From Dialister succinatiphilus YIT 11850 (GTDB taxonomy: Bacteria > Bacillota > Negativicutes > Veillonellales > Dialisteraceae): DNA of 64,000 bases. Location: assembly GCF_000242435.1 (NCBI RefSeq), contig NZ_JH591188.1:555210-619209 (forward strand). Direction: 5' to 3'. The notes beneath the pieces are model-generated. The model was given only the letters and a program-made list of their open reading frames with translations, was not told where the DNA came from and did no database searches. Numbering within the stretch: position 1 is the first letter of the stretch; every line of letters starts with the position of its first letter. Below, piece after piece: positions 1 to 64,000 of this stretch. The position numbers and the translations under genes were made by a program.

Positions 1-408
1 ACCACCTTTCCCCCGCAGTTCGGTGGGGCGGCAAAAGGAAAGCGCCTTAATGGGCAGGCTAGGCGCCTTACTTCGCCCCACTTGGAGGCCCTATGCAGGA
101 CCTCCACAGGGGCACTATAAAGCTCCATTATGCTGTGAGCGACTTATGAAAGGATTGTTTTTCAGAGCTTTATTGTCCCACCGCTCAGCGGGGGGAAGGT
201 GGTGCCGTAAGGCACCAAAGGGGGGAAGCCACCGAAGGTGGCTCATCATCGTAATGCCAATCAAGCCCTATGACACCAAAAGTAAATCCCGTAACGCTGA
301 CTTTATAAGCATTGCCGCAGAGCGGCAATCCGCAACCCTCGGCCTGAAAGGCCGTCAAACTTAAGAACCCTTGGGCCGTAGGCCCATCCATCTTAATAAC
401 CTTATTCA
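1..408. repeat. Intergenic repeat cluster with small GC palindromes
   Basis: No convincing gene lies here. The stretch is a string of short perfect palindromes with 3-5 nt loops (GGTGCC-GTAA-GGCACC near 201, GCCACC-GAA-GGTGGC near 228, GCCGC-AGA-GCGGC near 315, GGCC-TGAA-GGCC near 342, GGGCC-GTA-GGCCC near 373). It also holds one copy of a module containing AAATCCCGTAACG at 284-296. Related modules recur near 11110, 40180, 45083 and 48915, so this is a dispersed intergenic repeat. The short open frames across it look like chance. Confidence 0.6.
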
Positions 409-1692
409 TTATTTCGTCTTTACTATCATGACGAAGGCGATCCTTCCATCCTTATATTCCACGGTGAGGGGAATGGAGAGGAGGAAGGAGAGTTCCCGGG
501 CTATGGAAAGGCCTATGCCGTAGCCTGTCTTTTTGCTGTTGTGGGATTCGTCGTTTCGATAGAACCGTTCAAAGAAGCGGCTGTAGTCCAGGTCTTTGCC
601 GTCTTTGTAGTCGTTGGATACGGAGAGGCGGAGGGTGTCTTTCTTTTTTCCCTTTTCTGCCGAAAGGAGGATGGTGCCGCCATCGTCGCAGTATTTCACT
701 GCATTGTCCAGAAGGATGTGGAGGATTTCGGAGAGGTATTTTTCATCGCTTCTGGCAGTGAGTCCATCTTCTGCGGAAAGGGTCAGTTTCTTTCCCTGGT
801 CTTTGGCCAGAAGGTCGAAGTCCTCTTTCAGGCGGGCAAACATATCCTTCACAGGGAAGGAGAGGAACTGGAGCTGGGCCCTGGTGGCTTCGCCGGCTTT
901 GGAGAGGAGGATGAGGTGGCTGATGAGGCCGGACATGCGGCGCACCTGTTTGATAATGCCCTCGGTCCACTGGTTTTTGCCGTTCATCATTTCCATGGCT
1001 TCTGCGTTCACGGAAATAATGGCCAGCGGTGTTTTCAGTTCGTGGCTGGCGTTGGTGATGAATCGTTTCTGGTTTTCCAGGTTCTTGACGAAGGGGGCGA
1101 TGGCCCGCTTGGAGAGGAAGGCGAAAATCAGGACGTAGAGGATGATGCAGAAGAAACCGAACCATACGGAGTAGGAGAGGAAGGTGTGCACGTCGGAGAA
1201 TTCACGGGTGCAGTCCAGAATGACCAGCAGGGTGGAGCCGTCTTCAAGGGTGGTTTTCATGAAGCCGTAGCGGGCTTTATTTTTCTGCAGAAAGCCGCTG
1301 CCCGAGGGGGAAGCAAGGGCGATTCTGGCAAATTCCACGGCCTGTTCTTCAGAGAAGGCTACAATGTTTTTTACGTTGACTGCGGTGATGCGGCCGCTGC
1401 TGTCCAGTCGAAGGGAGAAGTAGCGGGTCTGGTAGGCAAATTCCGGTGTATCTTCCGGCCAGGTGATGCCGGGGAAGAAGTCTTTCCCCCAGGAGGCAGT
1501 ATCGGAAGGATGGTAGCGGGAGGGCATGGTGCCTCCGTTCTGGGTGATATAGGTCATGGTGTCCAGGCAGTGCTCCCGCATGGCGTAGAAACCCATCATG
1601 TTGATGAGGCCCAGGGCGCCGGCCACGATAATGAATATGGCCAGGGTGGCCAGAAGGATGAACTGGCGGCGCAGTTTTTTGATGAGGTTCAT
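409..1692 (-). CDS. Sensor histidine kinase
   Basis: Membrane sensor kinase of 427 residues, partner of the adjacent regulator. It has a transmembrane segment at about 10-34, an extracytoplasmic sensor of about 140 residues, and a second membrane segment at about 172-193. The dimerisation/phosphoacceptor helix follows, with the H-box ASHELKTPL (His217). The ATPase domain shows an N-box (LLDNAVKY, about 327-334) and a G-box (GYGIGLS, about 393-399). No clear HAMP domain is visible. The start codon overlaps the stop of the regulator by 4 bp (ATGA), so the two are translationally coupled. The stimulus cannot be read from the sequence; the sensor region has no motif I recognise. No strong terminator was seen downstream. 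Confidence 0.93.
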   Translation of the reverse strand: MNLIKKLRRQFILLATLAIFIIVAGALGLINMMGFYAMREHCLDTMTYITQNGGTMPSRYHPSDTASWGKDFFPGITWPEDTPEFAYQTRYFSLRLDSSGRITAVNVKNIVAFSEEQAVEFARIALASPSGSGFLQKNKARYGFMKTTLEDGSTLLVILDCTREFSDVHTFLSYSVWFGFFCIILYVLIFAFLSKRAIAPFVKNLENQKRFITNASHELKTPLAIISVNAEAMEMMNGKNQWTEGIIKQVRRMSGLISHLILLSKAGEATRAQLQFLSFPVKDMFARLKEDFDLLAKDQGKKLTLSAEDGLTARSDEKYLSEILHILLDNAVKYCDDGGTILLSAEKGKKKDTLRLSVSNDYKDGKDLDYSRFFERFYRNDESHNSKKTGYGIGLSIARELSFLLSIPLTVEYKDGRIAFVMIVKTK

Positions 1693-2366
1693 GGCTCCTC
1701 CCGAAGGGTCAGCTTGAAATCTTTTCCTTCTTCCCCGGTAATGGCCAGGTCAGAGTTGATGGCAGACAGTTTTTCTCTCAGGTAGGAAATGTAAATCCAC
1801 ACCACGCTTTCATCTACTCCTTCTTCTCCGCTCCAGATTTTCTGGAAGATGTAGGAGGTGGAGAGGGTTTTGCCGTTATGGAGCATGAGGAGTTTCATCA
1901 GTTTTGTTTCCTTGCCGGAGAGGCGGATGGAGTTATGGGCGGAAAGTTCCTGCTCTTCCGTGTCCAGACTGGTGGAGCCGGCGGAAAGGGTGGAGGGGGT
2001 GAAGTCTTTTCCTCTTCTGGTGAGGGAACGGATACGGGCCAGCAGTTCTCCGATGGCAAAGGGTTTGGTAAGGTAATCGTCGGCACCGGCGTCCAGGCCG
2101 GTAATGCGGTCATCCACTTCGGATTTGGCGGTGAGCATGATCACCGGCGTTACATCACCGGCTGCGCGGACTTCCTTCAGGGCGGTGATGCCGTCTTTCA
2201 CGGGCATCATAATGTCAAAGACCATGCAGTCATAGTTGGTGCGGGAAGCCAGATCCACGGCCACCGCCCCGTTTTCTGCCCAGTCCACATCGAAGCCCTG
2301 GTGTTTCATAATGGCTATCAGCACGTCGGCCATATCTTTTTCATCTTCAGCAAGCAGTATACGCAT
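1689..2366 (-). CDS. OmpR-family response regulator
   Basis: DNA-binding response regulator of 225 residues. The receiver domain (about 1-115) carries the acidic pocket near residues 8-9, phosphoacceptor Asp51 in VFDIMMPVKDG and the conserved Lys101 in LTAKSE. A winged-helix effector domain fills about 130-225. I chose the start at MRILLAEDE because AAAGGAGAACCT sits just before it; a longer frame upstream has no family similarity. It lies 16 bp after the small alarmone synthetase stop and overlaps the kinase start, so all three are probably one transcript. Target genes are unknown. Confidence 0.95.
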   Translation of the reverse strand: MRILLAEDEKDMADVLIAIMKHQGFDVDWAENGAVAVDLASRTNYDCMVFDIMMPVKDGITALKEVRAAGDVTPVIMLTAKSEVDDRITGLDAGADDYLTKPFAIGELLARIRSLTRRGKDFTPSTLSAGSTSLDTEEQELSAHNSIRLSGKETKLMKLLMLHNGKTLSTSYIFQKIWSGEEGVDESVVWIYISYLREKLSAINSDLAITGEEGKDFKLTLREEP

Positions 2367-2382
2367 AGGTTCTCCTTTATTC

Positions 2383-3000
2383 TTAATGTTCCTGACGGAT
2401 AAGGTTCCGGATGGTCTGCATGGACAGGTCGCAGGAGGCCAGTTCATCGGCGCAGCGCTTCAACTCCCGTGTAATCATTTCCGGATTTTTGATGTTTTTC
2501 TTGTACTTCATCTGGTGTTCCAGACTGGCCCAGGAATCCATGGCAATGGTGCGAAGCTGGATTTCCACGAAGAAATGGCCGGGATTGTTGCCTTTCACGT
2601 CTTCCAGGGGCGCTTCCAGCCGGGCGATGAGGTGGTAGCTGCGGTAGCCGTTGGGTTTGGCGTTTTTGATATAGTCTTTTCCCTTCACAATGGTGCAGCC
2701 GGGAAGGGAGCGGATGAAATCGATATTTTCATAAATGTCATTGAGAAAACAGCATACGATGCGGATGCCGATGGCATCGTGAATGTCATAGAGGGCAGAA
2801 GAGGGAGTTTCCGGAAGGTTTTTCCTCCGGCACTTGTCCCGCATGCTTTCTTCCGATTTGATGCGGTAAATCAGGTGTTCATAGGCTGCTTCTCCCGTTT
2901 CCTCCTTTCGCTTTTCGCTGAAATCTTCAATCTGGGAAACCAGGGAGTGAAGGACTTGGGGCAGCGCGTCCTTCCAGGCGCCGTATATGGATTCGTTCAT
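2383..3000 (-). CDS. Small alarmone synthetase (RelQ/RelP-type GTP pyrophosphokinase)
   Basis: Single-domain (p)ppGpp synthetase of 205 residues, the size of RelP/RelQ proteins, lacking the hydrolase and regulatory domains of long RelA/SpoT enzymes. Synthetase motifs are in order: YRIKSEESMRDKCRRK (ATP-binding basic loop, about 45-60), DIHDAIGIRIVC (about 72-83), KDYIKNAKPNGYRSYH (substrate-binding loop with the conserved Tyr), and EIQLRTIAMDSWASLEH. It should transfer pyrophosphate from ATP to GTP or GDP in the cytoplasm. It is the first gene of an operon with a two-component system, an unusual partner, suggesting the same signal adjusts alarmone level and transcription (inference). Confidence 0.93.
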   Translation of the reverse strand: MNESIYGAWKDALPQVLHSLVSQIEDFSEKRKEETGEAAYEHLIYRIKSEESMRDKCRRKNLPETPSSALYDIHDAIGIRIVCCFLNDIYENIDFIRSLPGCTIVKGKDYIKNAKPNGYRSYHLIARLEAPLEDVKGNNPGHFFVEIQLRTIAMDSWASLEHQMKYKKNIKNPEMITRELKRCADELASCDLSMQTIRNLIRQEH

Positions 3001-3033
3001 GGGAATGTCTCTTTCTTAAAAATAATATTCTAT

Positions 3034-3042
3034 ATTATACCA
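3034..3042 (-). promoter_or_regulatory. Extended -10 promoter of the alarmone synthetase operon
   Basis: Read on the minus strand, a TGG-TATAAT extended -10 element lies about 35 bp before the alarmone synthetase start. No good -35 hexamer is visible, which is usual for extended -10 promoters. Confidence 0.55.
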
Positions 3043-3121
3043 TGAAAAGAACAGGAAATTATAAATTTCGGCCTGTGGTCAATTCCAAACTGACGTTATT
3101 TAGGCGGTCAGCAGGGCACGC

Positions 3122-3152
3122 AAAAAAGCCATGGCAGGAGCCATGGCTTTTT
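3122..3152. terminator. Intrinsic terminator after nifJ (bidirectional)
   Basis: A perfect hairpin, AAAAAGCCATGGC, AGGA loop, GCCATGGCTTTTT. It lies just beyond the nifJ stop and has T-runs in both directions. Confidence 0.9.
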
Positions 3153-3163
3153 CACTGAGCTGT

Positions 3164-6100
3164 TTATTTCTTTTCAGCTGCTTTTCTTGCTTCGATTTCC
3201 ATATCGTAGGATTTCTGGATACGGACGTAGTTTTCGCGGCGCTGTTTTGCGTCTCTTTCTGTCTTTTCGAAGAGTTCTTCTGCTTTGTCAGGGAAGAGTT
3301 TGGCAAGGGATGCGAAACGGACTTCGCCCATGAGGTATTCCCGGAAGTTTCCTTTCGGTTCCCTGCTGTCCAGATGGAAGGGGTTCTTTCCCTGTTCCAA
3401 AAGGGTGGGGTTGTAGCGCCAGTTGCACCAGTAACCGCATTCCACCGCTCTCTTTTCTTCTTCCGAAGATTTGCCCATGCCTGCTTTCAAACCGTGGTTG
3501 ATGCAGGGCGCATAGGCGATAATGAGGGACGGTCCCGGGTAGGCTTCTGCTTCGCTGATGGCTTTGAAGGCCTGGTTCATATCAGCACCCAGGGCGATCT
3601 GGGCTACGTAGATGTAGCCGTAGGAAACGGCGATCATGCCCAGGTCTTTCTTCTTGGTCTTCTTACCGGAAGCTGCGAATTTGGCAATGGCAGCAGCCGG
3701 GGTGGATTTACTGGACTGTCCGCCGGTATTGGAGTACACTTCGGTATCCAGTACGAGGACGTTCACGTCTTCGCCGGAAGCCAGTACCTGGTCCAGACCG
3801 CCGAAGCCGATATCATAGGCCCAGCCGTCGCCGCCGAAGATCCACTGGGATTTCTTGACGAAGTGATCTTTCAGGTCCAGCAGTTCTTTGTATTCCGGAT
3901 GAGCGGCCACTTCTGCGGTGAGGGCTTCTTCCAGTTTGTCTGCTCTGTCTCTGGTGCCGTTTCCGACGTCCTTCTTGTCCAGCCATTCTTCGATGGCATT
4001 CTTTACGGTGTCATCGGCAGATGGGAGAGCTTCCTTCAGTTTGCCGGTGAGGCGGTCCCGAAGTTTGGCTTCGCCCAGATGCATGCCCAGGCCGTATTCT
4101 GCGTTATCTTCAAAGAGGGAGTTGGCCCATGCCGGTCCCTGGCCTTTGGCATTCTTTGTGTAAGGCATGGAGGGGGAGCTGGCTCCGTAAATGGATGAGC
4201 AGCCGGTGGCATTGGCAATCATCATGCGGTCGCCGAAGAGGCGGGTTACCATGTTGATGTAGGGTGTTTCGCCGCAGCCTGCGCAGGCGCCGGAGAATTC
4301 GAAGTAGGTCGGTTCGAACTGGGCGCTCCGGAGGTTGCCTTTACCCAGCGGGTTCTTGCGGGCCGGCAGCTTCATGGCGTAGTCCCAGAGGTTCTGCTTG
4401 GACAGCTGGGTTTCCGCAGGCTTCATGACGAGAGCCTTCTTGGGAGCCGGGCAGGTGTTGGCGCAGATGCCGCAGCCATAGCAGTCTTCCGGATCGATGA
4501 TGATGCGGAATTTCAGGCCTTTTACGGGGCCTCTAAATTCCTTCACAATGAATCCTTCCGGTGCTTTTTCTGCTTCTTCTTCTGTTACCAGAACCGGACG
4601 GATGGTGGCATGGGGGCATACCACGGAGCACTGGTTGCATTCGATACAGTTTTCCGGAATCCATTCAGGAATATTGATGGCAGCAGCAGGGCGTTCGTAC
4701 TTGGAAGTGCCCGAGGGGAATGTGCCGTCTTCCAGACCTTTCCAGGTGGAAACAGGGAGATCGTCCCCTTCCTGGCGGTTCATGACGTCGCACACGTTCT
4801 TGACGAAATCAGGACGGGCCACTCTGGCAATGGAGCCGCCGGTGGTGGCATGTTCCCAGGAAGCCGGTACTTCCACTTCTTCCATGCCGGTCATGCCTGC
4901 ATCTACGGCGGCATTGTTCATGTCTACCACGTTCTGGCCTTTTCTGCCGTAGGATTTTTCATTGGATTCCTTCAGGTACTTCACTGCATCTTCGTCGGGA
5001 ATGATGTGGGTGAGGTGGAAGAAGGCAGCCTGCATGATCATGTTGATACGGCCGCCGAGACCGATTTTCTTGGCGATTTCAAAGGCATCGATAATGTAGA
5101 ATCTGGCGTGGAGAGCAGCGAGCTTCCGCTTCATGGCAGCGGGCAGTACCCGTTCCAGGTCTTCTTTTCTCCAGGGGGAGTTCAGAAGGAAAATGCCGCC
5201 GGGCTTGAAGCCGCGGAGAAGGTCGTATTTATAAATGTAGGACGGACGATGGCAGGCAATGTAGTCAGCCTTGCGGATAAGGTATGGTTTCCTGATGGGG
5301 TCTTCGCCGAAGCGGAGGTGGGAAATGGTGACGCCGCCGGATTTCTTGGAGTCATAGGCGAAGTAGCCCTGGGCATAGAGGTTTGTATGGTCGCCGATGA
5401 TTTTGATGGCGCTCTTGTTGGCGCCTACGGTGCCGTCACTGCCAAAGCCCCAGAATTTGCAGGAAACGAGCTTGCCCGGCATTTCCGGTACCGGCACCGG
5501 CGCAAGGGAAAGGCCGGTTACGTCGTCGTTGATGGACAGGGTAAAGTTATGGCGCGGTGTTTCTTCTTTCAGGTGTTCATAGACGGCCATAATATCTTCC
5601 GGAATCACGTCCTTGGAACCAAGGCCGTAGCGTCCGCCGCATACCTTGATGGAACGGCCGGAGGAAGCGATGGCGGAAACCACATCCAGATAGAGCGGTT
5701 CGCCGATGGCACCGGGTTCACGGGTACGGTCAAGAACAGCGATTTTCTTCACGGTTTCCGGAATCTGGGAGAGGAAATGTTTGACAGAGAAGGGGCGATA
5801 GAGATGGACATTTAAGACGCCTACTTTTTCGCCGTGAGCGTTCAGGGCATCGGTGACATCTTTGCAGATATCGGTGACAGAGCCGATGGCGATGACGATG
5901 CGGTCAGCATCGGGAGCACCGTAGTAATCGAAGAGGTGGTAGCTTCTGCCGGTGAGTTTGCTGATTTTGTCCATGTAGTCCTGGACAATGTCAGGCAGTG
6001 CATTGTAGAAGGGGTTGGCTGCTTCGCAGTGCTGGAAGTAGACATCCGGGTTTTCTGCAGTGCCGCGGATGACCGGATGGTCCGGATTGAGGGCACGGGC

Positions 6101-6709
6101 ACGGAATTCGGCCAGAGCCTTCTGGTCAATGAGAGGAGCCAGTTCATCATAGTCCAGGACTTCCACCTTCTGGATTTCATGGCTTGTACGGAAGCCATCG
6201 AAGAAGTTGATGAAAGGTACCCGTCCTTTGATGGCAGCCAGATGGGCAATGCCGGCCAGGTCCATGATTTCCTGGGCATTGGCTTCTGCCAGCATGGCGC
6301 AGCCGGTGGCACGGGCACTCATGACGTCCTGGTGATCGCCGAAGATGGAGAGGGCATGGTTGGCCAGTGCGCGGGCAGCGATGTGGAATACGCCCGGCAG
6401 CAGTTCCCCTGCCACTTTATACATGTTCGGAATCATGAGGAGCATCCCCTGGGATGCGGTATAGGTGGTGGTCAGAGCACCGCTCTGGAGAGAGCCGTGA
6501 AAAGCGCCGGCAGCGCCGCCTTCGGCCTGCATTTCCACAACGTGAACCGTATCGCCGAAAATGTTCTTCTTTCCGTGGGCGGCCCATTCATCTACCGATT
6601 CCGCCATGGGGGAGGAAGGGGTAATCGGGTAAATAGCAGCTACTTCAGTGAAAGCGTATGAAATATACGCTGCGGCTGTATTCCCATCCATTGTTTTTAC
6701 TTTTCTCAC
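3164..6709 (-). CDS. nifJ: Pyruvate:ferredoxin (flavodoxin) oxidoreductase
   Basis: Single-chain enzyme of about 1181 residues that oxidises pyruvate to acetyl-CoA and CO2 and reduces ferredoxin, the central fermentative step in anaerobes. The N-terminal domain has the family opening TMDGNTAAAYISYAF and YPITPSSPMAE. Two ferredoxin-type clusters follow (CIECNQCSVVCP and CYGCGICANTCP). The C-terminal thiamine-diphosphate domain includes CAGCGETPY, GDGWAYDIGFGGLDQ and SNTGGQSSKSTP. The length matches the family. I chose the GTG at 6709 (VRKVKTMDGN), with AAGGAG 11 nt upstream; ATG 6691 is the alternative. A longer frame to 6859 exists but its N-terminus is foreign to the family. It is divergent from a LysR regulator. 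Confidence 0.96.
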   Translation of the reverse strand: MRKVKTMDGNTAAAYISYAFTEVAAIYPITPSSPMAESVDEWAAHGKKNIFGDTVHVVEMQAEGGAAGAFHGSLQSGALTTTYTASQGMLLMIPNMYKVAGELLPGVFHIAARALANHALSIFGDHQDVMSARATGCAMLAEANAQEIMDLAGIAHLAAIKGRVPFINFFDGFRTSHEIQKVEVLDYDELAPLIDQKALAEFRARALNPDHPVIRGTAENPDVYFQHCEAANPFYNALPDIVQDYMDKISKLTGRSYHLFDYYGAPDADRIVIAIGSVTDICKDVTDALNAHGEKVGVLNVHLYRPFSVKHFLSQIPETVKKIAVLDRTREPGAIGEPLYLDVVSAIASSGRSIKVCGGRYGLGSKDVIPEDIMAVYEHLKEETPRHNFTLSINDDVTGLSLAPVPVPEMPGKLVSCKFWGFGSDGTVGANKSAIKIIGDHTNLYAQGYFAYDSKKSGGVTISHLRFGEDPIRKPYLIRKADYIACHRPSYIYKYDLLRGFKPGGIFLLNSPWRKEDLERVLPAAMKRKLAALHARFYIIDAFEIAKKIGLGGRINMIMQAAFFHLTHIIPDEDAVKYLKESNEKSYGRKGQNVVDMNNAAVDAGMTGMEEVEVPASWEHATTGGSIARVARPDFVKNVCDVMNRQEGDDLPVSTWKGLEDGTFPSGTSKYERPAAAINIPEWIPENCIECNQCSVVCPHATIRPVLVTEEEAEKAPEGFIVKEFRGPVKGLKFRIIIDPEDCYGCGICANTCPAPKKALVMKPAETQLSKQNLWDYAMKLPARKNPLGKGNLRSAQFEPTYFEFSGACAGCGETPYINMVTRLFGDRMMIANATGCSSIYGASSPSMPYTKNAKGQGPAWANSLFEDNAEYGLGMHLGEAKLRDRLTGKLKEALPSADDTVKNAIEEWLDKKDVGNGTRDRADKLEEALTAEVAAHPEYKELLDLKDHFVKKSQWIFGGDGWAYDIGFGGLDQVLASGEDVNVLVLDTEVYSNTGGQSSKSTPAAAIAKFAASGKKTKKKDLGMIAVSYGYIYVAQIALGADMNQAFKAISEAEAYPGPSLIIAYAPCINHGLKAGMGKSSEEEKRAVECGYWCNWRYNPTLLEQGKNPFHLDSREPKGNFREYLMGEVRFASLAKLFPDKAEELFEKTERDAKQRRENYVRIQKSYDMEIEARKAAEKK

Positions 6710-6977
6710 AGAATCAACAACTCCTTTTTGCGAAAAACAGACGCTCTGCTTTTCTTTGAAAATACCTGCAGGATATGGAAGAAGGAAGGCTCCTGCTGCC
6801 AGAGCAGGTAAGGCAGAAATCCGGAAGGGACATCCCTTTTTCATCACGTTCTCTTGCAAGATGCCTGGAAATTATGTACAATAGTTCTATGATAAATATG
6901 CATAGATGTCCGGACTTCGTTCTATACAAATCAAGAAGCACTGTACATGCAGGCTGCGCCCTGATAGACACATCACT

Positions 6978-7006
6978 ATTATAGGATAAAGTCAATCTTT
7001 TCACAA
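6978..7006 (-). promoter_or_regulatory. Probable nifJ promoter
   Basis: On the minus strand TTGTGA, 17 nt, TATAAT. Transcription would start near 6970, giving an untranslated leader of about 260 nt before the GTG start. I recognise no riboswitch fold in that leader. Confidence 0.65.
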
Positions 7007-7021
7007 GGGAAGCGGATTCAT

Positions 7022-7099
7022 TGACAGAATTCTCATTTCTGCGAAACAGGATTTTATGAATGATTCCCGGAATTCATGACAGAAATCGCCTTTCTGTCA
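7022..7099. promoter_or_regulatory. Palindromic operator candidates between nifJ and the LysR gene
   Basis: At 7077-7099 there is a perfect inverted repeat TGACAGAAA-N5-TTTCTGTCA. A related imperfect copy (TGACAGAA-N6-TTTCTG) lies at 7022-7041. Between them ATGAAT-N10-ATTCAT spans about 7055-7076. LysR regulators commonly bind such dyads in divergent promoter regions; binding here is inferred. Confidence 0.55.
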
Positions 7100-7125
7100 A
7101 AACCAATGGACAGGAGGAAAGAAGA

Positions 7126-8049
7126 ATGGACTATCGTCATCTGAAATATTTCATGGAAGTGGCAGAGCAGAAAAGTTTCAGCAAAGCTGCCAGAAATCTC
7201 CATATTTCCCAGTCTGCCATCAGCCGTATGATTAAATCGCTGGAAGAAGAGCTGGGTGTCACCCTCTTCATCCGGAATGCCAAGACTGTGGAAATCACAG
7301 CACCGGGCACCATTTTCTACAATTATGCCAAACGGTGCCTCTTCGTTTTTGAACATTTGAAATCAGATTTTGAAAACGAATTCAACCTGAAGCAGGATAC
7401 CATTGAAATCGGTCTGCCTCCCATTACGGATGCTCATGTATTTGCCAAGCTCTTAGGTGAATTCAAGCGCACCTATCCCCAGATTGCCATCAAACTTTAT
7501 GAACACGGCTCCAAAGTCATTGAATCCTCTGTGCAGGAAGGCATTATTGATGTAGGCATTATCTGCACCATTCCGAATAAAGATTTCGAATCCTTCTTCC
7601 TGTCGGAAGATGAAATGTGCGTGGTTATGCCGAAAGGGTATCCTCTGGAAGAAAACAGGGAGGTTCCTATGAAACTTCTGGCGGACTATCCTCTGGTGCT
7701 GTACCGGGATGATTTCAACCTTCACGATGATATTCTGACCAACTGCAAGAAGATCGGCTTCACCCCGAAGGTGGTCTTTGAAACAAGCCAGCGCGAACTG
7801 ATGCTGCAGACCGTAGCCAGCGGCCTGGGCGTAGCCATCCTGCCTTCCCGTCTCTGCCCCGCCAACAGCGAAGACAGCCGGGTGGTGACCAGGGTGATGA
7901 CAGAACCCAGAATGACCCATCACCTCTACGCTATCTGGAAAAAGGGACGGTTCCTCTCCAGAGCAGCCCGCCTGTGGATCGAATTTACCAAAGATCATCT
8001 CACCATGCTGAATGATGACAAGAAGCTGGACGATGAGATGAGGAAATAA
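7126..8049 (+). CDS. LysR-family transcriptional regulator
   Basis: Regulator of 307 residues. An N-terminal winged helix-turn-helix (about 1-60; FSKAARNLHISQSAISRMIK) is followed by the linker helix and a periplasmic-binding-protein-like effector domain (about 90-295). The start at MDYRHLKYF follows CAGGAGGAAAGA at good spacing. It is transcribed away from nifJ, with dyads in the shared region, so it may control nifJ and itself in response to a metabolite. The inducer cannot be deduced. It resembles the CatM/CidR/CynR type in general layout only. Confidence 0.92.
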   Translation: MDYRHLKYFMEVAEQKSFSKAARNLHISQSAISRMIKSLEEELGVTLFIRNAKTVEITAPGTIFYNYAKRCLFVFEHLKSDFENEFNLKQDTIEIGLPPITDAHVFAKLLGEFKRTYPQIAIKLYEHGSKVIESSVQEGIIDVGIICTIPNKDFESFFLSEDEMCVVMPKGYPLEENREVPMKLLADYPLVLYRDDFNLHDDILTNCKKIGFTPKVVFETSQRELMLQTVASGLGVAILPSRLCPANSEDSRVVTRVMTEPRMTHHLYAIWKKGRFLSRAARLWIEFTKDHLTMLNDDKKLDDEMRK

Positions 8050-8057
8050 GAACTGCC

Positions 8058-8354
8058 GTGAAACAGTGGAAAGAAAAACTGGACTGGGAGAGAAATCGCC
8101 CCTTCTACCTCATCATGGCCGTTCTTCTGGCCATGGTGGTGTACCAGCAGTTCCTGATTACGGATCTTCAGGAACGGATGATGAACATAGAATCTTCCTC
8201 CTACGATGACCAGCTGAATGATATCCGCTGGGAAGCAGAAACGGCCCTTTCTGAAAACAGGGAACAGGAGAAGGATATCCTCCAGCTCCAGAAACATTCC
8301 GCCACCCAGAACTGGCGGCTCATGGAAATGGAATGGGACACCTACGGGAAATAA
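8058..8354 (+). CDS. Small single-pass membrane protein
   Basis: I do not recognise this 98-residue protein. One hydrophobic helix at about 16-34 (YLIMAVLLAMVVYQQFLI) is followed by a charged region likely to form a coiled coil. The start is a GTG 8 bp after the LysR stop, with only a weak AGGA upstream, so it probably depends on the LysR transcript. A terminator follows at once. Confidence 0.7.
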   Translation: MKQWKEKLDWERNRPFYLIMAVLLAMVVYQQFLITDLQERMMNIESSSYDDQLNDIRWEAETALSENREQEKDILQLQKHSATQNWRLMEMEWDTYGK

Positions 8355-8357
8355 GGG

Positions 8358-8391
8358 AAAAGCGGCACTGCCGGCGCAGGGCCGCTTTTTT
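8358..8391 (+). terminator. Intrinsic terminator
   Basis: Hairpin with AAAAGCGGC and GCCGCTTTTTT arms just after the small membrane protein. Confidence 0.85.
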
Positions 8392-8611
8392 CATGACATA
8401 AAAGGGGCCGTTTCTGTGGTATAATGAAAAAAGCGCTGAGTCATTCATGAGCCTGCTCTTATCTGGCTTTACAGGAACTTTTATGCCCCGGGGCTGCGGG
8501 ATTTCAAAGAGAGCTTTACTGGTCCCTTTTCCGATAGAACATAAACATCCGGGAAAAGCAGCCTTTGCATCAGGCCGTTCTGACATGCCAAAGCGATGGA
8601 GGTTATTTATT
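8392..8611 (+). promoter_or_regulatory. Promoter and leader of the thioesterase-murI operon
   Basis: A TATAAT at 8420-8425 lies after the terminator, without an obvious -35 at standard spacing. It would give a leader of about 180 nt. An open frame runs through the leader in phase with the thioesterase, but its translation lacks family similarity. Confidence 0.45.
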
Positions 8612-9028
8612 ATGTTCATATATAAGAGAAGAGTTAAATTTTATGAAACCGACGGTATGCAGGTGGTGCACCATGCCAACTACCTGCGCTATTTTGAAGA
8701 AGCCCGGGTGGAGTACCTGCGGGAAGGAAAGCTGGACCTCACAGAGCTCATGGACGAAGGCATCGTATTTCCCATTGTGGAAGTGGACGTCAAGTACCAC
8801 CAGAGCGCCCGGTATGACGAAGTGCTCCTGATTAAGACCTATCTTCGCAAGGTAGATCGGGCCAGACTTGTTTTCGAATACGAAGTGGTTTCTGAAAAGT
8901 CCGGCGCCCTGCTTACCACGGGCCACACGGTGAATACCTATACGGACATGCATACAGGCCGGATTGTGCGGCTGCCGAAGGAAAAACTGACAGCCCTCAT
9001 TGATCTTTCCAAAGGGGATAGAGAATAA
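8612..9028 (+). CDS. Acyl-CoA thioesterase, YbgC/4-hydroxybenzoyl-CoA type
   Basis: Hot-dog-fold thioesterase of 138 residues that hydrolyses acyl-CoA thioesters in the cytoplasm. The N-terminal signature runs FYETDGMQVVHHANYLRYFE, with the catalytic Asp in YETDG, followed by EARVEYLR. I placed the start at MFIYKRRVKF, where GGAGG lies 9 nt upstream; the frame is open 55 codons further upstream but without homology. Its stop overlaps the murI start by one base, so the two are co-translated. The physiological substrate is unknown. Confidence 0.9.
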   Translation: MFIYKRRVKFYETDGMQVVHHANYLRYFEEARVEYLREGKLDLTELMDEGIVFPIVEVDVKYHQSARYDEVLLIKTYLRKVDRARLVFEYEVVSEKSGALLTTGHTVNTYTDMHTGRIVRLPKEKLTALIDLSKGDRE

Positions 9029-9792
9029 TGGACAACAGACCGATTGGTATTATGGATTCCGGCGTAGGGGGCCTCACAGTGGCCCGGGTGCTGCATGAGA
9101 AATATCCCAAAGAAAGCATAATCTTTCTGGGAGACAGCCTCCGCAATCCCTACGGCGAAAGGACAAGAGATGAAATCGCCCGCTTTGCCGGGGAAATCAA
9201 AGATTTCCTTATCAAAAAGAACGTAAAAATGATCATCATTGCCTGCAACACCATTTCTTTCAACGTGTATCCTTCCTTTCTGGAAGGGCCGGTGCCGGTG
9301 GTGAAGATGAGCCTTGACATCACCCTGCCGGAAGGCACGAAAAAGGCGGGCATTTTTGCGACGCCTGCCTCCATCAGAACCCATGCCCACAAGAAATATG
9401 TGGAAAAGAAATTTCCTGAAGTGGAATGGGTGGAGGTGCCCTGCGACGGTGTGGCGGCTGCCATTGAGCAGGGAAAAGATGAAAATTTCATTTCTGCCCT
9501 TGTGCAGAAGGCGGCAAAGGAGTATCATGCATTAGGTATAGATGCCGGCTACTGGGCCTGCACCCATTATCCTCTGGCGCCATCTGCTTTTGCCAGAGTC
9601 TTTCCGAAGGTTCCTTTCATTGACCCGGCCCTGCCTACGGTGGAAGCGGGAATGGCCATCCTTCAGAGAGAGGACAGGCTGGCAGAAGGGAAAGACAGGG
9701 ATGAATTCTATTTCACCGACGGCCTTGCCCATGCAGAGCCTCTGGTGAAACGGCTTTTTGGCCCGGCAGCTGTGGAAAAACAAATCTTGTAG
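9028..9792 (+). CDS. murI: Glutamate racemase
   Basis: Converts L- to D-glutamate for peptidoglycan. The 254 residues are the normal length. The opening GIMDSGVGGLTVA holds Asp10. The two catalytic cysteines are Cys73 (IACNTIS) and Cys178 (ACTHYPL). Family members usually read CNTA at the first site, so the Ile is a mild variation. It is translationally coupled to the thioesterase upstream and followed at 15 bp by a membrane-anchored protein. Confidence 0.96.
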   Translation: MDNRPIGIMDSGVGGLTVARVLHEKYPKESIIFLGDSLRNPYGERTRDEIARFAGEIKDFLIKKNVKMIIIACNTISFNVYPSFLEGPVPVVKMSLDITLPEGTKKAGIFATPASIRTHAHKKYVEKKFPEVEWVEVPCDGVAAAIEQGKDENFISALVQKAAKEYHALGIDAGYWACTHYPLAPSAFARVFPKVPFIDPALPTVEAGMAILQREDRLAEGKDRDEFYFTDGLAHAEPLVKRLFGPAAVEKQIL

Positions 9793-9807
9793 GAGAGTGA
9801 GTAAAGA

Positions 9808-10362
9808 ATGTTGTTGCTTGTTAAAATTGCGGCAGTGATCGTCCTTATCATCTGCCTCGGCTTCATTGCCTACTGGGCGGTGGCTGTCATTAAGGGAGAC
9901 TGCGTCCTTCGCATGCTGAAATCGAAACGGACGCCCCTGAAGGTGGAGTCCATGGATATGCGTCATGTGCGCCTGTCCTTTACCATCCCCATCAAAAATG
10001 TGGGAAAACAGCTGGGCACCATTATGGATGCCTTCGTCCGCATTTACATTCCCTTTGAACAGTATGACAAGGCCAGAGTTACGGGGCACCTGACCGATTT
10101 TGACGTGCCAAGGCATGACGACTACTGGCAGGCCTTCATCCTGGATCCCGGAAAGGAAAAGAAATTCCTCATCACCCTGGACATCGACGGCAAAGGCCAG
10201 AGCATCCTCCAGGACCTGGAAACTTTCCCGGAATTCGGCATGGATATCATTTATCAGGTCGTAGCAAGAAGTGACTACTACTATGCCAAGACAAGAGTTG
10301 TAATTACCAGGGAAGAGCTGCAGAATGCTCTCTATGAATATACTTCGGAGGTGAGAAAATAA
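9808..10362 (+). CDS. Membrane-anchored protein of unknown function
   Basis: I do not recognise this 184-residue protein. A single hydrophobic helix at about 4-30 should anchor it, followed by a soluble domain of alternating hydrophobic strands (SFTIPIKNVGKQLG, MDAFVRIYIPF). That pattern suggests a beta-sandwich of the LEA/DUF type (inference). The last codons overlap the next start by one base, so it is translated together with the CofE-like protein. RBS GGAGAGTGAG lies before the ATG. Confidence 0.75.
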   Translation: MLLLVKIAAVIVLIICLGFIAYWAVAVIKGDCVLRMLKSKRTPLKVESMDMRHVRLSFTIPIKNVGKQLGTIMDAFVRIYIPFEQYDKARVTGHLTDFDVPRHDDYWQAFILDPGKEKKFLITLDIDGKGQSILQDLETFPEFGMDIIYQVVARSDYYYAKTRVVITREELQNALYEYTSEVRK

Positions 10363-11015
10363 TGGCAGAACTGAAGCTTGTTCCTATCCATACCAGAATT
10401 CTCACCCATCATGACAACATTGTGGATGCCATCCTGGAATATGCAGGAGACCAGATTACCGATCATGATATCGTATGCTCCGCTGAATCGGTGGTAGCCA
10501 TCACCCAGAACCGCTACGTCCGTCCGGAAGAACTGAACGTATGCTGGCAGGCAAGACTGATGAACCGCTTTGTACCGTCCGCCGGCTCCATGGCCAGCAT
10601 TTATGGCATGCAGGCAGCCATGGACGAAGAGGGCAAATGGAATATGCTCTTCTCCTTCGCCCTGGGCGCTGTGGCTAAGATTTTCGGTAAAAACGGCGTA
10701 TTCTACGCCCGCTGCCGCCAGGCTTCCCTCATTGACGATGTAACCGGCACCATGCCGCCTTTCGACAAATGCCTGGTTTACGGTCCCGCCGACACAGACA
10801 ATGTGTGCGAAAAAATTAAAAAAGCTACCGGCGCCTACGGTGCCGTCATTGCCGATGTAAACGATCTGAAACGGGCCGCTGTCCTCGGCAGGAGCAAGGG
10901 CCTCGATCCGAAAAAGATTGCCAAAATCTTGATCGACAACCCCTTCGGCAACGACAACCAGAAAACACCGATCGTCATTATCAAGAACTTCACCGATGTG
11001 ATGGAAGGCAAATAA
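10362..11015 (+). CDS. Coenzyme F420:L-glutamate ligase-like protein (CofE superfamily)
   Basis: This 217-residue protein resembles the F420-0:gamma-glutamyl ligase fold: an N-terminal strand with VPIHTRIL, a segment DHDIVCSAESVVAITQNR, and a C-terminal DVNDL...DNPFGNDNQKTPIVII. In F420 producers CofE adds glutamates to the cofactor. Negativicutes are not known to make F420 and no other F420 gene is in the window, so the acceptor is probably something else. It sits directly after murI and a membrane protein; a link with glutamate transfer is tempting but only a guess. Confidence 0.7.
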   Translation: MAELKLVPIHTRILTHHDNIVDAILEYAGDQITDHDIVCSAESVVAITQNRYVRPEELNVCWQARLMNRFVPSAGSMASIYGMQAAMDEEGKWNMLFSFALGAVAKIFGKNGVFYARCRQASLIDDVTGTMPPFDKCLVYGPADTDNVCEKIKKATGAYGAVIADVNDLKRAAVLGRSKGLDPKKIAKILIDNPFGNDNQKTPIVIIKNFTDVMEGK

Positions 11016-11053
11016 TAGGGATCTGCGAATGAATACAGCCTTGTGAAAATCAG

Positions 11054-11092
11054 AAAAAGGACTTTGGCCCGAAGGGGTACAAAGTCCTTTTT
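11054..11092 (+). terminator. Intrinsic terminator of the murI operon
   Basis: Long hairpin AAAAAGGACTTTG, 13-nt loop, CAAAGTCCTTTTT. Confidence 0.9.
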
Positions 11093-11099
11093 CTGTGGA

Positions 11100-11160
11100 G
11101 ATATAAAAGGTAAGCCCGTAACGCAGGCTTCTTTCCCAGGCTCATCTGGGTACATATGCT
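11100..11160 (+). repeat. Partial copy of the CCCGTAACG intergenic repeat
   Basis: AAGCCCGTAACGCAGGCT begins near 11112 and matches the core of modules near 284, 40180, 45083 and 48915. This copy lacks the adjoining GC palindromes. Confidence 0.6.
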
Positions 11161-11245
11161 TCATGCCTGACCGAAATGGATCCAGGCGAAGTATTCTGCT
11201 TTCTCTTATAAATCCCATGAACCTGATGGTGCTTGGCGGCCTTTC

Positions 11246-12010
11246 TTATCCATGAAAGAATTCGATAATCTTATGGATAGCCAGGGCCATGTGGTCCGGA
11301 TTCTGGAAGGGGTGGTTGGCGCCTTCCACGGGAATGAATTCAATGACGTTGTTTTCAGCAAAGCGGCGGGATTCTTCAATGGGAATCATTTCATCCTTTG
11401 TGCCGTGGATAATGAGCATGCTGTCAGCAAAGTCGAAGTATTCGTGTTTCATGACGTCAAAACTTTTCAGGGAATCGAAGAAGGACTGATCCACCTTCAT
11501 TTTCCTTTCAAAGCCTACGGATATTTCCTTGCCTTTGCGCAGTTTGTTTTTGTCATCTTCCGACAGGTAGCTCATCATGGACTGATACATGCAGACCGCC
11601 GGGCAGCGGAGGGCGATTTTGGTGAAAGGGTCCCCTTTTTCGATGAGGTAACGGAGTGTCAGATATCCGCCGAAGCTGGAAGAGTAGTTATATACCCTTT
11701 TTGCTTTCATCACTTCTTTGGCGTATTCCGTGACCAGGGTAAGGTAGGTGAGGCATTCATCGATGGTCAGCTTTTTTCTGGCGTCCATGCCGTGGCAGGG
11801 CCAGTCAAAGGCAATCACCGCAAATCCTTTGTACTTGGATGTGAGGTGTTCTCCGAAATGCAGGGTGCCTGCCGTTTCTTTGCTGCTGCCAAAGCCATGG
11901 GTGACGATGACTACATCGTCAAAGGTCCTTGTGCTTTTGTCATTATCATTCACAATGAGGCGGCTCCGAATGCTGAAGCCGCCGCGGTTGATATCAAAAT
12001 GCTTTTCCAT
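11246..12010 (-). CDS. Alpha/beta hydrolase
   Basis: Serine hydrolase of 254 residues, probably an esterase or lipase-like cytoplasmic enzyme. The oxyanion-hole region is VTHGFGSS (about 36-43). The nucleophile elbow reads YSSSFGG with Ser112 as likely nucleophile; the usual first glycine of G-x-S-x-G is replaced by Ser. Asp206 (HGTKDEM) and His233 (GANHPF) complete the triad. DWPCHGMD follows the family strand 4 pattern. The arrangement resembles BD-FAE/feruloyl-esterase-like proteins, but the substrate is unknown. It is monocistronic and convergent with the murI operon. Confidence 0.88.
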   Translation of the reverse strand: MEKHFDINRGGFSIRSRLIVNDNDKSTRTFDDVVIVTHGFGSSKETAGTLHFGEHLTSKYKGFAVIAFDWPCHGMDARKKLTIDECLTYLTLVTEYAKEVMKAKRVYNYSSSFGGYLTLRYLIEKGDPFTKIALRCPAVCMYQSMMSYLSEDDKNKLRKGKEISVGFERKMKVDQSFFDSLKSFDVMKHEYFDFADSMLIIHGTKDEMIPIEESRRFAENNVIEFIPVEGANHPFQNPDHMALAIHKIIEFFHG

Positions 12011-12058
12011 GGTATCGCTTCTTTCTGTAAGTTCTGTTTAAGGAAAATATAACATAAA

Positions 12059-12172
12059 AGTGGACCGGCGGGCTAGTGTGTTAGTGAGCTGGTGGGCTGG
12101 TGGAGGGGCCAGCCCCAATCCTCAGTCCACTGTCACACTATCCCACTAGCCCACTAATACACCATATGTGGT
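12059..12172. repeat. CTAG octamer array (inverted-repeat form)
   Basis: Units of 8 bp of the form NNCTAGTG run through 12070-12102. After a centre of GGCCAGCCCCAATCCTC, the complementary form CACTAGNN runs to 12170. The same centre and design recur at 27256-27364, with shorter arrays near 14399, 19762, 34024 and 40010. Confidence 0.75.
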
Positions 12173-12202
12173 AAGATAGATGGAGAATACGAGGTGGTTA
12201 TG

Positions 12203-13543
12203 ATGGCTTACAGGGAAGCGGAGCTGCTTGCCATGGTGGAGAAGGATGTACTTCATCCGGATCTGCTTTTTACGAAGGATTATATAGAAAAGGATGGGGT
12301 TACTTCCGATACCGGAAAACGGTATGAGGAGGTGGTGCTGTCATGGCTTCTGGCCCATGGAGACAGTCTGGTGAAGACGGATGAAAACTGGTCCATGTAC
12401 AGGACGGCAGTGAGAAGAGCGTCGGAGGAAGGGGGCCGGCTGATTGCATCCATTCTTGGACAGAAGGATTTTGCCCGGGGCGTGGCTCTGGATATGTCCA
12501 TTCATATCAAGGACAGTCAGGCCGGGGAATGGGGCCTGTTTCCGTTGGCCTCCATGGACAGGACGGGCCGGGTGCTCACGGTATATGATGTGAGACAGGA
12601 GGGAGAGGCGGAAATGCCTCTTCACCGGCTTCTTCGGGTGTGGTCATGGAAGGAGTCGGTGAACCGGCTCACCCTGGCGTCTATCCTGGAAAGAAAGAGT
12701 CCCTTTGTGCTGAAGGCGGCGGTGCTTGTGACGGGTTCTTCCAATGAGAGGTACGGCAGTTCCCAGAGGCGGTCCATTTCCCTGCCTCTTCAGCGGCTTT
12801 CTGTGCTGCTGGGGGTGTCTGAGCTCTATGCGTTCCACGGTATCCATCTGGCTCCTGTGAATCCGGGGCTTCCGCTCTATGGACAGTATTCGAAGGCAGA
12901 GCTCCTGTCTCTCATTGAGAAGGACGGTGCCCATCCGGAGTCTTTGTATCAGAAGGAATACATCAACCGTCGGGGCGTTACCTGGGATACGGAGGAGCCC
13001 TACTGCCAGGTCCTGGGGGACTGGCTTCTGAATCATCGGGATATCTGGATGACCCTTCCCCGGGGCATGTACCGCTGGGTAGAAGGGGCGCGGGCGGAAA
13101 AAATTCTGAAATCCGGTTTCTGGGCTCAGGCAAGAAAGCAGAAGGTGCTGCCGCCCTTTGGCCGGGTGCTTCCGGATGATCTGGTTTTTCTGGGAAGCCG
13201 TTTCCAGCAGGTGGGCCGTCCAGCCATGATGGTCCATGATATGTCCGGTGAAGGGAAAGATGCGGTATCCCTGGTGCGGATACTGGAAACGCCGGAGTCT
13301 TCCGATACCCTTCTGGGAGCGGTGCTTCGTGCATTTACCCATCTGGTGGTGCTGGATGAGGAGAAGCTGCTGAAAGATATGAAGCTGCCTGAGGGTTCCC
13401 ATATAGAAAGCCGGATTCTGCTGGAAAGGGGAGAGGCCCAGACGGACAGTTTCCTTCGGGACCTGCCCTGCCTTTCCGAACTGATGAAGGCCATGGGGAT
13501 CGGACTGGTTATGGTGGAAAAGGGATATGAAGCGCTGTGGTAG
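12203..13543 (+). CDS. Unrecognised protein with an internal duplication
   Basis: I do not recognise this 446-residue soluble protein. It is built of two related halves: residues about 3-80 (YREAELLAMVEKDVLHPDL...DYIEKDGVT.DT...YEEVVLSWLLAH) align with about 234-310 (YSKAELLSLIEKDGAHPES...EYINRRGVTWDT...YCQVLGDWLLNH). Each half continues into a second conserved-looking region (LFPLASMDRTGRVLTVYDV versus LGSRFQQVGRPAMMVHDM). No signal peptide or membrane helix. GAGGTGG precedes tandem ATGs at 12200 and 12203; I use the second. It follows a CTAG array. Confidence 0.75.
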   Translation: MAYREAELLAMVEKDVLHPDLLFTKDYIEKDGVTSDTGKRYEEVVLSWLLAHGDSLVKTDENWSMYRTAVRRASEEGGRLIASILGQKDFARGVALDMSIHIKDSQAGEWGLFPLASMDRTGRVLTVYDVRQEGEAEMPLHRLLRVWSWKESVNRLTLASILERKSPFVLKAAVLVTGSSNERYGSSQRRSISLPLQRLSVLLGVSELYAFHGIHLAPVNPGLPLYGQYSKAELLSLIEKDGAHPESLYQKEYINRRGVTWDTEEPYCQVLGDWLLNHRDIWMTLPRGMYRWVEGARAEKILKSGFWAQARKQKVLPPFGRVLPDDLVFLGSRFQQVGRPAMMVHDMSGEGKDAVSLVRILETPESSDTLLGAVLRAFTHLVVLDEEKLLKDMKLPEGSHIESRILLERGEAQTDSFLRDLPCLSELMKAMGIGLVMVEKGYEALW

Positions 13544-13571
13544 GATTTCCTGCCCGAAAACAGTCTTTCTT

Positions 13572-13600
13572 TTGCCACCAGGAAGCAAATCATTTATAAT
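13572..13600 (+). promoter_or_regulatory. Promoter of the 13694 gene
   Basis: TTGCCA, 17 nt, TATAAT: a strong sigma-A-type promoter. Confidence 0.75.
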
Positions 13601-13621
13601 AACAGATAAACCTTATCTGTT
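13601..13621. promoter_or_regulatory. Palindrome at the transcription start (operator candidate)
   Basis: AACAGATAA-ACC-TTATCTGTT is a perfect 9-bp inverted repeat directly after the -10 box, where a repressor would block initiation. There is no T-run, so it is unlikely to be a terminator. Confidence 0.6.
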
Positions 13622-13693
13622 CGAACAGATTACATTTCCCGGGGATCGGGCTTCCTTGCCGAAGCAGCTCTCCGGCAAAGAAGGAGACGGCAC

Positions 13694-14398
13694 ATGGGAT
13701 TTTTTGACAAGGGACATGAAAAAGAGAGCCCCATCGGTAATTTAAGGGCTCATATCGGTACGTTCATGTATTTCGTAAAGGTGGGTAAATCCAAATTCAA
13801 GCATAAGGGCAAAGTGGGTGAAATCTTTGCGGATATGGATAATACCCAGTATCTTTTCCAGCAGGCCACTTCCGGCACCATGTATGACATGAAGAAAAAG
13901 CTGGATTACACTCTCTGGGATGCAGCCACTCACAAATACACCGAGGATATCCAGAAGCTGAAGGATGAGCTCCTGAAGGCAGTGGATGAAGGGGAAGAAA
14001 GCGGCGAATTTGCAGAGGAAAAGAAAGTAAAGGAAATCGAGGCCGAAAAAGCGGAAGAAGAAAAGAAGGCTGACGCCGAAGAAGAACCGGGCAGCTGGAA
14101 GGCCCACATCAAGGGCCAGATGGAGGAGGCGGAGGAAAAAGCCCGGAAGGAAGCGGAAGAAAAGGAAAAAGAAATGGAAACGCCGGCAGTGGAAACGGAA
14201 GAGGAGTCTTTGACGGAGGAAGACTGCCGGGAGCTGTGGCGTATCATCCAGGGACTGGAAAGAGAGTATAAGGAAATGAACAGCATTGCCGATGACTGGT
14301 TTTCCGTCCACGGAAAAAAGACGGGATGCATGGCGGCGCTGGCGGCCATGACCCTCCTCCCTCTGGGGGCGGTGTACGGACTGTATCATCTGTTATAG
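13694..14398 (+). CDS. Charged coiled-coil protein with C-terminal membrane anchor
   Basis: I do not recognise this 234-residue protein. The first 95 residues look globular (HIGTFMYFVKVGKSKFKHKG). Residues about 95-175 are almost entirely Glu, Lys and Ala and should form a long helix or coiled coil. A hydrophobic segment at about 213-233 (CMAALAAMTLLPLGAVYGL) ends the protein as a tail anchor. AAGGAG precedes the ATG. It is monocistronic with its own promoter and palindrome, suggesting individual regulation. Confidence 0.75.
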   Translation: MGFFDKGHEKESPIGNLRAHIGTFMYFVKVGKSKFKHKGKVGEIFADMDNTQYLFQQATSGTMYDMKKKLDYTLWDAATHKYTEDIQKLKDELLKAVDEGEESGEFAEEKKVKEIEAEKAEEEKKADAEEEPGSWKAHIKGQMEEAEEKARKEAEEKEKEMETPAVETEEESLTEEDCRELWRIIQGLEREYKEMNSIADDWFSVHGKKTGCMAALAAMTLLPLGAVYGLYHLL

Positions 14399-14416
14399 TG
14401 AGCTGGTGGGCTGGTT
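14397..14416 (+). repeat. Short CTAG-type octamer array
   Basis: AGTGAGCTGGTGGGCTGGT is two to three degenerate units of the 8-bp repeat, directly after a stop codon. Confidence 0.5.
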
Positions 14417-14477
14417 CTGATGCCTGAAAGTTTAACAGTCTAACGGTCTGATAGCTTCTGCCCAACATAATTTTTAC

Positions 14478-14507
14478 TTGTATTTACCCTCTTTTCTATG
14501 ATATGAT
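14478..14507 (+). promoter_or_regulatory. Promoter of the SCIFF operon
   Basis: TTGTAT, 18 nt, TATGAT upstream of the peptide gene. Confidence 0.5.
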
Positions 14508-14541
14508 TATTTCAGAAAAATTGTTTCGGGGAGGTGACATC

Positions 14542-14712
14542 ATGTCCAAACATATCGTTACAATCAATCAGTCTTCTCTGCAGGACTCCATTAAGTTTGA
14601 AGGCTGCAGTGAATGTCAGACTTCCTGCCAGTCTGCCTGCAAGACAAGCTGCACCATCGGCAACCTGATCTGCACGACTCAGGAAGAAGCCAAGGAAGCA
14701 AAGAGAGCCTGA
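14542..14712 (+). CDS. scfA: SCIFF ranthipeptide precursor (six cysteines in forty-five residues)
   Basis: A 56-residue peptide with the SCIFF family layout: leader MSKHIVTINQSSLQDSIKFE, then six cysteines in GCSECQTSC.QSACKTSC..GNLIC. In this family a radical-SAM enzyme forms thioether bridges from cysteine sulfurs to non-alpha carbons of acceptor residues, making a ranthipeptide with proposed regulatory roles. I chose MSKHIV as start because GGGGAGGTGA lies 6 nt before it. The maturase follows after a terminator hairpin that probably lets only part of the transcription continue. Confidence 0.93.
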   Translation: MSKHIVTINQSSLQDSIKFEGCSECQTSCQSACKTSCTIGNLICTTQEEAKEAKRA

Positions 14713-14725
14713 TTTTACGGCCCAG

Positions 14726-14753
14726 CCCCCGGCCCTAAGGCCGGGGGTTTTTC
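14726..14753 (+). terminator. Terminator/attenuator between SCIFF peptide and maturase
   Basis: CCCCCGGCC-CTAA-GGCCGGGGG followed by TTTTT. It sits inside the two-gene unit and would make the peptide mRNA more abundant than the enzyme mRNA. Confidence 0.9.
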
Positions 14754-14825
14754 TATTTCTTCTTTGGAAGGTACAAGGATTGTAATTGGCGGCTCACGAA
14801 AGCCGCAATGAAAAGGAGATTATTC

Positions 14826-16262
14826 ATGGATTATAATGTAAAGCCCATGATTCATCGTTTTCGTCAGAATGGCATGAACATTGTCATGGATGTCAACAGC
14901 GGCATCGTTCATGTGGTGGATGACGTAACATATAAAGTGCTGGAATTTTATAACGGGAAAAATCGGGACATGGTCCTGGCCAATCTGTCCTCTTCCTATG
15001 ATGAGAAAGAACTGAATGAAGTGATGGATGACCTGGATGAACTGATTCGCAAGGAAGTCCTTTTTGCTCCCATGGATCCCAATTATAAAATGGCCATTGA
15101 GGACAGGCCCATTATCAAGGCCCTGTGCCTGAATATTGCCCATGACTGCAATCTCCGCTGCAAGTACTGCTTCGCAGGCCAGGGGGGCTACGGCCAGTGG
15201 CGCATGCTCATGCCTTTTGATGTGGCAAGGCGGGGCGTGGATTTCCTCATTGCCCACAGCGGCCCCAGGGAACATTGCGAACTGGATTTTTTCGGCGGCG
15301 AACCGCTCATGAACTGGCATGTGGTACAGCAGACCATTGATTATGTACATAAGCAGGAAAAGAAGCACCACAAGAAAATCAAAATGTCCCTGACCACCAA
15401 CGGCATGCTGCTGGATAAGGAGAAGGTGAAGTATCTCACCGATAACCATATCAGCCTGATTCTGTCCCTGGACGGCAGAAAGGAAATGCATGACCGCATG
15501 CGGCCTGATGTGAACGGAAATGGCACCTACGATCAGATCGTAAAGAATCTTCAGTACTGCGTGGCTCACCGCAACGGGGAAGAATACTATGTGCGCGGTA
15601 CCTTCACCAGGTACAATCTGGATTTCACCACCGACGTGGAGGATATGCTGGACCATGGCTTCCCGGCAGTATCCATGGAACCGGTGGTAGGGGAGGATAC
15701 GGAATCCTATTCCATTAAGGAAGAGGACCTGCCCCGGGTGAAGGAAGAGTATGACCGCCTGGCCCAGCTCTTCATCCGCCGGGAAGAGGAGGGACGTCCT
15801 TTCTTCTTCTTCCATTTCAATATGGATCTCTGGAAGGGCCCCTGCCTTCCCAAACGTCTCCGCGGCTGCGGCGCCGGCCATGAATACCTGGCTGTGGTGC
15901 CGAACGGCGACATTTATCCCTGCCATCAGTTTGTAGGCCGGGAAGGCTATGTGCTGGGCAATGTGTACGAAGGGCTGAAGAATATGAAGATGATGCACGA
16001 TTTCCGCACCAACCATGTATTCACCAAGCCGGAATGTGTGGACTGCTGGGCGAAATTCTTCTGCTCCGGCGGCTGTCATGCCAATAATGAGGCTTTTGCC
16101 GGCGACATCCATAAGCCCTATCATATTACCTGCGAAATCCAGAAGAAGCGCGTGGAATGCGCCATGATGATTCAGGCTTACAATCAGCTGAAAAAGCCAA
16201 GGGTCATGGCTCAGCCCGGCTCTTTTGAAGCTAAAAGAGAAGCGCAGGAAAAACTGCAGTAA
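14826..16262 (+). CDS. scfB: SCIFF maturase, radical SAM/SPASM thioether synthase
   Basis: This 478-residue enzyme modifies the preceding peptide. An N-terminal RiPP-recognition-like region (about 1-85) precedes the radical SAM core with C108-x3-C112-x2-C115 (CNLRCKYCF), which binds the SAM-cleaving 4Fe-4S cluster. The C-terminal SPASM region has cysteines for auxiliary clusters (CGAGHEYLAVVPNGDIYPCHQ, CVDCWAKFFCSGGC). I start at MDYNVKPMIH because AAAAGGAGATTATTC lies before it; an in-frame ATG six codons earlier is less well placed. Length and motif order match the six-Cys peptide maturase family. Confidence 0.95.
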   Translation: MDYNVKPMIHRFRQNGMNIVMDVNSGIVHVVDDVTYKVLEFYNGKNRDMVLANLSSSYDEKELNEVMDDLDELIRKEVLFAPMDPNYKMAIEDRPIIKALCLNIAHDCNLRCKYCFAGQGGYGQWRMLMPFDVARRGVDFLIAHSGPREHCELDFFGGEPLMNWHVVQQTIDYVHKQEKKHHKKIKMSLTTNGMLLDKEKVKYLTDNHISLILSLDGRKEMHDRMRPDVNGNGTYDQIVKNLQYCVAHRNGEEYYVRGTFTRYNLDFTTDVEDMLDHGFPAVSMEPVVGEDTESYSIKEEDLPRVKEEYDRLAQLFIRREEEGRPFFFFHFNMDLWKGPCLPKRLRGCGAGHEYLAVVPNGDIYPCHQFVGREGYVLGNVYEGLKNMKMMHDFRTNHVFTKPECVDCWAKFFCSGGCHANNEAFAGDIHKPYHITCEIQKKRVECAMMIQAYNQLKKPRVMAQPGSFEAKREAQEKLQ

Positions 16263-16292
16263 CGAAAGAAAAAAGACCGCCAAAAGCGCGTG

Positions 16293-16327
16293 AAAAAGGG
16301 GTTTCTGTTTGCACAGAGCCCCTTTTT
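16293..16327 (+). terminator. Intrinsic terminator after the maturase
   Basis: AAAAAGGGG-TTTCTGT-TTGC-ACAGAG-CCCCTTTTT hairpin. Confidence 0.85.
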
Positions 16328-16434
16328 AATTTATAATATTCTTAAGTGCAGGCAAAATTTGACAGCTCCTTAGAGCTGAAAAGAAATTGATAACAGGTTC
16401 TGAAGATGGATTTTCGTCAAAGGAGGATTCACTG

Positions 16435-16881
16435 ATGAAATTAAAAAGACTGGCAGTCTGTGCGCTGGCGGCATGCATGATCGGCACCGGCGCCATGATA
16501 CATGTAGATGCATTCAGCCTGGGCAGTGTCCTTGGCGGTGTGGCAAAGGTAGGAGGCATAGGCTTCCTTGTTTCGAAATATGGAGAATCAATTAACAGCG
16601 CCATCAACTCGGTGATGATGAAGGAAGGAGCCGGCACAAACTACGCCACCAAGGTGGTGCCTATTGTGAGTATCGGCAACAGCGGCTATATCGGTGCTGC
16701 CCAGGTCATCGGCGATGCGGACCAGGTAGAGAAGGTAAAGGCTGTGGGTCAGCTGGAAGTCAGCTGGAACGACAAACTTTTCCGTATCAAAGGCCTGATT
16801 CCCATGGACAGTGTCAATCCATCTTCCTTCAGCCGTGTGCAGGGAGTGGGCGTATCTGCAGTGATTGACGTACGAGTATAA
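16435..16881 (+). CDS. Exported protein of unknown function
   Basis: I do not recognise this 148-residue protein. An N-terminal signal peptide (KLKRLAVCALAACMIGTGAM, cleavage near residue 25) sends it across the inner membrane. The mature part has a glycine-rich stretch (SLGSVLGGVAKVGGIGFLVS) and ends in beta-like strands (VSAVIDVRV). AAAGGAGG lies upstream. It is followed at 14 bp by another exported protein and then an LptD-like gene, so an envelope role is likely. Confidence 0.8.
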   Translation: MKLKRLAVCALAACMIGTGAMIHVDAFSLGSVLGGVAKVGGIGFLVSKYGESINSAINSVMMKEGAGTNYATKVVPIVSIGNSGYIGAAQVIGDADQVEKVKAVGQLEVSWNDKLFRIKGLIPMDSVNPSSFSRVQGVGVSAVIDVRV

Positions 16882-16895
16882 CGGAGGGTGATACT

Positions 16896-18119
16896 ATGAT
16901 AAAGAAAGCAATACTGGCAGCAGGAATTTCCCTTTTATGCCTGGCACCGGTTTATGCGGAAGAACCGGCTACCTTGACAGACCGGATTGACCGGGTGGAC
17001 GAAGTCATTTACGGCAGTGCCCAGGACGGTTCCTTGATCAGCCGGGTGGACAATGCGGACAATCTGATTTATGGCACTGGAAATTCTTCAGCCAGCGGTC
17101 TGGACAACCGGATTACCAATCTTTACACCGATGTGGTGAAGAGCGATAACGATGCCCAGCCTTCCATCGCCACCAGAGTCAATGCCATGGAATATTATCT
17201 GACCGATGAAATCAAGTCCGATTCCCTGAAAACCAGAATCGGGGATCTGGAAACCAAGGTATACGGCGCAGAAAAGAAAGGTGCTCTGGATCAGCGGCTG
17301 GCCAATCTGGAAAAATCGGTCTACGGTGACCAGCATTATGAAATGAAAACGGTGGAGCTGCCGGCCAATACAGTATTCAAGATTTCCTTAAACGATGATG
17401 TAAGCAGCAAGACGAACCAGGTAGGCGATCCGGTAACCTTTACGGTACAGGAAGATGTAAGTGTGGGTAATGTGCTGGTCCTGCCCAAAGGTTCCCAGGG
17501 AAGCGGCGTGGTGACTAAGGTGAGCCGCCCGAAAAGCTTTGGCAGAAGTGGTGCGCTGGACGTATCTTTTGACCAGGTTTTCTCTGTAGATGATGAAGTC
17601 ATTCCTACCGTACTGGGACCGGAAGCTAAGGAAAAGCTGAAAATGGAAGCCGCTGCCGTAGGTGCATCCACCATCGGCGCCCTGGCCCTGGGCCCCATCG
17701 GTCTGGTGGGCGGGTTCTTCGTGAAGGGCAAGGATGTGAGCCTCCCGGCAGGGAGCACTCTTTACATTGAAACCCAGGAAGCCGTCACCACCAAGGGCCT
17801 GGAACTGACCAATGGTGCGCCCAATGCGGTGATCCGGAAACGGGTGGTACGGTCTGCAGCAGCCACTGAAGAAACGACGGCTGCCGCTTCGGACAATGAA
17901 GTCAAAGAGACCGCTTTACCGGCAGAAGCAGAGAAAAAGGCAGGAGCTGAAGTGAAGGAAAAGGCAGAAGCGAAGGCTGAGGAATCGGCCTCTGCCATGA
18001 ATGAAAAGGCGAAGGCGGAATTGGAATCGGTACGGGAAAAAGATACGGAAAAGGATGCTGCCAAAGCAGCAGGTTCCAGTGAAGAGACGCCTTCTGTAGT
18101 GATCGTGAGAAATGATTAA
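16896..18119 (+). CDS. Exported envelope protein with R-x-(5,7)-YG repeats
   Basis: Periplasmic or outer-membrane-associated protein of 407 residues with a signal peptide (cleavage after VYAEE-like, about residue 22). Residues about 27-145 contain repeated short helices ending in (I/V)YG: RVDEVIYG, NADNLIYG, DLETKVYG, NLEKSVYG. A beta-rich domain follows (about 150-300; VELPANTVFKISLNDDVSSK, VGDPVTFTV, VLPKGSQGSGVV). The C-terminal 100 residues are Ala/Glu/Lys-rich. The middle domain recalls TrbI/DUF-type beta domains of Negativicutes surface proteins (impression only). It directly abuts the LptD-like gene. Confidence 0.75.
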   Translation: MIKKAILAAGISLLCLAPVYAEEPATLTDRIDRVDEVIYGSAQDGSLISRVDNADNLIYGTGNSSASGLDNRITNLYTDVVKSDNDAQPSIATRVNAMEYYLTDEIKSDSLKTRIGDLETKVYGAEKKGALDQRLANLEKSVYGDQHYEMKTVELPANTVFKISLNDDVSSKTNQVGDPVTFTVQEDVSVGNVLVLPKGSQGSGVVTKVSRPKSFGRSGALDVSFDQVFSVDDEVIPTVLGPEAKEKLKMEAAAVGASTIGALALGPIGLVGGFFVKGKDVSLPAGSTLYIETQEAVTTKGLELTNGAPNAVIRKRVVRSAAATEETTAAASDNEVKETALPAEAEKKAGAEVKEKAEAKAEESASAMNEKAKAELESVREKDTEKDAAKAAGSSEETPSVVIVRND

Positions 18120-19748
18120 ATGAGGAAAATATACTTAAAACTGCTGGCCCCTCTCCTCTTCTCTTCTCTGCTGGCTATGCCTGCAGGAGCGGAGGAACCG
18201 GAGGGCTTAGGAGAAGAAGCGGCGGAACCGGAAACTTCCTCTTCTGCATTGGTCTTTGATGCCAAAGGGGTAGCCCGGCCGGTCACCTCTTACGAGGCGG
18301 CCGAAGCAGCGGCATCCAGAGATAAAAAGGATACAGCCAAAGCAAAAGACAAGGACAAAAATAAAAATAAGGATGGTCAGGAAGAAACGGCAGCAGACAG
18401 CGGGATTTCAGCAGAAAACCCCATGTATGTCACTGCTGACCGCATGCGCTATAACGATACCACCGGCGACGTGGATGCCATGGGGAAAGTGGTGATCCGG
18501 CACATGCTTGACACCTACCAGACAGAATATGTATATGGCAATTCCATTGCCCAGAAATATGTGATACCGGGAGAAGTGCACTGGGTCAATCCCACCACCC
18601 GCTTGAAGGCGGAAAGGGCCGATTATGACGGGGCTAAATCCATAGGCCGTTTTGAAAAAATGGACGGCTGGGAATCAGGAACCTATTATTTCAAAGGTGC
18701 CAGCGGCGTGTATGACCGCATCGCCAATAAACTGGTGGTGGAAAAAGGGTATTTTACCACGAAACATGCTGTAGCCAAAGTACCGGATTATCGGATTGAG
18801 GCGGATTCCATCGATATTTACCCCAATGACCATTATGTGGCTCACAATGTGAAGCTCATGGCGAAGAATACCACCCTCATTACTCTTTCCAGCTATACCG
18901 GTTCCCTCAAGCGTGATGACAGTGAAGTGAGTCTGTGGTCTCTGATTCCACGCCCTGTTTTTGACAGTGATAACGGCATGGGACTCCATAATGAAATCAC
19001 GGTGCCCCTGGACCATAATCCGGACCTGGCCTTTTATATGAAGAACCGCTGGTACACCAAATCCGGCTACAAACCGGACATGGGCGTACGCTACCGCACC
19101 CCTTTGGGTACAGCCCGCTTGCGCTATGCAGAGGAGGAAAGCTCCACCAATGATGACGGCGGTATCTGGGTAAAGAAGAGACCCTCCCTGGAATTTGATA
19201 CAAATCATTTCTATCTGGGGAAATCCCGTTTCTATACAGGAGCCCACGGGGAATGGGGCTACTGGGATGAAGACCACGGCGGCAGACACCCCAAGGGAGC
19301 CTATAAGGGCTTTGACCTTTATATTTCCGGCGATCCCTGGAAACTGGGGAAATTCATGAATTTCAGCTGGAAGGCAGGCTATGCGAAGGATTACTACAGT
19401 TATTCCAACAATATCCGCCGCAACAGCTATTACTCCCTGGGTCTTTCCGGCGGCTACGGTCCGCTGGCATCCTGGATCTACTATACGGACCGTGATCTGA
19501 AAGGCTACACTCCCTACTACTACGACAGCTACAGCAGTGAAAAACCGCTGAGCCTGGGATTCCGCTGGCAGGCCACCAGACTGGATGCCTTCAGCCTGGC
19601 CTGGACCATTGATACCGTGAACGGGCGTCTGGATCATCGGTACTGGACCTACTACAGGGATATGCATTCTTTCTATGCCTGGATCCGGTATGATGATATT
19701 GAAAAGGAAACCCGCTTCATGATTATGCCGAAGGACTTTAAGTTCTAA
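18120..19748 (+). CDS. LptD/OstA-like outer-membrane protein
   Basis: Outer-membrane protein of 542 residues, probably part of lipopolysaccharide export. It has a signal peptide (about 1-24) and a low-complexity Lys/Glu region (about 55-95). Next is an OstA/LptA-like beta-jellyroll segment (about 100-220; MYVTADRMRYNDTTGDVDAMGKV, split here as MYVTADRMRY and TGDVDAMGKVVI). A C-terminal region rich in alternating Tyr/Trp/Gly strands follows, as in a beta-barrel. It is shorter than the roughly 780 residues of proteobacterial LptD. The start immediately follows the previous stop. This gene is the clearest sign that the organism has an outer membrane. Confidence 0.8.
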   Translation: MRKIYLKLLAPLLFSSLLAMPAGAEEPEGLGEEAAEPETSSSALVFDAKGVARPVTSYEAAEAAASRDKKDTAKAKDKDKNKNKDGQEETAADSGISAENPMYVTADRMRYNDTTGDVDAMGKVVIRHMLDTYQTEYVYGNSIAQKYVIPGEVHWVNPTTRLKAERADYDGAKSIGRFEKMDGWESGTYYFKGASGVYDRIANKLVVEKGYFTTKHAVAKVPDYRIEADSIDIYPNDHYVAHNVKLMAKNTTLITLSSYTGSLKRDDSEVSLWSLIPRPVFDSDNGMGLHNEITVPLDHNPDLAFYMKNRWYTKSGYKPDMGVRYRTPLGTARLRYAEEESSTNDDGGIWVKKRPSLEFDTNHFYLGKSRFYTGAHGEWGYWDEDHGGRHPKGAYKGFDLYISGDPWKLGKFMNFSWKAGYAKDYYSYSNNIRRNSYYSLGLSGGYGPLASWIYYTDRDLKGYTPYYYDSYSSEKPLSLGFRWQATRLDAFSLAWTIDTVNGRLDHRYWTYYRDMHSFYAWIRYDDIEKETRFMIMPKDFKF

Positions 19749-19761
19749 GGGACATAGTGTT

Positions 19762-19777
19762 ACTGGTGAGCTGGTGG
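19762..19777 (+). repeat. Short CTAG-type octamer array
   Basis: CTGGTGAGCTGGTGG: two degenerate units of the 8-bp repeat between the LptD-like gene and the PilP-like gene. Confidence 0.45.
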
Positions 19778-19826
19778 ATTCTTCTTTATAAGATGGTTCT
19801 GTCTCTTTGGGAAAGGAGGAATCCCT

Positions 19827-20354
19827 ATGGCCATACAGCGCAGATGGATTCTTCCTTTAGGCGCCCTGGCGGCGGTGGGCCTTACCCTTTGGGGCATTTA
19901 CGGCGTGGGCACTGCAGGCACACTTCTTCCTGAAAAAAGGGCTGCCTCTTCTCCTGTGGAAGTTCTGCCGGAGGAAGAGGATGGCCTCTCCCTGAAATAT
20001 GATGCTGCCCTCCATCGAAGGGGAAAGCCCTTGCAGGATCCTTTTCATGCCGATGCACTGGTGCCTGTAGAAAAGGGAAGGCCGCCGCTTCCGGTCGTAG
20101 AAGGAAGGGAAGAGGCCCCTGGCGGAAAGGCGCCGGAGCTGAAGAAAAAAGAGACATCCTCCGCCTCGGGGCTTCCGGTGCTGAAAGGAGTCATGGCTTA
20201 TGGCTCTCAGCGGAGGGCCCTTTTGGAAATGGACGGAACTTCCATAGTTGTAAAGGAAGGAGAGAGGGCAGGTCCATGGGACGTATCGGACATTCAGGAC
20301 AGAAAAGTGACCCTTGTTTCCGGAGGAAACAGTCTTACCTTGACCATACGTTAA
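19827..20354 (+). CDS. PilP/GspC-like secretin partner
   Basis: Inner-membrane-anchored periplasmic protein of 175 residues. A single membrane helix (about 8-30) precedes a proline-rich spacer. A small C-terminal domain (about 115-175) contains VLKGVMAYGSQRRALLEMDG and VVKEGERAGPWDVSDI, the pattern of the HR/PilP domain that docks on secretins. Supporting this, a secretin gene overlaps its end by 79 nt. GGAAAGGAGGAATCC precedes the start. Whether it serves type IV pili, competence or type II secretion cannot be decided from these two genes. Confidence 0.75.
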   Translation: MAIQRRWILPLGALAAVGLTLWGIYGVGTAGTLLPEKRAASSPVEVLPEEEDGLSLKYDAALHRRGKPLQDPFHADALVPVEKGRPPLPVVEGREEAPGGKAPELKKKETSSASGLPVLKGVMAYGSQRRALLEMDGTSIVVKEGERAGPWDVSDIQDRKVTLVSGGNSLTLTIR

Positions 20355-21748
20355 GAGGGAGCAGCATTCTTTTATGCTGCGCCCTTTTTGCCTGTGTTCC
20401 TCTGGGGCTGGAGGCCAGGGAAGAGTCCTGGGACCGGCCCGTTCATGACATGGTGGCCGAGGAACTTTCCGGCGGCATGCAGCCATCCCCAAGGGAAGAG
20501 GCGCCTTCTGCCGTCAGAATTACTCCGTCTGCCAGGCGGGATTTCAGCCTCCATGTAGCCGGCGCTCCGGCCATGGAAGTCATCCGCACCCTGGCGGAAA
20601 TGACAGGAAAGAACCTGGTATTTTCAGGAGATTTGACGGAAACAGTGACAGCCAGCCTGGACCATGTGACTCCGGAAGAAGCGCTTTCTTCCATCCTTGC
20701 CTCCTGCGGTCTTTCGTCCAGAACTGAAGGGTCCACTCTTATTGTATTCAACAGCCGCCTGGAAAAGAATGCGGTGTCCGGCACCCGGGCGTTCCGCCTG
20801 TCCTATGCCAATGCAGAGGAAGTGGCCATGGGACTGGAAAAGGTGATGGACAAGGGAAAGGTTACTTTCAGCCCTTCTGCTAATACGGTCATTGCCAGCG
20901 GCACGCCCCGGGAGCTCATGCAGGCGGAAAGTCTGGTGAAAGCGCTGGATGTGCCGGAAAAACAGGTGAAAGTGGAAGCGGAAGTGGTGGCTGTTAATAA
21001 AAGCTATGCCAAAGACCTGGGCATTGACTGGGATTTCAAAAGTCTTACAGGCAGCGCTTCCTATGACCGGGACAGCTGGAGTGAACAGCACTATGTTACC
21101 GATGACAGCGGCCACATTCTCTTCGACAGCGACGGCAATCCAAGGGTCAGGAATATAGAAAGAAACGGGTGGGATGTGACCATTCCCGACGGGTATGCCG
21201 GTATTTCCTATGGCCGGTCTCTTACAGGCCATCCCTATACCTTTTTCTTTCAAGCCAAACTGAATGCCCTGGTAACCAGGGGGAAGGCGAAAGTACTGGC
21301 CCGGCCCAGCGTGGTGACCATGAACGGCAGGGAAGCGGAAATCCTCATAGGCAGCCGCATCCCGGTGATTGTGGAACATATGGAAAACGGGGTCAAAACC
21401 ACGGCGACAGAATACAAAGATGCCGGCATTAAACTGACCTATACGCCTATTATCAGCAGAAATGATGAAATCACTGCCGATGTTCATGCGGAAGTGGCCA
21501 CGCCCTACCTGGTGCCGGAAATGAAGGCCTATCGCATTATTACCCGCTCCGCCAACACCATGGTGCGGCTGCAGTCAGGCGACATGCTTACCATTGGCGG
21601 ACTTATCGATAAAGAACAGGCCAGAACCATGAGGAAGGTGCCGATTCTGGGAGACATTCCCTTACTGGGCCGGCTCTTCCAGAGCCGCAGTACGTCTACG
21701 GAGGAATCGGAAATCGTTATCGTCATTAAGGCAGATATTGTGAAGTAA
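20276..21748 (+). CDS. Secretin (PilQ/GspD family)
   Basis: Outer-membrane secretin of 490 residues forming the export channel of a type IV pilus, competence or type II system. A late signal sequence (about 28-47) precedes STN/N1-like domains (about 70-215; LTETVTASLDHVTPEEALSS, FSPSANTVIASGT). The secretin core follows (about 225-490), ending in TIGGLIDKE and VPILGDIPLLGRLFQS. The only in-frame ATG lies 79 nt inside the upstream gene, giving an unusually long pre-signal stretch of about 27 residues. A non-ATG start near 20354 would give a more normal signal peptide. No assembly ATPase or pilin gene is nearby. Confidence 0.88.
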   Translation: MGRIGHSGQKSDPCFRRKQSYLDHTLRGSSILLCCALFACVPLGLEAREESWDRPVHDMVAEELSGGMQPSPREEAPSAVRITPSARRDFSLHVAGAPAMEVIRTLAEMTGKNLVFSGDLTETVTASLDHVTPEEALSSILASCGLSSRTEGSTLIVFNSRLEKNAVSGTRAFRLSYANAEEVAMGLEKVMDKGKVTFSPSANTVIASGTPRELMQAESLVKALDVPEKQVKVEAEVVAVNKSYAKDLGIDWDFKSLTGSASYDRDSWSEQHYVTDDSGHILFDSDGNPRVRNIERNGWDVTIPDGYAGISYGRSLTGHPYTFFFQAKLNALVTRGKAKVLARPSVVTMNGREAEILIGSRIPVIVEHMENGVKTTATEYKDAGIKLTYTPIISRNDEITADVHAEVATPYLVPEMKAYRIITRSANTMVRLQSGDMLTIGGLIDKEQARTMRKVPILGDIPLLGRLFQSRSTSTEESEIVIVIKADIVK

Positions 21749-21830
21749 ATAGAAGAGCTATAGTTTCTGATTGCCCGGGGTCTGAACTCTTTTAAACCTA
21801 TGAATCCTTTTATATACAAGTGAGAAAGAA

Positions 21831-23717
21831 ATGGCAGTTTTAAAAATCAGCGGATTATCAAAATCCTTTGGAATCAAAACAGTTTTTGAAAACGTTTCCT
21901 TCGAAGTAAGGAGCGGCGAACGAATCGGCCTTGTAGGTGCCAATGGCGCCGGCAAGACCACTCTTTTGAAGTGCATTATGGGAGCGGAGGAAGCGGACAA
22001 GGGCTCCGTGAAAGCCAGTGATGGCGCCATTATCGGCTACCTCCGCCAGGATTTCAACTACACCAGCCATACCATCCGGGAGGAAATGGAAGATGCCTGG
22101 AAAGATGTGCTCTATTACAAGGACCGGATGGAGACCCTGGCCAGGGAGCTGGAAAGCAGTAAAAGCGATGAGAAACTGGTGGAAGCCTATGGCCGTGCGG
22201 AAGCCCGCTTTGAATTTCTGGGAGGCTATGACTATGAATCCACCACCCGGAAAATTCTGACAGGCCTGGGCTTTTCCGATGATGACTGGGACAGGGATAT
22301 CCATTCCTTCTCCGGCGGGCAGAAGGTGAGAATCAACCTGGCCGCTGCTTTTGTGCGTCATCCCGATTTCCTCCTTCTCGATGAACCGACGAACCATCTG
22401 GACATGGGCATGCTGGAATGGCTGGAGGAGTACCTTCGCTCCTACAAAGGCGGTATCCTCATGATTTCCCATGACCGCTATTTCCTGGACGGTGCAGCTA
22501 CAGGAATCATTGATCTGGAGAATCACCATATCCGTTCCTTCCGTGGCGGCTATACCCGGTATATGGAAACGAAGGAAAACCAGGACCGGGCCTATGAGAA
22601 AGCCTATGAAAAACAGCAGGAACATATCAAGGAGACTGAGGAATACATCCGCCGCTACAAAGCAGGCATCAAAGCCAAGCAGGCCAGGGGGCGTCAGTCC
22701 CAGCTGAACCGGCTGGTGAGGCTGGAGAAACCGGTGCACCAGGCATCCCTTCGTTTCCATTTTGACCCGCCTCAGGAATGCGCAGATAAGGTGCTCGATG
22801 TGCTTCGGGTAGAAGGATCCTATGGCAGCCATATTCTTTTCAAGGATCTCACTATCCATATCAAAAAGGGAGAAACAGTGGGACTCATCGGTCCCAACGG
22901 CGCAGGCAAGACCACCATCCTGAAAATGATTACGGGAGAGAAGAAGCCTGATACCGGTTTTATCCAGCTGGGCAATAATGTGAAAATGGGTTACTATTCC
23001 CAGGAACAGGAACGACTCCATCCGAAGCTCACAGTGCTTGACGAAGTGCGGGATACATTCAACTTCGGTGAAAAAGAAGCCCGTAACATTCTGGGCATGT
23101 TCCTCTTCCGTGGAGATGACGTATTCAAGACGGTAGGCATGCTTTCCGGCGGCGAAAAGGCCCGCCTGTCCCTGCTCTGCCTGTTCCTGGAAAAACCGAA
23201 TTTCCTCATTCTCGATGAACCGACGAACCATCTGGATATTCCCACCAGGGAAATCATGGAAGATGCCATCGAGGCCTTTTGCGGCACCTGCCTGGTGGTA
23301 TCCCATGACCGCTATTTCCTGGATAAAGTGGCAGACCGGATTCTGGAGCTGGATCACGGAAAGCTCACAGAATACCTGGGCAACTACAGCTACTACAAGG
23401 AAAAGAAACAGGACCTTGAGGCTTTTGAAAAGGACAGGAACGGTAAAGAGGAAGAAGAAGAGAAAGAGACGGAAGAAAAAAAACGGGAAAATGAGCACCA
23501 GGTGAAAACCGAGGTTTCCGCCGCCGATGTATCCAAATTAAGTCATGTGGAAATGGAAATCGGGCGGCTGGAAGCAACTATGAAAATGTACACGGTGCAG
23601 ATGAGCATGAATCCTGAAAATTATGCAAAACTGGCCGATGAGTATGAGGAAGCGAAAAAGAAGCTGGACAAGCTGTACGCGAAGTGGGACGAACTGGCGG
23701 AAAAGACGGAGTCCTGA
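21831..23717 (+). CDS. ABC-F family ATPase
   Basis: Soluble duplicated ATPase of 628 residues acting on ribosomes. It has two nucleotide-binding domains: Walker A GANGAGKTT (about 37-45) with signature SFSGGQKVRI, and GPNGAGKTT (about 356) with signature LSGGEKARLS. Each has LLDEPTNHLD or LILDEPTNHLD. An interdomain linker of about 80 charged residues (about 240-320) is the P-site-tRNA-interacting motif of ABC-F proteins. A C-terminal charged coiled coil (about 540-628) resembles that of Uup. There are no membrane segments. Subgroup is uncertain. Confidence 0.93.
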   Translation: MAVLKISGLSKSFGIKTVFENVSFEVRSGERIGLVGANGAGKTTLLKCIMGAEEADKGSVKASDGAIIGYLRQDFNYTSHTIREEMEDAWKDVLYYKDRMETLARELESSKSDEKLVEAYGRAEARFEFLGGYDYESTTRKILTGLGFSDDDWDRDIHSFSGGQKVRINLAAAFVRHPDFLLLDEPTNHLDMGMLEWLEEYLRSYKGGILMISHDRYFLDGAATGIIDLENHHIRSFRGGYTRYMETKENQDRAYEKAYEKQQEHIKETEEYIRRYKAGIKAKQARGRQSQLNRLVRLEKPVHQASLRFHFDPPQECADKVLDVLRVEGSYGSHILFKDLTIHIKKGETVGLIGPNGAGKTTILKMITGEKKPDTGFIQLGNNVKMGYYSQEQERLHPKLTVLDEVRDTFNFGEKEARNILGMFLFRGDDVFKTVGMLSGGEKARLSLLCLFLEKPNFLILDEPTNHLDIPTREIMEDAIEAFCGTCLVVSHDRYFLDKVADRILELDHGKLTEYLGNYSYYKEKKQDLEAFEKDRNGKEEEEEKETEEKKRENEHQVKTEVSAADVSKLSHVEMEIGRLEATMKMYTVQMSMNPENYAKLADEYEEAKKKLDKLYAKWDELAEKTES

Positions 23718-23730
23718 ATGCTCACGGGTA

Positions 23731-23790
23731 AGGGCAGTCAAAAAAATCCTGAAAAGCAGAAGCTTTTCAGGATTTTTTGATTGCCCTTTT
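23731..23790. terminator. Shared bidirectional terminator
   Basis: A long hairpin, AAAAAATCCTGAAAAGC-AGAA-GCTTTTCAGGATTTTTT, with outer GGGCA/TGCCC pairing. It separates the convergent ABC-F and bofA operons and touches the last codon of bofA. Confidence 0.92.
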
Positions 23791-24040
23791 ACCCCACCAG
23801 ATTCAGAAGGGCCAGCACAATGGTGCCGGGGACTCCGAAGAGGGCTACCACAATGCCATGCATGGTGGTAAGGGTCATATGGGTGATTCCGATGGTATTC
23901 AGCAGCCAGAAGAGAAGACCGCCCATAATGATATTGCCGATGATTTTTTTCACAAACCGGGCAAAGAGGAAGAACGCCACAATGATGACGATGACACTGG
24001 TAATGCCATATCCGCCCAGGGCGCCTAAAGATTCAATCAT
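23789..24040 (-). CDS. BofA-family membrane protein
   Basis: An 83-residue protein of the pro-sigmaK processing inhibitor family. There are two or three hydrophobic helices (about 13-30, 36-52, 60-82) with the family glycine pattern (FFLFARFVKKIIGNIIMGG). In Bacillus BofA controls the SpoIVFB protease. Here it is the distal gene of dnaX-ybaB-recR, as in many Firmicutes including non-sporeformers, so a sporulation role is not implied. It starts 4 bp after the recR stop. Confidence 0.85.
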   Translation of the reverse strand: MIESLGALGGYGITSVIVIIVAFFLFARFVKKIIGNIIMGGLLFWLLNTIGITHMTLTTMHGIVVALFGVPGTIVLALLNLVG

Positions 24041-24044
24041 GGTA

Positions 24045-24635
24045 TCAGATTTCCTTTCTGTTTTCCACGGCTCCCGCCAGGGTGATGCCGTCAGTATAGC
24101 CTACGGCGCCGCCGGCAGGAATGCCCCTGCCGATGCGGGTGACTTTGATGCCCGACGGTTTGATGAGCCGGGAAAGATAGTAGGCCGTGGCTTCACCTTC
24201 CGTATCCGGATCCGTGGCAATGATGACTTCTTTCACATCGTTCTTCTCCAGCCGTTTCAGGAGTTCCTTGATTTTCAGCTGCTCAGGACCTATGCCGTCC
24301 AGAGGGGAGAGAACGCCGTGAAGAACGTGGTACAGGCCGTGGTATTCCTGACTCTGCTCCATGGCGGTCACATCCTGGGGCTGTTCTACCACGCAGATGA
24401 TGGAATGGTCACGGCGGTCATCACTGCAGATGTCGCAGGGGTCCGAGGTGGCCAGATTGCAGCAGGTAGAGCAGTAGCATACCCTGCTCCTGGCATGGCG
24501 GATGGTATCCAGAAATAGATCCACTTCCTCCTGGGGACGTTCCAGCATGAAGTAAGCCAGACGGCGGGCGCTTTTTACGCCGATGCCGGGAAGCTTTCTG
24601 AACTGCAGGGCTACTTCTTCCAGATCTTTATTCAT
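24045..24635 (-). CDS. recR: Recombination protein RecR
   Basis: DNA-binding repair protein of 196 residues that acts with RecF and RecO to load RecA at gaps. A helix-hairpin-helix (LPGIGVKSARRLAYF, about 15-29) is followed by a zinc-finger cysteine cluster (about 53-70). The Toprim domain has VVEQPQDVTAMEQ and ATDPDTEGEATA. The C-terminal Walker B-like element is in GIPAGGAVGYTDGITL. Length is standard. The start overlaps the ybaB stop by one base. Confidence 0.96.
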   Translation of the reverse strand: MNKDLEEVALQFRKLPGIGVKSARRLAYFMLERPQEEVDLFLDTIRHARSRVCYCSTCCNLATSDPCDICSDDRRDHSIICVVEQPQDVTAMEQSQEYHGLYHVLHGVLSPLDGIGPEQLKIKELLKRLEKNDVKEVIIATDPDTEGEATAYYLSRLIKPSGIKVTRIGRGIPAGGAVGYTDGITLAGAVENRKEI

Positions 24636-24961
24636 CAGAACATGCCGCCGGGAAGGCCCAGGCCTCCGGTGACCTGGCTCATGCTCTTCTGTACCATTTC
24701 ATCGGCTTTCTTGCCGGCTTCGTTGACAGCGGTGGTGATGAGGTCTTCCAGCATTTCCGGATCTTCCGGATCGATGGCATCTTTAGCGATTTTCAGTGCG
24801 GTAATCTGCTTTTCACCGTTCATGGTGAGGGAAACGGCGCCGCCGCCTACGGATACGTCAACGGTCTGTTTCTTCAGTTCTTCCTGCTTCTTCTGCAGTT
24901 CTTCCTGCATTTTCTTCGCTTTTTTCAGCATGTTCTGCATCTGTGCTTTATTTCCAAACAT
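24635..24961 (-). CDS. YbaB/EbfC nucleoid-associated protein
   Basis: A 108-residue DNA-binding protein. The N-terminal amphipathic helix (LKKAKKMQEELQKKQEELKK) and the strand VDVSVGGGAVSLTMNGE are typical, and it ends in a Gly/Met-rich tail (GGLGLPGGMF). It is thought to bind DNA as a dimer. GGAGG precedes the ATG. The conserved position between dnaX and recR supports the call. Confidence 0.95.
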   Translation of the reverse strand: MFGNKAQMQNMLKKAKKMQEELQKKQEELKKQTVDVSVGGGAVSLTMNGEKQITALKIAKDAIDPEDPEMLEDLITTAVNEAGKKADEMVQKSMSQVTGGLGLPGGMF

Positions 24962-25002
24962 AATGAATCCTCCTTAAGGTAATATTGAATCAATTTCCTG
25001 TT

Positions 25003-26934
25003 TCATGATTCAGTCTTTTCATATATATCACAGTCTGCCATGATTTTCAAGGCTTCATTTAAAGACGGATCCCTCAAGTCCTTCTCCGGAATACGGTCTC
25101 TGGAAACAGGGCGGTAGTCCTGCATCGGCTTTTCTGCCATCTCAGTGGAAGGAGAGGAGGGGGCTGCCTTTGGGGCAGACTGGAGCAGAGTAAAGGCCGC
25201 TGCTTCTTCCTCACCGCCCTTCAGCACTGTATGCATCTGGATGGGAGAACCGGTGACTTTAGCAAAGGCTTCGGCGGCTACCTTCTGGTAGGACTTATTA
25301 TTTCCTGCAGCCACCAGAAACTGCTGCGGCGCAGACACGATGGCCCTGGTGTGGGTGCAGTAAATGAGGGTGCTCTTCCGAAGGCAGGTGAAGACATCGA
25401 TACGGCGGATGGACATGAAATAGGACAGTACCTTCTGCCAGATGGCAGGGTAGGTTTTGGGGTCTATGAGAGAAGCATCAGGTTGGGATGATGGTGCTGC
25501 CGCCGGCTGGCCTGGCATGTTTTCAGCCGGTCCGGCTGCCGGCATGGGGGCAGGGGCTCGGGGCGTTTCCCTGACCGGCGGCCTATCCTTTCTCTGCACT
25601 GCCGGCCTTGGTGGCATATCTGAGGGAGCGGGGGGCTCCGGAGCAGAAAAAGCAGCCGACCCGGCAGGTATGGGCGATGCGGGAACCGGGGCAGGAGAAG
25701 AAGGTGCAGCAGGGTAGGAAGGGGCGGGCGCAGGAACCGGGGCCGGTGATGGAGATTGCGGGATGGACAGGGCGCCGCGCTTCAGGCGCGACACCTCTTC
25801 TTCCAGCTGGGCTACCCGCTGGGCCAGGGAATCCAGGGATTTAGACCCTTTCATGCGGCAGAGATGAAGAAGGCCCATTTCGGCGCTGAGCCTTGGTGAA
25901 GAACTCCGTTTCGTTTCATGGAGGGCTTCGTGGAGATAGTCAAAGAGGGAGTCCAGGTAAGGCGCAGGAAGGCGGGATGCATCGGAACGAAGCGTTTCCA
26001 CCTGGCTGCCGTACTGGGAAAATTCCGGCGCCTTTGGATTGACCTTGCAGATCATCAGGTTTCTGAAATGTTCCAGAAGGTCACGGAGAATGGAGGCCGG
26101 TTCTTTTCCGCCCTGCAGGATCCGGTAAAAGAGGGACAGGGCGGAAGAGCTGTCACCGTTAAAGATATGATGGGAAAGATCCAGAATCATATCCTTTCCT
26201 GTGAGGCCCAGAAGGTCATATACCGCCGGCGCGTCAAGAACTTTGGATTCCGAGGCCGAGGAGCACTGGTCCAGCAGGGACAGGGCATCGCGAAGGCCGC
26301 CGTCTGCCCGGACGGCAATGAGGTCTGCGGCCTCTTCCGTCAGGGGAAGATGACTTTCTTTGGCAATATAGAGAAGATGGTTTTTGATATCCTCCACGGA
26401 AATCCGGTGGAACTCATACCGCTGGCATCTGGAAAGAATGGTGAGAGGAATTTTCTCCGGTTCCGTGGTGGCCAGAATAAAGAGCACATGGGACGGCGGT
26501 TCCTCCAGCGTTTTCAGGAGGGCATTGAAGGCTTCCTTGGTGAGCATGTGTACTTCATCGATAATGTATACCTTCTTCCTGCTCACTGCCGGCAGGGTGC
26601 GCACCGATTCCCGAAGGGCCCGGATTTCCTCAATGCCGCGGTTGGAAGCGGCATCGATTTCATAGACATCCAGACTAGAGCCTGCATTGATTTCCCGGCA
26701 GCTCTGGCATTCATTGCAGGGATTCACGCCGTTTGGATGAAGGCAGTTCACTGCTTTGGCCAGGATTTTGGCCATACTGGTTTTTCCTGTACCCCGGGGA
26801 CCGGAAAAAAGATAAGCATGAGCCAGCCGGTCCTGCTCGATGGCCCGCTGGAGCGGTATGGAAATATGCTTCTGCCCCACCACCTCCGTAAACGTGCGGG
26901 GCCTCCATTTTCGATATAATGCTAAATAAGCCAT
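25003..26934 (-). CDS. dnaX: DNA polymerase III subunits gamma and tau
   Basis: Clamp-loader ATPase of 643 residues. Walker A FSGPRGTGKTSMAK lies at about 43-56, a zinc module with CLHPNGVNPCNECQSC follows, and the Walker B region reads IDEVHML with the sensor region TTEPEKIPLTILSRCQR. After the clamp-loader domain III comes a very Pro/Ala-rich linker (about 395-480), then a C-terminal tau region. A programmed frameshift yielding gamma was looked for but no clear A6G-type slippery run with stem was seen. It is preceded by the SRP RNA gene, the usual Firmicutes order. Confidence 0.96.
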   Translation of the reverse strand: MAYLALYRKWRPRTFTEVVGQKHISIPLQRAIEQDRLAHAYLFSGPRGTGKTSMAKILAKAVNCLHPNGVNPCNECQSCREINAGSSLDVYEIDAASNRGIEEIRALRESVRTLPAVSRKKVYIIDEVHMLTKEAFNALLKTLEEPPSHVLFILATTEPEKIPLTILSRCQRYEFHRISVEDIKNHLLYIAKESHLPLTEEAADLIAVRADGGLRDALSLLDQCSSASESKVLDAPAVYDLLGLTGKDMILDLSHHIFNGDSSSALSLFYRILQGGKEPASILRDLLEHFRNLMICKVNPKAPEFSQYGSQVETLRSDASRLPAPYLDSLFDYLHEALHETKRSSSPRLSAEMGLLHLCRMKGSKSLDSLAQRVAQLEEEVSRLKRGALSIPQSPSPAPVPAPAPSYPAAPSSPAPVPASPIPAGSAAFSAPEPPAPSDMPPRPAVQRKDRPPVRETPRAPAPMPAAGPAENMPGQPAAAPSSQPDASLIDPKTYPAIWQKVLSYFMSIRRIDVFTCLRKSTLIYCTHTRAIVSAPQQFLVAAGNNKSYQKVAAEAFAKVTGSPIQMHTVLKGGEEEAAAFTLLQSAPKAAPSSPSTEMAEKPMQDYRPVSRDRIPEKDLRDPSLNEALKIMADCDIYEKTES

Positions 26935-27056
26935 AAATAACCTCCCGGCAGGAAAGATGAAAAAGGATTTGTATGGATTTTGGAAACCGGAAATGATTCC
27001 TTACCTTATTAATTATTATTACTATTATACAATACAGCAGGGAAAACCAGACATAA

Positions 27057-27217
27057 AAAAAGCCTTGCAGTCCTCATTTATGACAGCCTCCAGGATGCAC
27101 CGTGTCACATGAAAAGGGCCACTTACGGCTGCTTCCTCTCGGACCTGACCGGGTTCATGGGATTTCATTGCACGGGGCCCGGAGACTGCCATAAATCAGT
27201 ACTGCAGAGCCACGTAC
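27057..27217 (-). ncRNA. ffs: Signal recognition particle RNA (bacterial small type)
   Basis: Read on the minus strand, GGTCAGGTCCGAGAGGAAGC is the SRP domain IV core: the GGTCAGG asymmetric loop, a GAGA tetraloop variant, and AGGAAGCAGCC. Flanking arms pair over a long distance (GATTTATGGCAG with CTGTCATAAAT, and CTCCGGG with CCTGGAG). The RNA is about 145-150 nt and lacks the Alu domain of Bacillus scRNA. A promoter TTGCAT-N16-TATAAT lies at 27221-27248 and a T-run ends it near 27060, next to dnaX. Ends are approximate. Confidence 0.93.
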
Positions 27218-27220
27218 TAT

Positions 27221-27248
27221 ATTATACAGCATTATGGGGAAAATGCAA
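27221..27248 (-). promoter_or_regulatory. Promoter of the SRP RNA gene
   Basis: Minus-strand TTGCAT, 16 nt, TATAAT, ending a few bases before the RNA. Confidence 0.7.
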
Positions 27249-27255
27249 TATGTGA

Positions 27256-27364
27256 AATAGTGGGCTGGTGAGTTAGTGGACTAGTGGTCCCCAGCCCCAA
27301 TCCTCACCAGCTCACCAGCTCCCTAGCCCACTAGTCCACTAGTTCACTAGTTCACTAATTTATC
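27256..27364. repeat. CTAG octamer array (inverted-repeat form)
   Basis: A left arm of CTAGTG-type units, a centre reading CCAGCCCCAATCCTC, then seven consecutive 8-bp units of CACCAG/CACTAG type. It has the same design as 12059-12172 and lies just before the antiporter promoter. Confidence 0.78.
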
Positions 27365-27375
27365 ACTACGAACAT

Positions 27376-27403
27376 TTTACAAACGGGGAAAGTATTGTAT
27401 AAT
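27376..27403 (+). promoter_or_regulatory. Promoter of the antiporter gene
   Basis: TTTACA, 16 nt, TATAAT, directly downstream of the CTAG array. Confidence 0.6.
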
Positions 27404-27463
27404 AATAAAAATTATTGCAATTTGACGATATGGGAAATTGTCAAAAGAGAGAGGATGATTTAT

Positions 27464-28963
27464 ATGTCTCAAACAGTATGGTCCCTGGTGCCTCCTGTAG
27501 TTACCATTATTCTGGCACTGGCCACCAAAGAAGTGTACATGTCTCTTGCCATAGGTATCTTTATCGGTGCCTTCATGTTTGCAGGATTCAGTATACTGGG
27601 TGCTATCGACACCATGTTCCACATTATGTCGGACAAGGTGGGAAGCAATGTGTATATCCTTGTATTCCTTGTCCTTCTGGGGATTATGGTGGCGGCCATC
27701 CAGAAGTCCGGTGCTTCTCAGGCTTACGGTGATTATGCAGCCCGCACCATTAAAGGAAAGAAGAGCGCTCTTTTCGTAACCATGGCTCTTGGTATCCTGA
27801 TTTTCATTGATGATTACTTCAACTGTCTCACCGTGGGTACCGTGATGCGCCCTGTGACAGACCGGTTTAAGATTACCCGTGCGAAACTGGCCTATATTAT
27901 TGATGCCACCGCAGCACCGGTATGTATCATTGCTCCGGTTTCCAGCTGGGCTGCTGCTGTTACCTCCTCTCTTCCGGAGGGCAGTTCCATTGATGGTTTT
28001 GCTCTTTTCCTGGAAACCATTCCTTTGAACCTTTACGCCTGGCTCACCCTGATTTTCATGATTATCCTCATCGCTTCAGGCCGTGATTTTTCCCGTATGG
28101 CCAGGTATGAAAAACAGAGCGGCGGCACCTTGGTGATTCCTGCGGAATATGCCGATGATGAAGGCAGTGCGCCTGTGGGAAATGGGAAAATCATCGATCT
28201 CATCCTTCCGCTGGTGGTCCTTATCGGTGGATGTGTGTTCGGCATGCTTTATACCGGCGGCATTCTGGAAGGGAAGGGCGTGGCAGAAGCCTTTGCAAAC
28301 TGCGAATCTGCCAGAGGCCTCGTTATCGGTTCTTTCATTGCTCTGGTATTTACCTTTGTATTGTACATTCCCAGAAAGGTTTTAAACTTCAGCACTTTCT
28401 GCAGCTGCTTTGTAGAAGGTTTCAAACAGATGACTTCTGCCATTATGATCCTGTCCCTGGCCTGGACCCTGTCCGGCATTGTAGGTAAGGATTACCTGAA
28501 CATCGGCGGCTATGTAGGAAGCGTGGTTGCTGATAACGCCACCATTGCTATTCTGCTGCCGGCCCTGTTTTTCCTGGTGGCCATTGGCCTTGCTTTTGCT
28601 ACCGGTACTTCCTGGGGCACCTTCGGTATCCTCATTCCTATCGTACTGGCTATCGTGTCCAATGATACTCATCTTATGATTATGACGGTGGCTGCCGTGC
28701 TGGCCGGTTCTGTAGGCGGCGACCATGTATCGCCTATTTCCGATACCACCATTTTGGCGTCGGCCGGGGCCCAGTGCCATCACATAGACCATGTGTCTAC
28801 CCAGATTCCCTATGTTCTCGTGGTGGCTGTGAGCTGCGTGGCCGGTTATCTGGTGGACGGCATTACAGGAAACGGTATTCTCGGAGACCTGACAGGTCTG
28901 GTATGCATGCTCCTCATTATGGGCTTTTTCCTGAAATTTAAATCTACTAAAAACGCCGACTGA
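27464..28963 (+). CDS. NhaC-type Na+/H+ antiporter family transporter
   Basis: Polytopic inner-membrane protein of 499 residues with about 11-12 hydrophobic helices. The family pattern is visible in LIFIDDYFNCLTVGTVMRP (about 108-126), PVSSWAAA, FATGTSWGTFGILIPI, and GGDHVSPISDTTILAS...CHHIDHVSTQIPY. These mark the Na+/H+ antiporter C superfamily, which also includes malate/lactate and amino-acid exchangers. I chose ATG 27464 because GAGAGG is 9 nt upstream; ATG 27455 would lie too near that RBS. It is monocistronic. Confidence 0.88.
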   Translation: MSQTVWSLVPPVVTIILALATKEVYMSLAIGIFIGAFMFAGFSILGAIDTMFHIMSDKVGSNVYILVFLVLLGIMVAAIQKSGASQAYGDYAARTIKGKKSALFVTMALGILIFIDDYFNCLTVGTVMRPVTDRFKITRAKLAYIIDATAAPVCIIAPVSSWAAAVTSSLPEGSSIDGFALFLETIPLNLYAWLTLIFMIILIASGRDFSRMARYEKQSGGTLVIPAEYADDEGSAPVGNGKIIDLILPLVVLIGGCVFGMLYTGGILEGKGVAEAFANCESARGLVIGSFIALVFTFVLYIPRKVLNFSTFCSCFVEGFKQMTSAIMILSLAWTLSGIVGKDYLNIGGYVGSVVADNATIAILLPALFFLVAIGLAFATGTSWGTFGILIPIVLAIVSNDTHLMIMTVAAVLAGSVGGDHVSPISDTTILASAGAQCHHIDHVSTQIPYVLVVAVSCVAGYLVDGITGNGILGDLTGLVCMLLIMGFFLKFKSTKNAD

Positions 28964-28971
28964 CAGGCAAC

Positions 28972-29011
28972 AAAAAAGCATCGTTGATGTTCTCATCAAT
29001 GATGCTTTTTT
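28972..29011 (+). terminator. Intrinsic terminator
   Basis: AAAAAAGCATCGTTGATG-TTCT-CATCAATGATGCTTTTTT. It may serve both the antiporter gene and the convergent small membrane gene. Confidence 0.92.
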
Positions 29012-29022
29012 ATTGCCACGAA

Positions 29023-29322
29023 TCAGCGATTCTTTATTTTATATACAAGACTGACCAGGGTGAGGATGGCGGTAAAGGCGGTAATGGTCATGGACCAGGC
29101 AATGCCTATGTGCATGTAGCCTGCAAGGGAGAAGTCCCAGGAAAAGTACATGATGGTAATGATGGCAGCCGCTATGCAGGCAATGGCCAGCATGGCAGGC
29201 TTTTCCCGGTACGTGACCAGAAAGAAAATGGCTGAAAGGTATCCGGCAGCTCCGGCGGCAGACAGGACATTGTCATGGTAGAGGACCAGGGATACGATGG
29301 ACAGGATAAAAGCGTATTTCAT
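29023..29322 (-). CDS. Small integral membrane protein
   Basis: An unrecognised 99-residue protein with three predicted membrane helices (about 3-15/20-36, 43-62 and 68-92). It starts 10 bp after the TPR lipoprotein stop, with AAAGGAG upstream, so the two are one operon. Function unknown. Confidence 0.7.
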   Translation of the reverse strand: MKYAFILSIVSLVLYHDNVLSAAGAAGYLSAIFFLVTYREKPAMLAIACIAAAIITIMYFSWDFSLAGYMHIGIAWSMTITAFTAILTLVSLVYKIKNR

Positions 29323-29332
29323 GGGAACTCCT

Positions 29333-29956
29333 TTATTTTACAAGTTTCTGAAAATCGGCATCGCCATGGAGCCACTGGAAGTGGTCCTGGGCGGCAGCCT
29401 GGGGCTTTACGTTTTTCGGGTCCAGATCAACTGCTTTTTTCAGATATTCCAAAGCCTTTGCCTTGTCCCTTTTATCAGCGTAGTTGGTGGCAATGCCGTA
29501 GTAGGACCAGGTGTTATGGGGATCCTTATCCAGCACCTTCTGGAAGAAGCGGATGGATTCATCGTAGTGTTTCCCCAGTTTCTGGGCCATGGCCATATCG
29601 AAATAAGCCTGTACGTAGTCCGGGTTGATGGAGAGGGATTTTTGGATGGTCCCAATGCCTTCTTCCGGTGATATATCAAAGGCCTGGATAATGCCTTTCA
29701 GAGAAAGGGCTTTGTAATTTTCGCCGTCTTTCTCCAGAGCCTGATTGGCAAGTTCCAGGGCATGGAGATGATCTCCTTTTCCGTAGGCAGTAACTGCTTT
29801 CCGGTAAATCTGTTCCGATTCTTCGTTAATCTGGTGGACCGCAGGAACAGCAGCAGAATAAGCGGCGGAAGAGGGAGAGGGAGCCTTTGGCGTGCCGCAT
29901 CCGCCGGCAGAAAGGGCAGCTGTTACCATAAGGGCGGCCAGAATAATGGATTTCAT
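29333..29956 (-). CDS. TPR-repeat lipoprotein
   Basis: Lipoprotein of 207 residues. A signal peptide ends in the lipobox LSAGGC (Cys20). A short Ser/Ala/Pro linker precedes about four tetratricopeptide repeats (for example YRKAVTAYGKGDHLHALELA, NYKALSLKGIIQAF, YVQAYFDMAMAQKLGKHYDE, TWSYYGIATNYADKRDKAKA). These form a helical scaffold for protein contacts, probably on the periplasmic side. In Negativicutes such proteins often serve envelope assembly, but no partner is visible except the small membrane protein downstream. Confidence 0.88.
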   Translation of the reverse strand: MKSIILAALMVTAALSAGGCGTPKAPSPSSAAYSAAVPAVHQINEESEQIYRKAVTAYGKGDHLHALELANQALEKDGENYKALSLKGIIQAFDISPEEGIGTIQKSLSINPDYVQAYFDMAMAQKLGKHYDESIRFFQKVLDKDPHNTWSYYGIATNYADKRDKAKALEYLKKAVDLDPKNVKPQAAAQDHFQWLHGDADFQKLVK

Positions 29957-30071
29957 AGAAACTCCTTTATTTATTATGAAAATGGAAATGAAACCAGTAT
30001 AATGAATGTATAAGACCGGGGAATTTCCTGCCGGTTCCTACTATTATAGCAGAAAAAGAAGGAGGATTATC

Positions 30072-30836
30072 ATGAGTTCCTACGCATTCATTACAGGGGC
30101 CACCAGTGGTATCGGCCTCGCCAGTGCCAAAGCGCTGGCCGCCAAGGGGTATGGACTGGCTTTGGCTGCCAGAAATAAAGAAAAGCTGGAAGAGGTAAAA
30201 AAAGAAATCGAAGGGGCCATGGCTGTGCCGGTTGCCTGCTTTGAGCTGGATGTGAGGGATGCCGATGCCATCCGTGAGGTGACTTCCCGCTGCCTTAGCG
30301 AACTGGGAGCTCCCCGCATTCTTCTGAATGATGCCGGCCTGGCCAGGGGACTGGAACCTTACGGGGAAACAAAGGAAGAAGATATTCTTCAGATGATTGA
30401 TACCAATATCAAAGGTCTCTTTCTGATGACCCGCGCCTTCCTTCCGGCCATGCTGGAAAAGAATGAGGGCCATATCATCAACCTGGGCTCCACCGCCGGC
30501 CTCTATGCCTATGCAGGGGCAGCAGTGTACTGCGCCACTAAGGCAGCGGTGAAAACGTTCAGCGACGGTGTCCGCATCGATGTCATAGACAGTGATATCA
30601 AGGTGACCACCATCCAGCCGGGCATTGTGGAGACCCCTTTCAGCGAAGTCCGTTTCCATGGCGATAAGGAAAGGGCAGCCCGGGTGTATGAAGGCGTAGA
30701 TGCGCTGCAGGCAGAGGATATTGCCAATATTATTGCCTTCGTGGCGGACCAGCCCAAACGGGTGCAGATCAGTGATGTGGTGATCATGGCCAACCAGCAG
30801 GCTACGGGATTCATGGTAAGCAAGAAGGGGAAATAG
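30072..30836 (+). CDS. Short-chain dehydrogenase/reductase (YdfG-like)
   Basis: NAD(P)-dependent oxidoreductase of 254 residues. Cofactor loop GATSGIG (about 9-15) and an Arg at AARNKEK suggest NADP. Catalytic residues are Ser in NLGSTAG and YCATKAA (Tyr-x3-Lys). The structural motif usually reading NNAG is NDAG here (about residue 94), a conservative change. The overall pattern, including DVRDADAIREV and IQPGIVETPFSEVRFHGD, is that of YdfG-type 3-hydroxy acid/serine dehydrogenases. AAGGAGGA precedes the ATG. A 59-bp repeat array follows. Confidence 0.9.
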   Translation: MSSYAFITGATSGIGLASAKALAAKGYGLALAARNKEKLEEVKKEIEGAMAVPVACFELDVRDADAIREVTSRCLSELGAPRILLNDAGLARGLEPYGETKEEDILQMIDTNIKGLFLMTRAFLPAMLEKNEGHIINLGSTAGLYAYAGAAVYCATKAAVKTFSDGVRIDVIDSDIKVTTIQPGIVETPFSEVRFHGDKERAARVYEGVDALQAEDIANIIAFVADQPKRVQISDVVIMANQQATGFMVSKKGK

Positions 30837-31013
30837 TATCCTGTCGGTATGAGTTGCGTTCGTGTCATGCCGGATGGGAAACCTTTCGCAAGCAGTTTCC
30901 TGTCGGTGTGAAACACCATAGTGCCATGTCGTACAGGAAACTTTTCGCCAATAGTTTCCTGTCGGTAAGAAACACCAAAGCGTCAAGCCGGACAGGAAAC
31001 TTTCAAAAAACAT
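30837..31013. repeat. 59-bp tandem repeat array, three units
   Basis: Units begin at 30837, 30896 and 30955, exactly 59 bp apart. Each starts with T(T/A)TCCTGTCGGT and contains near its end CCGGACAGGAAAC or a variant, the reverse complement of the start, so each unit can fold into a stem-loop. The same repeat occurs at 56350-56565 and as a fragment near 59617. Confidence 0.88.
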
Positions 31014-31042
31014 TTGCTTTTTCCCATCCGCTCTTGTATAAT
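31014..31042 (+). promoter_or_regulatory. Promoter of rpsF-ssb-rpsR
   Basis: TTGCTT, 17 nt, TATAAT, directly after the 59-bp array. Confidence 0.7.
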
Positions 31043-31049
31043 AAACAAG

Positions 31050-31121
31050 CTTGTTATTTTACAAGTAACTTCCTGGCCCGCAGTGAGTGCGGGACATAGG
31101 TCCGAAAAGGAGGCGAATTTC
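31050..31121 (+). promoter_or_regulatory. rpsF leader with hairpin, candidate S6:S18 autoregulatory site
   Basis: The 70-nt leader folds a CCCGCA-GTGAG-TGCGGG hairpin flanked by CCTGG and ATAGG, followed by CCG. Leaders of rpsF operons in many bacteria carry a hairpin with a CCG bulge bound by S6:S18. The match is suggestive only. Confidence 0.4.
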
Positions 31122-31406
31122 GTGAAAAAGTATGAAGTTATGTTCATTGTGAATGCAGCTAATGATGAAGTTATCAAGGCTGCTGTCAAACTGGTACAGG
31201 ACACCATTACCAGAATCGGTGGTACCATTGACAATACTGATGAATGGGGCAAACGTCATCTTGCGTACGAAGTCAAGCATCAGAGTGAAGGATACTACGT
31301 AGTAGTTGATTTCCAGGCTGACCCGGCGCAGATTAAAGAACTTGACCGCGTTATCAAGATTCATGAAGAAATTATCCGTCATATCATTGTAAAACAGGAT
31401 GACTAA
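31122..31406 (+). CDS. rpsF: 30S ribosomal protein S6
   Basis: S6 of 94 residues, a small-subunit platform protein that binds S18. The opening KKYEVMFIVN and the core WGKRHLAYEVKHQSEGYYVVVDF are typical. The start is a GTG preceded by AAAAGGAGG. First gene of rpsF-ssb-rpsR, 11 bp before ssb. Confidence 0.97.
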   Translation: MKKYEVMFIVNAANDEVIKAAVKLVQDTITRIGGTIDNTDEWGKRHLAYEVKHQSEGYYVVVDFQADPAQIKELDRVIKIHEEIIRHIIVKQDD

Positions 31407-31417
31407 GAGGTAGCACA

Positions 31418-31939
31418 ATGAATTCAGTTCAAATCTTGGGAAATCTTGGACGGGATCCGGTGATTCGTGCAACGAAGACCGGCCGTTCCGTAGCATCGTT
31501 TTCTGTAGCAGTAAGCCGTACCTATACAACCCCCCAGGGTGAACAGCGGGAGCTTACAGACTGGATTAATGTTGTTGCCTGGGGTCCCCTGGCAGAAGCT
31601 GTTGGAAATCAGCTGAAAAAAGGCACCCGTGTATTTGTGGAAGGACGGATTTCCAGTCGTTCCTATGATGCTCAGGATGGCACAAAGAGATATGTAACAG
31701 AAGTTGTGGCCAATACCATTGCCATTCCAATCGGCACTCCGCGTAATTCTTCCTATGGTCCGCAGCAGGGAGGTTCCTTTGGCGGCGGCTTCGGTGGAAA
31801 TAATGGCGGTTTCGGTGGAAACGGTTATAACGGCGGAAATGGCGGTTATAACAACAATCCAGCCGGACAGGGAGGCCAGCCGGGAGGAAATTTTGGACAG
31901 TTCGGTACGTCGTCCAAAGATGAAGATATTCCGTTCTGA
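31418..31939 (+). CDS. ssb: Single-stranded DNA-binding protein
   Basis: SSB of 173 residues. The OB-fold (about 1-105) starts NSVQILGNLGRDPVIR and contains WINVVAWGPLAE and GTRVFVEGRI. A flexible Gly/Asn/Gln-rich linker follows (about 110-165). The acidic tip DEDIPF, which recruits repair and replication proteins, ends it. It sits between the S6 and S18 genes as in most Firmicutes. Confidence 0.97.
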   Translation: MNSVQILGNLGRDPVIRATKTGRSVASFSVAVSRTYTTPQGEQRELTDWINVVAWGPLAEAVGNQLKKGTRVFVEGRISSRSYDAQDGTKRYVTEVVANTIAIPIGTPRNSSYGPQQGGSFGGGFGGNNGGFGGNGYNGGNGGYNNNPAGQGGQPGGNFGQFGTSSKDEDIPF

Positions 31940-31970
31940 TATGCATTGATTTTGGAGGATATAGAAAAGC

Positions 31971-32204
31971 ATGATTAGAAGAGATAGAGTAAGAAGACCG
32001 AGAAGAAAGGTCTGCCAGTGCTGCGTAGATCACGTAGACACCATTGATTATAAGAACGTTGCTGCACTGCGTCGTTTCGTTTCCGAAAGAGGCAAGATTC
32101 TGCCCCGTCGTGTAACCGGAACATGCGCAAAGCATCAGCGCAAAATCAATCTCGCTATTAAGAGAGCAAGAGCTATCGCTCTGCTTCCTTTCAGCGCTGA
32201 CTGA
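31971..32204 (+). CDS. rpsR: 30S ribosomal protein S18
   Basis: S18 of 77 residues with the expected basic sequence ([34 protein letters not shown]). The Cys motif KVCQCC...GTCAKH is present, so this is the zinc-binding C+ form. TTGGAGGATA lies upstream. Last gene of the operon. Confidence 0.97.
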
Positions 32205-32217
32205 TGACCGTCAAAGG

Positions 32218-32242
32218 TCCCCGCTCAGGCGGGGGCTTTTTT
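32218..32242 (+). terminator. Intrinsic terminator of the rpsF operon
   Basis: CCCCGC-TCAG-GCGGGG followed by GCTTTTTT. Confidence 0.9.
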
Positions 32243-32250
32243 GTTTCCCA

Positions 32251-32279
32251 TTGACAAGTCAACCTTTCATGGATATACT
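32251..32279 (+). promoter_or_regulatory. Promoter before the DASS transporter
   Basis: TTGACA, 17 nt, TATACT. Confidence 0.72.
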
Positions 32280-32302
32280 GAAATATATTCATAAAGTGCA
32301 AC

Positions 32303-32342
32303 GAAGCTCTTGTTTCCCCCAGGGGATAACAGGAGCTTTTTT
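32303..32342 (+). terminator. Leader terminator between promoter and DASS gene
   Basis: AAGCTCTTGTTTCCCC pairs with GGGGATAACAGGAGCTT and is followed by TTTTTT. It lies about 20 nt after the start of transcription and 90 nt before the gene. It either attenuates the transporter gene or ends a short RNA. No known riboswitch aptamer fits the short upstream segment. Confidence 0.7.
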
Positions 32343-32432
32343 GCTTAGGGGAAGTGCCTCTTTCATGAATGGAGACGATACCCGTTGTTTCCGCATGAAT
32401 GGTGCTTCATTTTTTATATTTGGGGGTGGCTT

Positions 32433-33905
32433 ATGAATCAGTCAGAAGGATTTGGAAAGAAATATGGCCTGTTCCTGGCATTGGCTGCCATGGCACTGGT
32501 GTACCTCTTCCCGACTCCTGTGGATCTGCCTACCCAGGGACACCGGCTCATCGGTATCCTTGTGTTTGCAGTCATTATCTGGATGACCGAAGGAGTTTCC
32601 TATCCGGTCAGTGCGTTTGTTATTGTGGTGTTTATGGCATTTTCTCTGGGCATGGCGCCTAATCCCGCCAAACCGGAGACTCTTCTTGGCACCGGGAAAG
32701 CCCTGCAGATGGGGCTTTCCGGATTCTCCACTTCAGCCTGGGCTCTGGTGGCAGGTGCCATGTTCCTGTCGGCAGGCATGATGATTACGGGTCTGGATAA
32801 GCGTATCGCCCTGGTGGTCATGTCCCATATCGGCGTGAAATCCAGCCATCTGGTGATTGGCGTCATTTTCGTGGGATTCCTGCTTTCCTTCTTCGTTCCC
32901 TCCACTACGGCCCGTGTATCCTGCATGGTGCCTATCGTGGTAGGCATTATCCGGGCCTTTGGGCTAGAGAAGGGCTCCACCTTTGCTGCTGTGCTCATGA
33001 TGGCAGTGGCCCAGGCCGATTCCCTCTGGAATATCGGTATCAAGACCGCAGCTGCCCAGAACATGGTAGCCATCGGATTTATCCAGCAGGTACTGGGCAA
33101 GGATATCAGCTGGCTGGAATGGTTTATCGCCGCTGCTCCCTATGCAGCTATTATGTCGGTGGTGCTTTATTTCCTCCTTATCCATGTCATGCCTCCTGAG
33201 GTGAAGGAAATGCCTGGCGGCAGGGAAGCATTGGAAAAAATGCTGAAGGATCTGGGGCCTGTTTCCCGGGATGAAAAGAAACTGCTTCTGATTTCGGCGC
33301 TGCTCCTTTTCTTCTGGGTAACGGAGAAGAAACTCCATCCCTTTGATACTACCACCGTCACCATTACCGGCATTATGCTCATGATGCTTCCGAAAGTGGG
33401 CTTTATGACCTGGAAACAGGCAGTCCCCCATATCAACTGGGGCACGGTCACCCTTTTCGGCGTAGGCATCAGTCTGGGTACGGCTCTTCTGAAATCGGGG
33501 GCTGCCATCTGGCTGGCCAATCATTTTGTGGCCCTCTTCGGCATGGAAACCATGTCTCCTCTTGTGGTCATTGCGGTGCTGGCCTTCTTCCTCACCATTA
33601 TCCATCTGGGCTTTGCCAGTGCCACAGGGCTGGCATCGGCCATGATTCCGATTGTCATTGCAGTTCTTCAGAGCGTGAAGACGCCGGGCATTGATGTGCT
33701 GGGCATGACCATGATTCTTCAGTATACCATCTGCTTCGGCTACATCCTGCCGGTGAATGCCCCGCAGAATATGATCGCCTACAGCACTGGATACATTACA
33801 TCCAAGGATTTCCTCATTACCGGCATTCCTTTCACCGTGCTGGCTTATGCCATGATTCTTGTATTCTCTGCCACTTACTGGCACTGGCTGGGTTACGTGG
33901 GGTGA
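32433..33905 (+). CDS. DASS-family sodium:dicarboxylate/anion symporter
   Basis: Polytopic inner-membrane transporter of 490 residues with about 12 hydrophobic helices. The divalent-anion:Na+ symporter family is shown by ILVFAVIIWMTEGVSYPVSA, by the FVPSTTARVSCMVPIV segment carrying an S-(N/T)-T-like substrate motif, and by a second C-terminal repeat (GFASATGLASAMIPIVIAV; YILPVNAPQNMIAYSTGYI). Likely substrates are succinate, malate, citrate or tartrate, with succinate of special interest in Dialister-like anaerobes (inference). I start at MNQSEGFGKK, after GGGGGTGGCTT. It has a leader terminator upstream. Confidence 0.9.
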   Translation: MNQSEGFGKKYGLFLALAAMALVYLFPTPVDLPTQGHRLIGILVFAVIIWMTEGVSYPVSAFVIVVFMAFSLGMAPNPAKPETLLGTGKALQMGLSGFSTSAWALVAGAMFLSAGMMITGLDKRIALVVMSHIGVKSSHLVIGVIFVGFLLSFFVPSTTARVSCMVPIVVGIIRAFGLEKGSTFAAVLMMAVAQADSLWNIGIKTAAAQNMVAIGFIQQVLGKDISWLEWFIAAAPYAAIMSVVLYFLLIHVMPPEVKEMPGGREALEKMLKDLGPVSRDEKKLLLISALLLFFWVTEKKLHPFDTTTVTITGIMLMMLPKVGFMTWKQAVPHINWGTVTLFGVGISLGTALLKSGAAIWLANHFVALFGMETMSPLVVIAVLAFFLTIIHLGFASATGLASAMIPIVIAVLQSVKTPGIDVLGMTMILQYTICFGYILPVNAPQNMIAYSTGYITSKDFLITGIPFTVLAYAMILVFSATYWHWLGYVG

Positions 33906-33969
33906 GGGAGACGATAGATGGTAGAGGTCAGACATCAGACTGTGTTATGTGCTAACCTTACCGCCCCAT

Positions 33970-34000
33970 CGTCATTCTGAGCGAAGCGAAAAATCTTGGC
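33970..34000 (+). repeat. TCATTCTGAGC-type short dispersed motif
   Basis: CGTCATTCTGAGCGAAGCG followed by AAAAATCTTGG. A related copy lies inverted at 45031-45064. Similar motifs are common between genes in diverse bacteria. Confidence 0.5.
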
Positions 34001-34023
34001 TCCCGCTAACATTGACTTCGACT

Positions 34024-34088
34024 GGTTCACTAGTCCACTAGTCCACTAGTCTACTAGCTCACTAGTTCACTAGTCCACCAGCTCACTA
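34024..34088. repeat. CTAG octamer array, eight units
   Basis: Eight near-perfect 8-bp units of the form NNCACTAG (variants CTACTAG, CACCAG, CACTAA) in one orientation, just before the terminator and heat-shock promoter. Confidence 0.82.
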
Positions 34089-34119
34089 AAAAAGCACTTC
34101 CTTTGGGAGGTGCTTTTTT
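34088..34119. terminator. Intrinsic terminator
   Basis: AAAAAAGCACTTCC-TTTG-GGAGGTGCTTTTTT, separating the DASS gene from the hrcA operon. Confidence 0.9.
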
Positions 34120-34152
34120 ACATGGAAAAATGGAAAAGAAAGGGAGAAAGTC

Positions 34153-34181
34153 TTGACAGGGAGGGGCATGAATGATATTCT
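34153..34181 (+). promoter_or_regulatory. Heat-shock operon promoter
   Basis: TTGACA, 17 nt, TATTCT, directly upstream of the CIRCE element. Confidence 0.8.
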
Positions 34182-34192
34182 AATAACGTAAG

Positions 34193-34219
34193 TTAGCACT
34201 CGAGACCAATGAGTGCTAA
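34193..34219. promoter_or_regulatory. CIRCE operator (HrcA binding site)
   Basis: TTAGCACTC-N9-GAGTGCTAA, a perfect match to the CIRCE consensus. HrcA bound here represses its own operon until heat shock titrates GroE away. Confidence 0.98.
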
Positions 34220-34235
34220 TAACAAGGTGATAATG

Positions 34236-35300
34236 ATGGCAGCACGCAGAACAAACAAGAATGAACCCCACGTTGGGGCCAATGAACTGAATGAAAGAAA
34301 AAGAAAAGTACTGTGGGCCGTTGTACAGGATTATGCGGATACCGCTGAACCGGTAGGCTCCAGGACCATTGCGAAGAAGTACAATCTGGGCGTCAGCAGC
34401 GCCACCATCCGCAATGAAATGCAGGACCTGGAGGATGAAGGATATCTGGAACAGCCCCATACTTCGGCAGGACGTATCCCTTCCATCAAGGGATATCGTT
34501 TTTACGTGGACTGGCTCATGCAGCCGGCTCCCGTTTCCAGTGAAGAAAAATCCATGATTGACAGCATGCTCCTGGATCATGTGACCAAGGTGGATGAGAT
34601 TTTCCGCAACATGGCAAAGGCGGTATCATCGCTCACCCATAACCTGTCTGTGGCAACGTCAGCGGGAATCAAGAAGAAATTCAACTATATCCGATTCCTT
34701 CCCCTGGATGGAGAAAGAGCCATTCTGCTGGTCGTTACAGACCGGGGGGATGTGTCCAATGCAGTGGTGGAAATCCCAAAGGGAAGTACCTTTGATGAAA
34801 TGCAGCTGCTGGCAGACAGGATGAACCATTTCCTCCACGGCCGTGACATTGACAGCATGGATGAGAAAGAAATCCTTACCTTCCAGAAAGATATAGAAAA
34901 GAATCTCAGCCCCTATGTGAATGTGTTCAAAACCCTGCAGCGGGTATTGACCCCGCAGCAGGAAGTCTATTCCGGCGGTGCATCCCAGCTGATTGAGCAG
35001 CCGGAATTCAAGAATGTGGAGAAAATGCAGGATATCCTGAACCTTTTGGAACAGCGGGACATGCTGGAAAGCATGCTTCTCTCCAGTTCAGACCAGCCCA
35101 TTGCAGTCCATATCGGCACGGAGAACCCCATGAAATCCCTTTCGGACCTGTCCATTGTGAGAGCCCAGTTTTCCTCGGGCGGCAGGGTCATCGGATCGGT
35201 GGCAGTGCTGGGACCTACCCGGATGCAGTACAGCAAGATTATCGGTATGATGCGGTTTATGCAGGATAGACTGGATCAGCTTTTGAAGAATAAAGAATGA
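34236..35300 (+). CDS. hrcA: Heat-inducible transcription repressor HrcA
   Basis: CIRCE-binding repressor of about 354 residues. The N-terminal winged helix has SRTIAKKYNLGVSSATIRNEMQDLE and the conserved HTSAGRIPSIKGYRFYVD. The GAF-like dimer domain follows, with RFLPLDGERAILLVVTD and the C-terminal GPTRMQYSKIIGMM. AAGGTG precedes tandem ATGs at 34233 and 34236. First gene of hrcA-grpE-dnaK-dnaJ, autoregulated through the CIRCE site 17 bp upstream. Confidence 0.97.
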   Translation: MAARRTNKNEPHVGANELNERKRKVLWAVVQDYADTAEPVGSRTIAKKYNLGVSSATIRNEMQDLEDEGYLEQPHTSAGRIPSIKGYRFYVDWLMQPAPVSSEEKSMIDSMLLDHVTKVDEIFRNMAKAVSSLTHNLSVATSAGIKKKFNYIRFLPLDGERAILLVVTDRGDVSNAVVEIPKGSTFDEMQLLADRMNHFLHGRDIDSMDEKEILTFQKDIEKNLSPYVNVFKTLQRVLTPQQEVYSGGASQLIEQPEFKNVEKMQDILNLLEQRDMLESMLLSSSDQPIAVHIGTENPMKSLSDLSIVRAQFSSGGRVIGSVAVLGPTRMQYSKIIGMMRFMQDRLDQLLKNKE

Positions 35301-35317
35301 GACAAGGAGGCTCCCGT

Positions 35318-35947
35318 ATGAAAAATGAAGAAGTCAAAGTGAAAGTGAATGCGGAAGAACCAAAATCTGAAAAGAGCGCAGACAGAAAAGACGCGGAAAA
35401 GGCTAAAAAGCCTACGGCCAAAGAACTGGAGCAGCAGGTGATTTTCCTCACAAAACAGGCCGCCGATGCCCAGAAAAAGGCAAGGGAAGCGGAAGACAAG
35501 GCAAAGTCCGAGGAAGTCAAGTTGCAAACCGCCCTGTCCCAGTACGTACGGCTGCAGGCGGATTTCGACAATTTCCGCCGCCGCACGAAAGACAACGAAG
35601 CCAAAGCGGCAGACACCTACAAGGCGGAAACGCTGAAATCCTTCCTTCCGGTACTGGACAACTTTGAACTGGCCCTTTCCCATATGAAAAAAGATGGTTC
35701 CGGGGAGGCCTATCTGAAGGGATTTGAACTTCTCCAGAAACAGATGGTCAAAATTATGAATGACTTTGGCGTCAAGGAAATTGAAGCCAAAGGAAAACCT
35801 TTTGATCCCCATTTCCATGAGGCCGTCATGATGGTTGCATCCGATGAAATGGATGATGAAACCATTGCCCTGGTTTTCCAGAAGGGCTATCTCTATAAAG
35901 ATACCGTTTTAAGGCCTGCCAAGGTACAGGTTGTGAAAAACAGCTGA
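35318..35947 (+). CDS. grpE: Nucleotide exchange factor GrpE
   Basis: Co-chaperone of 209 residues that releases ADP from DnaK. A charged N-terminal region and long coiled coil (about 35-95) lead into YVRLQADFDNFRRRTKDNE. The C-terminal beta domain has KPFDPHFHEAVMM and FQKGYLYKDTVLRPAKVQV. AAGGAGG lies 9 nt before the ATG. Second gene of the heat-shock operon. Confidence 0.97.
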   Translation: MKNEEVKVKVNAEEPKSEKSADRKDAEKAKKPTAKELEQQVIFLTKQAADAQKKAREAEDKAKSEEVKLQTALSQYVRLQADFDNFRRRTKDNEAKAADTYKAETLKSFLPVLDNFELALSHMKKDGSGEAYLKGFELLQKQMVKIMNDFGVKEIEAKGKPFDPHFHEAVMMVASDEMDDETIALVFQKGYLYKDTVLRPAKVQVVKNS

Positions 35948-36013
35948 CATTGGCAGTTACATAGAATTTTCTGTTTTCCATTAGAAATATACGCATGAAA
36001 GGAGACATTTTAA

Positions 36014-37891
36014 ATGTCAAAAGTAATTGGTATTGATTTAGGTACGACAAACTCCGTTGTTGCAGTGATGGAAGGCGGCGAGCCTGTCGTTATTCCTAAC
36101 GCTGAAGGCTCTCGTCTGACTCCTTCTGTGGTAGGTTTCTCCAAGAACGGTGAACGCCTGGTAGGCCAGCTGGCTAAAAGACAGGCTGTGTCCAACCCGG
36201 ACCGCACCGTAGTTTCCATTAAACGTCACATGGGCAGCGATTACAAAGTCACCATTGACGGCAAATCCTACACACCCCAGGAAATTTCCGCTATGATTTT
36301 GCAGAAGCTGAAGGTGGATGCAGAAGCTTATCTGGGTGAAAAAGTCACAGAAGCTGTTATTACCTGCCCGGCCTACTTCACCGACAGCCAGCGCCAGGCT
36401 ACCAAGGATGCCGGCGCCATTGCAGGCCTCAAGGTTCTGCGTATCATCAACGAACCGACCGCATCTGCCCTGGCTTACGGCCTTGATAAGATTAAAGACG
36501 GCAAGGAACATCGCTTCCTGGTTTACGATCTGGGCGGCGGCACCTTCGATGTGTCCATCCTTGATCTGGCAGACGGCGTATTTGAAGTCGAAGCTTCCAG
36601 CGGCAACGGCCATCTGGGCGGCGATGATTTCGATGCCCGCGTGATGGACTGGATTGCAGATACCTTCAAGAACCAGAACGGCTTTGAACTGAAACGGGAT
36701 CCCATGACTAATCAGAGACTGAAAGAAGCTGCTGAAAAGGCAAAGATCGAACTGTCCTCTGTTATGTCCACCGACATCAACCTGCCCTTCATTACCATTG
36801 ATTCTAATGGCCAGCCGGTTCACTTCGATGCTACTCTGACCCGTGCCGTATTCGACCAGATTACGGAAGACCTGGTACAGGCTACGGTAGAACCTATGGA
36901 AAGAGCCATGAAGGATGCCAACCTCACCATTGACGACATTGATAAGATCCTTCTGGTAGGCGGTTCTTCCCGTATTCCGGCCGTACAGACCCTGATTCGC
37001 AACAAATTCCATAAAGAACCATCCAAGGGTGTAAACCCCGATGAATCCGTAGCAGTCGGTGCTGCTATTCAGGCCGGTGTTCTCAAAGGCGAAGTCAAAG
37101 ACGTACTGCTTCTCGATGTGACTCCGCTGTCCCTGGGCATTGAAACCCTGGGCGGTGTATTCACCACTATGATTAAGAGAAATACCACCATTCCTACATC
37201 CAAGACCCAGGTATTCTCCACCGCTGTCGATAACCAGCCTTCCGTTGATATCCATGTTCTTCAGGGTGAACGTCCCATGGCTGCCGATAACAAGACACTG
37301 GGCCGCTTCGAACTGAGCGATATTCCGCCGGCTCCGCGGGGAGTTCCTCAGATTCAGGTCACCTTCGATATCGATGCCAACGGCATTGTTCATGTTTCCG
37401 CCAAAGATCTGGGCACCGGCAAGGAACAGAAGATTGATATTACCTCTTCCTCCGGCCTCTCTGATGAAGAAATCAAGAGAATGCAGGATGATGCCAAAGC
37501 CCATGAAGCAGAAGACAAGAAACGCAAAGAAGCCATTACTGCCAAGAACAATGCAGAAGCCCTCATTTACCAGGCTGAAAAGACAGTGAAGGAACTGGGA
37601 GACAAAGCAGACCAGGGCAAAGTGAAAGAAGTCAATGATGCCATTGCTAAACTGAAAGAGACTCTGAAAGGCAACGATACGGAAAAGATCAAAGCCGATG
37701 CAGAAGCTCTCACCAAACCGCTCCATGAACTGACTGAAAAACTGTACCAGCAGGCACAGCAGGCTCAGCAGGCACAGCAGCAGGCCCAGAATGCCGGCGC
37801 TCAGCAGGGACCACAGGCCGGAGCTAAAAAAGACAAGGACAATGTAGTAGACGCAGACTATAAAGTTGTCAATGACGACGATAAGAAATAA
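36014..37891 (+). CDS. dnaK: Chaperone DnaK (Hsp70)
   Basis: Hsp70 ATPase of 625 residues. The nucleotide-binding domain opens [16 protein letters not shown] and contains [14 protein letters not shown] and [12 protein letters not shown]. It lacks the extra segment found in Gram-negative DnaK after the N-terminal strands, as expected for Firmicutes. The substrate domain includes [16 protein letters not shown]. The C-terminus has a Gln/Ala-rich tail before [31 protein letters not shown] lies upstream. Confidence 0.98.
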
Positions 37892-37910
37892 GGAATAGTG
37901 TGATTTCTTT

Positions 37911-39086
37911 ATGGCAGACAGCAAGGATTATTATGACATCCTTGGCGTAAGTAAAAACGCCACCGATGATGAAATCAAAAAAGCATACAGAAGACTTGCC
38001 CGCAAATACCATCCGGATCTGAACAAGGACAATCCCAAAGCGGCAGAGGAAAAATTCAAGGAGGTCAATGAAGCCTACCATGTGCTTTCCGATGCCGACA
38101 AGAGAGCCCAGTATGACCAGCTCGGCCACGATGCCTTTCAGCAGGCCTCCCGCGGCGGCGCCGGCGCCGGAGGCTTCGGCGGATTCGGCCAGGGCGGATT
38201 CAACGGCCAGGGCTTCGACTTCGGCGGCTTCGATATGGGTGACATTTTCGACATGTTCACCGGCGGCAGCCGTCGGAGAAACAATGGCCCCGAGCAGGGG
38301 GCAGACCTCCGCTACGATATGACCATTACCCTTCGGGAAGCCTTTACCGGTGTGAAGAAGAAATTCTCCGTCACCAAGAACGATACCTGCAGCCACTGCC
38401 ACGGCAGCGGCGCAGAACCGGGCTCCTCCGTAGATACCTGCCCTGCCTGCCACGGCACAGGTCAGCAGCGTATCGTAAGAAACGGCCCCTTTGGACAGAT
38501 GGTGAATATCGTCACCTGTCAGCAGTGCGGCGGCACAGGGAAGATTATCAAAAACAAGTGCAAGGAATGCCATGGCAGTGGTACTGTCAGAGCGTCCAAG
38601 ACCATTGAAGTTAATATCCCTGCCGGTGCCGACAGCGGCGTCCGCATGAGGGTGGCCGGCGAAGGAGAGCCCGGCAGGAGAGGCGGTCCGAAAGGAGACC
38701 TCTATGTCTACATTTACGTGGAAGACGATCCGGACTTTGAAAGGGAAGGCGACGACCTTTACAAGACCGTCAATATTTCCTATCCCGTAGCAGCCCTTGG
38801 CTCCACCATCAAGGTGAAGACCCTGGACAAAGAAGTGGAACTCAAGGTTCCAGCCGGTACCCAGACAGGCACCCGGTTCCGCATCTCCGGCGAAGGCATG
38901 CCTCATCTGCAGTCCTCCCGCAAAGGGAACCTCTATGTGGAAGTCCATGTGACGGTGCCTAAGCGGCTGAACGAAGACCAGAAGAACGCACTCCTTCACT
39001 TTGCCAATGAAATGGGAGAAGACTGCTCCCAGTATAAAGGAAAGAGCTCCTTCCTTGATAAAATCATAGACAAGTTCAAACAGTAA
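37911..39086 (+). CDS. dnaJ: Chaperone DnaJ (Hsp40)
   Basis: DnaJ of 391 residues with all domains: the J domain (about 1-70) with the HPD tripeptide in [11 protein letters not shown], a Gly/Phe-rich linker (about 78-120), and four CxxCxGxG zinc repeats ([32 protein letters not shown]). The C-terminal substrate-binding domains follow. It stimulates DnaK ATPase. The RBS before the ATG is weak, suggesting lower expression than dnaK. A terminator follows at once. Confidence 0.98.
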
Positions 39087-39087
39087 T

Positions 39088-39121
39088 AAAAAAATCCCAT
39101 CGGTTATCCGGTGGGATTTTT
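39088..39121 (+). terminator. Terminator of the heat-shock operon
   Basis: AAAAAATCCCATCGG-TTAT-CCGGTGGGATTTTT. Confidence 0.92.
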
Positions 39122-39157
39122 GCGTTGGGGGAGGGGCCTTTGGGAAAAAGGCATGAA

Positions 39158-39195
39158 AAAAGAGGAAATGCTTCGCGAAAAGCATTTCCTCTTTT
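39158..39195 (-). terminator. Terminator of rpsD
   Basis: AAAAGAGGAAATGCTT-CGCGAA-AAGCATTTCCTCTTTT, about 30 bp past the rpsD stop and able to act in both directions. Its GAGGAAATG arm resembles the hairpins at 45560, 47104 and 48454. Confidence 0.88.
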
Positions 39196-39223
39196 GTATT
39201 TCCATAGTCCGCTGAAAAACGAA

Positions 39224-39817
39224 TTACTTGGAGTACAGTTCGACGATGTTGGTTTCGTTGACTTCGTCCTTGTAGGGGAGTTCGTCTCTCTGGGGGAAAC
39301 GGGTGAGGGTTGCAGTCCAGTTGTCGAAGGACTTTTCGATGTATGGAAGATCGAAGGTCTTCAGTTCCTGGAAGGACTGTTTGAACATTTCATTGGTTCT
39401 GTAGGATTCCTTCAGGGAAATAACCTGTCCCGGACGAACGGGGTAGGAAGGAATGTCTACTCTCTTGCCGTCAACCACGATGAGTCCGTGGGTAACCATC
39501 TGACGAGCCTGACGGATGGAACGTGCAAAGCCTGCACGGTATACAAGGTTGTCCAGTCTGGTTTCCAGCAGGAACAGCAGGTTTTCGCCTACGACGCCGG
39601 ACATTCTTCTTGCTTTATCATAATAGCGGTAGAACTGCTTTTCAAGCAGGTTGTACATCGCTTTAACCTTCTGTTTTTCGGACAGCTGTACGCCGTATTC
39701 AGACTGTTTCTTCTGACGAGCGTCAGCGACCTGCCGTTTTAACGCTTTCGGATGGCCGTAAATATTTACGCCGAAACGTCTGCTTGTCTTAAAACGGAGA
39801 TTTCTGTTTGTTGCCAT
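39224..39817 (-). CDS. rpsD: 30S ribosomal protein S4
   Basis: S4 of 197 residues, a primary 16S rRNA binder. It has [19 protein letters not shown] near the N-terminus, and the S4 RNA-binding domain ([39 protein letters not shown]). I start at MATNRNLRF, with AGAGGTGATTTACACA upstream. It is alone here rather than in the alpha operon, as in many Firmicutes. The N-terminus has no zinc-finger cysteines (C- form). Confidence 0.97.
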
Positions 39818-39870
39818 TGTGTAAATCACCTCTCTAAAAATTATGCTGATCGAATATGAACAGCTTTTAT

Positions 39871-39899
39871 ATTATAAGGGATTCATGGAGCGATGTCAA
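39871..39899 (-). promoter_or_regulatory. rpsD promoter
   Basis: Minus-strand TTGACA, 17 nt, TATAAT: a full consensus promoter. The leader is about 45 nt. Confidence 0.85.
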
Positions 39900-39904
39900 T
39901 ATAT

Positions 39905-40252
39905 TTTTGAGAGTAGGGAATGTGGGGCGCCTACGGCGCGGTCGGGATCGCGGTCGGGAGTGGGGCGCCTTTTAATTTATTGAAGTCGCCAGTATGGATA
40001 AAACAGCTTTAGTGGACTAGTGAGCTGGTGGGCTAGTAAAAACCATACAACCGCCCTTACGGGCGAGGGAAAACCATATAACCGCGCCTGCGGCGCGAGG
40101 AAATGCCCCCCTTGGTGGCTGGCGCTACCCGCTTTCTAGGGAAGGGGGCTCTTGCTCTTCGTCCTGCAGCACTGGTGACATAAAACCAAATCCCGTAACG
40201 CAGATTTCATAAGCATTGCCCGCAGGGCAATCCACCACCCTCTGAACCCTGA
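39905..40252. repeat. Composite intergenic repeat region
   Basis: No gene. It contains GGGCGCCTACGGCGC near 39923; a CTAG-type array at 40010-40037; two tandem units of AAACCATAnAACCG with GC palindromes (CGCCC-TTAC-GGGCG and CGCGCC-TGC-GGCGCG); then a module (about 40100-40252) with GGGGGCTCTTGCTCTTCGTC, GCAGCACTGGTGAC and AAATCCCGTAACGCAG. The module closely matches 48860-48990. Confidence 0.65.
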
Positions 40253-40254
40253 AC

Positions 40255-40839
40255 CTATTTTCTTCCCTTCTCCGCCATGGTGAAGAAGTTTTCCAGAATT
40301 TTCCCGCCTTCCGGAGTCATAATGGATTCGGGATGGAATTGGAGGCCGTAGATGGGATAGTCCCTGTGTTCCACGGCCATGATTTCCCCGTCTCTGGTGC
40401 GGGCGGTGATTTTGAGGCAGGAAGGCATGGTGGATTCCACGGCGGCAAGGGAGTGGTAGCGGGCTGCTTTGATAGGCGATTTCATGCCTCTAAAGAGGGG
40501 ACTCTCGGTATCGACTTCCACGTCATAGGCTTTTCCATGGACCAGTTCTTTGGCGTAGGATACGGTGGCGCCGTAGCACTGGCAGATGGCCTGGTGGCCC
40601 AGGCATACGCCCAGAATGGGAATGCGGGGGCCGAAGAAACGGATGGCATCCACGCAGATGCCTGCGTCTTCCGGACGTCCGGGACCGGGGGAGATAAGGA
40701 GGGCCTTAGGGTTCATTTCTTCCAGCTCCGGAAGGCTCAATGCATCGTTCCGGATGACTTTGATGTCCGGATAGAGGTTTCCTGCCAGCTGATAGAGGTT
40801 ATAGGAAAAGCTGTCATAGTTATCAATCAGAATAATCAT
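40255..40839 (-). CDS. trpG: Anthranilate synthase component II (glutamine amidotransferase)
   Basis: Class I glutamine amidotransferase of 194 residues supplying ammonia to TrpE. It shows DNYDSFSYNLYQL, ISPGPGRPEDAG, the nucleophile region GVCLGHQAI (Cys about 79) and the His-Glu pair in GLQFHPES. PabA cannot be excluded on sequence, since one subunit often serves both pathways. The start overlaps the trpE stop (ATGA). Expression is governed by the Trp T-box upstream of trpE. Confidence 0.93.
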   Translation of the reverse strand: MIILIDNYDSFSYNLYQLAGNLYPDIKVIRNDALSLPELEEMNPKALLISPGPGRPEDAGICVDAIRFFGPRIPILGVCLGHQAICQCYGATVSYAKELVHGKAYDVEVDTESPLFRGMKSPIKAARYHSLAAVESTMPSCLKITARTRDGEIMAVEHRDYPIYGLQFHPESIMTPEGGKILENFFTMAEKGRK

Positions 40840-42326
40840 CTGTCCAGTCCTCCTTCTGCCAGGTGAATGGCGTTGACTACGGCTTTGGCTTTATTGAGAC
40901 ATTCCTGATATTCCTTTTCCGGTACGCTGTCGGCTACAATACCGGCGCCGGATTGGACACAGAGGACGCCTTTTTTCTTATAGGCCAGCCGGATGCCGAT
41001 ACAGGTGTCCATATTTCCGGAAAAATCAAGGTATCCTATGGCACCGCCGTAGATTCCCCGTTTTCTTGATTCTTCTTCCTCAATGATTTCACAGGCCCGG
41101 AGTTTGGGGGCGCCGGAGAGGGTGCCCGCAGGCAGGACGGCGTCGATGACGTCCAGGGCATCCTTGCCGGGGGCAATGGTACCTTCTACGGTGGAGCCGA
41201 TGTGCATGACGTGGGAGAAGCGGAGGATGTTCAGGTATTTCTCCACTTTCACGGAGCCGATGCGGCTGACTTTCCCCAGGTCGTTACGCCCCAGGTCTAC
41301 CAGCATATTATGCTCGGCCAGTTCTTTGTCATTGGAAAGGAGTTCTTTCTCCAGGGCCTGGTCTTCTGCTTCGGTTCTGCCTCTCGGCCTTGTGCCTGCC
41401 AGGGGGTAAGTGTGGAGGATGCCGTTTTCCAGTTTACCCAGGGTTTCCGGTGAGGAACCGGCGATTTCTACCTGGTCACTGGTGAAATAGAACATATAGG
41501 GGGAGGGGTTTTCCATGCGGAGCAGGCGGTATACGTCAAACAGGGAGCCCCTGGCTCTGGCGGTCAAAGGATTGGAAAGGACTACCTGAAAAATGTCGCC
41601 TTCGTAAATATGGTGTTTGGCATTTTCCACCATGGCGCGGTATTCTTCCATGGAATGGGCGGGAGTGAGGTCCTCTTCCAGCTGGAGGGGCTTTGAGGCA
41701 GCTCTGGCGCCGCTTTTCAGCAGATTTTCCATATCATCCAGTACTTTTTCCGCCTCCCTGTAAGAAGAGGTAATGTCGTCCGTGGCAACGCCGGTGACCA
41801 GAATGATTTTCTGCTTGTAAGCATCGAAGATAATGAGCTTGTCGAAGAGCATGAGGTCTGCATCATTGAAGTCTCCATTGTCTTCATGGGACAGATGGAG
41901 CGTGGGCTCTGCGTATTTGATGTAGTCGTAGGAAAAATAGCCTACCAGTCCTCCTGTAAAAGGGGGAAGGTCAGGAAGCTTCGGGCTTTTATACCGGGAA
42001 AGGATCCGGCGGATTTCCTCACCGGGATGGGTAACTTCCTTTTTGATGATTTCCGGATGTTCCCCATCTACTCCTTTAGTGATGGTGAGGTGGCCGTTCA
42101 GGCAGGTGATTTCCAGGGTAGGATCATAGCCCAGAAAGGAGTAGCGGCTCCAGGGCTGGTTATTTTCCGCACTTTCCAGCATAAAGCAGTGATGACTGGC
42201 GGCGCGGAGTGTTCGCATGACTTCAATGGTGGTGAAGCGGTCTGCCATGATTTCTCGGCAGACTGGAATCCTTCGGTAATCACCGGATGCATTGATTGCT
42301 TTGACTTCCTCTAATGTTGGATACAT
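40836..42326 (-). CDS. trpE: Anthranilate synthase component I
   Basis: Chorismate-using enzyme of 496 residues. The N-terminal domain has the LLESAENNQPWSRYSFLG motif associated with tryptophan feedback binding. The catalytic domain includes VVLSNPLTARARG, AGTRPRGRTEAEDQ, NDLGKVSRIGSV, AGTLSGAPKLRACEII and YGGAIGYLDFSGNMDTCI. I use the ATG at 42326 (MYPTLEEVKAINAS), preceded by AAGGAGGTCATT; the frame stays open into the T-box, but that part cannot be coding. Only trpE and trpG are present; no other trp gene follows. Confidence 0.95.
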   Translation of the reverse strand: MYPTLEEVKAINASGDYRRIPVCREIMADRFTTIEVMRTLRAASHHCFMLESAENNQPWSRYSFLGYDPTLEITCLNGHLTITKGVDGEHPEIIKKEVTHPGEEIRRILSRYKSPKLPDLPPFTGGLVGYFSYDYIKYAEPTLHLSHEDNGDFNDADLMLFDKLIIFDAYKQKIILVTGVATDDITSSYREAEKVLDDMENLLKSGARAASKPLQLEEDLTPAHSMEEYRAMVENAKHHIYEGDIFQVVLSNPLTARARGSLFDVYRLLRMENPSPYMFYFTSDQVEIAGSSPETLGKLENGILHTYPLAGTRPRGRTEAEDQALEKELLSNDKELAEHNMLVDLGRNDLGKVSRIGSVKVEKYLNILRFSHVMHIGSTVEGTIAPGKDALDVIDAVLPAGTLSGAPKLRACEIIEEEESRKRGIYGGAIGYLDFSGNMDTCIGIRLAYKKKGVLCVQSGAGIVADSVPEKEYQECLNKAKAVVNAIHLAEGGLDR

Positions 42327-42655
42327 AATGACCTCCTTATGGAAGCAGGAATCCCTCGAAGGGATCTTCCCGTACCTGCCGGGATACAAAAAATCCGTCC
42401 CCGGCAGAAAAAACTCTGCCAAGGACGGAATACATTCCGCGGTGCCACCTTGTTTCACGATGTCGTGCTCTTTGCAAGATACTATCATATCTCCGGCATG
42501 CTAACGCCTGCCCTGCGTTGCGGTATACTCTGTCAGTCATTTCGCCGCACCCTCAGCGGTCCATTTGGCAGGCTGCCTTTCCATCCATTCTCACCAGGTA
42601 GGACTCTCTTTGGGCGCATTTCCTGCTTTGATCTCCGCATCAACGGTTTCTTGAT
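42327..42655 (-). promoter_or_regulatory. Tryptophan T-box riboswitch leader of trpEG
   Basis: On the minus strand the T-box sequence AAGGTGGCACCGCGG lies at about 42438-42452. A terminator CCGTCC...GGACGG with T-run follows at 42388-42428, and the antiterminator would use the T-box. Stem I features are AAAGAGAG, CTGGTGAGAATGGATGG, and a specifier loop where TGG (complement of 42561-42563) is followed by A and CCGCTGAG, pairing with GCGGAGA on the 5' side. TGG reads as Trp, matching the genes. Uncharged tRNA-Trp should allow read-through. Confidence 0.93.
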
Positions 42656-42661
42656 TAGAAG

Positions 42662-42688
42662 ATTATATCCTTTGATGCTGTTTGTCAA
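42662..42688 (-). promoter_or_regulatory. trpEG promoter
   Basis: Minus-strand TTGACA, 15 nt, TATAAT, upstream of the T-box; the spacing is short. Confidence 0.65.
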
Positions 42689-42704
42689 GGGGAAGAATAT
42701 ATTT

Positions 42705-44537
42705 TTACTCAGGATAAGAAACCCAGACAGAGGGCTCGCCCTTTTCATCATGATGGATGCCCGGGATTTCCGGCGTGAAATCGGGAAATTCCTTTCCGTA
42801 TTCTTCCAGGAAAAGGAAGTAGGACAGTACCTTTTCCGTCCACTCTTCACCGGTGGCAAGGGCGCAGATGCCCGGCGGGTAGGGAAGGATATTTTCCAAG
42901 GAAATATGACCTTTGGCTTCTTTCAGGGGGATTTTTTTCCTGTTTCCTCTGATGAAATTCTCGTGGGCTCTTTTGGGGGAAAGGGGACGGGGCGGGAAAT
43001 CCTCTTCCCGGAAGAGACACTGCTGCAGCTCTCCGGCATGGTGAGAGAGAAGAAAATCATGGAAACGGCGGCAGTAATCCTGAAGCCCTTCGCCGGGCAG
43101 GGCTTTGACAGAGGGCATGAATCGATCCATGGGGCAGTTCTGGAAATAGGCTTTTTCAAACTGCTTGAGCCAGTGCATGAGGTACTTGTATTTCTTTTTT
43201 GTATCTCCCGGTTCTGCCAGAAAGAGAAGGGTATAGAAATCGGACTTTTCCGGGGTGATGCCCTTCCTTTCCAGGTAGGCGGAAAGAAGGGGGGCCGGGA
43301 TGGAGTGCTTCCTGCTTTCAGAAAAGGTGCCGGTGGTGAGCAGGATTTTGCAGGGATCCAGGAGGCATAAGTCGGCTGCGGAACGGTCAAAGCCATGCCA
43401 GGTTTCATCAGGCCCAGGGGTGAAGAAGGCAGCATCTTCCATGAGGACCGATGTTTTTTCTTCCTCCCACTTCCGGCCATGGACTAGCGGCGGAAGAAAA
43501 GGACTGAAGAGGGTGGTCTCCTTTAAAAGAGCTTTTTTGAAGCGGGTGGCAGATAGGAAGGCTTTCTTCCAAAGGATGGCGCCCTTTTCTTTATGCATAA
43601 ATGCATTCATTTCCAGTCCTGCCAGAAGGGGGTAGTAGGGAGATGTGGAAATATGCATGAGAAAGGTGTCCTGCATCACATCATGGGGAAGGTAATAGGA
43701 TTTTTCCCTGATGTGGCTGTCCTTTTTGTGAATCTGGGAGGTCATGGAGAAACCGGAGAGCTGTTTATGCACGGACTGGGTGATGAGGATGCCCGGTGAT
43801 TCTTCAGAAAGGGGAAAACGGAGGACGGCGGCGTCTTTCAGGAGGGGAATGAAATTTTCGTGGCCGCCCCAGGCGTCGTCAAAAAGAATGTATTCACAAA
43901 GAGGCCCGATTTTTTTCAGAATTTTTCGGATATTGTAAAAAAGGCCGTCATAGGTGCATATCTGCAGGCAGGCCAGACGGAAGGGACGCTTTTTTTCAGC
44001 AAGCCGGGGACTGATTTTTCGGATTTCTTCCCGAAGGTGTGTTTCTTCCAGAGATGCGGCAAGGATGGGGCCGATGACGCCGCAGTCGTTGCGGCAGGAG
44101 GAAAGGTATACCGGCAGCGCCCCTGCTTCAAGCAGTGCTCCCTGCCAGGTGGATTTATGGTTGTTCCGGTCAAAAAGGACCAGGTCCCCCGGTGAGAGGA
44201 GGGCATTGGCGCAGATGCGGTTGGATGTGGACGTGCCGCCCAGCACGAAAAAGCATTCATCGCTCCCCCATACCGAAGCGGCGAGGCGCTCCGCTTCTCC
44301 CGATACCCCTTCATGGGATGAGGGATCACCGATGGCAGAAGAGGAATCGGAAATATCCGCTTTGAACATGCCTTCGCCAAGGGCAGTGGTGAAGATTTTT
44401 CCTTCGTCGGTAAGGTTAAAAAAGCTTCCGCTGTGGTGGCCGGGGGTGTCAAAATCACAGCGCTTTTTTCCTGCCTCTGCCAGGAGGGCAGCCGTGAAGG
44501 GCGGAAGAGATTTTATTTTATTCTTATCTTTTTTCAT
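42705..44537 (-). CDS. Orn/Lys/Arg decarboxylase, PLP fold type I
   Basis: Basic amino-acid decarboxylase of 610 residues. It opens with the family pattern FDTPGHHSGSFF. The PLP-binding region has GTSTSNRICANALLSPGD, DRNNHKS and DDAWGGHE, with the Schiff-base lysine in QSVHKQLSG. The C-terminal domain is divergent. Enzymes of this family make cadaverine, putrescine or agmatine, or act in acid resistance; the substrate cannot be fixed here. AAGGAGA lies before the ATG. It stops 17 bp before the -35 of the trpE promoter, with no clear terminator between them. Confidence 0.9.
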   Translation of the reverse strand: MKKDKNKIKSLPPFTAALLAEAGKKRCDFDTPGHHSGSFFNLTDEGKIFTTALGEGMFKADISDSSSAIGDPSSHEGVSGEAERLAASVWGSDECFFVLGGTSTSNRICANALLSPGDLVLFDRNNHKSTWQGALLEAGALPVYLSSCRNDCGVIGPILAASLEETHLREEIRKISPRLAEKKRPFRLACLQICTYDGLFYNIRKILKKIGPLCEYILFDDAWGGHENFIPLLKDAAVLRFPLSEESPGILITQSVHKQLSGFSMTSQIHKKDSHIREKSYYLPHDVMQDTFLMHISTSPYYPLLAGLEMNAFMHKEKGAILWKKAFLSATRFKKALLKETTLFSPFLPPLVHGRKWEEEKTSVLMEDAAFFTPGPDETWHGFDRSAADLCLLDPCKILLTTGTFSESRKHSIPAPLLSAYLERKGITPEKSDFYTLLFLAEPGDTKKKYKYLMHWLKQFEKAYFQNCPMDRFMPSVKALPGEGLQDYCRRFHDFLLSHHAGELQQCLFREEDFPPRPLSPKRAHENFIRGNRKKIPLKEAKGHISLENILPYPPGICALATGEEWTEKVLSYFLFLEEYGKEFPDFTPEIPGIHHDEKGEPSVWVSYPE

Positions 44538-44583
44538 ATGAAGTCTCCTTATCAGGAAATATTATATCAATTTTGCCGGCTGC

Positions 44584-44667
44584 TAAGGAAGCACTGATTT
44601 ATTCGCGGAGTCTGTTTTTATGAAGGAGGCACTACGGCACCTGTCGAACTGTCAGGCTCCTTCCTTA
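44584..44667. mobile_element. MITE-like inverted-repeat element, 84 bp
   Basis: Starts TAAGGAAGCACTGATT and ends CTTCCTTA; internal arms GAAGGAG and CTCCTTC also pair. The first 35 bp resemble the start of the next element (GGAAGCAnTGATTnATTC). No coding capacity. It abuts the 165-bp element at 44666-44830. Confidence 0.55.
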
Positions 44668-44830
44668 GGGAAGCATTGATTAATTCATAGAGTTTTCTTT
44701 TATAAGAATTTTTATGCACTATTTCGTCATGGGCTTCCTTAAATAGCTCGCTATTCGCGTCAGCCCATTCCTCACATTGCATAAAAATTCAAGAATAAAA
44801 GCAAACAATGATTTAATCAGCGCTTCCCTA
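44666..44830. mobile_element. MITE-like element, 165 bp with about 50-bp imperfect terminal inverted repeats
   Basis: The left end TAGGGAAGCATTGATTAATT and the right end (reverse complement TAGGGAAGCGCTGATTAAAT) match. The similarity continues through a CTTTTAT block to AATTTTTATGCA at 44708-44718 and its complement TGCATAAAAATT at 44778-44789. Between them GGGCT and AGCCC form a central stem. It has no protein. This is the anatomy of a non-autonomous element or a large hairpin RNA; the mobilising transposase is not in the window. Confidence 0.65.
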
Positions 44831-45375
44831 GCTGGTAATCCTGCATAGGATTGCCAAGTCGGGCAAAGCCCTCCCTTAGCCTGCCCATAAAAGACCTTCC
44901 TTTTGTTTGCCCCACCGGAATGGAGCTGGGCGATAGGGCTGAGGAACATCGAAAGATTTTGGGCTGACTGTCAATCGGCAGCCTTCCCGCCGACTGGTAT
45001 TTAATAGCATTTGCCTCATAAGCGGCACGTACCAAGATTCTTCGCCGGAGGCTCAGAATGACGAGTGGGAGGCGGGAAGGAAATCCCGTAACGCAGGCTA
45101 TATACTCATCGCCGCCAAAGGCGGCGATACCACAACTCTCTGTACCTTTTCCTTCATAACCCTTCTACACAACCTGCCGCCGACAGGCGGCCATAACCTG
45201 CGGCGAAGCCGCGCCTTTTTTATACCTGATACATATGTCCTCTCTGCCGGACTATATGACCAGAGAGGCGAAAAGGCCTGGCGAAGGCCCTCCCAATCCC
45301 CGCGGTGCACAATCCATGGAAGCAGGGAGGAAGGACCTGACGCCTTCATGAATTTCACCTCTCCGGCGCGCCGAA
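44831..45375. other. Gene-free accessory stretch with dispersed motifs
   Basis: No gene is supportable. It holds the inverted TCATTCTGAGC-type motif (45031-45064), a CCCGTAACG module (45080-45140, with CGCCGCC-AAA-GGCGGCG), and several small hairpins such as CTCTCTG/CAGAGAG around 45238-45265. Confidence 0.55.
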
Positions 45376-45381
45376 AACTTC

Positions 45382-45556
45382 ATAAAAACTCCTGAGGAAA
45401 AACCTGCTAGAAATCCTGGTGGCAACTATGGCTATACCTGCTTTTCCCTGACGACACAGATATTCCGCTTCGGCGGCTGCTCCTGGCCGATTCATCGAAA
45501 CAGAACGCCTGAGCCCTACCGCGCATCAGCATGGGACGAATCAGGAGTTTTTACAG
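45382..45556. ncRNA. Putative structured RNA element A
   Basis: A segment closed by AAAAACTCCTGA at the left and TCAGGAGTTTTTA at the right (12-bp perfect stem). Inside are GGAAAA/TTTTCC enclosing about 43 nt, a CCGC-TTCG-GCGG tetraloop hairpin near 45465, and CGAT-TC-ATCG. The closing stem is followed by a short T-run on both strands, so the direction is unclear. The shape recalls long hairpin RNAs such as 6S, but I could not match a known family. Confidence 0.4.
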
Positions 45557-45559
45557 TGG

Positions 45560-45604
45560 AAAAAAGGCATGAAGAAATATCAATCATTTCTTCGTACCTT
45601 TTTT
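45560..45604. terminator. Bidirectional terminator-like hairpin
   Basis: AAAAAAGG-CAT-GAAGAAAT, a short loop, ATTTCTTC-GTA-CCTTTTTT. One of a family sharing the GAAGAAATG/CATTTCTTC core. Confidence 0.75.
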
Positions 45605-46330
45605 GCGTATGGAAAGATGACAGCACAAAAACACGGACACAAATCCCTGCCAGTCAGTATTGCGGGCCTCTCAGAATCAGGCGTCAACGCTGAGCATAAA
45701 GGAAAGTCCTGCAGCCGCCTTGAACTTGTCGTCCGGGAATGCGGGCTCATGCTGCAAGGGATGGTATCCGTGTTTTTATTTGGTTGTCTTGCTTTTTACG
45801 AATCTGCAGAATTCGTTCCGATTTTCCCGGGAAAATCGGGGAGGAAAATCAGGAGCCTGTACAGGGATTCATGGCGTCCTTTCTGCCAAAGCTGCATTCC
45901 GGCCGGAATATTCGCGATATACATGACAGATGGGACAGAGAATCCTTCCATGGAGTTTCCGGATTTCCTTCTCCATACATTTATATTGCATAAGCACCCC
46001 TTTTTCACAACCTTCCTTAAAAATTTTACTTTGATGTGCAGATAGCACCATCAGGATTCTGTCATTTCCAGGGAAGCACTGAGGAACACAGAAATAAATT
46101 TTCAAAATTTTTTTCTTTCAAGGGGTCTAGAAATCGAATCTTTTGCGATATTAATAATAGAGGGATGAAAAGACCTCATGAGACAATGAATCCGATTTCC
46201 AAACGGCCATCCTCCACATCCGCGGTAAAGAGAAGGGCAGGGAAATGAAGAATCATCAGGGAATTCCACTTTTCAATCCTCTCTTCTTCTACAATCGGCC
46301 GGCAATAGACAGAAGCAAATGCAGGATAAA
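45605..46330. other. Gene-free stretch
   Basis: A 158-codon open frame (45569-46045) begins inside the preceding hairpin and encodes a Cys/Phe-rich sequence unlike a protein, so I do not call it. GGGAAGCACTGAGGAACAC at 46071-46089 is a fragment of the MITE-like end. Otherwise I see nothing here. Confidence 0.5.
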
Positions 46331-46337
46331 AAACGGA

Positions 46338-46496
46338 AGACAGAAAAGCAATAAGGAAGAGCGCTCGCAGGACTTTCCTCTCTTTAGCGACAAGTATCGA
46401 GCAGCACCCACATAAGTGGGAGAGCCAAGGCGCGGACGCCGTATCTACTGGTTGAACTTACCTGGAGACTCCCCCTGATAGGCTTTTCTGTTTTTT
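46338..46496 (+). ncRNA. Putative structured RNA element B
   Basis: CAGAAAAGC (46341-46349) pairs with GCTTTTCTG (46482-46490), extended by flanking A/T and G/T pairs and followed by TTTTTT, so a plus-strand transcript could end here. Internal hairpins include AGGAA/TTTCCT around a GAGCGCTC palindrome, CCCAC-ATAA-GTGGG (46417-46430) and GGCG-CGGA-CGCC (46429-46440 region). No good promoter was identified. It matches no riboswitch or ncRNA family I can recall. Confidence 0.42.
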
Positions 46497-46530
46497 GCGT
46501 GGTGAATTGGAATTAAGCTGAATAATCATA

Positions 46531-46592
46531 TCATGCTAAAGGGGTTATGAAAGAAATGATGCTATTTTTTTCATAACCCCCTTTTAGCATGA
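46531..46592. repeat. Long perfect-arm hairpin
   Basis: TCATGCTAAA-GGGG-TTATGAAA and TTTCATAA-CCCC-CTTTTAGCATGA form about 22-bp arms around a loop of about 16 nt. It may be a bidirectional terminator or a small hairpin element; the loop side carries GAAATG as in the related hairpins. Confidence 0.65.
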
Positions 46593-46671
46593 CAAAGAAA
46601 GTTCTCATCAAAATTTTCCATTTCCCACTTCTCATTTTTCATTCTCGCGGTATGTATATAGTAGAGGGACA

Positions 46672-46785
46672 TGAAAAGCTCGCGGTTCTACAGAAAATCA
46701 CTCCATATGTTTCCAAGCGCGCATAAGAAATGATTCTATGGAGTGAAGGAAAGTAGAAAATGGTACCGCTTTTCTTCCCTACCTG
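46672..46785. ncRNA. Putative structured RNA element C
   Basis: Nested pairing is visible: GAAAAGC...GCGGT...CTAC (46672-46691) with GTAG...ACCGC...TTTTC (46754-46777), enclosing TCACTCCATA (46698-46707) with TATGGAGTGA (46738-46747), a perfect 10-bp stem around a 30-nt loop. No T-run closes it. Family unknown, and a coincidental fold cannot be excluded. Confidence 0.35.
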
Positions 46786-47103
46786 ACCCGGCCGGGAAGG
46801 TAAATCTAAAGATAACAGAGAAATCCAGAACCTAGCCATCTATCACGGCAGAAATGACGGGAGCATTCTGCCTGGCGCGCGCCGTCGTGCAGGGGCGCAG
46901 TGATTTCATTGCTTTCTGATTTCATTCTAGAATTTTTATGGCAGACAAGGAGTGGAATAACGAAAATAGTAACTATTTAAGGAATTCTACGACGCAGTAT
47001 GACATGAAAATTCGTATGAAATCAGAATCTGCAAGGAAATCATTGCTTCCCAGGTGCAGCAGTGGCCGTAGACCATGCAGACACTGAACTCATGACTGCC
47101 AGC
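46786..47103. other. Gene-free stretch
   Basis: AT-rich with one GC-rich island (GGCGCGCGCCGTCG near 46874). ORF content is negligible. I see no identifiable feature. Confidence 0.5.
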
Positions 47104-47155
47104 AAAAGAGGGGCTGTGAAGAAATGATTAAACATTTTTTCACAGCCCCTTTTTC
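47104..47155. terminator. Terminator-like hairpin of the GAAGAAATG family
   Basis: AAAAGAGGGGCTGTGAA and TTCACAGCCCCTTTTT arms, with GAAATG in the loop side. There is no gene directly upstream to terminate, so it may be a mobile hairpin. Confidence 0.7.
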
Positions 47156-47403
47156 GTGGCGTGGAGGATAGTGGATAGAAAGCAGCCGGGCCTGTGTTCC
47201 AGTGTATTGTGTCAGGAGATCTCGGGGCTCCGTTTCACTGCCGACATGAAACTTAGGGGTTCATATCGGCATATATCTCCGCTCGAGATGACAATGGGGG
47301 CGGGCCGCTTATCGTCATTTCGAAAGGTCTGTAATGGCGCAATTATTTCTTGCTTCTCCTTCTAAATTTCCGTAAAATGAGGGTAGGGAAATGGGGCGAA
47401 TCC

Positions 47404-48432
47404 ATGAAGGAACAGCGATTTATCATAACGGAAAGTATGATGGATTCCCTATACGGCTACAATAACGCACAATATGACCAGCACGCCAAGCGGCTCCTGG
47501 CCAGTCGGAAGCTGCTGGCGGAAATCGTGAAAAAGGTGGTCCCGGAATTTCACGATGTCAGTACGACGGATATTGCAGAAAAATACATCGAAGGGGCGCC
47601 GCAGGTAGGAAATATTCCTGTAAACCCGGGATTGACTAATGCGGTACCGTCTCAAATCAAGGGCGACCGGAATGAAGATGGGGCGCCAAAGGAAGGATAT
47701 ATTACCTACGACATCCTCTTCCATGCCCGCGCACCGGGAACAGGGGAGCCCATCACACTGATTATCAACGTGGAGGCTCAGCGTACGCAGGTGGAATCCA
47801 CTTTAGGTTATCATTTGATGAAACGGGCTGTCTTCTACGTCTGCCGCCTGATTTCCTCACAAAAGGAACGGGAATTTGAAGGGAAGGACTATAATAGTAT
47901 TAAGAAAGTCTATTCCATCTGGATATGCATGGATTCCCCCAGTGGAAACAGCTATATTAACTATTACAAGCTGGAAGAAAAACACCTGCTCCACCGGTAT
48001 AAGGAAGCGGCAGAAAACTACGATTTACCCAATATAGTTGTTATCAGTCTTGGTAAAAAAGCAGATAAGGATAAACTGATTCACCTGCTGCAGGTTCTTT
48101 TTAATGAACGGAAAAGGTCCTTTGATTCCAAAAAAGAAGTCCTGGAGCAGGAGTATGGTATAGATATGACACCAGACATGGAAAAGGAGATGACTACCAT
48201 GTGCAACCTGAGCTTGAATATTTCAGAAGAGGCAATGAATGAAGGGCGCGTTTTGGGACGTGAAGAGGGACGTGTTTTAGGCCGTGAAGAAGGACTTAAA
48301 GAAGGAGAAAACAGAGCTTTGAGCAGAACTGCCATTCGCTTACTCACCATGGGCCTTTCTGTGGATGACGTGGCAAAGGGAACCGGACTTTCTGTAGAAG
48401 CGGTGGAAAAGATGAAGGAGAACATGGAATAA
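47404..48432 (+). CDS. PD-(D/E)XK nuclease family putative transposase (Rpn-type)
   Basis: This 342-residue protein resembles the recombination-promoting nuclease/putative transposase family. The catalytic core is in YDILFHARA...ITLIINVEAQRTQ (about 105-135), with an E-x-Q in place of E-x-K, as often seen in this family. A helical middle follows. The C-terminal tail repeats GRVLGREEG twice, then GLKEGENR, and ends with a small helix-turn-helix-like segment (LLTMGLSVDDVAKGTGLSVEAV). I chose MKEQRFII as start; upstream ATGs at 47350 and 47377 are in frame. It lies alone in the gene-poor region. Confidence 0.85.
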   Translation: MKEQRFIITESMMDSLYGYNNAQYDQHAKRLLASRKLLAEIVKKVVPEFHDVSTTDIAEKYIEGAPQVGNIPVNPGLTNAVPSQIKGDRNEDGAPKEGYITYDILFHARAPGTGEPITLIINVEAQRTQVESTLGYHLMKRAVFYVCRLISSQKEREFEGKDYNSIKKVYSIWICMDSPSGNSYINYYKLEEKHLLHRYKEAAENYDLPNIVVISLGKKADKDKLIHLLQVLFNERKRSFDSKKEVLEQEYGIDMTPDMEKEMTTMCNLSLNISEEAMNEGRVLGREEGRVLGREEGLKEGENRALSRTAIRLLTMGLSVDDVAKGTGLSVEAVEKMKENME

Positions 48433-48453
48433 AAACGGTAAGCTGCATAGATA

Positions 48454-48498
48454 AAAAGAGCTGTGAGGAAATGTTATTCATTTCTTCACAGCTCTTTT
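48454..48498. terminator. Terminator-like hairpin after the nuclease gene
   Basis: AAAAGAGCTGTGAGGAAATG-TTATT-CATTTCTTCACAGCTCTTTT arms. It closes the nuclease gene and belongs to the same hairpin family as 47104. Confidence 0.85.
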
Positions 48499-48534
48499 GC
48501 AAGCAGCCTGATTTCTATCGTCCAATCCACGCTC

Positions 48535-48780
48535 CTCCTCCGTCGCCTAATGGCGTGCACAGCGGACATGAGTTGCACTAGCGAACTGGATTTGTAGGGG
48601 AGTGCCAACGACCTGAAAATCCAGTGAGTCAGTGACAGCAGAGGATGAAGGAGCGATAGCGACGCGCAAATCATAGTGAGTCGTTTCTCCACGGGAAAGC
48701 ATGTCACTGGATTCTCGGGTCCCTATGCTCCCCTACGAATCCAGTTCCTTTGCCACCCTTTAGGCGCCACCGACGGCCGG
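48535..48780. repeat. Large inverted-repeat element
   Basis: GAACTGGATTTGTAGGGGAG at 48583 is mirrored by CTCCCCTACGAATCCAGTTC ending at 48747. Inner arms AATCCAGTGA and TCACTGGATT also pair, as do the outer blocks CCGTCG...GGCG and GGCGCC...CGACGG. The result is a roughly 245-bp element with arms of about 45 bp and no coding capacity. It could be a MITE-like element or a structured RNA. Confidence 0.6.
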
Positions 48781-48839
48781 GCATCAAGGTGATCGCTTAG
48801 TGTGCGGGCTATACTCGAATAATAGCCCGACTCAGAAGC

Positions 48840-49070
48840 CCTCTGCAGGACTTCTGCCTTCCAGAGGAAGGAGGCGTTTGCTCTTTGTCATGCAGCACTG
48901 GTGATACAAATGTAAATCTCGTAACGAAGGCTTTATACTCATCGCCGCCAAAGGCGGCGATACAACAACCTTCAGCCCGAAGGGATGTCAAACCTAAGAA
49001 CCTTAAGAACCTTCAGACCGAAGGCTCGTCAACCTTCATGCCCGCAGGGCATATCATGAAGGGCTTCGCT
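48840..49070 (+). repeat. CCCGTAACG intergenic repeat module
   Basis: GTTTGCTCTTTGTC, GCAGCACTGGTGATAC, AAATCTCGTAACGAAGGC and CGCCGCC-AAA-GGCGGCG in the same order as near 40140-40240, followed by more palindromes (ATGCCC-GCA-GGGCAT). No gene is present. Confidence 0.65.
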
Positions 49071-49085
49071 TTTCTAAGTGGGTGG

Positions 49086-49113
49086 TTGACTCCCTCCCCA
49101 TCTGTGGTACTAT
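49086..49113 (+). promoter_or_regulatory. Promoter of the scpA operon
   Basis: TTGACT, 16 nt, TACTAT. Confidence 0.55.
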
Positions 49114-49171
49114 GTATAAAGCATGATGGGTGAGTGTGCCCTTTCATCAAATATTATGTGAAGGAAAAGAT

Positions 49172-49885
49172 ATGGGAGAAGCTGCAGCAGACAATTACCA
49201 AGTGAATATTCCTCTTTTTGAAGGGCCCCTGGACCTGCTTCTGCATCTGGTGACAAAGAACAGAATCGATATCCACGATATTCCTATCCATCTGATTACG
49301 GATCAGTACCTGGCGTATCTGGAATCGGCACGGCAGTTCAATCTGGATCTGGGAAGCAGCTTCTTTGCCATGGCGTCCACCCTCATTCTCATCAAATCCC
49401 GCATGCTCCTTCCTGAAAAAAGGCGGGAGGAAATGGATGAATCCGAGGATCCTCGGCAGGAACTTTCCCGGTCCCTGGAAGAGTTTAAGCGGATGAAGGA
49501 AGTGAAAGCCCGCATCGAGGCGCTCATGGAAGAGGAGAGCCCTTATCGGGGAAGGGAACCGGAAGTATTCAGGACTTCTGTCTTTCAAGGGAAAATTTCC
49601 CTTTCCCGGCTGCAGGCGGCATTTCTTTCCCTCTATGATTCTCTGGAGGAAGAAGAGGAACGGATTCTTCCGTCAGAGGAAGTTTCCCTGGACAGGGAAA
49701 TAGAAGGATGGGAAAGGACGCTTGCGATGAAGCCATGGGTCATGATGACCGGTTATCTGAAGAAAATGAAGACAAGACTCCATCTGGCAGTGGCTTTTCT
49801 GGCCCTTCTTGAGCTGATCCGGCTGGGAAAGGCCAGGGTGGAAGAGGCAGCGGAGGGACTTGTGATTAAAGGAGGCAGTTTATGA
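49172..49885 (+). CDS. scpA: Segregation and condensation protein A
   Basis: Kleisin of 237 residues that bridges SMC heads for chromosome condensation. The N-terminal block NIPLFEGPLDLLLHLVTKNRIDI is diagnostic, followed by FAMASTLILIKSRMLLP. The C-terminal winged helix contains VAFLALLELIRLGKARVE. I start at MGEAAADNYQ after AAGGAAAAGAT; the frame extends 14 codons upstream. The stop overlaps the scpB start by 4 bp. Confidence 0.96.
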   Translation: MGEAAADNYQVNIPLFEGPLDLLLHLVTKNRIDIHDIPIHLITDQYLAYLESARQFNLDLGSSFFAMASTLILIKSRMLLPEKRREEMDESEDPRQELSRSLEEFKRMKEVKARIEALMEEESPYRGREPEVFRTSVFQGKISLSRLQAAFLSLYDSLEEEEERILPSEEVSLDREIEGWERTLAMKPWVMMTGYLKKMKTRLHLAVAFLALLELIRLGKARVEEAAEGLVIKGGSL

Positions 49886-50415
49886 AAGGTGCGGCGGCGC
49901 TCTCGCCCCTGATAGAAGCCTTTCTCTTTGCCCGGGGCACACCGGCAACGCTGAAGGAGCTGGCCCGGGCCCTGGGAGAAGATACGGTGAGCGTGGAAAA
50001 GGGGCTGGAATATCTGAAAGCCCGCTATGACCGGGCAGATTCAGGCATTACCCTGCACCACACAGGGGCAGGATACGGGCTGGCCACAAAGAAAGAATAT
50101 GACTCATGGCTTTCTTCTCTTCTGGGAAAACAGACGCCCCTTTCGGCGGCGGCACTGGAAACGCTGGCGGTCATAGCTTTAAGGGAGCCTGTGACCCGGG
50201 TGGAAATAGAAAAAATACGAGGTGTATCGGCAGGCCGGGTGATTTCCCTCCTCATGGAGAAGGACCTGGTGGAGGAAAGGGGCAGGCTGGATGTGCCGGG
50301 GCGGCCCATTCTGTATGGCACCACCCGCCGTTTCCTGCAGGCTACAGGCCTGAATGATGTAAGTGAGCTGAAAACTCGATGGTCCGGAAAACCGGATGAA
50401 GGAGAATTATTTTGA
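49882..50415 (+). CDS. scpB: Segregation and condensation protein B
   Basis: ScpA partner of 177 residues with two winged-helix domains. It has LIEAFLFARGTPATLKELA at the N-terminus and LSAAALETLAVIALREPVTR, IEKIRGVS, and the conserved GRPILYGTT near the C-terminus. It overlaps both neighbours, so scpA, scpB and the pseudouridine synthase are tightly coupled. Confidence 0.96.
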   Translation: MKGAAALSPLIEAFLFARGTPATLKELARALGEDTVSVEKGLEYLKARYDRADSGITLHHTGAGYGLATKKEYDSWLSSLLGKQTPLSAAALETLAVIALREPVTRVEIEKIRGVSAGRVISLLMEKDLVEERGRLDVPGRPILYGTTRRFLQATGLNDVSELKTRWSGKPDEGELF

Positions 50416-51134
50416 AAGAACGTTTGCAGAAAATATTGAGCCATGCCGGCGTCTGTTCAAGAAGGAAAGCGGAAGAGCTGATTCTAGCAGGGCAGGTGAA
50501 GGTGAACGGCCAGGTAGTGAAGGAACTGGGCAGTGAAGCGGATCCGGTCAAAGATCGGATTGAAGCCATGGGCACCCTGGTCAAACCGGAGAAGAAGAAA
50601 TATTTCCTCTTTTACAAACCGGACAATGTGATTACCTCTGTTTCCGATCCCCAGGGACGGCGGACGGTGATGGACTATTTCCGTACTGTGCGGGAGCGGA
50701 TTTTCCCGGTGGGACGGCTGGATTATCATTCTGAAGGCCTTCTCATCATGACCAATGATGGAGATCTGGACTATATCCTTACTCATCCGAGCCATGAAGT
50801 GACAAAGACCTATGAAGTAACTGTACGGGGCCGGTATTCTCCGAAGCTGGCGGATAAAATGTCCCGGGGCGTACGCATTGACACCGGGATTACGGCTCCC
50901 TGTGAAATCGAAGTGCTGGGCTATGATAAGGAAAAGAATAAGACAAAGGTCAAAATGGTGCTTCATGAGGGGAAAAACCGGGAAATCAGAAAAATGATGG
51001 CAGCCTACCATTACCCCGTTTTCGGTCTCGTGAGGACCGGTTATGCTTTCCTGACGCCGGAGGGCCTTTCCAGAGGCATGAGCCGCAGGCTTACCAGTGA
51101 GGAGGTCAGAAAATTATATGAGCTCTACCAGTAG
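50412..51134 (+). CDS. rRNA pseudouridine synthase, RluB/RsuA family
   Basis: This 240-residue enzyme isomerises a specific uridine in rRNA. An S4 RNA-binding domain (about 1-60; RLQKILSHAGVCSRRKAEELI) precedes the catalytic core with GRLDYHSEGLLI, where Asp104 is the likely nucleophile. EGKNREIRKMM near the C-terminus is typical. The start is TTG, overlapping the scpB stop, with AAGGAGAA upstream. RluB is most likely by context, after scpB. Confidence 0.93.
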   Translation: MKERLQKILSHAGVCSRRKAEELILAGQVKVNGQVVKELGSEADPVKDRIEAMGTLVKPEKKKYFLFYKPDNVITSVSDPQGRRTVMDYFRTVRERIFPVGRLDYHSEGLLIMTNDGDLDYILTHPSHEVTKTYEVTVRGRYSPKLADKMSRGVRIDTGITAPCEIEVLGYDKEKNKTKVKMVLHEGKNREIRKMMAAYHYPVFGLVRTGYAFLTPEGLSRGMSRRLTSEEVRKLYELYQ

Positions 51135-52371
51135 AAAAGTGGCCGTCATCGGCGGCGGGGTGGCAGGTCTCATGGCGGCGGTGACTGCTGCCCATGAGGG
51201 AGCGTCGGTATCCCTGTTTGAAAAAATGCCCAAGGTGGGACTGAAGATGGGCATTACGGGAAAGGGGCGCTGCAATCTGACCAATAGTGCGCCCATTATG
51301 GATTTCATTGCCAAAACCCCGGGGAATGGCAGATTCCTTTACAGTGCCTATGAAAAATTCAATAACGAAGACCTTCTTTCCCTCTTTCATTCATGGGGCC
51401 TTGCCACCAAGGTGGAAAGAGGAGGCCGCGTATTTCCAAAGAGTGATGATGCCCAGGAAGTGCGCCATTTATTTATGAAGCTTCTCCATCAGGAAAAGGT
51501 GGATCTCCATCTGGAGGAACCGGTGCGCCATATCCTGCAGAAAGAAGGAAAGGTCACAGGCCTTTCCACTGATAAGGGAACCTATGAGGCGGATGCTGTG
51601 ATTTTAACCACCGGCGGCGCTTCCTATCCCCGCACCGGCTCTACCGGCGACGGCTATGCCATGGCCCGGGAAATCGGCCATAAGGTGACTGCCATCCGGC
51701 CGGCACTGATTCCTCTTGTATGCAGTGAGGCGTGGCCGAAGGAGCTGCAGGGGATTTCCTTAAAGAATGTGACTTTTTCCGTAGATGGCGGAGGAAGGCG
51801 CAAAGCGGAAGAATTCGGTGAAATGCTTTTTACCCATTTCGGCGTTTCCGGCCCCATTGTGCTCTCCCTTTCAGACAAAGTGTCCCTGTGGATTTCCCAG
51901 GGTCATGACGTAAAGGGAGCCATAGACATGAAACCGGCATTGTCCCTGGAGGTTCTGGATAAAAGGCTTCTCCGGGATTTTGAAAAATATCATTTGAAGC
52001 AGATGGCCTCTGCCCTGGTAGACCTCATGCCCCACAGGATGATTGATGTGGTACTCAGACTTTCCGGCATTCCCCGGGATCTTCCGGTAAGCGATCTGAA
52101 AAAAGGGGACCGGCTGAAACTGGCAGGGATATTGAAGCATCTGCCCTTAACGATTACAGGCACAAGGCCCCTTTCAGAAGCCATTGTCACTGCCGGCGGC
52201 GTATCAGTAAAAGAAATTAATCCATCCACCATGGAATCCAAAATCTGTAAACATGTATATATGGCAGGAGAGGTGCTTGATATCCATGCTTTCACCGGCG
52301 GATATAATCTGCAGGCTGCCTTTTCCACCGGCCATCTGGCCGCTCTGTCTGCGGTAAAGGAGTTATCATGA
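51118..52371 (+). CDS. HI0933/YhiN-family flavoprotein
   Basis: NAD(P)/FAD-dependent oxidoreductase-like protein of 417 residues. The N-terminal Rossmann fingerprint is GGGVAGLMAA. Family landmarks follow: GITGKGRCNLTN, ILTTGGASYPRTGSTGDGY, LFTHFGVSGP and the C-terminal GGVSVKEINPSTMESK...GYNLQAAFSTG. The reaction is unknown for most members. It starts inside the end of the pseudouridine synthase gene and its stop overlaps cmk, so it is in the same operon. Confidence 0.92.
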   Translation: MSSTSRKVAVIGGGVAGLMAAVTAAHEGASVSLFEKMPKVGLKMGITGKGRCNLTNSAPIMDFIAKTPGNGRFLYSAYEKFNNEDLLSLFHSWGLATKVERGGRVFPKSDDAQEVRHLFMKLLHQEKVDLHLEEPVRHILQKEGKVTGLSTDKGTYEADAVILTTGGASYPRTGSTGDGYAMAREIGHKVTAIRPALIPLVCSEAWPKELQGISLKNVTFSVDGGGRRKAEEFGEMLFTHFGVSGPIVLSLSDKVSLWISQGHDVKGAIDMKPALSLEVLDKRLLRDFEKYHLKQMASALVDLMPHRMIDVVLRLSGIPRDLPVSDLKKGDRLKLAGILKHLPLTITGTRPLSEAIVTAGGVSVKEINPSTMESKICKHVYMAGEVLDIHAFTGGYNLQAAFSTGHLAALSAVKELS

Positions 52372-53045
52372 AAAAATTATCTATTGCTATTGACGGCCCT
52401 GCTGGTGCAGGGAAGAGCAGTGTTTCCAAAATTCTGGCTGCAAGGCTGGGATATGCCTATCTGGATACCGGTGCCATGTACCGGGCCGTGACCTATGAGG
52501 CTCTGGAAAGGAAACTGGAAAGACCGGAAGATATCGTGTCCATGACGGAAAAACTGGATATGGAAGTCAAGCCCGATAAGGATGTGATGCATGTCATTGT
52601 GGATGGAAAGGACGTAACTCCCTATATCCGCACGCCGGAAGTGTCGGGCCATGTATCAGAAGTATCCGCCATTGGCGGCGTGAGGACAGCCATGGTGGCT
52701 ATCCAGCGGAAACAGGCGGAAAAAGGGGGCATCGTGCTGGACGGGCGGGACATCGGTACGACAGTTCTGCCAAAGGCAGATGTGAAGATTTTCCTCACCG
52801 CCTCTGTCCATACCAGGGCGGTGCGCCGGTTCAAGGAACTTACTGAAGGCCATCCGGAAATGACCATGGAAGATGTGGAAAAGGAAATCAGCCGCCGGGA
52901 TTACCTGGACAGCCATCGGGATATTTCTCCGCTGAAACAGGCAGAAGATGCGGTGCTTCTGGATAATGGCGATCTTACCCTGGAAGGTACGGCAGAAGCC
53001 ATCATTCATATCTGCCGCAGCAGATTCCCCGGCTTTGATGCTTAG
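52368..53045 (+). CDS. cmk: Cytidylate kinase
   Basis: Transfers phosphate from ATP to CMP or dCMP. The P-loop GPAGAGKSSVSK (about 9-20) is followed by LDTGAMYRAVTYEAL, DGRDIGTTVLPKADVKIFLTA (substrate Arg/Asp region) and RRDYLDSHRDISPL. The 225 residues are normal. It overlaps the flavoprotein gene by 4 bp and precedes plsC by 8 bp, the usual Firmicutes cmk-plsC-ispH order. Confidence 0.97.
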   Translation: MKKLSIAIDGPAGAGKSSVSKILAARLGYAYLDTGAMYRAVTYEALERKLERPEDIVSMTEKLDMEVKPDKDVMHVIVDGKDVTPYIRTPEVSGHVSEVSAIGGVRTAMVAIQRKQAEKGGIVLDGRDIGTTVLPKADVKIFLTASVHTRAVRRFKELTEGHPEMTMEDVEKEISRRDYLDSHRDISPLKQAEDAVLLDNGDLTLEGTAEAIIHICRSRFPGFDA

Positions 53046-53053
53046 GAGGTCCT

Positions 53054-53656
53054 ATGGGATATAAAATTGTAAGGGCTCTTCTTAATTTTATTTTCTTCGG
53101 TCTCTTCGGCCTTCATGTGGAAGGCAGGGAAAACGTGCCCTCTACCGGTGCTATCATTGTGGCGCCTAATCACAAAAGCGACTGGGATCCGCCTCTCATC
53201 GGCGTGGCCTTTAATACAAGAATTATCCATTATATGGCTAAAGAAGAACTCTTTAAGAACCCCCTTTTCGGCTGGCTCATTCGTCAGTTCGGTACTTTCC
53301 CCGTGAAGAGAGGGACTGTGGACCGCACGGCCATAAGGCAGGCCATCCGGGAAATCAAGGCTGGCAATCCGCTGGGCATATTTCCGGAAGGCACCCGGAT
53401 TAAAAAAGATGGTTTGGGACGGTTTCACTCGGGCATGGCCTCTCTGGCACTGATGACGGGGACTCCAATCATCCCGGTGGCAGTGGTGGGTTCCCGGTTT
53501 CTGCCTCACAGGAAAGGGCCTCTGGCCGTGCTTATCGGAAAACCGGTGCCTGTAAAGAAGCAGCGGCCCGATGATGAGCTGGTGGCAGAGATAAATGATG
53601 AAATCAAAGGACGCATCCAGAAACTTATGGATGACTATATGAAGAAAGTTTCCTGA
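53054..53656 (+). CDS. plsC: 1-acyl-sn-glycerol-3-phosphate acyltransferase (first copy)
   Basis: Membrane-associated acyltransferase of 200 residues making phosphatidic acid. It has an N-terminal hydrophobic segment (about 5-20). Catalytic motif I is NHKSDWDPP (His40, Asp45). Motif III is FPEGTR (about 113-118). It continues with IPVAVVGSRF. A second paralogue follows 28 bp later and shares the N-terminal GRENxP and the overall length, so the pair arose by tandem duplication. GGAGGTCCT precedes the ATG. Confidence 0.93.
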   Translation: MGYKIVRALLNFIFFGLFGLHVEGRENVPSTGAIIVAPNHKSDWDPPLIGVAFNTRIIHYMAKEELFKNPLFGWLIRQFGTFPVKRGTVDRTAIRQAIREIKAGNPLGIFPEGTRIKKDGLGRFHSGMASLALMTGTPIIPVAVVGSRFLPHRKGPLAVLIGKPVPVKKQRPDDELVAEINDEIKGRIQKLMDDYMKKVS

Positions 53657-53684
53657 ACACGAAAGTCCAGCGGCAAGAGGTACT

Positions 53685-54296
53685 ATGGGATATCAGATTA
53701 TCAGGGCCCTGCTCTATTTCTTCTTCGGCCTGTATGGCCTTCATGTGGAAGGCAGGGAAAATATACCGGACAAAGGGGCGGTGATTGCAGCAGCCAATCA
53801 TAAGAGCTATTTCGATCCGCCCCTTGTGGGAATGGCGCTGGAGAAGAGAAGAATCAGTTTCATGGCTAAATCGGAGCTCTTCCGAAATCCTCTCTTCGGC
53901 CGGCTGATTCGATATCTGGGCGCCTTTCCTGTGAAAAGAAACAGTGCTGACATGACTGCCATTCGGAGAAGCCTTGCGGAATTGAAGAAGGGACAGGTGC
54001 TCTGCATATTTCCGGAAGGCGGTTTTGTCCATGGAAAGGCACTGGGCCGCTTTCATCCGGGCATGGCGTTTCTGGCCATCCTCACCGGCACACCCATCCT
54101 TCCGGTAGCCATTATCGGTGCCGAGCCTCTGCCTGTAAAAAAAGGTCCTCTGGCCGTAGTTATAGGGAAACCCATACCGGTCAGAAAAGCCAGGCCTGAT
54201 GATAGAAATACAGCAGCTTTGGATGAACTGGTGAAGCAAAGGATTCAGGCCATGATCGAGGCCTATGAAAAGAAAAAGGGACAGGGGTCCTTTTAA
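53685..54296 (+). CDS. 1-acyl-sn-glycerol-3-phosphate acyltransferase-like protein (second copy)
   Basis: A paralogue of the preceding gene with 203 residues. Motif I is NHKSYFDPP (His39, Asp44), intact. Motif III reads FPEGGF instead of FPEGTR, losing the usual Thr-Arg that helps bind the glycerol phosphate, so acceptor specificity may differ (inference). The RBS is an AAGAGG-type sequence before the ATG. A terminator follows. Confidence 0.88.
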   Translation: MGYQIIRALLYFFFGLYGLHVEGRENIPDKGAVIAAANHKSYFDPPLVGMALEKRRISFMAKSELFRNPLFGRLIRYLGAFPVKRNSADMTAIRRSLAELKKGQVLCIFPEGGFVHGKALGRFHPGMAFLAILTGTPILPVAIIGAEPLPVKKGPLAVVIGKPIPVRKARPDDRNTAALDELVKQRIQAMIEAYEKKKGQGSF

Positions 54297-54326
54297 AAAT
54301 CAATTTCATTGATATTGATTTTTTTT
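54295..54326 (+). terminator. Terminator of the scpA-plsC operon
   Basis: AAAAATCAAT, 9-nt loop, ATTGATTTTTTTT. Confidence 0.75.
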
Positions 54327-54379
54327 ATAGCAAAGCAATAAGTCTGATTATAGCAGACGAAAGAAAAGGTACATAACCT

Positions 54380-56278
54380 ATGGAAATATACAAGTCAAAG
54401 GTGATGGGATTCTGCTACGGCGTGAGAAGAGCGCTGAAAATTGCCGAAAAAGCCGCAGATTCCGGCATCAAAGCCGTTACCTTCGGACCCATCATTCATA
54501 ATCCCCAGGTAGTGGAAAAGCTGGCTCAGCGGGGCATACCGGCAGTGGACAATTTCGACGGTCTTACTGACGAAACTGTAATAATTCGCTCGCACGGAGT
54601 GGGGCCTTCGTGTTATAATATGCTTAAGTGCAAAAATCTGGCCCTAATGGACGCGACCTGTCCTTTCGTCAGAAGGAACCAGGAGATGGCTCATCGACTG
54701 GTGGAAGACGGAAAGCAGGTTATACTCATCGGTGAAAAAAGGCACCCTGAAATGAAGAGTGTGGCTGAATGGGCGGTGGGACATTCTTACCAGGTAGAAA
54801 CCATGGAAGATGTAGATGCACTCCCGCCACTGGATGAAGCCTATATAGTCACTCAGACCACATTTTCAGCTGTCTTGGCCGACCGGCTTGTCGAAGCGCT
54901 GGGGAAAAAGGTGAAAAACCTTCACGTCAACAAATCCATTTGTGACGCAACCATGCAGCGGCAGCAGGCGGCTCGTGAGCTGGCGGATAGAGTAGATGTG
55001 ATGATTGTCATAGGCGGGCGCAACAGCGCCAACACCTCAAGACTTGCGGAAATCTGCGGGGAAGAGGGAGCCCGGACTTATCATATCGAAACGGCTGGGG
55101 AACTAAAACCGAGCTGGTTCCACAGTCGGGACAAGATTGGCATCACCGCCGGTGCATCCACACCGGACTGGATCATAGAGGAGGTAGTTTGTATTATGGA
55201 AAACATGAAGGAAATGCTGGATCAGGAGGAAATGAACCTGGATGTACACAAAGGCAGCGTCGTTGAAGGTAAGGTCGTAGATCTCACCGACGACAAGGCT
55301 TATATCTCTTTCGGATATAAGACAGAAGCTGTTCTTCTTGCACATGAATATTCCTACCCGGCACCGGCATCCCTGAAAGATGTGCTGAAAATTGGTGACA
55401 CTCTCCGTGTTCAGATCGTCAGCGGAGTTAAAGAAGATAGCACAATTTACGTATCTAAGATTAAAGTAGACCGTCTCGCTGACTGGGATGTAGTCGAAGA
55501 AGCATTCGAAAAAGGTGAACCCGTTGAATGCGAAGGCATTGAAGCCATTAAGGTTGGTCTGCTTGTTCAGATTAAATCTCTCCGCGGATTCATTCCCCTG
55601 TCTCAGGGCGATCTCCGCTTCGTTCATTCCCTGCAGAACCTGGTAGGCAAGACTTTCCAGGCTAAGATTCTGGAAGTGGACCGCGCTAAGAACAGACTGG
55701 TTCTTTCCCGCAAAGCCGTTCTGGAAGATGAAAGAAATGCAGAAATGGATGTTATCGAAAAAGCCTATGAAAACGGCGACGTTCTCAAAGGCACTGTAAA
55801 GAAGATTATGCCTTACGGCGCATTCGTTGGTATCAACGGCGTAGAAGGCCTTCTCCATATTTCCGATATTTCCTGGAAGAAGATTGCCAAGGTCGAAGAT
55901 GTTCTCAAACCGGAACAGGAAATTGATGTCAAGATCAAATCCTTCGATCGTGAAAAACAGAGAATCTCCTTCAGCCACAAGGACTGCCTCCCCAATCCTT
56001 GGGAAACAGCTATCCATGATCATGAAGTAGATGACATTGTGGATGCCAAGGTCGTTAAGATCCTTGAATTCGGCGTTATCGTAGAACTGGATGACGGCCT
56101 CACCGGTCTTCTCCACATTAACGAAATGACCGACGACCACAACAAGAAACCGGGCGATATCTGCCAGGTAGGAGACGAACTCAAAGTCCGCATCATCAAC
56201 ATTGATGAAGGCCGCAGAAGAATCTCCTTCGCACTGGAAGAAGCTCCTTCCCACGAAGAAGCTCCGGCTGAAGAATAA
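54380..56278 (+). CDS. ispH: IspH-S1 fusion: HMBPP reductase joined to ribosomal protein S1-like domains
   Basis: A 632-residue two-part protein. Residues 1-280 are 4-hydroxy-3-methylbut-2-enyl diphosphate reductase, the last step of the MEP isoprenoid pathway. Iron-sulfur cysteines are Cys12 (GFCYGVRRA), Cys94 (DATCPF) and Cys188 (SICDATM), with substrate histidines His40, His72 and His122. A linker then leads into four S1 RNA-binding repeats (about 298-625), for example GTVKKIMPYGAFVGINGVEGLLHISD. This fusion is known from Clostridia and relatives. The frame is continuous through the junction. It is monocistronic. Confidence 0.96.
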   Translation: MEIYKSKVMGFCYGVRRALKIAEKAADSGIKAVTFGPIIHNPQVVEKLAQRGIPAVDNFDGLTDETVIIRSHGVGPSCYNMLKCKNLALMDATCPFVRRNQEMAHRLVEDGKQVILIGEKRHPEMKSVAEWAVGHSYQVETMEDVDALPPLDEAYIVTQTTFSAVLADRLVEALGKKVKNLHVNKSICDATMQRQQAARELADRVDVMIVIGGRNSANTSRLAEICGEEGARTYHIETAGELKPSWFHSRDKIGITAGASTPDWIIEEVVCIMENMKEMLDQEEMNLDVHKGSVVEGKVVDLTDDKAYISFGYKTEAVLLAHEYSYPAPASLKDVLKIGDTLRVQIVSGVKEDSTIYVSKIKVDRLADWDVVEEAFEKGEPVECEGIEAIKVGLLVQIKSLRGFIPLSQGDLRFVHSLQNLVGKTFQAKILEVDRAKNRLVLSRKAVLEDERNAEMDVIEKAYENGDVLKGTVKKIMPYGAFVGINGVEGLLHISDISWKKIAKVEDVLKPEQEIDVKIKSFDREKQRISFSHKDCLPNPWETAIHDHEVDDIVDAKVVKILEFGVIVELDDGLTGLLHINEMTDDHNKKPGDICQVGDELKVRIINIDEGRRRISFALEEAPSHEEAPAEE

Positions 56279-56286
56279 GACCAATC

Positions 56287-56317
56287 AAAAAAAGCTGCCC
56301 TCTGGGGCGGCTTTTTT
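56287..56317 (+). terminator. Terminator after ispH-S1
   Basis: AAAAAAGCTGCCC-TCT-GGGGCGGCTTTTTT. Confidence 0.9.
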
Positions 56318-56349
56318 ATTGGCTGAAACAGGCTTCCGGCTGCGGCAGA

Positions 56350-56562
56350 TGATAGAAGCCACAGGCCCGATGAGAAACCTTTCATGAAAAGTTTCTTGCG
56401 TTGGTGAACAGCAGAAGTGCCAAGCCGAGCGGGAAACCATTTGGGAAGAGATTCCTGCCGCAGTGAATAGCAGCGGTGCCAGGCCGGGCAGAAAACTACC
56501 TAGGAACTGTTTCCTTCCGCAATGAATCACAGAAGCGTCATGCCCGGTAGAAACCATTTTCC
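56350..56562. repeat. 59-bp tandem repeat array, about 3.5 units
   Basis: Units start at 56391, 56450 and 56509, again exactly 59 bp apart, after the tail of an earlier unit (56350-56390). Each begins G(T/A)TTC(C/T)T and contains GTGCCAnGCCG(A/G)GC(G/A)G near the end. It is the same family as 30837-31013, with more divergence between units. Confidence 0.85.
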
Positions 56563-56591
56563 TTGACATAAACCTCCATCCGTCATACAAT
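56563..56591 (+). promoter_or_regulatory. Promoter of der-plsY-gpsA
   Basis: TTGACA, 17 nt, TACAAT, directly after the repeat array. The leader is about 85 nt. Confidence 0.78.
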
Positions 56592-56681
56592 TTCAATACA
56601 GTATAACAAAAATGGAGAAGTGTTGCTCCAAGGCAGTTATGATAATACATTTGATTTTGTATATAGAAAGGATGGGGACTT

Positions 56682-58010
56682 ATGAGCAAACCTCTCGTTG
56701 CCATTGTAGGCAGGCCGAACGTGGGCAAATCTACGCTGATTAATGGACTGGCCCAGCGGCGTGTATCGATTGTGGAGGATATCCCCGGTGTAACTCGAGA
56801 CAGGATTTACTGTGATGTGAAATGGCTTGATAAGGAATTTACCCTGATTGATACAGGGGGCATTGAATTCCGGAATGAGAAGGACCAGATTTCCAGCGGC
56901 ATTCGCCAGCAGGCGGAGCTGGCCATGGAAGAGGCTGATGTCATTCTGTTCGTGGTGGATGCCAGGACAGGGATGACCAGCGATGATGAGATCATTGCGG
57001 GACTTCTCAGAAAGACCGGCAAGCCTGTGGTGCTGGCAGTGAATAAGGTGGACAGCGATAACCAGGAAATGGATGTGTACGAATTCTATTCGCTGGGACT
57101 GGGGGATCCCATCGGTATTTCTGCAGTGAACCGGTTGAATTTCGGCGACCTGCTGGACCGGATTACAGAAGGATTCCCCAATCAGAAGGAAGAGGAATCG
57201 GAAGACATTATCCGCACGGCCATCGTGGGCCGTCCAAACGTGGGCAAATCCACCCTTATCAATTCCCTTCTGGGCTATGAACGATCCCTGGTGGCTGATG
57301 AAATGGGAACCACCAGAGATGCAGTGGACTCTCTCTGGACCTATAAGGGAAAGACCTTTATCCTGGTGGATACAGCAGGTATGAGGAAGAAGAGCAAAAT
57401 AGACGAACCTCTGGAAAAATACAGCGTCATCCGTTCCATTCGTGCCATTGATAACTGCGATGTGGCTATTTTCGTGATTGATGCGGAAGACAAGCTGACG
57501 GAGCAGGACAAGAAAATTATCGGCTACATCCATGAAGCCGGCAAGGGACTGATTCTTTTCGTCAATAAATGGGATTCCATTGCAAAGGATGAACATACAA
57601 TCAATGAGTTTGAAAAGGAAATTAGAAATGGCCTTCCTTTTGCTCCCTATGCGCCCATGCTTTTCGGATCGGCTAAGACCAAACAGAGAATCCATCGTCT
57701 TGGGGATCTGATTTACAATGTGGCAGAGCAGCAGAATCTCCGGGTATCCACTTCGGTGCTGAATGACCTTCTGGAAGATGCGAAAATGATTAATCCGCCG
57801 CCCGCCCATTCCGGCAGGGTAGCGAAGATTTATTACATGACAGAGGTGGGCGTGCGGCCGCCTACGTTTGTGATGTTTGTGAATGATGCCAACCTGATTC
57901 ATTTTTCCTATGTCCGTTTTATTGAAAACAAGCTTCGGGAGGCCTTCAGCTTCGAGGGGACGCCCATTCGCATTGTGGTACGGAGCAAAAAGGACGGTGG
58001 CGACGATTGA
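56682..58010 (+). CDS. der: Ribosome-assembly GTPase Der (EngA)
   Basis: Double-GTPase protein of 442 residues needed for 50S maturation. It has two G domains, each with GRPNVGKSTL (residues about 8-17 and 183-192), DTGG or DTAGM, and NKVD or NKWD. A C-terminal KH-like domain (about 355-440) has PPTFVMFVNDANLIHFSY. ATAGAAAGGATGG lies upstream. The stop overlaps plsY by 4 bp. Confidence 0.97.
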   Translation: MSKPLVAIVGRPNVGKSTLINGLAQRRVSIVEDIPGVTRDRIYCDVKWLDKEFTLIDTGGIEFRNEKDQISSGIRQQAELAMEEADVILFVVDARTGMTSDDEIIAGLLRKTGKPVVLAVNKVDSDNQEMDVYEFYSLGLGDPIGISAVNRLNFGDLLDRITEGFPNQKEEESEDIIRTAIVGRPNVGKSTLINSLLGYERSLVADEMGTTRDAVDSLWTYKGKTFILVDTAGMRKKSKIDEPLEKYSVIRSIRAIDNCDVAIFVIDAEDKLTEQDKKIIGYIHEAGKGLILFVNKWDSIAKDEHTINEFEKEIRNGLPFAPYAPMLFGSAKTKQRIHRLGDLIYNVAEQQNLRVSTSVLNDLLEDAKMINPPPAHSGRVAKIYYMTEVGVRPPTFVMFVNDANLIHFSYVRFIENKLREAFSFEGTPIRIVVRSKKDGGDD

Positions 58011-58594
58011 TGGAATCCATCCTGTGGATTGTGCTGGCTTATTTCATAGGGGCCATCCCCAGCGGCTATATCATTGGCCGTGTATTTTACGGTGTGAACC
58101 TGAAGAAAGTGGGGAGCGGAAATATCGGTGCCACCAATGCTTACAGGGAATTAGGGGTGAAGGCAGGACTGGCTGTCTTTATCTGTGATTTCATGAAAGG
58201 TTTCATTGCGGTGCATCTGGGGATGCCTGATCCGGTGATTGTGCTTCTCTGCGCCGTATTTGCTATTATCGGCAATGACTGGTCTGTATTCCTTCATTTC
58301 AAAAGCGGCAAAGGCGTGGCCTGCGGCGTAGGGGCTTTTACCTACATCTGTGCTCCTGCCGTGCTGGCAGCCTTTCTGGTGTGGCTTGCTGTTTTCAAAT
58401 GGAAACATATTGTTTCGCTGGGATCTATTCTGGCCGCACCGGTGGTACCCCTTGTCATGCTGATAGAAGGAGAACCATTGGAATATGTGGCATTCGGTGC
58501 CCTGGCAGCTGTGATTGTCATTGGAAAACATAAAGATAATATTGGAAGGCTTCTGAGAGGTGAAGAGAAGCCTATTACCAGGGAAAAGAGGTAA
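58007..58594 (+). CDS. plsY: Glycerol-3-phosphate acyltransferase PlsY
   Basis: Integral membrane enzyme of 195 residues that transfers acyl groups from acyl-phosphate to glycerol-3-phosphate. Family motifs: GAIPSGYIIGR (about 14-24), GSGNIGATNAYR and the glycine-rich HFKSGKGVACG. Five hydrophobic helices are visible. It lies between der and gpsA, whose product makes its substrate. Confidence 0.96.
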   Translation: MMESILWIVLAYFIGAIPSGYIIGRVFYGVNLKKVGSGNIGATNAYRELGVKAGLAVFICDFMKGFIAVHLGMPDPVIVLLCAVFAIIGNDWSVFLHFKSGKGVACGVGAFTYICAPAVLAAFLVWLAVFKWKHIVSLGSILAAPVVPLVMLIEGEPLEYVAFGALAAVIVIGKHKDNIGRLLRGEEKPITREKR

Positions 58595-58599
58595 TACCT

Positions 58600-59604
58600 T
58601 TGAAAATTGCAATGATTGGAGCCGGCGGATGGGGTACTGCCATGATGATCGAACTGGCCGGACGGAATAATGATCTGATTATGTACTGCAGAAACCCGGA
58701 TAGAGCAGAGGAAATAAGGAAGACCAGGGAAAATGGAGAATATCTGCCGGGGGCTCACATTCCTGAAAAGATCCGCATTACAAGCGACCTGGAGGAAGCG
58801 GTGGAAGGAGCAGGCTGTGTCATTATCTGCACTCCTTCTCATGTGGTAGAGGAGATGGCAGCCCGTCTGAAGCCCTGGCTCATGAAAGATGCGGTGGTGG
58901 TATGCGCGTCCAAGGGACTGGCAGACAATGAAGGCCATCGCCTTTCAGAAGGAATTACGAAAGAAGTGGCTGGTATTACCGATAAGATTGTGGCCCTTTC
59001 CGGCCCTAATCATGCGGAAGAAGTGGGCATCGGGCTTCCCTGCGCCACGGTGGCTGCCTCCGCTGTGCCGGAAGCGGTGCAGATTGTGCAGGACCTGTAT
59101 ATGAGCCCTGTTTTCCGGGTATATCGCAGCGATGATATACGGGGCGTGGAATATGGCGGTGCATTGAAGAATATTATGGCGCTGGCCTGCGGTGTTCTTG
59201 ACGGCATCGGCCTTGGCGACAACTGCCGGGCTGCCCTGATGACCAGAGGACTGGTGGAAATGACCAGGTTTGGTGTTCATTTCGGCGCCCAGATGACCAC
59301 TTTCTTCGGCCTCTCCGGCATGGGGGATCTGGTATGCACCTGCACCAGCATCCACAGCCGCAATCATCGGGCCGGCATGATGATGGCCAAAGGAATGACT
59401 GCTGATGAAATCAGCAAAAGCACCAACATGGTGGTAGAAGGAATTCGCACGGCCCGTCTGGTTCATGAAATCGCCCTGCGGGAACATATCGACATGCCTA
59501 TTACGGAAGAAGTATGTCATCTGATTAAAGGCGACCATAACGCCAGGGAAGCTCTGGAAATCCTTATGACCCGGGCCAAAAAGGCGGAGTCCGAAACCTA
59601 TTGA
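58600..59604 (+). CDS. gpsA: Glycerol-3-phosphate dehydrogenase [NAD(P)+]
   Basis: This 334-residue enzyme reduces dihydroxyacetone phosphate to glycerol-3-phosphate for phospholipid synthesis. The Rossmann loop is GAGGWGTAM. Other motifs are SGPNHAEEVGIGLPCATV, the catalytic Lys in YGGALKNIMALACGVLDG, and GLSGMGDLVCTCTS. The start is TTG, with AAGAGG 7 nt upstream. It lies 5 bp after plsY. Confidence 0.96.
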   Translation: MKIAMIGAGGWGTAMMIELAGRNNDLIMYCRNPDRAEEIRKTRENGEYLPGAHIPEKIRITSDLEEAVEGAGCVIICTPSHVVEEMAARLKPWLMKDAVVVCASKGLADNEGHRLSEGITKEVAGITDKIVALSGPNHAEEVGIGLPCATVAASAVPEAVQIVQDLYMSPVFRVYRSDDIRGVEYGGALKNIMALACGVLDGIGLGDNCRAALMTRGLVEMTRFGVHFGAQMTTFFGLSGMGDLVCTCTSIHSRNHRAGMMMAKGMTADEISKSTNMVVEGIRTARLVHEIALREHIDMPITEEVCHLIKGDHNAREALEILMTRAKKAESETY

Positions 59605-59758
59605 GATAAAACAGAGCAGTATCATGCCGGACAGGAAACGATTTCAGCCATAAAAAAATTTGAACTCACCGGCGATTTACATAGCCGTTTATGCTATAAT
59701 GAACATAAGTGTGGAAAGAAGGATTTCTTTTCTGCATGATGAAAATGAGGTAGAACAC
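59605..59758 (+). promoter_or_regulatory. Intergenic region with 59-bp repeat fragment and rsmD promoter
   Basis: ATCATGCCGGACAGGAAAC at about 59622-59639 is a solo fragment of the 59-bp repeat end. TATAAT at 59695-59700 is a probable -10 for rsmD; no good -35 was seen. Confidence 0.5.
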
Positions 59759-60307
59759 ATGAAAATTATCGGAGGAAACGCCAAGGGCACTCTGCTGTCG
59801 TCTCCTGCGGGGCGGAATACCAGACCCACCCTGGGAAGGGTAAGGGAAAGCGTTTTCAACGTACTTGCCAATGTAGGCATCCTGGAGACAAAGGTACTTG
59901 ATATTTTTGCAGGTACCGGAGCCATGGGACTGGAAGCCTTGAGCCGGGGCGCCGGAGAAGCGGTATTCCTGGATAAAGCTACCGGTGCCATCATCAGGGA
60001 AAATGCGCTTCGCTGCCATGTGGCAGACCGGAGCCGTATACTGAAGGGAGATGTTTCTTCCTCCCTGAAAACGCTCCGGGGACAGAAATTTGACTATATT
60101 TTCATGGATCCGCCTTACAGGAAGGGATATATCAATGAGGTTCTGCAGGAGGTATTCGATTGTGACCTTCCGGCAGAAGAAGCCATCATTATTGCAGAAC
60201 ACTCTGTATCCGAACCGCCTGATTTGTCTCTTTTCCAGGGAAAATGCCAGTTGTGGAAAGAGAAAAAAGTGGGGGCCATTGTTGTAAGTTATCTGCAGTG
60301 CAGATAA
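59759..60307 (+). CDS. rsmD: 16S rRNA (guanine966-N2)-methyltransferase
   Basis: SAM-dependent methyltransferase of 182 residues. The opening KIIGGNAKGTLLSSPAGRNTRP holds the family's RNA-binding stretch. The SAM motif is DIFAGTGAMGLEALSRG and the catalytic motif is MDPPYRKGY. I start at the second candidate ATG (59759), after GAGGTAG; the frame is open further upstream. It is followed by coaD at 16 bp, a conserved pairing. Confidence 0.95.
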   Translation: MKIIGGNAKGTLLSSPAGRNTRPTLGRVRESVFNVLANVGILETKVLDIFAGTGAMGLEALSRGAGEAVFLDKATGAIIRENALRCHVADRSRILKGDVSSSLKTLRGQKFDYIFMDPPYRKGYINEVLQEVFDCDLPAEEAIIIAEHSVSEPPDLSLFQGKCQLWKEKKVGAIVVSYLQCR

Positions 60308-60323
60308 TGAGGAGAAGGTTTGA

Positions 60324-60812
60324 ATGAAATTAGCTATATGCCCCGGAAGTTTTGATCCGGTCACCTATGGTCATCTTGACATTATCAGAAGAAGCGCCAG
60401 CCTTGTAGACAAGCTGATTGTGGCGGCTTTTTTAAACCCTACAAAACACTACATGTTTACTACGGAAGAACGCATTGCCATGCTGAAGGAAACCACGAAG
60501 GATATCCCCAATGTGGAAGTGGATGCTTTCGATGGGCTTCTCAATGAATATGCGGCAAAAAAGAACTGCCATCTCCTGATCCGGGGACTCCGGGCATTCA
60601 GCGATTTTGAATATGAATTCCAGAGAGCCCTGATGATAAAAAAGATTGATCCCACCCTGGAAACAGCATTCTTTATGACGGACGGCCGTTATTCCTATCT
60701 TTCTTCTACCGGCGTCCGGGAGCTGGCTCATTTTAATGGAGATGTGACCTCCATGGTGCCGCCCTTTGTCCAGGAAATGATAAAAAGGAAAGTAAATTCT
60801 ATTAAGAAATGA
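60324..60812 (+). CDS. coaD: Phosphopantetheine adenylyltransferase
   Basis: The penultimate enzyme of coenzyme A synthesis, 162 residues. Nucleotidyltransferase motif GSFDPVTYGHLDI contains the TxGH signature (His17). YSYLSSTGVRELA is the second signature. RGLRAFSDFEYEFQRALMIKKI is typical. The length is standard. GAGGAGAAGG lies upstream. Confidence 0.97.
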   Translation: MKLAICPGSFDPVTYGHLDIIRRSASLVDKLIVAAFLNPTKHYMFTTEERIAMLKETTKDIPNVEVDAFDGLLNEYAAKKNCHLLIRGLRAFSDFEYEFQRALMIKKIDPTLETAFFMTDGRYSYLSSTGVRELAHFNGDVTSMVPPFVQEMIKRKVNSIKK

Positions 60813-60823
60813 GGCTGCCGATT

Positions 60824-61324
60824 ATGGATACAAGAAAACTTCTTGAAGAACTTGAAAATGTCATTAACAATGCCAGCGAGGTGCCGTTCACCAATAAGAA
60901 AATGGTGGATAAGGATGAGGTGGAACGGCTGATTGATGCCATCAACCAGTCCCTGCCCAATGAACTGGAAAGTGCAAGAAGAATTGTTGCCGATAAGGAA
61001 CGGATTATGCTGGATGCCGAAAAGAAGGCGGAAGACACGGTAGCGCAGGCAAAGGACTATATTGCCCGCATTACGGAAGAAAGCGAACTGGTCAAACAGG
61101 CCCAGGAAAGAGCTAATGAAGTGATTTCCTCTGCCAATAAATCAGCCGACGAACTGCGTACCAGCTCTGTGACCTATGCCACTGATGTACTGAAGTACGT
61201 GGAAACAAACATGGAAAACGTGCTGGACAGCCTGAAGAAAAACCGGCAGAGCCTGATTGATTCCAATTCCGCTGCAGCCCGTCAGCAGCAGGAACAGCAG
61301 CCTCAGGACGAACAGAAAAAATAA
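60824..61324 (+). CDS. Coiled-coil protein of unknown function
   Basis: A 166-residue soluble protein, largely helical and charged: DTRKLLEELENVINNASEVP, then continuous coiled coil (about 45-140; DAEKKAEDTVAQAKDYIA), ending in a Gln-rich tail. Similar proteins follow coaD in many Clostridia and Negativicutes and are sometimes called ATPase or DivIVA-like, but I see no P-loop. A role in division or secretion complexes is only a guess. The start at MDTRKL follows GAGG; ATG 60809 is the alternative. Confidence 0.75.
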   Translation: MDTRKLLEELENVINNASEVPFTNKKMVDKDEVERLIDAINQSLPNELESARRIVADKERIMLDAEKKAEDTVAQAKDYIARITEESELVKQAQERANEVISSANKSADELRTSSVTYATDVLKYVETNMENVLDSLKKNRQSLIDSNSAAARQQQEQQPQDEQKK

Positions 61325-61417
61325 TAAAGGCAGAAAGGCCTTGGCCGCTGCTCGTATAATCAATCGTTGATTCTTTACCTTACTTTCTGAATCTTTTTGA
61401 AACAGGGGGACAGGCCT

Positions 61418-61978
61418 ATGGGAACCGAGGGAGACAAAAGAAGAGCCATTCTTCTTTGTGCATGCATTGCCTGTATTCTCATAGGACTGTCCTTTTTTGT
61501 GCTGGATCCCCTGTCCCTCAGGCAGGAAAAAGGGAAGCCTGCGCTCCAGGTAAGCCAGGCAGAAGAGGGGAAAAAAGGAAAAATCCTTGTTTATGTGGTA
61601 GGGGCTGTGAAGAATCCGGGAGTCTATGAAATACCGGAGGGCAGTCATTACTATGATGCCGTGAAGGCGGCAGGGGATGTGCTGCCCTATGCCGACATGA
61701 CTGCCGTGAACATGGCGGAACCGGTGACGGAAAGCATGAAAATATGGATTCCCCTGGATCCCTATATGAAAGACCCTGGTGCCCTGGGCCTGGTGAATAT
61801 TAATACGGCCGGTGCGAAAGAGCTGGAAACACTGCCCGGCATCGGTAAGGTGACAGCCGAAAAAATCATGGCCTACCGGGAAGAACATGGAAGCTTCAGA
61901 ACAAAAGAGGATTTGAAGCGCGTACCATCTATCAGCGATGGGAAGTTTAAAAAACTGGCGGATAAAATTACATTATGA
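61418..61978 (+). CDS. comEA: Competence protein ComEA
   Basis: DNA receptor for transformation, 186 residues. A membrane helix (about 9-28) anchors it. An SLBB-like domain follows (about 62-120; GKILVYVVGAVKNPGVYEIP). The C-terminal helix-hairpin-helix (about 124-186) has VNINTAGAKELETLPGIGKVTAEKIMAYR and binds DNA. GGGGGAC precedes the ATG. Its stop overlaps the comEC start, the usual arrangement. Confidence 0.94.
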   Translation: MGTEGDKRRAILLCACIACILIGLSFFVLDPLSLRQEKGKPALQVSQAEEGKKGKILVYVVGAVKNPGVYEIPEGSHYYDAVKAAGDVLPYADMTAVNMAEPVTESMKIWIPLDPYMKDPGALGLVNINTAGAKELETLPGIGKVTAEKIMAYREEHGSFRTKEDLKRVPSISDGKFKKLADKITL

Positions 61979-64000
61979 ATACCAAGTATCCCCTGCTTTG
62001 GAGTGCCCTTTTTCTGGCGCTGGGAGTGGTGCTTTATGACACCTTCCCTTCTTTTTTCATGCGCTGGCCCTGGGTCTTTCCCCTGGCAGCGGGATGCTTT
62101 CTTCTTTTTTCTTTCCTTTTCCGCGGGAAAAGGGGACTCCTTTTGATGGTGGTTTTCCTGTGTATCCTCACAGCCGGTATGGGCCGTATGTTTCTGGCTG
62201 ACCGGTACTACGAGCAGCAGTCATCCTGGGCGGCAGGGAGCGAAGGGCGCTGGACCGGCATCGTGAAGGAGGCGCCATCGGTCAACCGGGATGGTGATGC
62301 CTATGCCCGCTACTACACGGAACTGGAATCTATCACCTACAGCGACGGCGTGGAAAAATCACTTTCCGGTACGGCCTTTGTTTATGATACCCATCCGGAA
62401 AAGCTTTATGGCACGGGAGATTCCATTTCCGTCACCGGAAAGATGACGGCTGTGAGGATTTATAAAAATCCCGGTAAAATCGATCTGGAAGGGCGCTACC
62501 GAAGCCGTCGGCTCATGGGAAGGATTTATCCGCAGGAACCGGAAAAAATTCATTTTCTGGGAGAAAGCGGTGAGTACAGGGCCGGCCGGCTGGCCGACGA
62601 AATCAAAGGAAAGGTGGAGTCCTGGTTTAAGCCCTACATGGACCCCCTGAGGCTCCATATCCTTATGACCCTGCTCTTTGGCGGAAATTATAATGAAATA
62701 CCGGAATATATCATGACTTCCTTTTCCGCCACCGGCATTATCCATATTCTTTCCGTTTCCGGATCTCATGTGGCCCTTCTTTTCGGCTTTCTTTATTTCC
62801 TTGGAAAATGGCTTCACCTGCCTAAAAAGCTGGTGGTGGGCGGATCCATTGTGCTGGTTCTTTTTTATGCCCTCCTGTCCGGTCTGGTGCCTCCGGTCAT
62901 CCGTGCAGCGGTGATGGGTATTCTTTCCGTAGGCGGTGTATTCCTGGAGCGGGAGAAGACTTCTCTCAACCTCCTGGGGGCGGCGGTGGCAGGCATGCTG
63001 CTATGGGATCCCTTTTACCTGTATGATGTGAGTTTCCAGCTGTCCGTCGGGGCGTCAGCTGGCATTCTCCTTTTTTACAGACCCCTTATGGGAGAGCTTT
63101 CAAGGATTTCCTTCCTGCCCCGATGGGTGAAGGAAGGGGTGGCTCTGTCCACAGCAGCCCAGGTGCTCACCATTCCGGTGATGCTCTATGATTTTCATAC
63201 TTTTCCCCTCTATTTCATTCCAGCCAATCTTTTTGTTACCCCTTTCCTGGAATGGGTGATCATAGCAGGTCTGGTGGCGGCTGCTGCGGCACCGGTGTGT
63301 CTGCCCCTTGCAGGAGGCATACTCCAGGGGGCTGATTACCTTCTCTGGGCAGGTCTTCATTTGAATCTTCATCTGTCTTCCTGGCCGGGGGCCCAGGTCC
63401 AAACCGGCGGGCTGACCATGGTACAGATTCTTCTGTACTATGTTACAGTAGGAATCTGCTATTTTAAAAAAGAAATCTTTTCCGTTCCCAAAAGGATGTA
63501 TGGAGCGCTTCTCCTGTGGTGTTCTCTTCTGGGTCTGACCTTTTTCTTTTATATAACCAGACCGGAGTGGGTGGTATACTGCCCTGACCTTGGCCCGGAC
63601 CAGGGAGCGGTACTTGTCACAGGAGAGCATAAAATCTTATACTATAAAGGCGGCAGCATTCCCTCCCACACGTCGGACTGGGAATGGAAGTCGATTCTTG
63701 GCTATGAAGGGATTTTTGATGCGGATATTCTCATTTTAAATCTGGAAGACGTGAAGGAACCGCTGCCTCTGACGCTGCCGGTGCCGGTGAGAGAAATCTG
63801 GGTGACCGGCGGCAGGGCACAGGAAAAGACGCCCCGCCTTCTGCAGGGATTTGAGGGAACAATCCGGGCGCTTTCCAAATCCCGTCTCCGTCTGGGGCGC
63901 CTGTCCTTTGTCACCGATGGGAGCAGCTGGCTTCTGTCCGAGGGGGATAGGGGCGTCTATCTTTCGGGAAGAAGGGGAATGGAGAAAACGTCCTTTCCTG
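61975..64000 (+). CDS. comEC: ComEC/Rec2 DNA uptake channel (3' end outside window)
   Basis: Polytopic membrane channel for DNA entry; 675 codons are visible without a stop, and the gene continues past the window. The N-terminal OB-like domain (about 80-210) is followed by the competence domain with SATGIIHILSVSGSHVALL (about 250-268), LSGLVPPVIRAAVMG and YDVSFQLSVGASAGILL. The C-terminal metallo-beta-lactamase-like part begins YCPDLGPDQGAVLV, but where HxHxDH metal ligands are expected (about residue 585) it reads ILILNLEDVKEPL. This domain therefore looks catalytically dead. ATGA overlap with comEA. Confidence 0.92.
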   Translation, partial: MNTKYPLLWSALFLALGVVLYDTFPSFFMRWPWVFPLAAGCFLLFSFLFRGKRGLLLMVVFLCILTAGMGRMFLADRYYEQQSSWAAGSEGRWTGIVKEAPSVNRDGDAYARYYTELESITYSDGVEKSLSGTAFVYDTHPEKLYGTGDSISVTGKMTAVRIYKNPGKIDLEGRYRSRRLMGRIYPQEPEKIHFLGESGEYRAGRLADEIKGKVESWFKPYMDPLRLHILMTLLFGGNYNEIPEYIMTSFSATGIIHILSVSGSHVALLFGFLYFLGKWLHLPKKLVVGGSIVLVLFYALLSGLVPPVIRAAVMGILSVGGVFLEREKTSLNLLGAAVAGMLLWDPFYLYDVSFQLSVGASAGILLFYRPLMGELSRISFLPRWVKEGVALSTAAQVLTIPVMLYDFHTFPLYFIPANLFVTPFLEWVIIAGLVAAAAAPVCLPLAGGILQGADYLLWAGLHLNLHLSSWPGAQVQTGGLTMVQILLYYVTVGICYFKKEIFSVPKRMYGALLLWCSLLGLTFFFYITRPEWVVYCPDLGPDQGAVLVTGEHKILYYKGGSIPSHTSDWEWKSILGYEGIFDADILILNLEDVKEPLPLTLPVPVREIWVTGGRAQEKTPRLLQGFEGTIRALSKSRLRLGRLSFVTDGSSWLLSEGDRGVYLSGRRGMEKTSFP

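Follow-up and report, generated by a model that had tools for sequence, protein, structure and literature searches.

The window considered here is a stretch of 64,000 nucleotides (G000:C2:555210-619209) from the 2.5-Mb genome (G000) of a gut-dwelling Dialister, in which copies of a 59-bp repeat are found between an SDR gene and the rpsF promoter, upstream of der, and between gpsA and rsmD (Table 1). A first-pass annotation, made from the window alone, had reported three units spaced by 59 bp before rpsF and the recurrence of this period at three positions before der, and both arrays were recovered as described, the second with an additional decayed unit. It had also placed a fragment at about 59622, where a copy does exist, although this is an entire degenerate unit rather than a fragment. 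The left end of this unit is the 3' end of gpsA, and it is probably the remnant of an array deletion which fused the unit to the end of this gene.

Table 1. Positions of the 59-bp repeat units and associated features within the window.
Feature	Position	Strand	Basis or remark
rpsF array, three palindromic 47-bp units (30836-30882, 30895-30941, 30954-31000)	30836-31000	+	sequence, profile score
First rpsF-array linker, 12 bp, CTTTCGCAAGCA (consensus YNTTYGCRAAYA)	30883-30894	+	
Second rpsF-array linker, 12 bp, TTTTCGCCAATA	30942-30953	+	
Likely rpsF promoter, TTGCTT / 17 bp / TATAAT, ~14 bp past the array	31014-31042	+	by-eye reading
Decayed fourth unit, left end of der array	56332-56378	+	score -3.2, in 59-bp phase
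der array, three degenerate units starting at 56391, 56450 and 56509	56391-56555	+	upstream of der promoter
Lone chimeric degenerate unit between gpsA and rsmD, overlapping the gpsA stop codon	59593-59639	+	

A 47-column profile was derived from 73 distinct units, of which the window contributed two. On this profile, the three rpsF units and the three non-decayed der units score 33.8-60.5 and the gpsA-rsmD unit 27.4, while the best unrelated site of the window scores 4.1 and the maximum across 20 order-1 Markov windows is 6.0. The predicted rpsF promoter is conserved in a sister Dialister species (G005) and in a third Dialister (G004), and was absent from the output of a consensus promoter scan; at der, the promoter TTGACA lies ~8 bp past the array. 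The window also holds 8-bp tandem repeats (CTCACTAG / CACTAGTC) at 27303-27357 and 34021-34088, and two copies of a 31-bp direct repeat (AAAACCATACAACCGCCCCTACGGCGCGAGGG) at 40039-40100.

Each unit is made up of a near-palindromic 47-bp core, of approximate consensus GTTTCCTGTCGNGATGAAACNCAATGGTGCCATGCCGGACAGGAAAC and with the ends GTTTCC/GGAAAC, and of a conserved 12-bp linker. The core has 47 bp in 105 of the 136 units collected from two genomes, 48 bp in 26 and 46 bp in five, and its two arms are versions of a single half-site, one of them with an additional base; the core is palindromic because each arm carries this same half-site. The linker measures exactly 12 bp in 71 of the 77 internal linkers of the two genomes, and only half a linker is present at the edges of the arrays. 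As the units are joined via the 12-bp linker, the resulting structure is a near-palindrome of 59-60 bp repeated head to tail, in arrays of one to nine units, of which only one in 53 has units in mixed orientation.

The spacing noticed in the window is conserved across the family, given that 77 of the 83 within-array intervals measure 57-61 bp (59 bp in 57 cases, 60 bp in 16, and 57, 58 or 61 bp in four); a further interval of 117 bp spans an undetected unit, and the sister genome has five longer ones (139-164 bp) which contain a different inserted repeat. Mean identity to the consensus is 75%, and indels are rare given such divergence. Regular spacing and a conserved palindromic junction could also be expected of a CRISPR-like array, with a junction palindrome of ~26 bp as the repeat and ~33 bp as the spacer, but the arrays are many and tiny, single units begin and finish inside the "repeat", and the "spacers" have one common consensus, which refutes this reading and leaves it a negligible probability.

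As the first-pass annotation had anticipated, the family extends beyond the window, with 73 units at 29 loci of G000 and 63 units at 24 loci of one sister species in a PWM scan, or 136 units and 53 loci in the two genomes. Exact matches to GTTTCC-N32-37-GGAAAC number 56 in G000, against three for the reversed control. Among 380 Negativicutes genomes (102 genera), the unit-junction pattern was found only in G000 and G005, and a sensitive search with the consensus dimer returned 93 matches in G005 and none at E<=0.01 in four other Dialister genomes. A phage origin was rejected, given that the lone IMG/VR contig with the junction pattern, itself phage-like, lacks the unit and matched through a chance terminator-like palindrome.

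Another dispersed repeat, GTCATTTCGA-N-GAGAAATCTC, with 40 matches in G000, 43 in G005, two in G004 and none in 11 other relatives, adjoins or interrupts the 59-bp arrays, always in the same register, at L003, L073, L074, L075, L079, L084, L088, L099, L100 and L101, where it seems to stand in for a half-unit. On a larger scale, a stretch of 763 kb (G000:C1:244943-1008444) is free of any 59-bp unit (p=0.0002, or 0.02 after merging clustered loci) and is centred near the GC-skew switch at ~0.66 Mb, with dnaA at 1.213 Mb.

The arrays are intergenic. At the 46 loci with both flanks called, the neighbouring genes are in tandem in 32 cases, divergent in eight and convergent in six, a mix close to that of the window's own intergenic spaces (20, six and four, respectively); the gene calls come from a simple codon-bias script, and a few ORFs which cover arrays are likely spurious. 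The first-pass annotation had also observed that arrays end right at a strong promoter, and this applies to rpsF and der, where ~8-14 bp separate the array from the -35 box, but not as a general rule, given the convergent loci and the background-like mix. In G000, tRNA genes have an array upstream in three cases and a T-box leader in one, and several other arrays abut promoters by eye, all of which would suit operators adjusting the activity of the strong promoters next to them (those of rpsF, der, tRNA and T-box). On the other hand, positions between convergent genes and downstream of genes are represented too, in background-like proportions, and sister Dialister genomes do without the arrays, notably G004 at rpsF, so that a role as promoter-proximal operators appears very unlikely.

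The first-pass annotation had further proposed that selection acts on a stem formed within each unit, and the units do fold better than their dinucleotide shuffles (mean z -2.5). Some of them are very good hairpins, such as the unit at L004:1652-1697 (G000:C4:6854-6899), a near-perfect hairpin of ~21-22 bp (-38.8 kcal/mol) unlike other family members. This folding is what would be expected if the units were selected as RNA-level hairpins, for instance to terminate transcription, to mark a processing site or to stabilise the RNA. However, stem-compensating changes were looked for and none were found: in the 16-pair stem of 36 aligned units, 78.4% of the positions are paired, against 78.6% when the partners are shuffled among units, and no stem pair is among the strongest column couplings of 73 ungapped 47-mers. 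The mean folding energy of the real units (-14.4 kcal/mol) is in fact slightly poorer than that of column-shuffled (-15.0) or half-swapped (-15.3) units, with 58 and 59 of 60 randomisations, respectively, folding at least as well as the real ones. The orientation of the units is unrelated to transcription (12 co-oriented and 18 opposed, p=0.36), with no strand- or transcription-linked arrangement observed, many arrays are placed by eye between a terminator and a promoter, and no array tested had a match in Rfam. Selection on the stem is not borne out, and hairpins acting at the RNA level are very improbable.

The other part of the same proposal, that the repeat is under constraint rather than simple drift, was upheld. 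The positions T7, T15-G16-A17, C22, C31-A32, G34 and C36-G37 of the core are conserved at 88-97%, while neighbouring positions (12 and 19, for instance) come close to random. When the positions conserved in one genome were tested on the same-array units of the other, they differed at a rate of 0.098 against 0.340, and in the reverse test at 0.197 against 0.351; in orthologous pairs, the fixed positions differ at 0.094 and their neighbours at 0.341, with the positions picked on the same data. Effect sizes are preferred here over p-values because the unit pairs are not independent, and Fisher p-values overstate the significance. Detection through a motif profile favours the units which keep the motif, but the linkers were not used in finding the units and escape this bias, and their T3, G6 and C7 are conserved at 93-94%. 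What is conserved consists of fixed bases, found in each half-site as well as within the linker, and not of the pairing between the arms.

The common ancestor of the two Dialister species already carried the family, and units have since been gained, lost and homogenised in situ. At ~15 loci of G000 an array is also present at the orthologous place in G005 or in Dialister sp. UBA1703. The comparison of copy number between species revealed differences at all three loci of the window: at rpsF, G000 has three units and G005 four, while the site is empty in G004, with a short spacer only (the matched regions are 97% and 93% identical to G000, respectively); at der, whose product Der is 97% identical to that of UBA1703, the window has four units (one decayed) and UBA1703 five by eye; and between gpsA and rsmD a single unit stands against an array of ~4 units in UBA1703 (sister contig L031). 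The number of tandem units varies among related genomes in the manner of a MIRU-like VNTR, here between species. The claim that the arrays do not reflect fresh slippage is correct in that their positions are old, but not for the number of units, which still shifts at most orthologous loci.

At L007/L081, the units are similar within each species and different between the species, and were therefore homogenised in place; the L007 array, near a cluster of five tRNA genes, also includes 314 N (L007:1668-1981). Between loci, identity exceeds 90% in only two of 8,850 unit pairs from non-orthologous loci, and there is thus almost no sign of recent copying from one locus to another.

Among the known systems, the REP/BIME sequences are also extragenic palindromes, which occur ~100 times in a genome, alone or in clusters, and are species-specific, and they are mobilised by the RAYT (TnpA-REP) transposase (PMC2817692). 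The Dialister repeat is likewise extragenic, palindromic, of high copy number, single or clustered, and lineage-specific. However, the REP unit has 20-40 bp and, at one of its ends, the tetranucleotide GTAG or CGTC (PMC3733652), while the Dialister unit has 59 bp with its own conserved 12-bp linker, and its 47-bp core ends in GTTTCC/GGAAAC. In addition, REP clusters alternate in orientation, unlike the head-to-tail Dialister units. A search for the RAYT/Y1 transposase (PF01797) found none in G000 or G005, but did find it in G003, G013, G014 and five control genomes; mobilisation by RAYT was rejected, and formal membership of the REP class fails because the gene is absent from both genomes.

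The RU-1, RU-2 and RU-3 elements, MITE-like intergenic units of 103-168 bp, are comparable in that they too are small, intergenic and non-coding, carry inverted repeats and lack a transposase of their own (PMC2759123), but the Dialister units have 59 bp, are organised in arrays, and show hardly any sign of having been copied between loci of late. Of the features of MITEs, the dyad ends are present, and the flanks of single units show no clear target-site duplication by eye.

The MIRU-VNTRs of Mycobacterium are tandem units at dozens of intergenic loci, with variable copy number, and are not known to be near-perfect palindromes. The Dialister repeat resembles them in its unit length, its dozens of intergenic tandem loci and its variable copy number, and differs in its dyad symmetry and conserved junction motif. 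Among the papers searched, there was no published account of repeats in Dialister or of this family, which is apparently an undescribed, RAYT-less, palindromic and tandem family that is both REP/BIME- and MIRU-like.

Given the constraint on individual bases, the reading which we favour, by a modest measure of confidence, is that of an old, lineage-specific family of extragenic repeats which are putative dyad recognition sites on duplex DNA, probably bound by a protein, and which turn over locally. The repeat would have spread before the split of the two Dialister species. Its conserved positions would be the contacts of a dyad-symmetric DNA-binding protein, and each array would thus offer it several docking sites side by side on the duplex; the candidates for the binder are the enzyme by which the repeat was formerly spread and a nucleoid or regulatory protein specific to the lineage. 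The arrays themselves expand, shrink and become homogenised in place.

The main rival to these recognition sites is the possibility that the units are functionless relics of a once-mobile, non-autonomous MITE- or REP-like element, in which the motif was the target of a lost transposase and the arrays now drift and slip. The background-like intergenic placement, the insertion at an rpsF site that is empty in G004, the restriction to one lineage, the absence of the RAYT/Y1 transposase from G000 and G005 and the existence of decayed copies are all consistent with it, and the non-uniform conservation could itself be an outcome of past selection for mobility. However, since the species split the neighbours of the fixed positions have accumulated more changes than the fixed positions themselves, a result cross-validated between the genomes, and the intervals seldom fall outside 57-61 bp, which is unexpected for unselected relics, so that this origin is considered possible, if doubtful.

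If the arrays do serve as recognition sites, a lineage-specific chromosomal protein occupying dozens of dispersed dyad arrays, whose size differs between close relatives, might constitute a young and fast-evolving chromosome-organising or global regulatory system of just two Dialister species, although this is rather unlikely. In a broader sense, symmetric "hairpin" repeats can be conserved at the level of the DNA motif even though no change preserves the stem, a point that calls for caution when RNA structures are read by eye. In practice, the arrays should serve strain typing as an intergenic copy-number marker.
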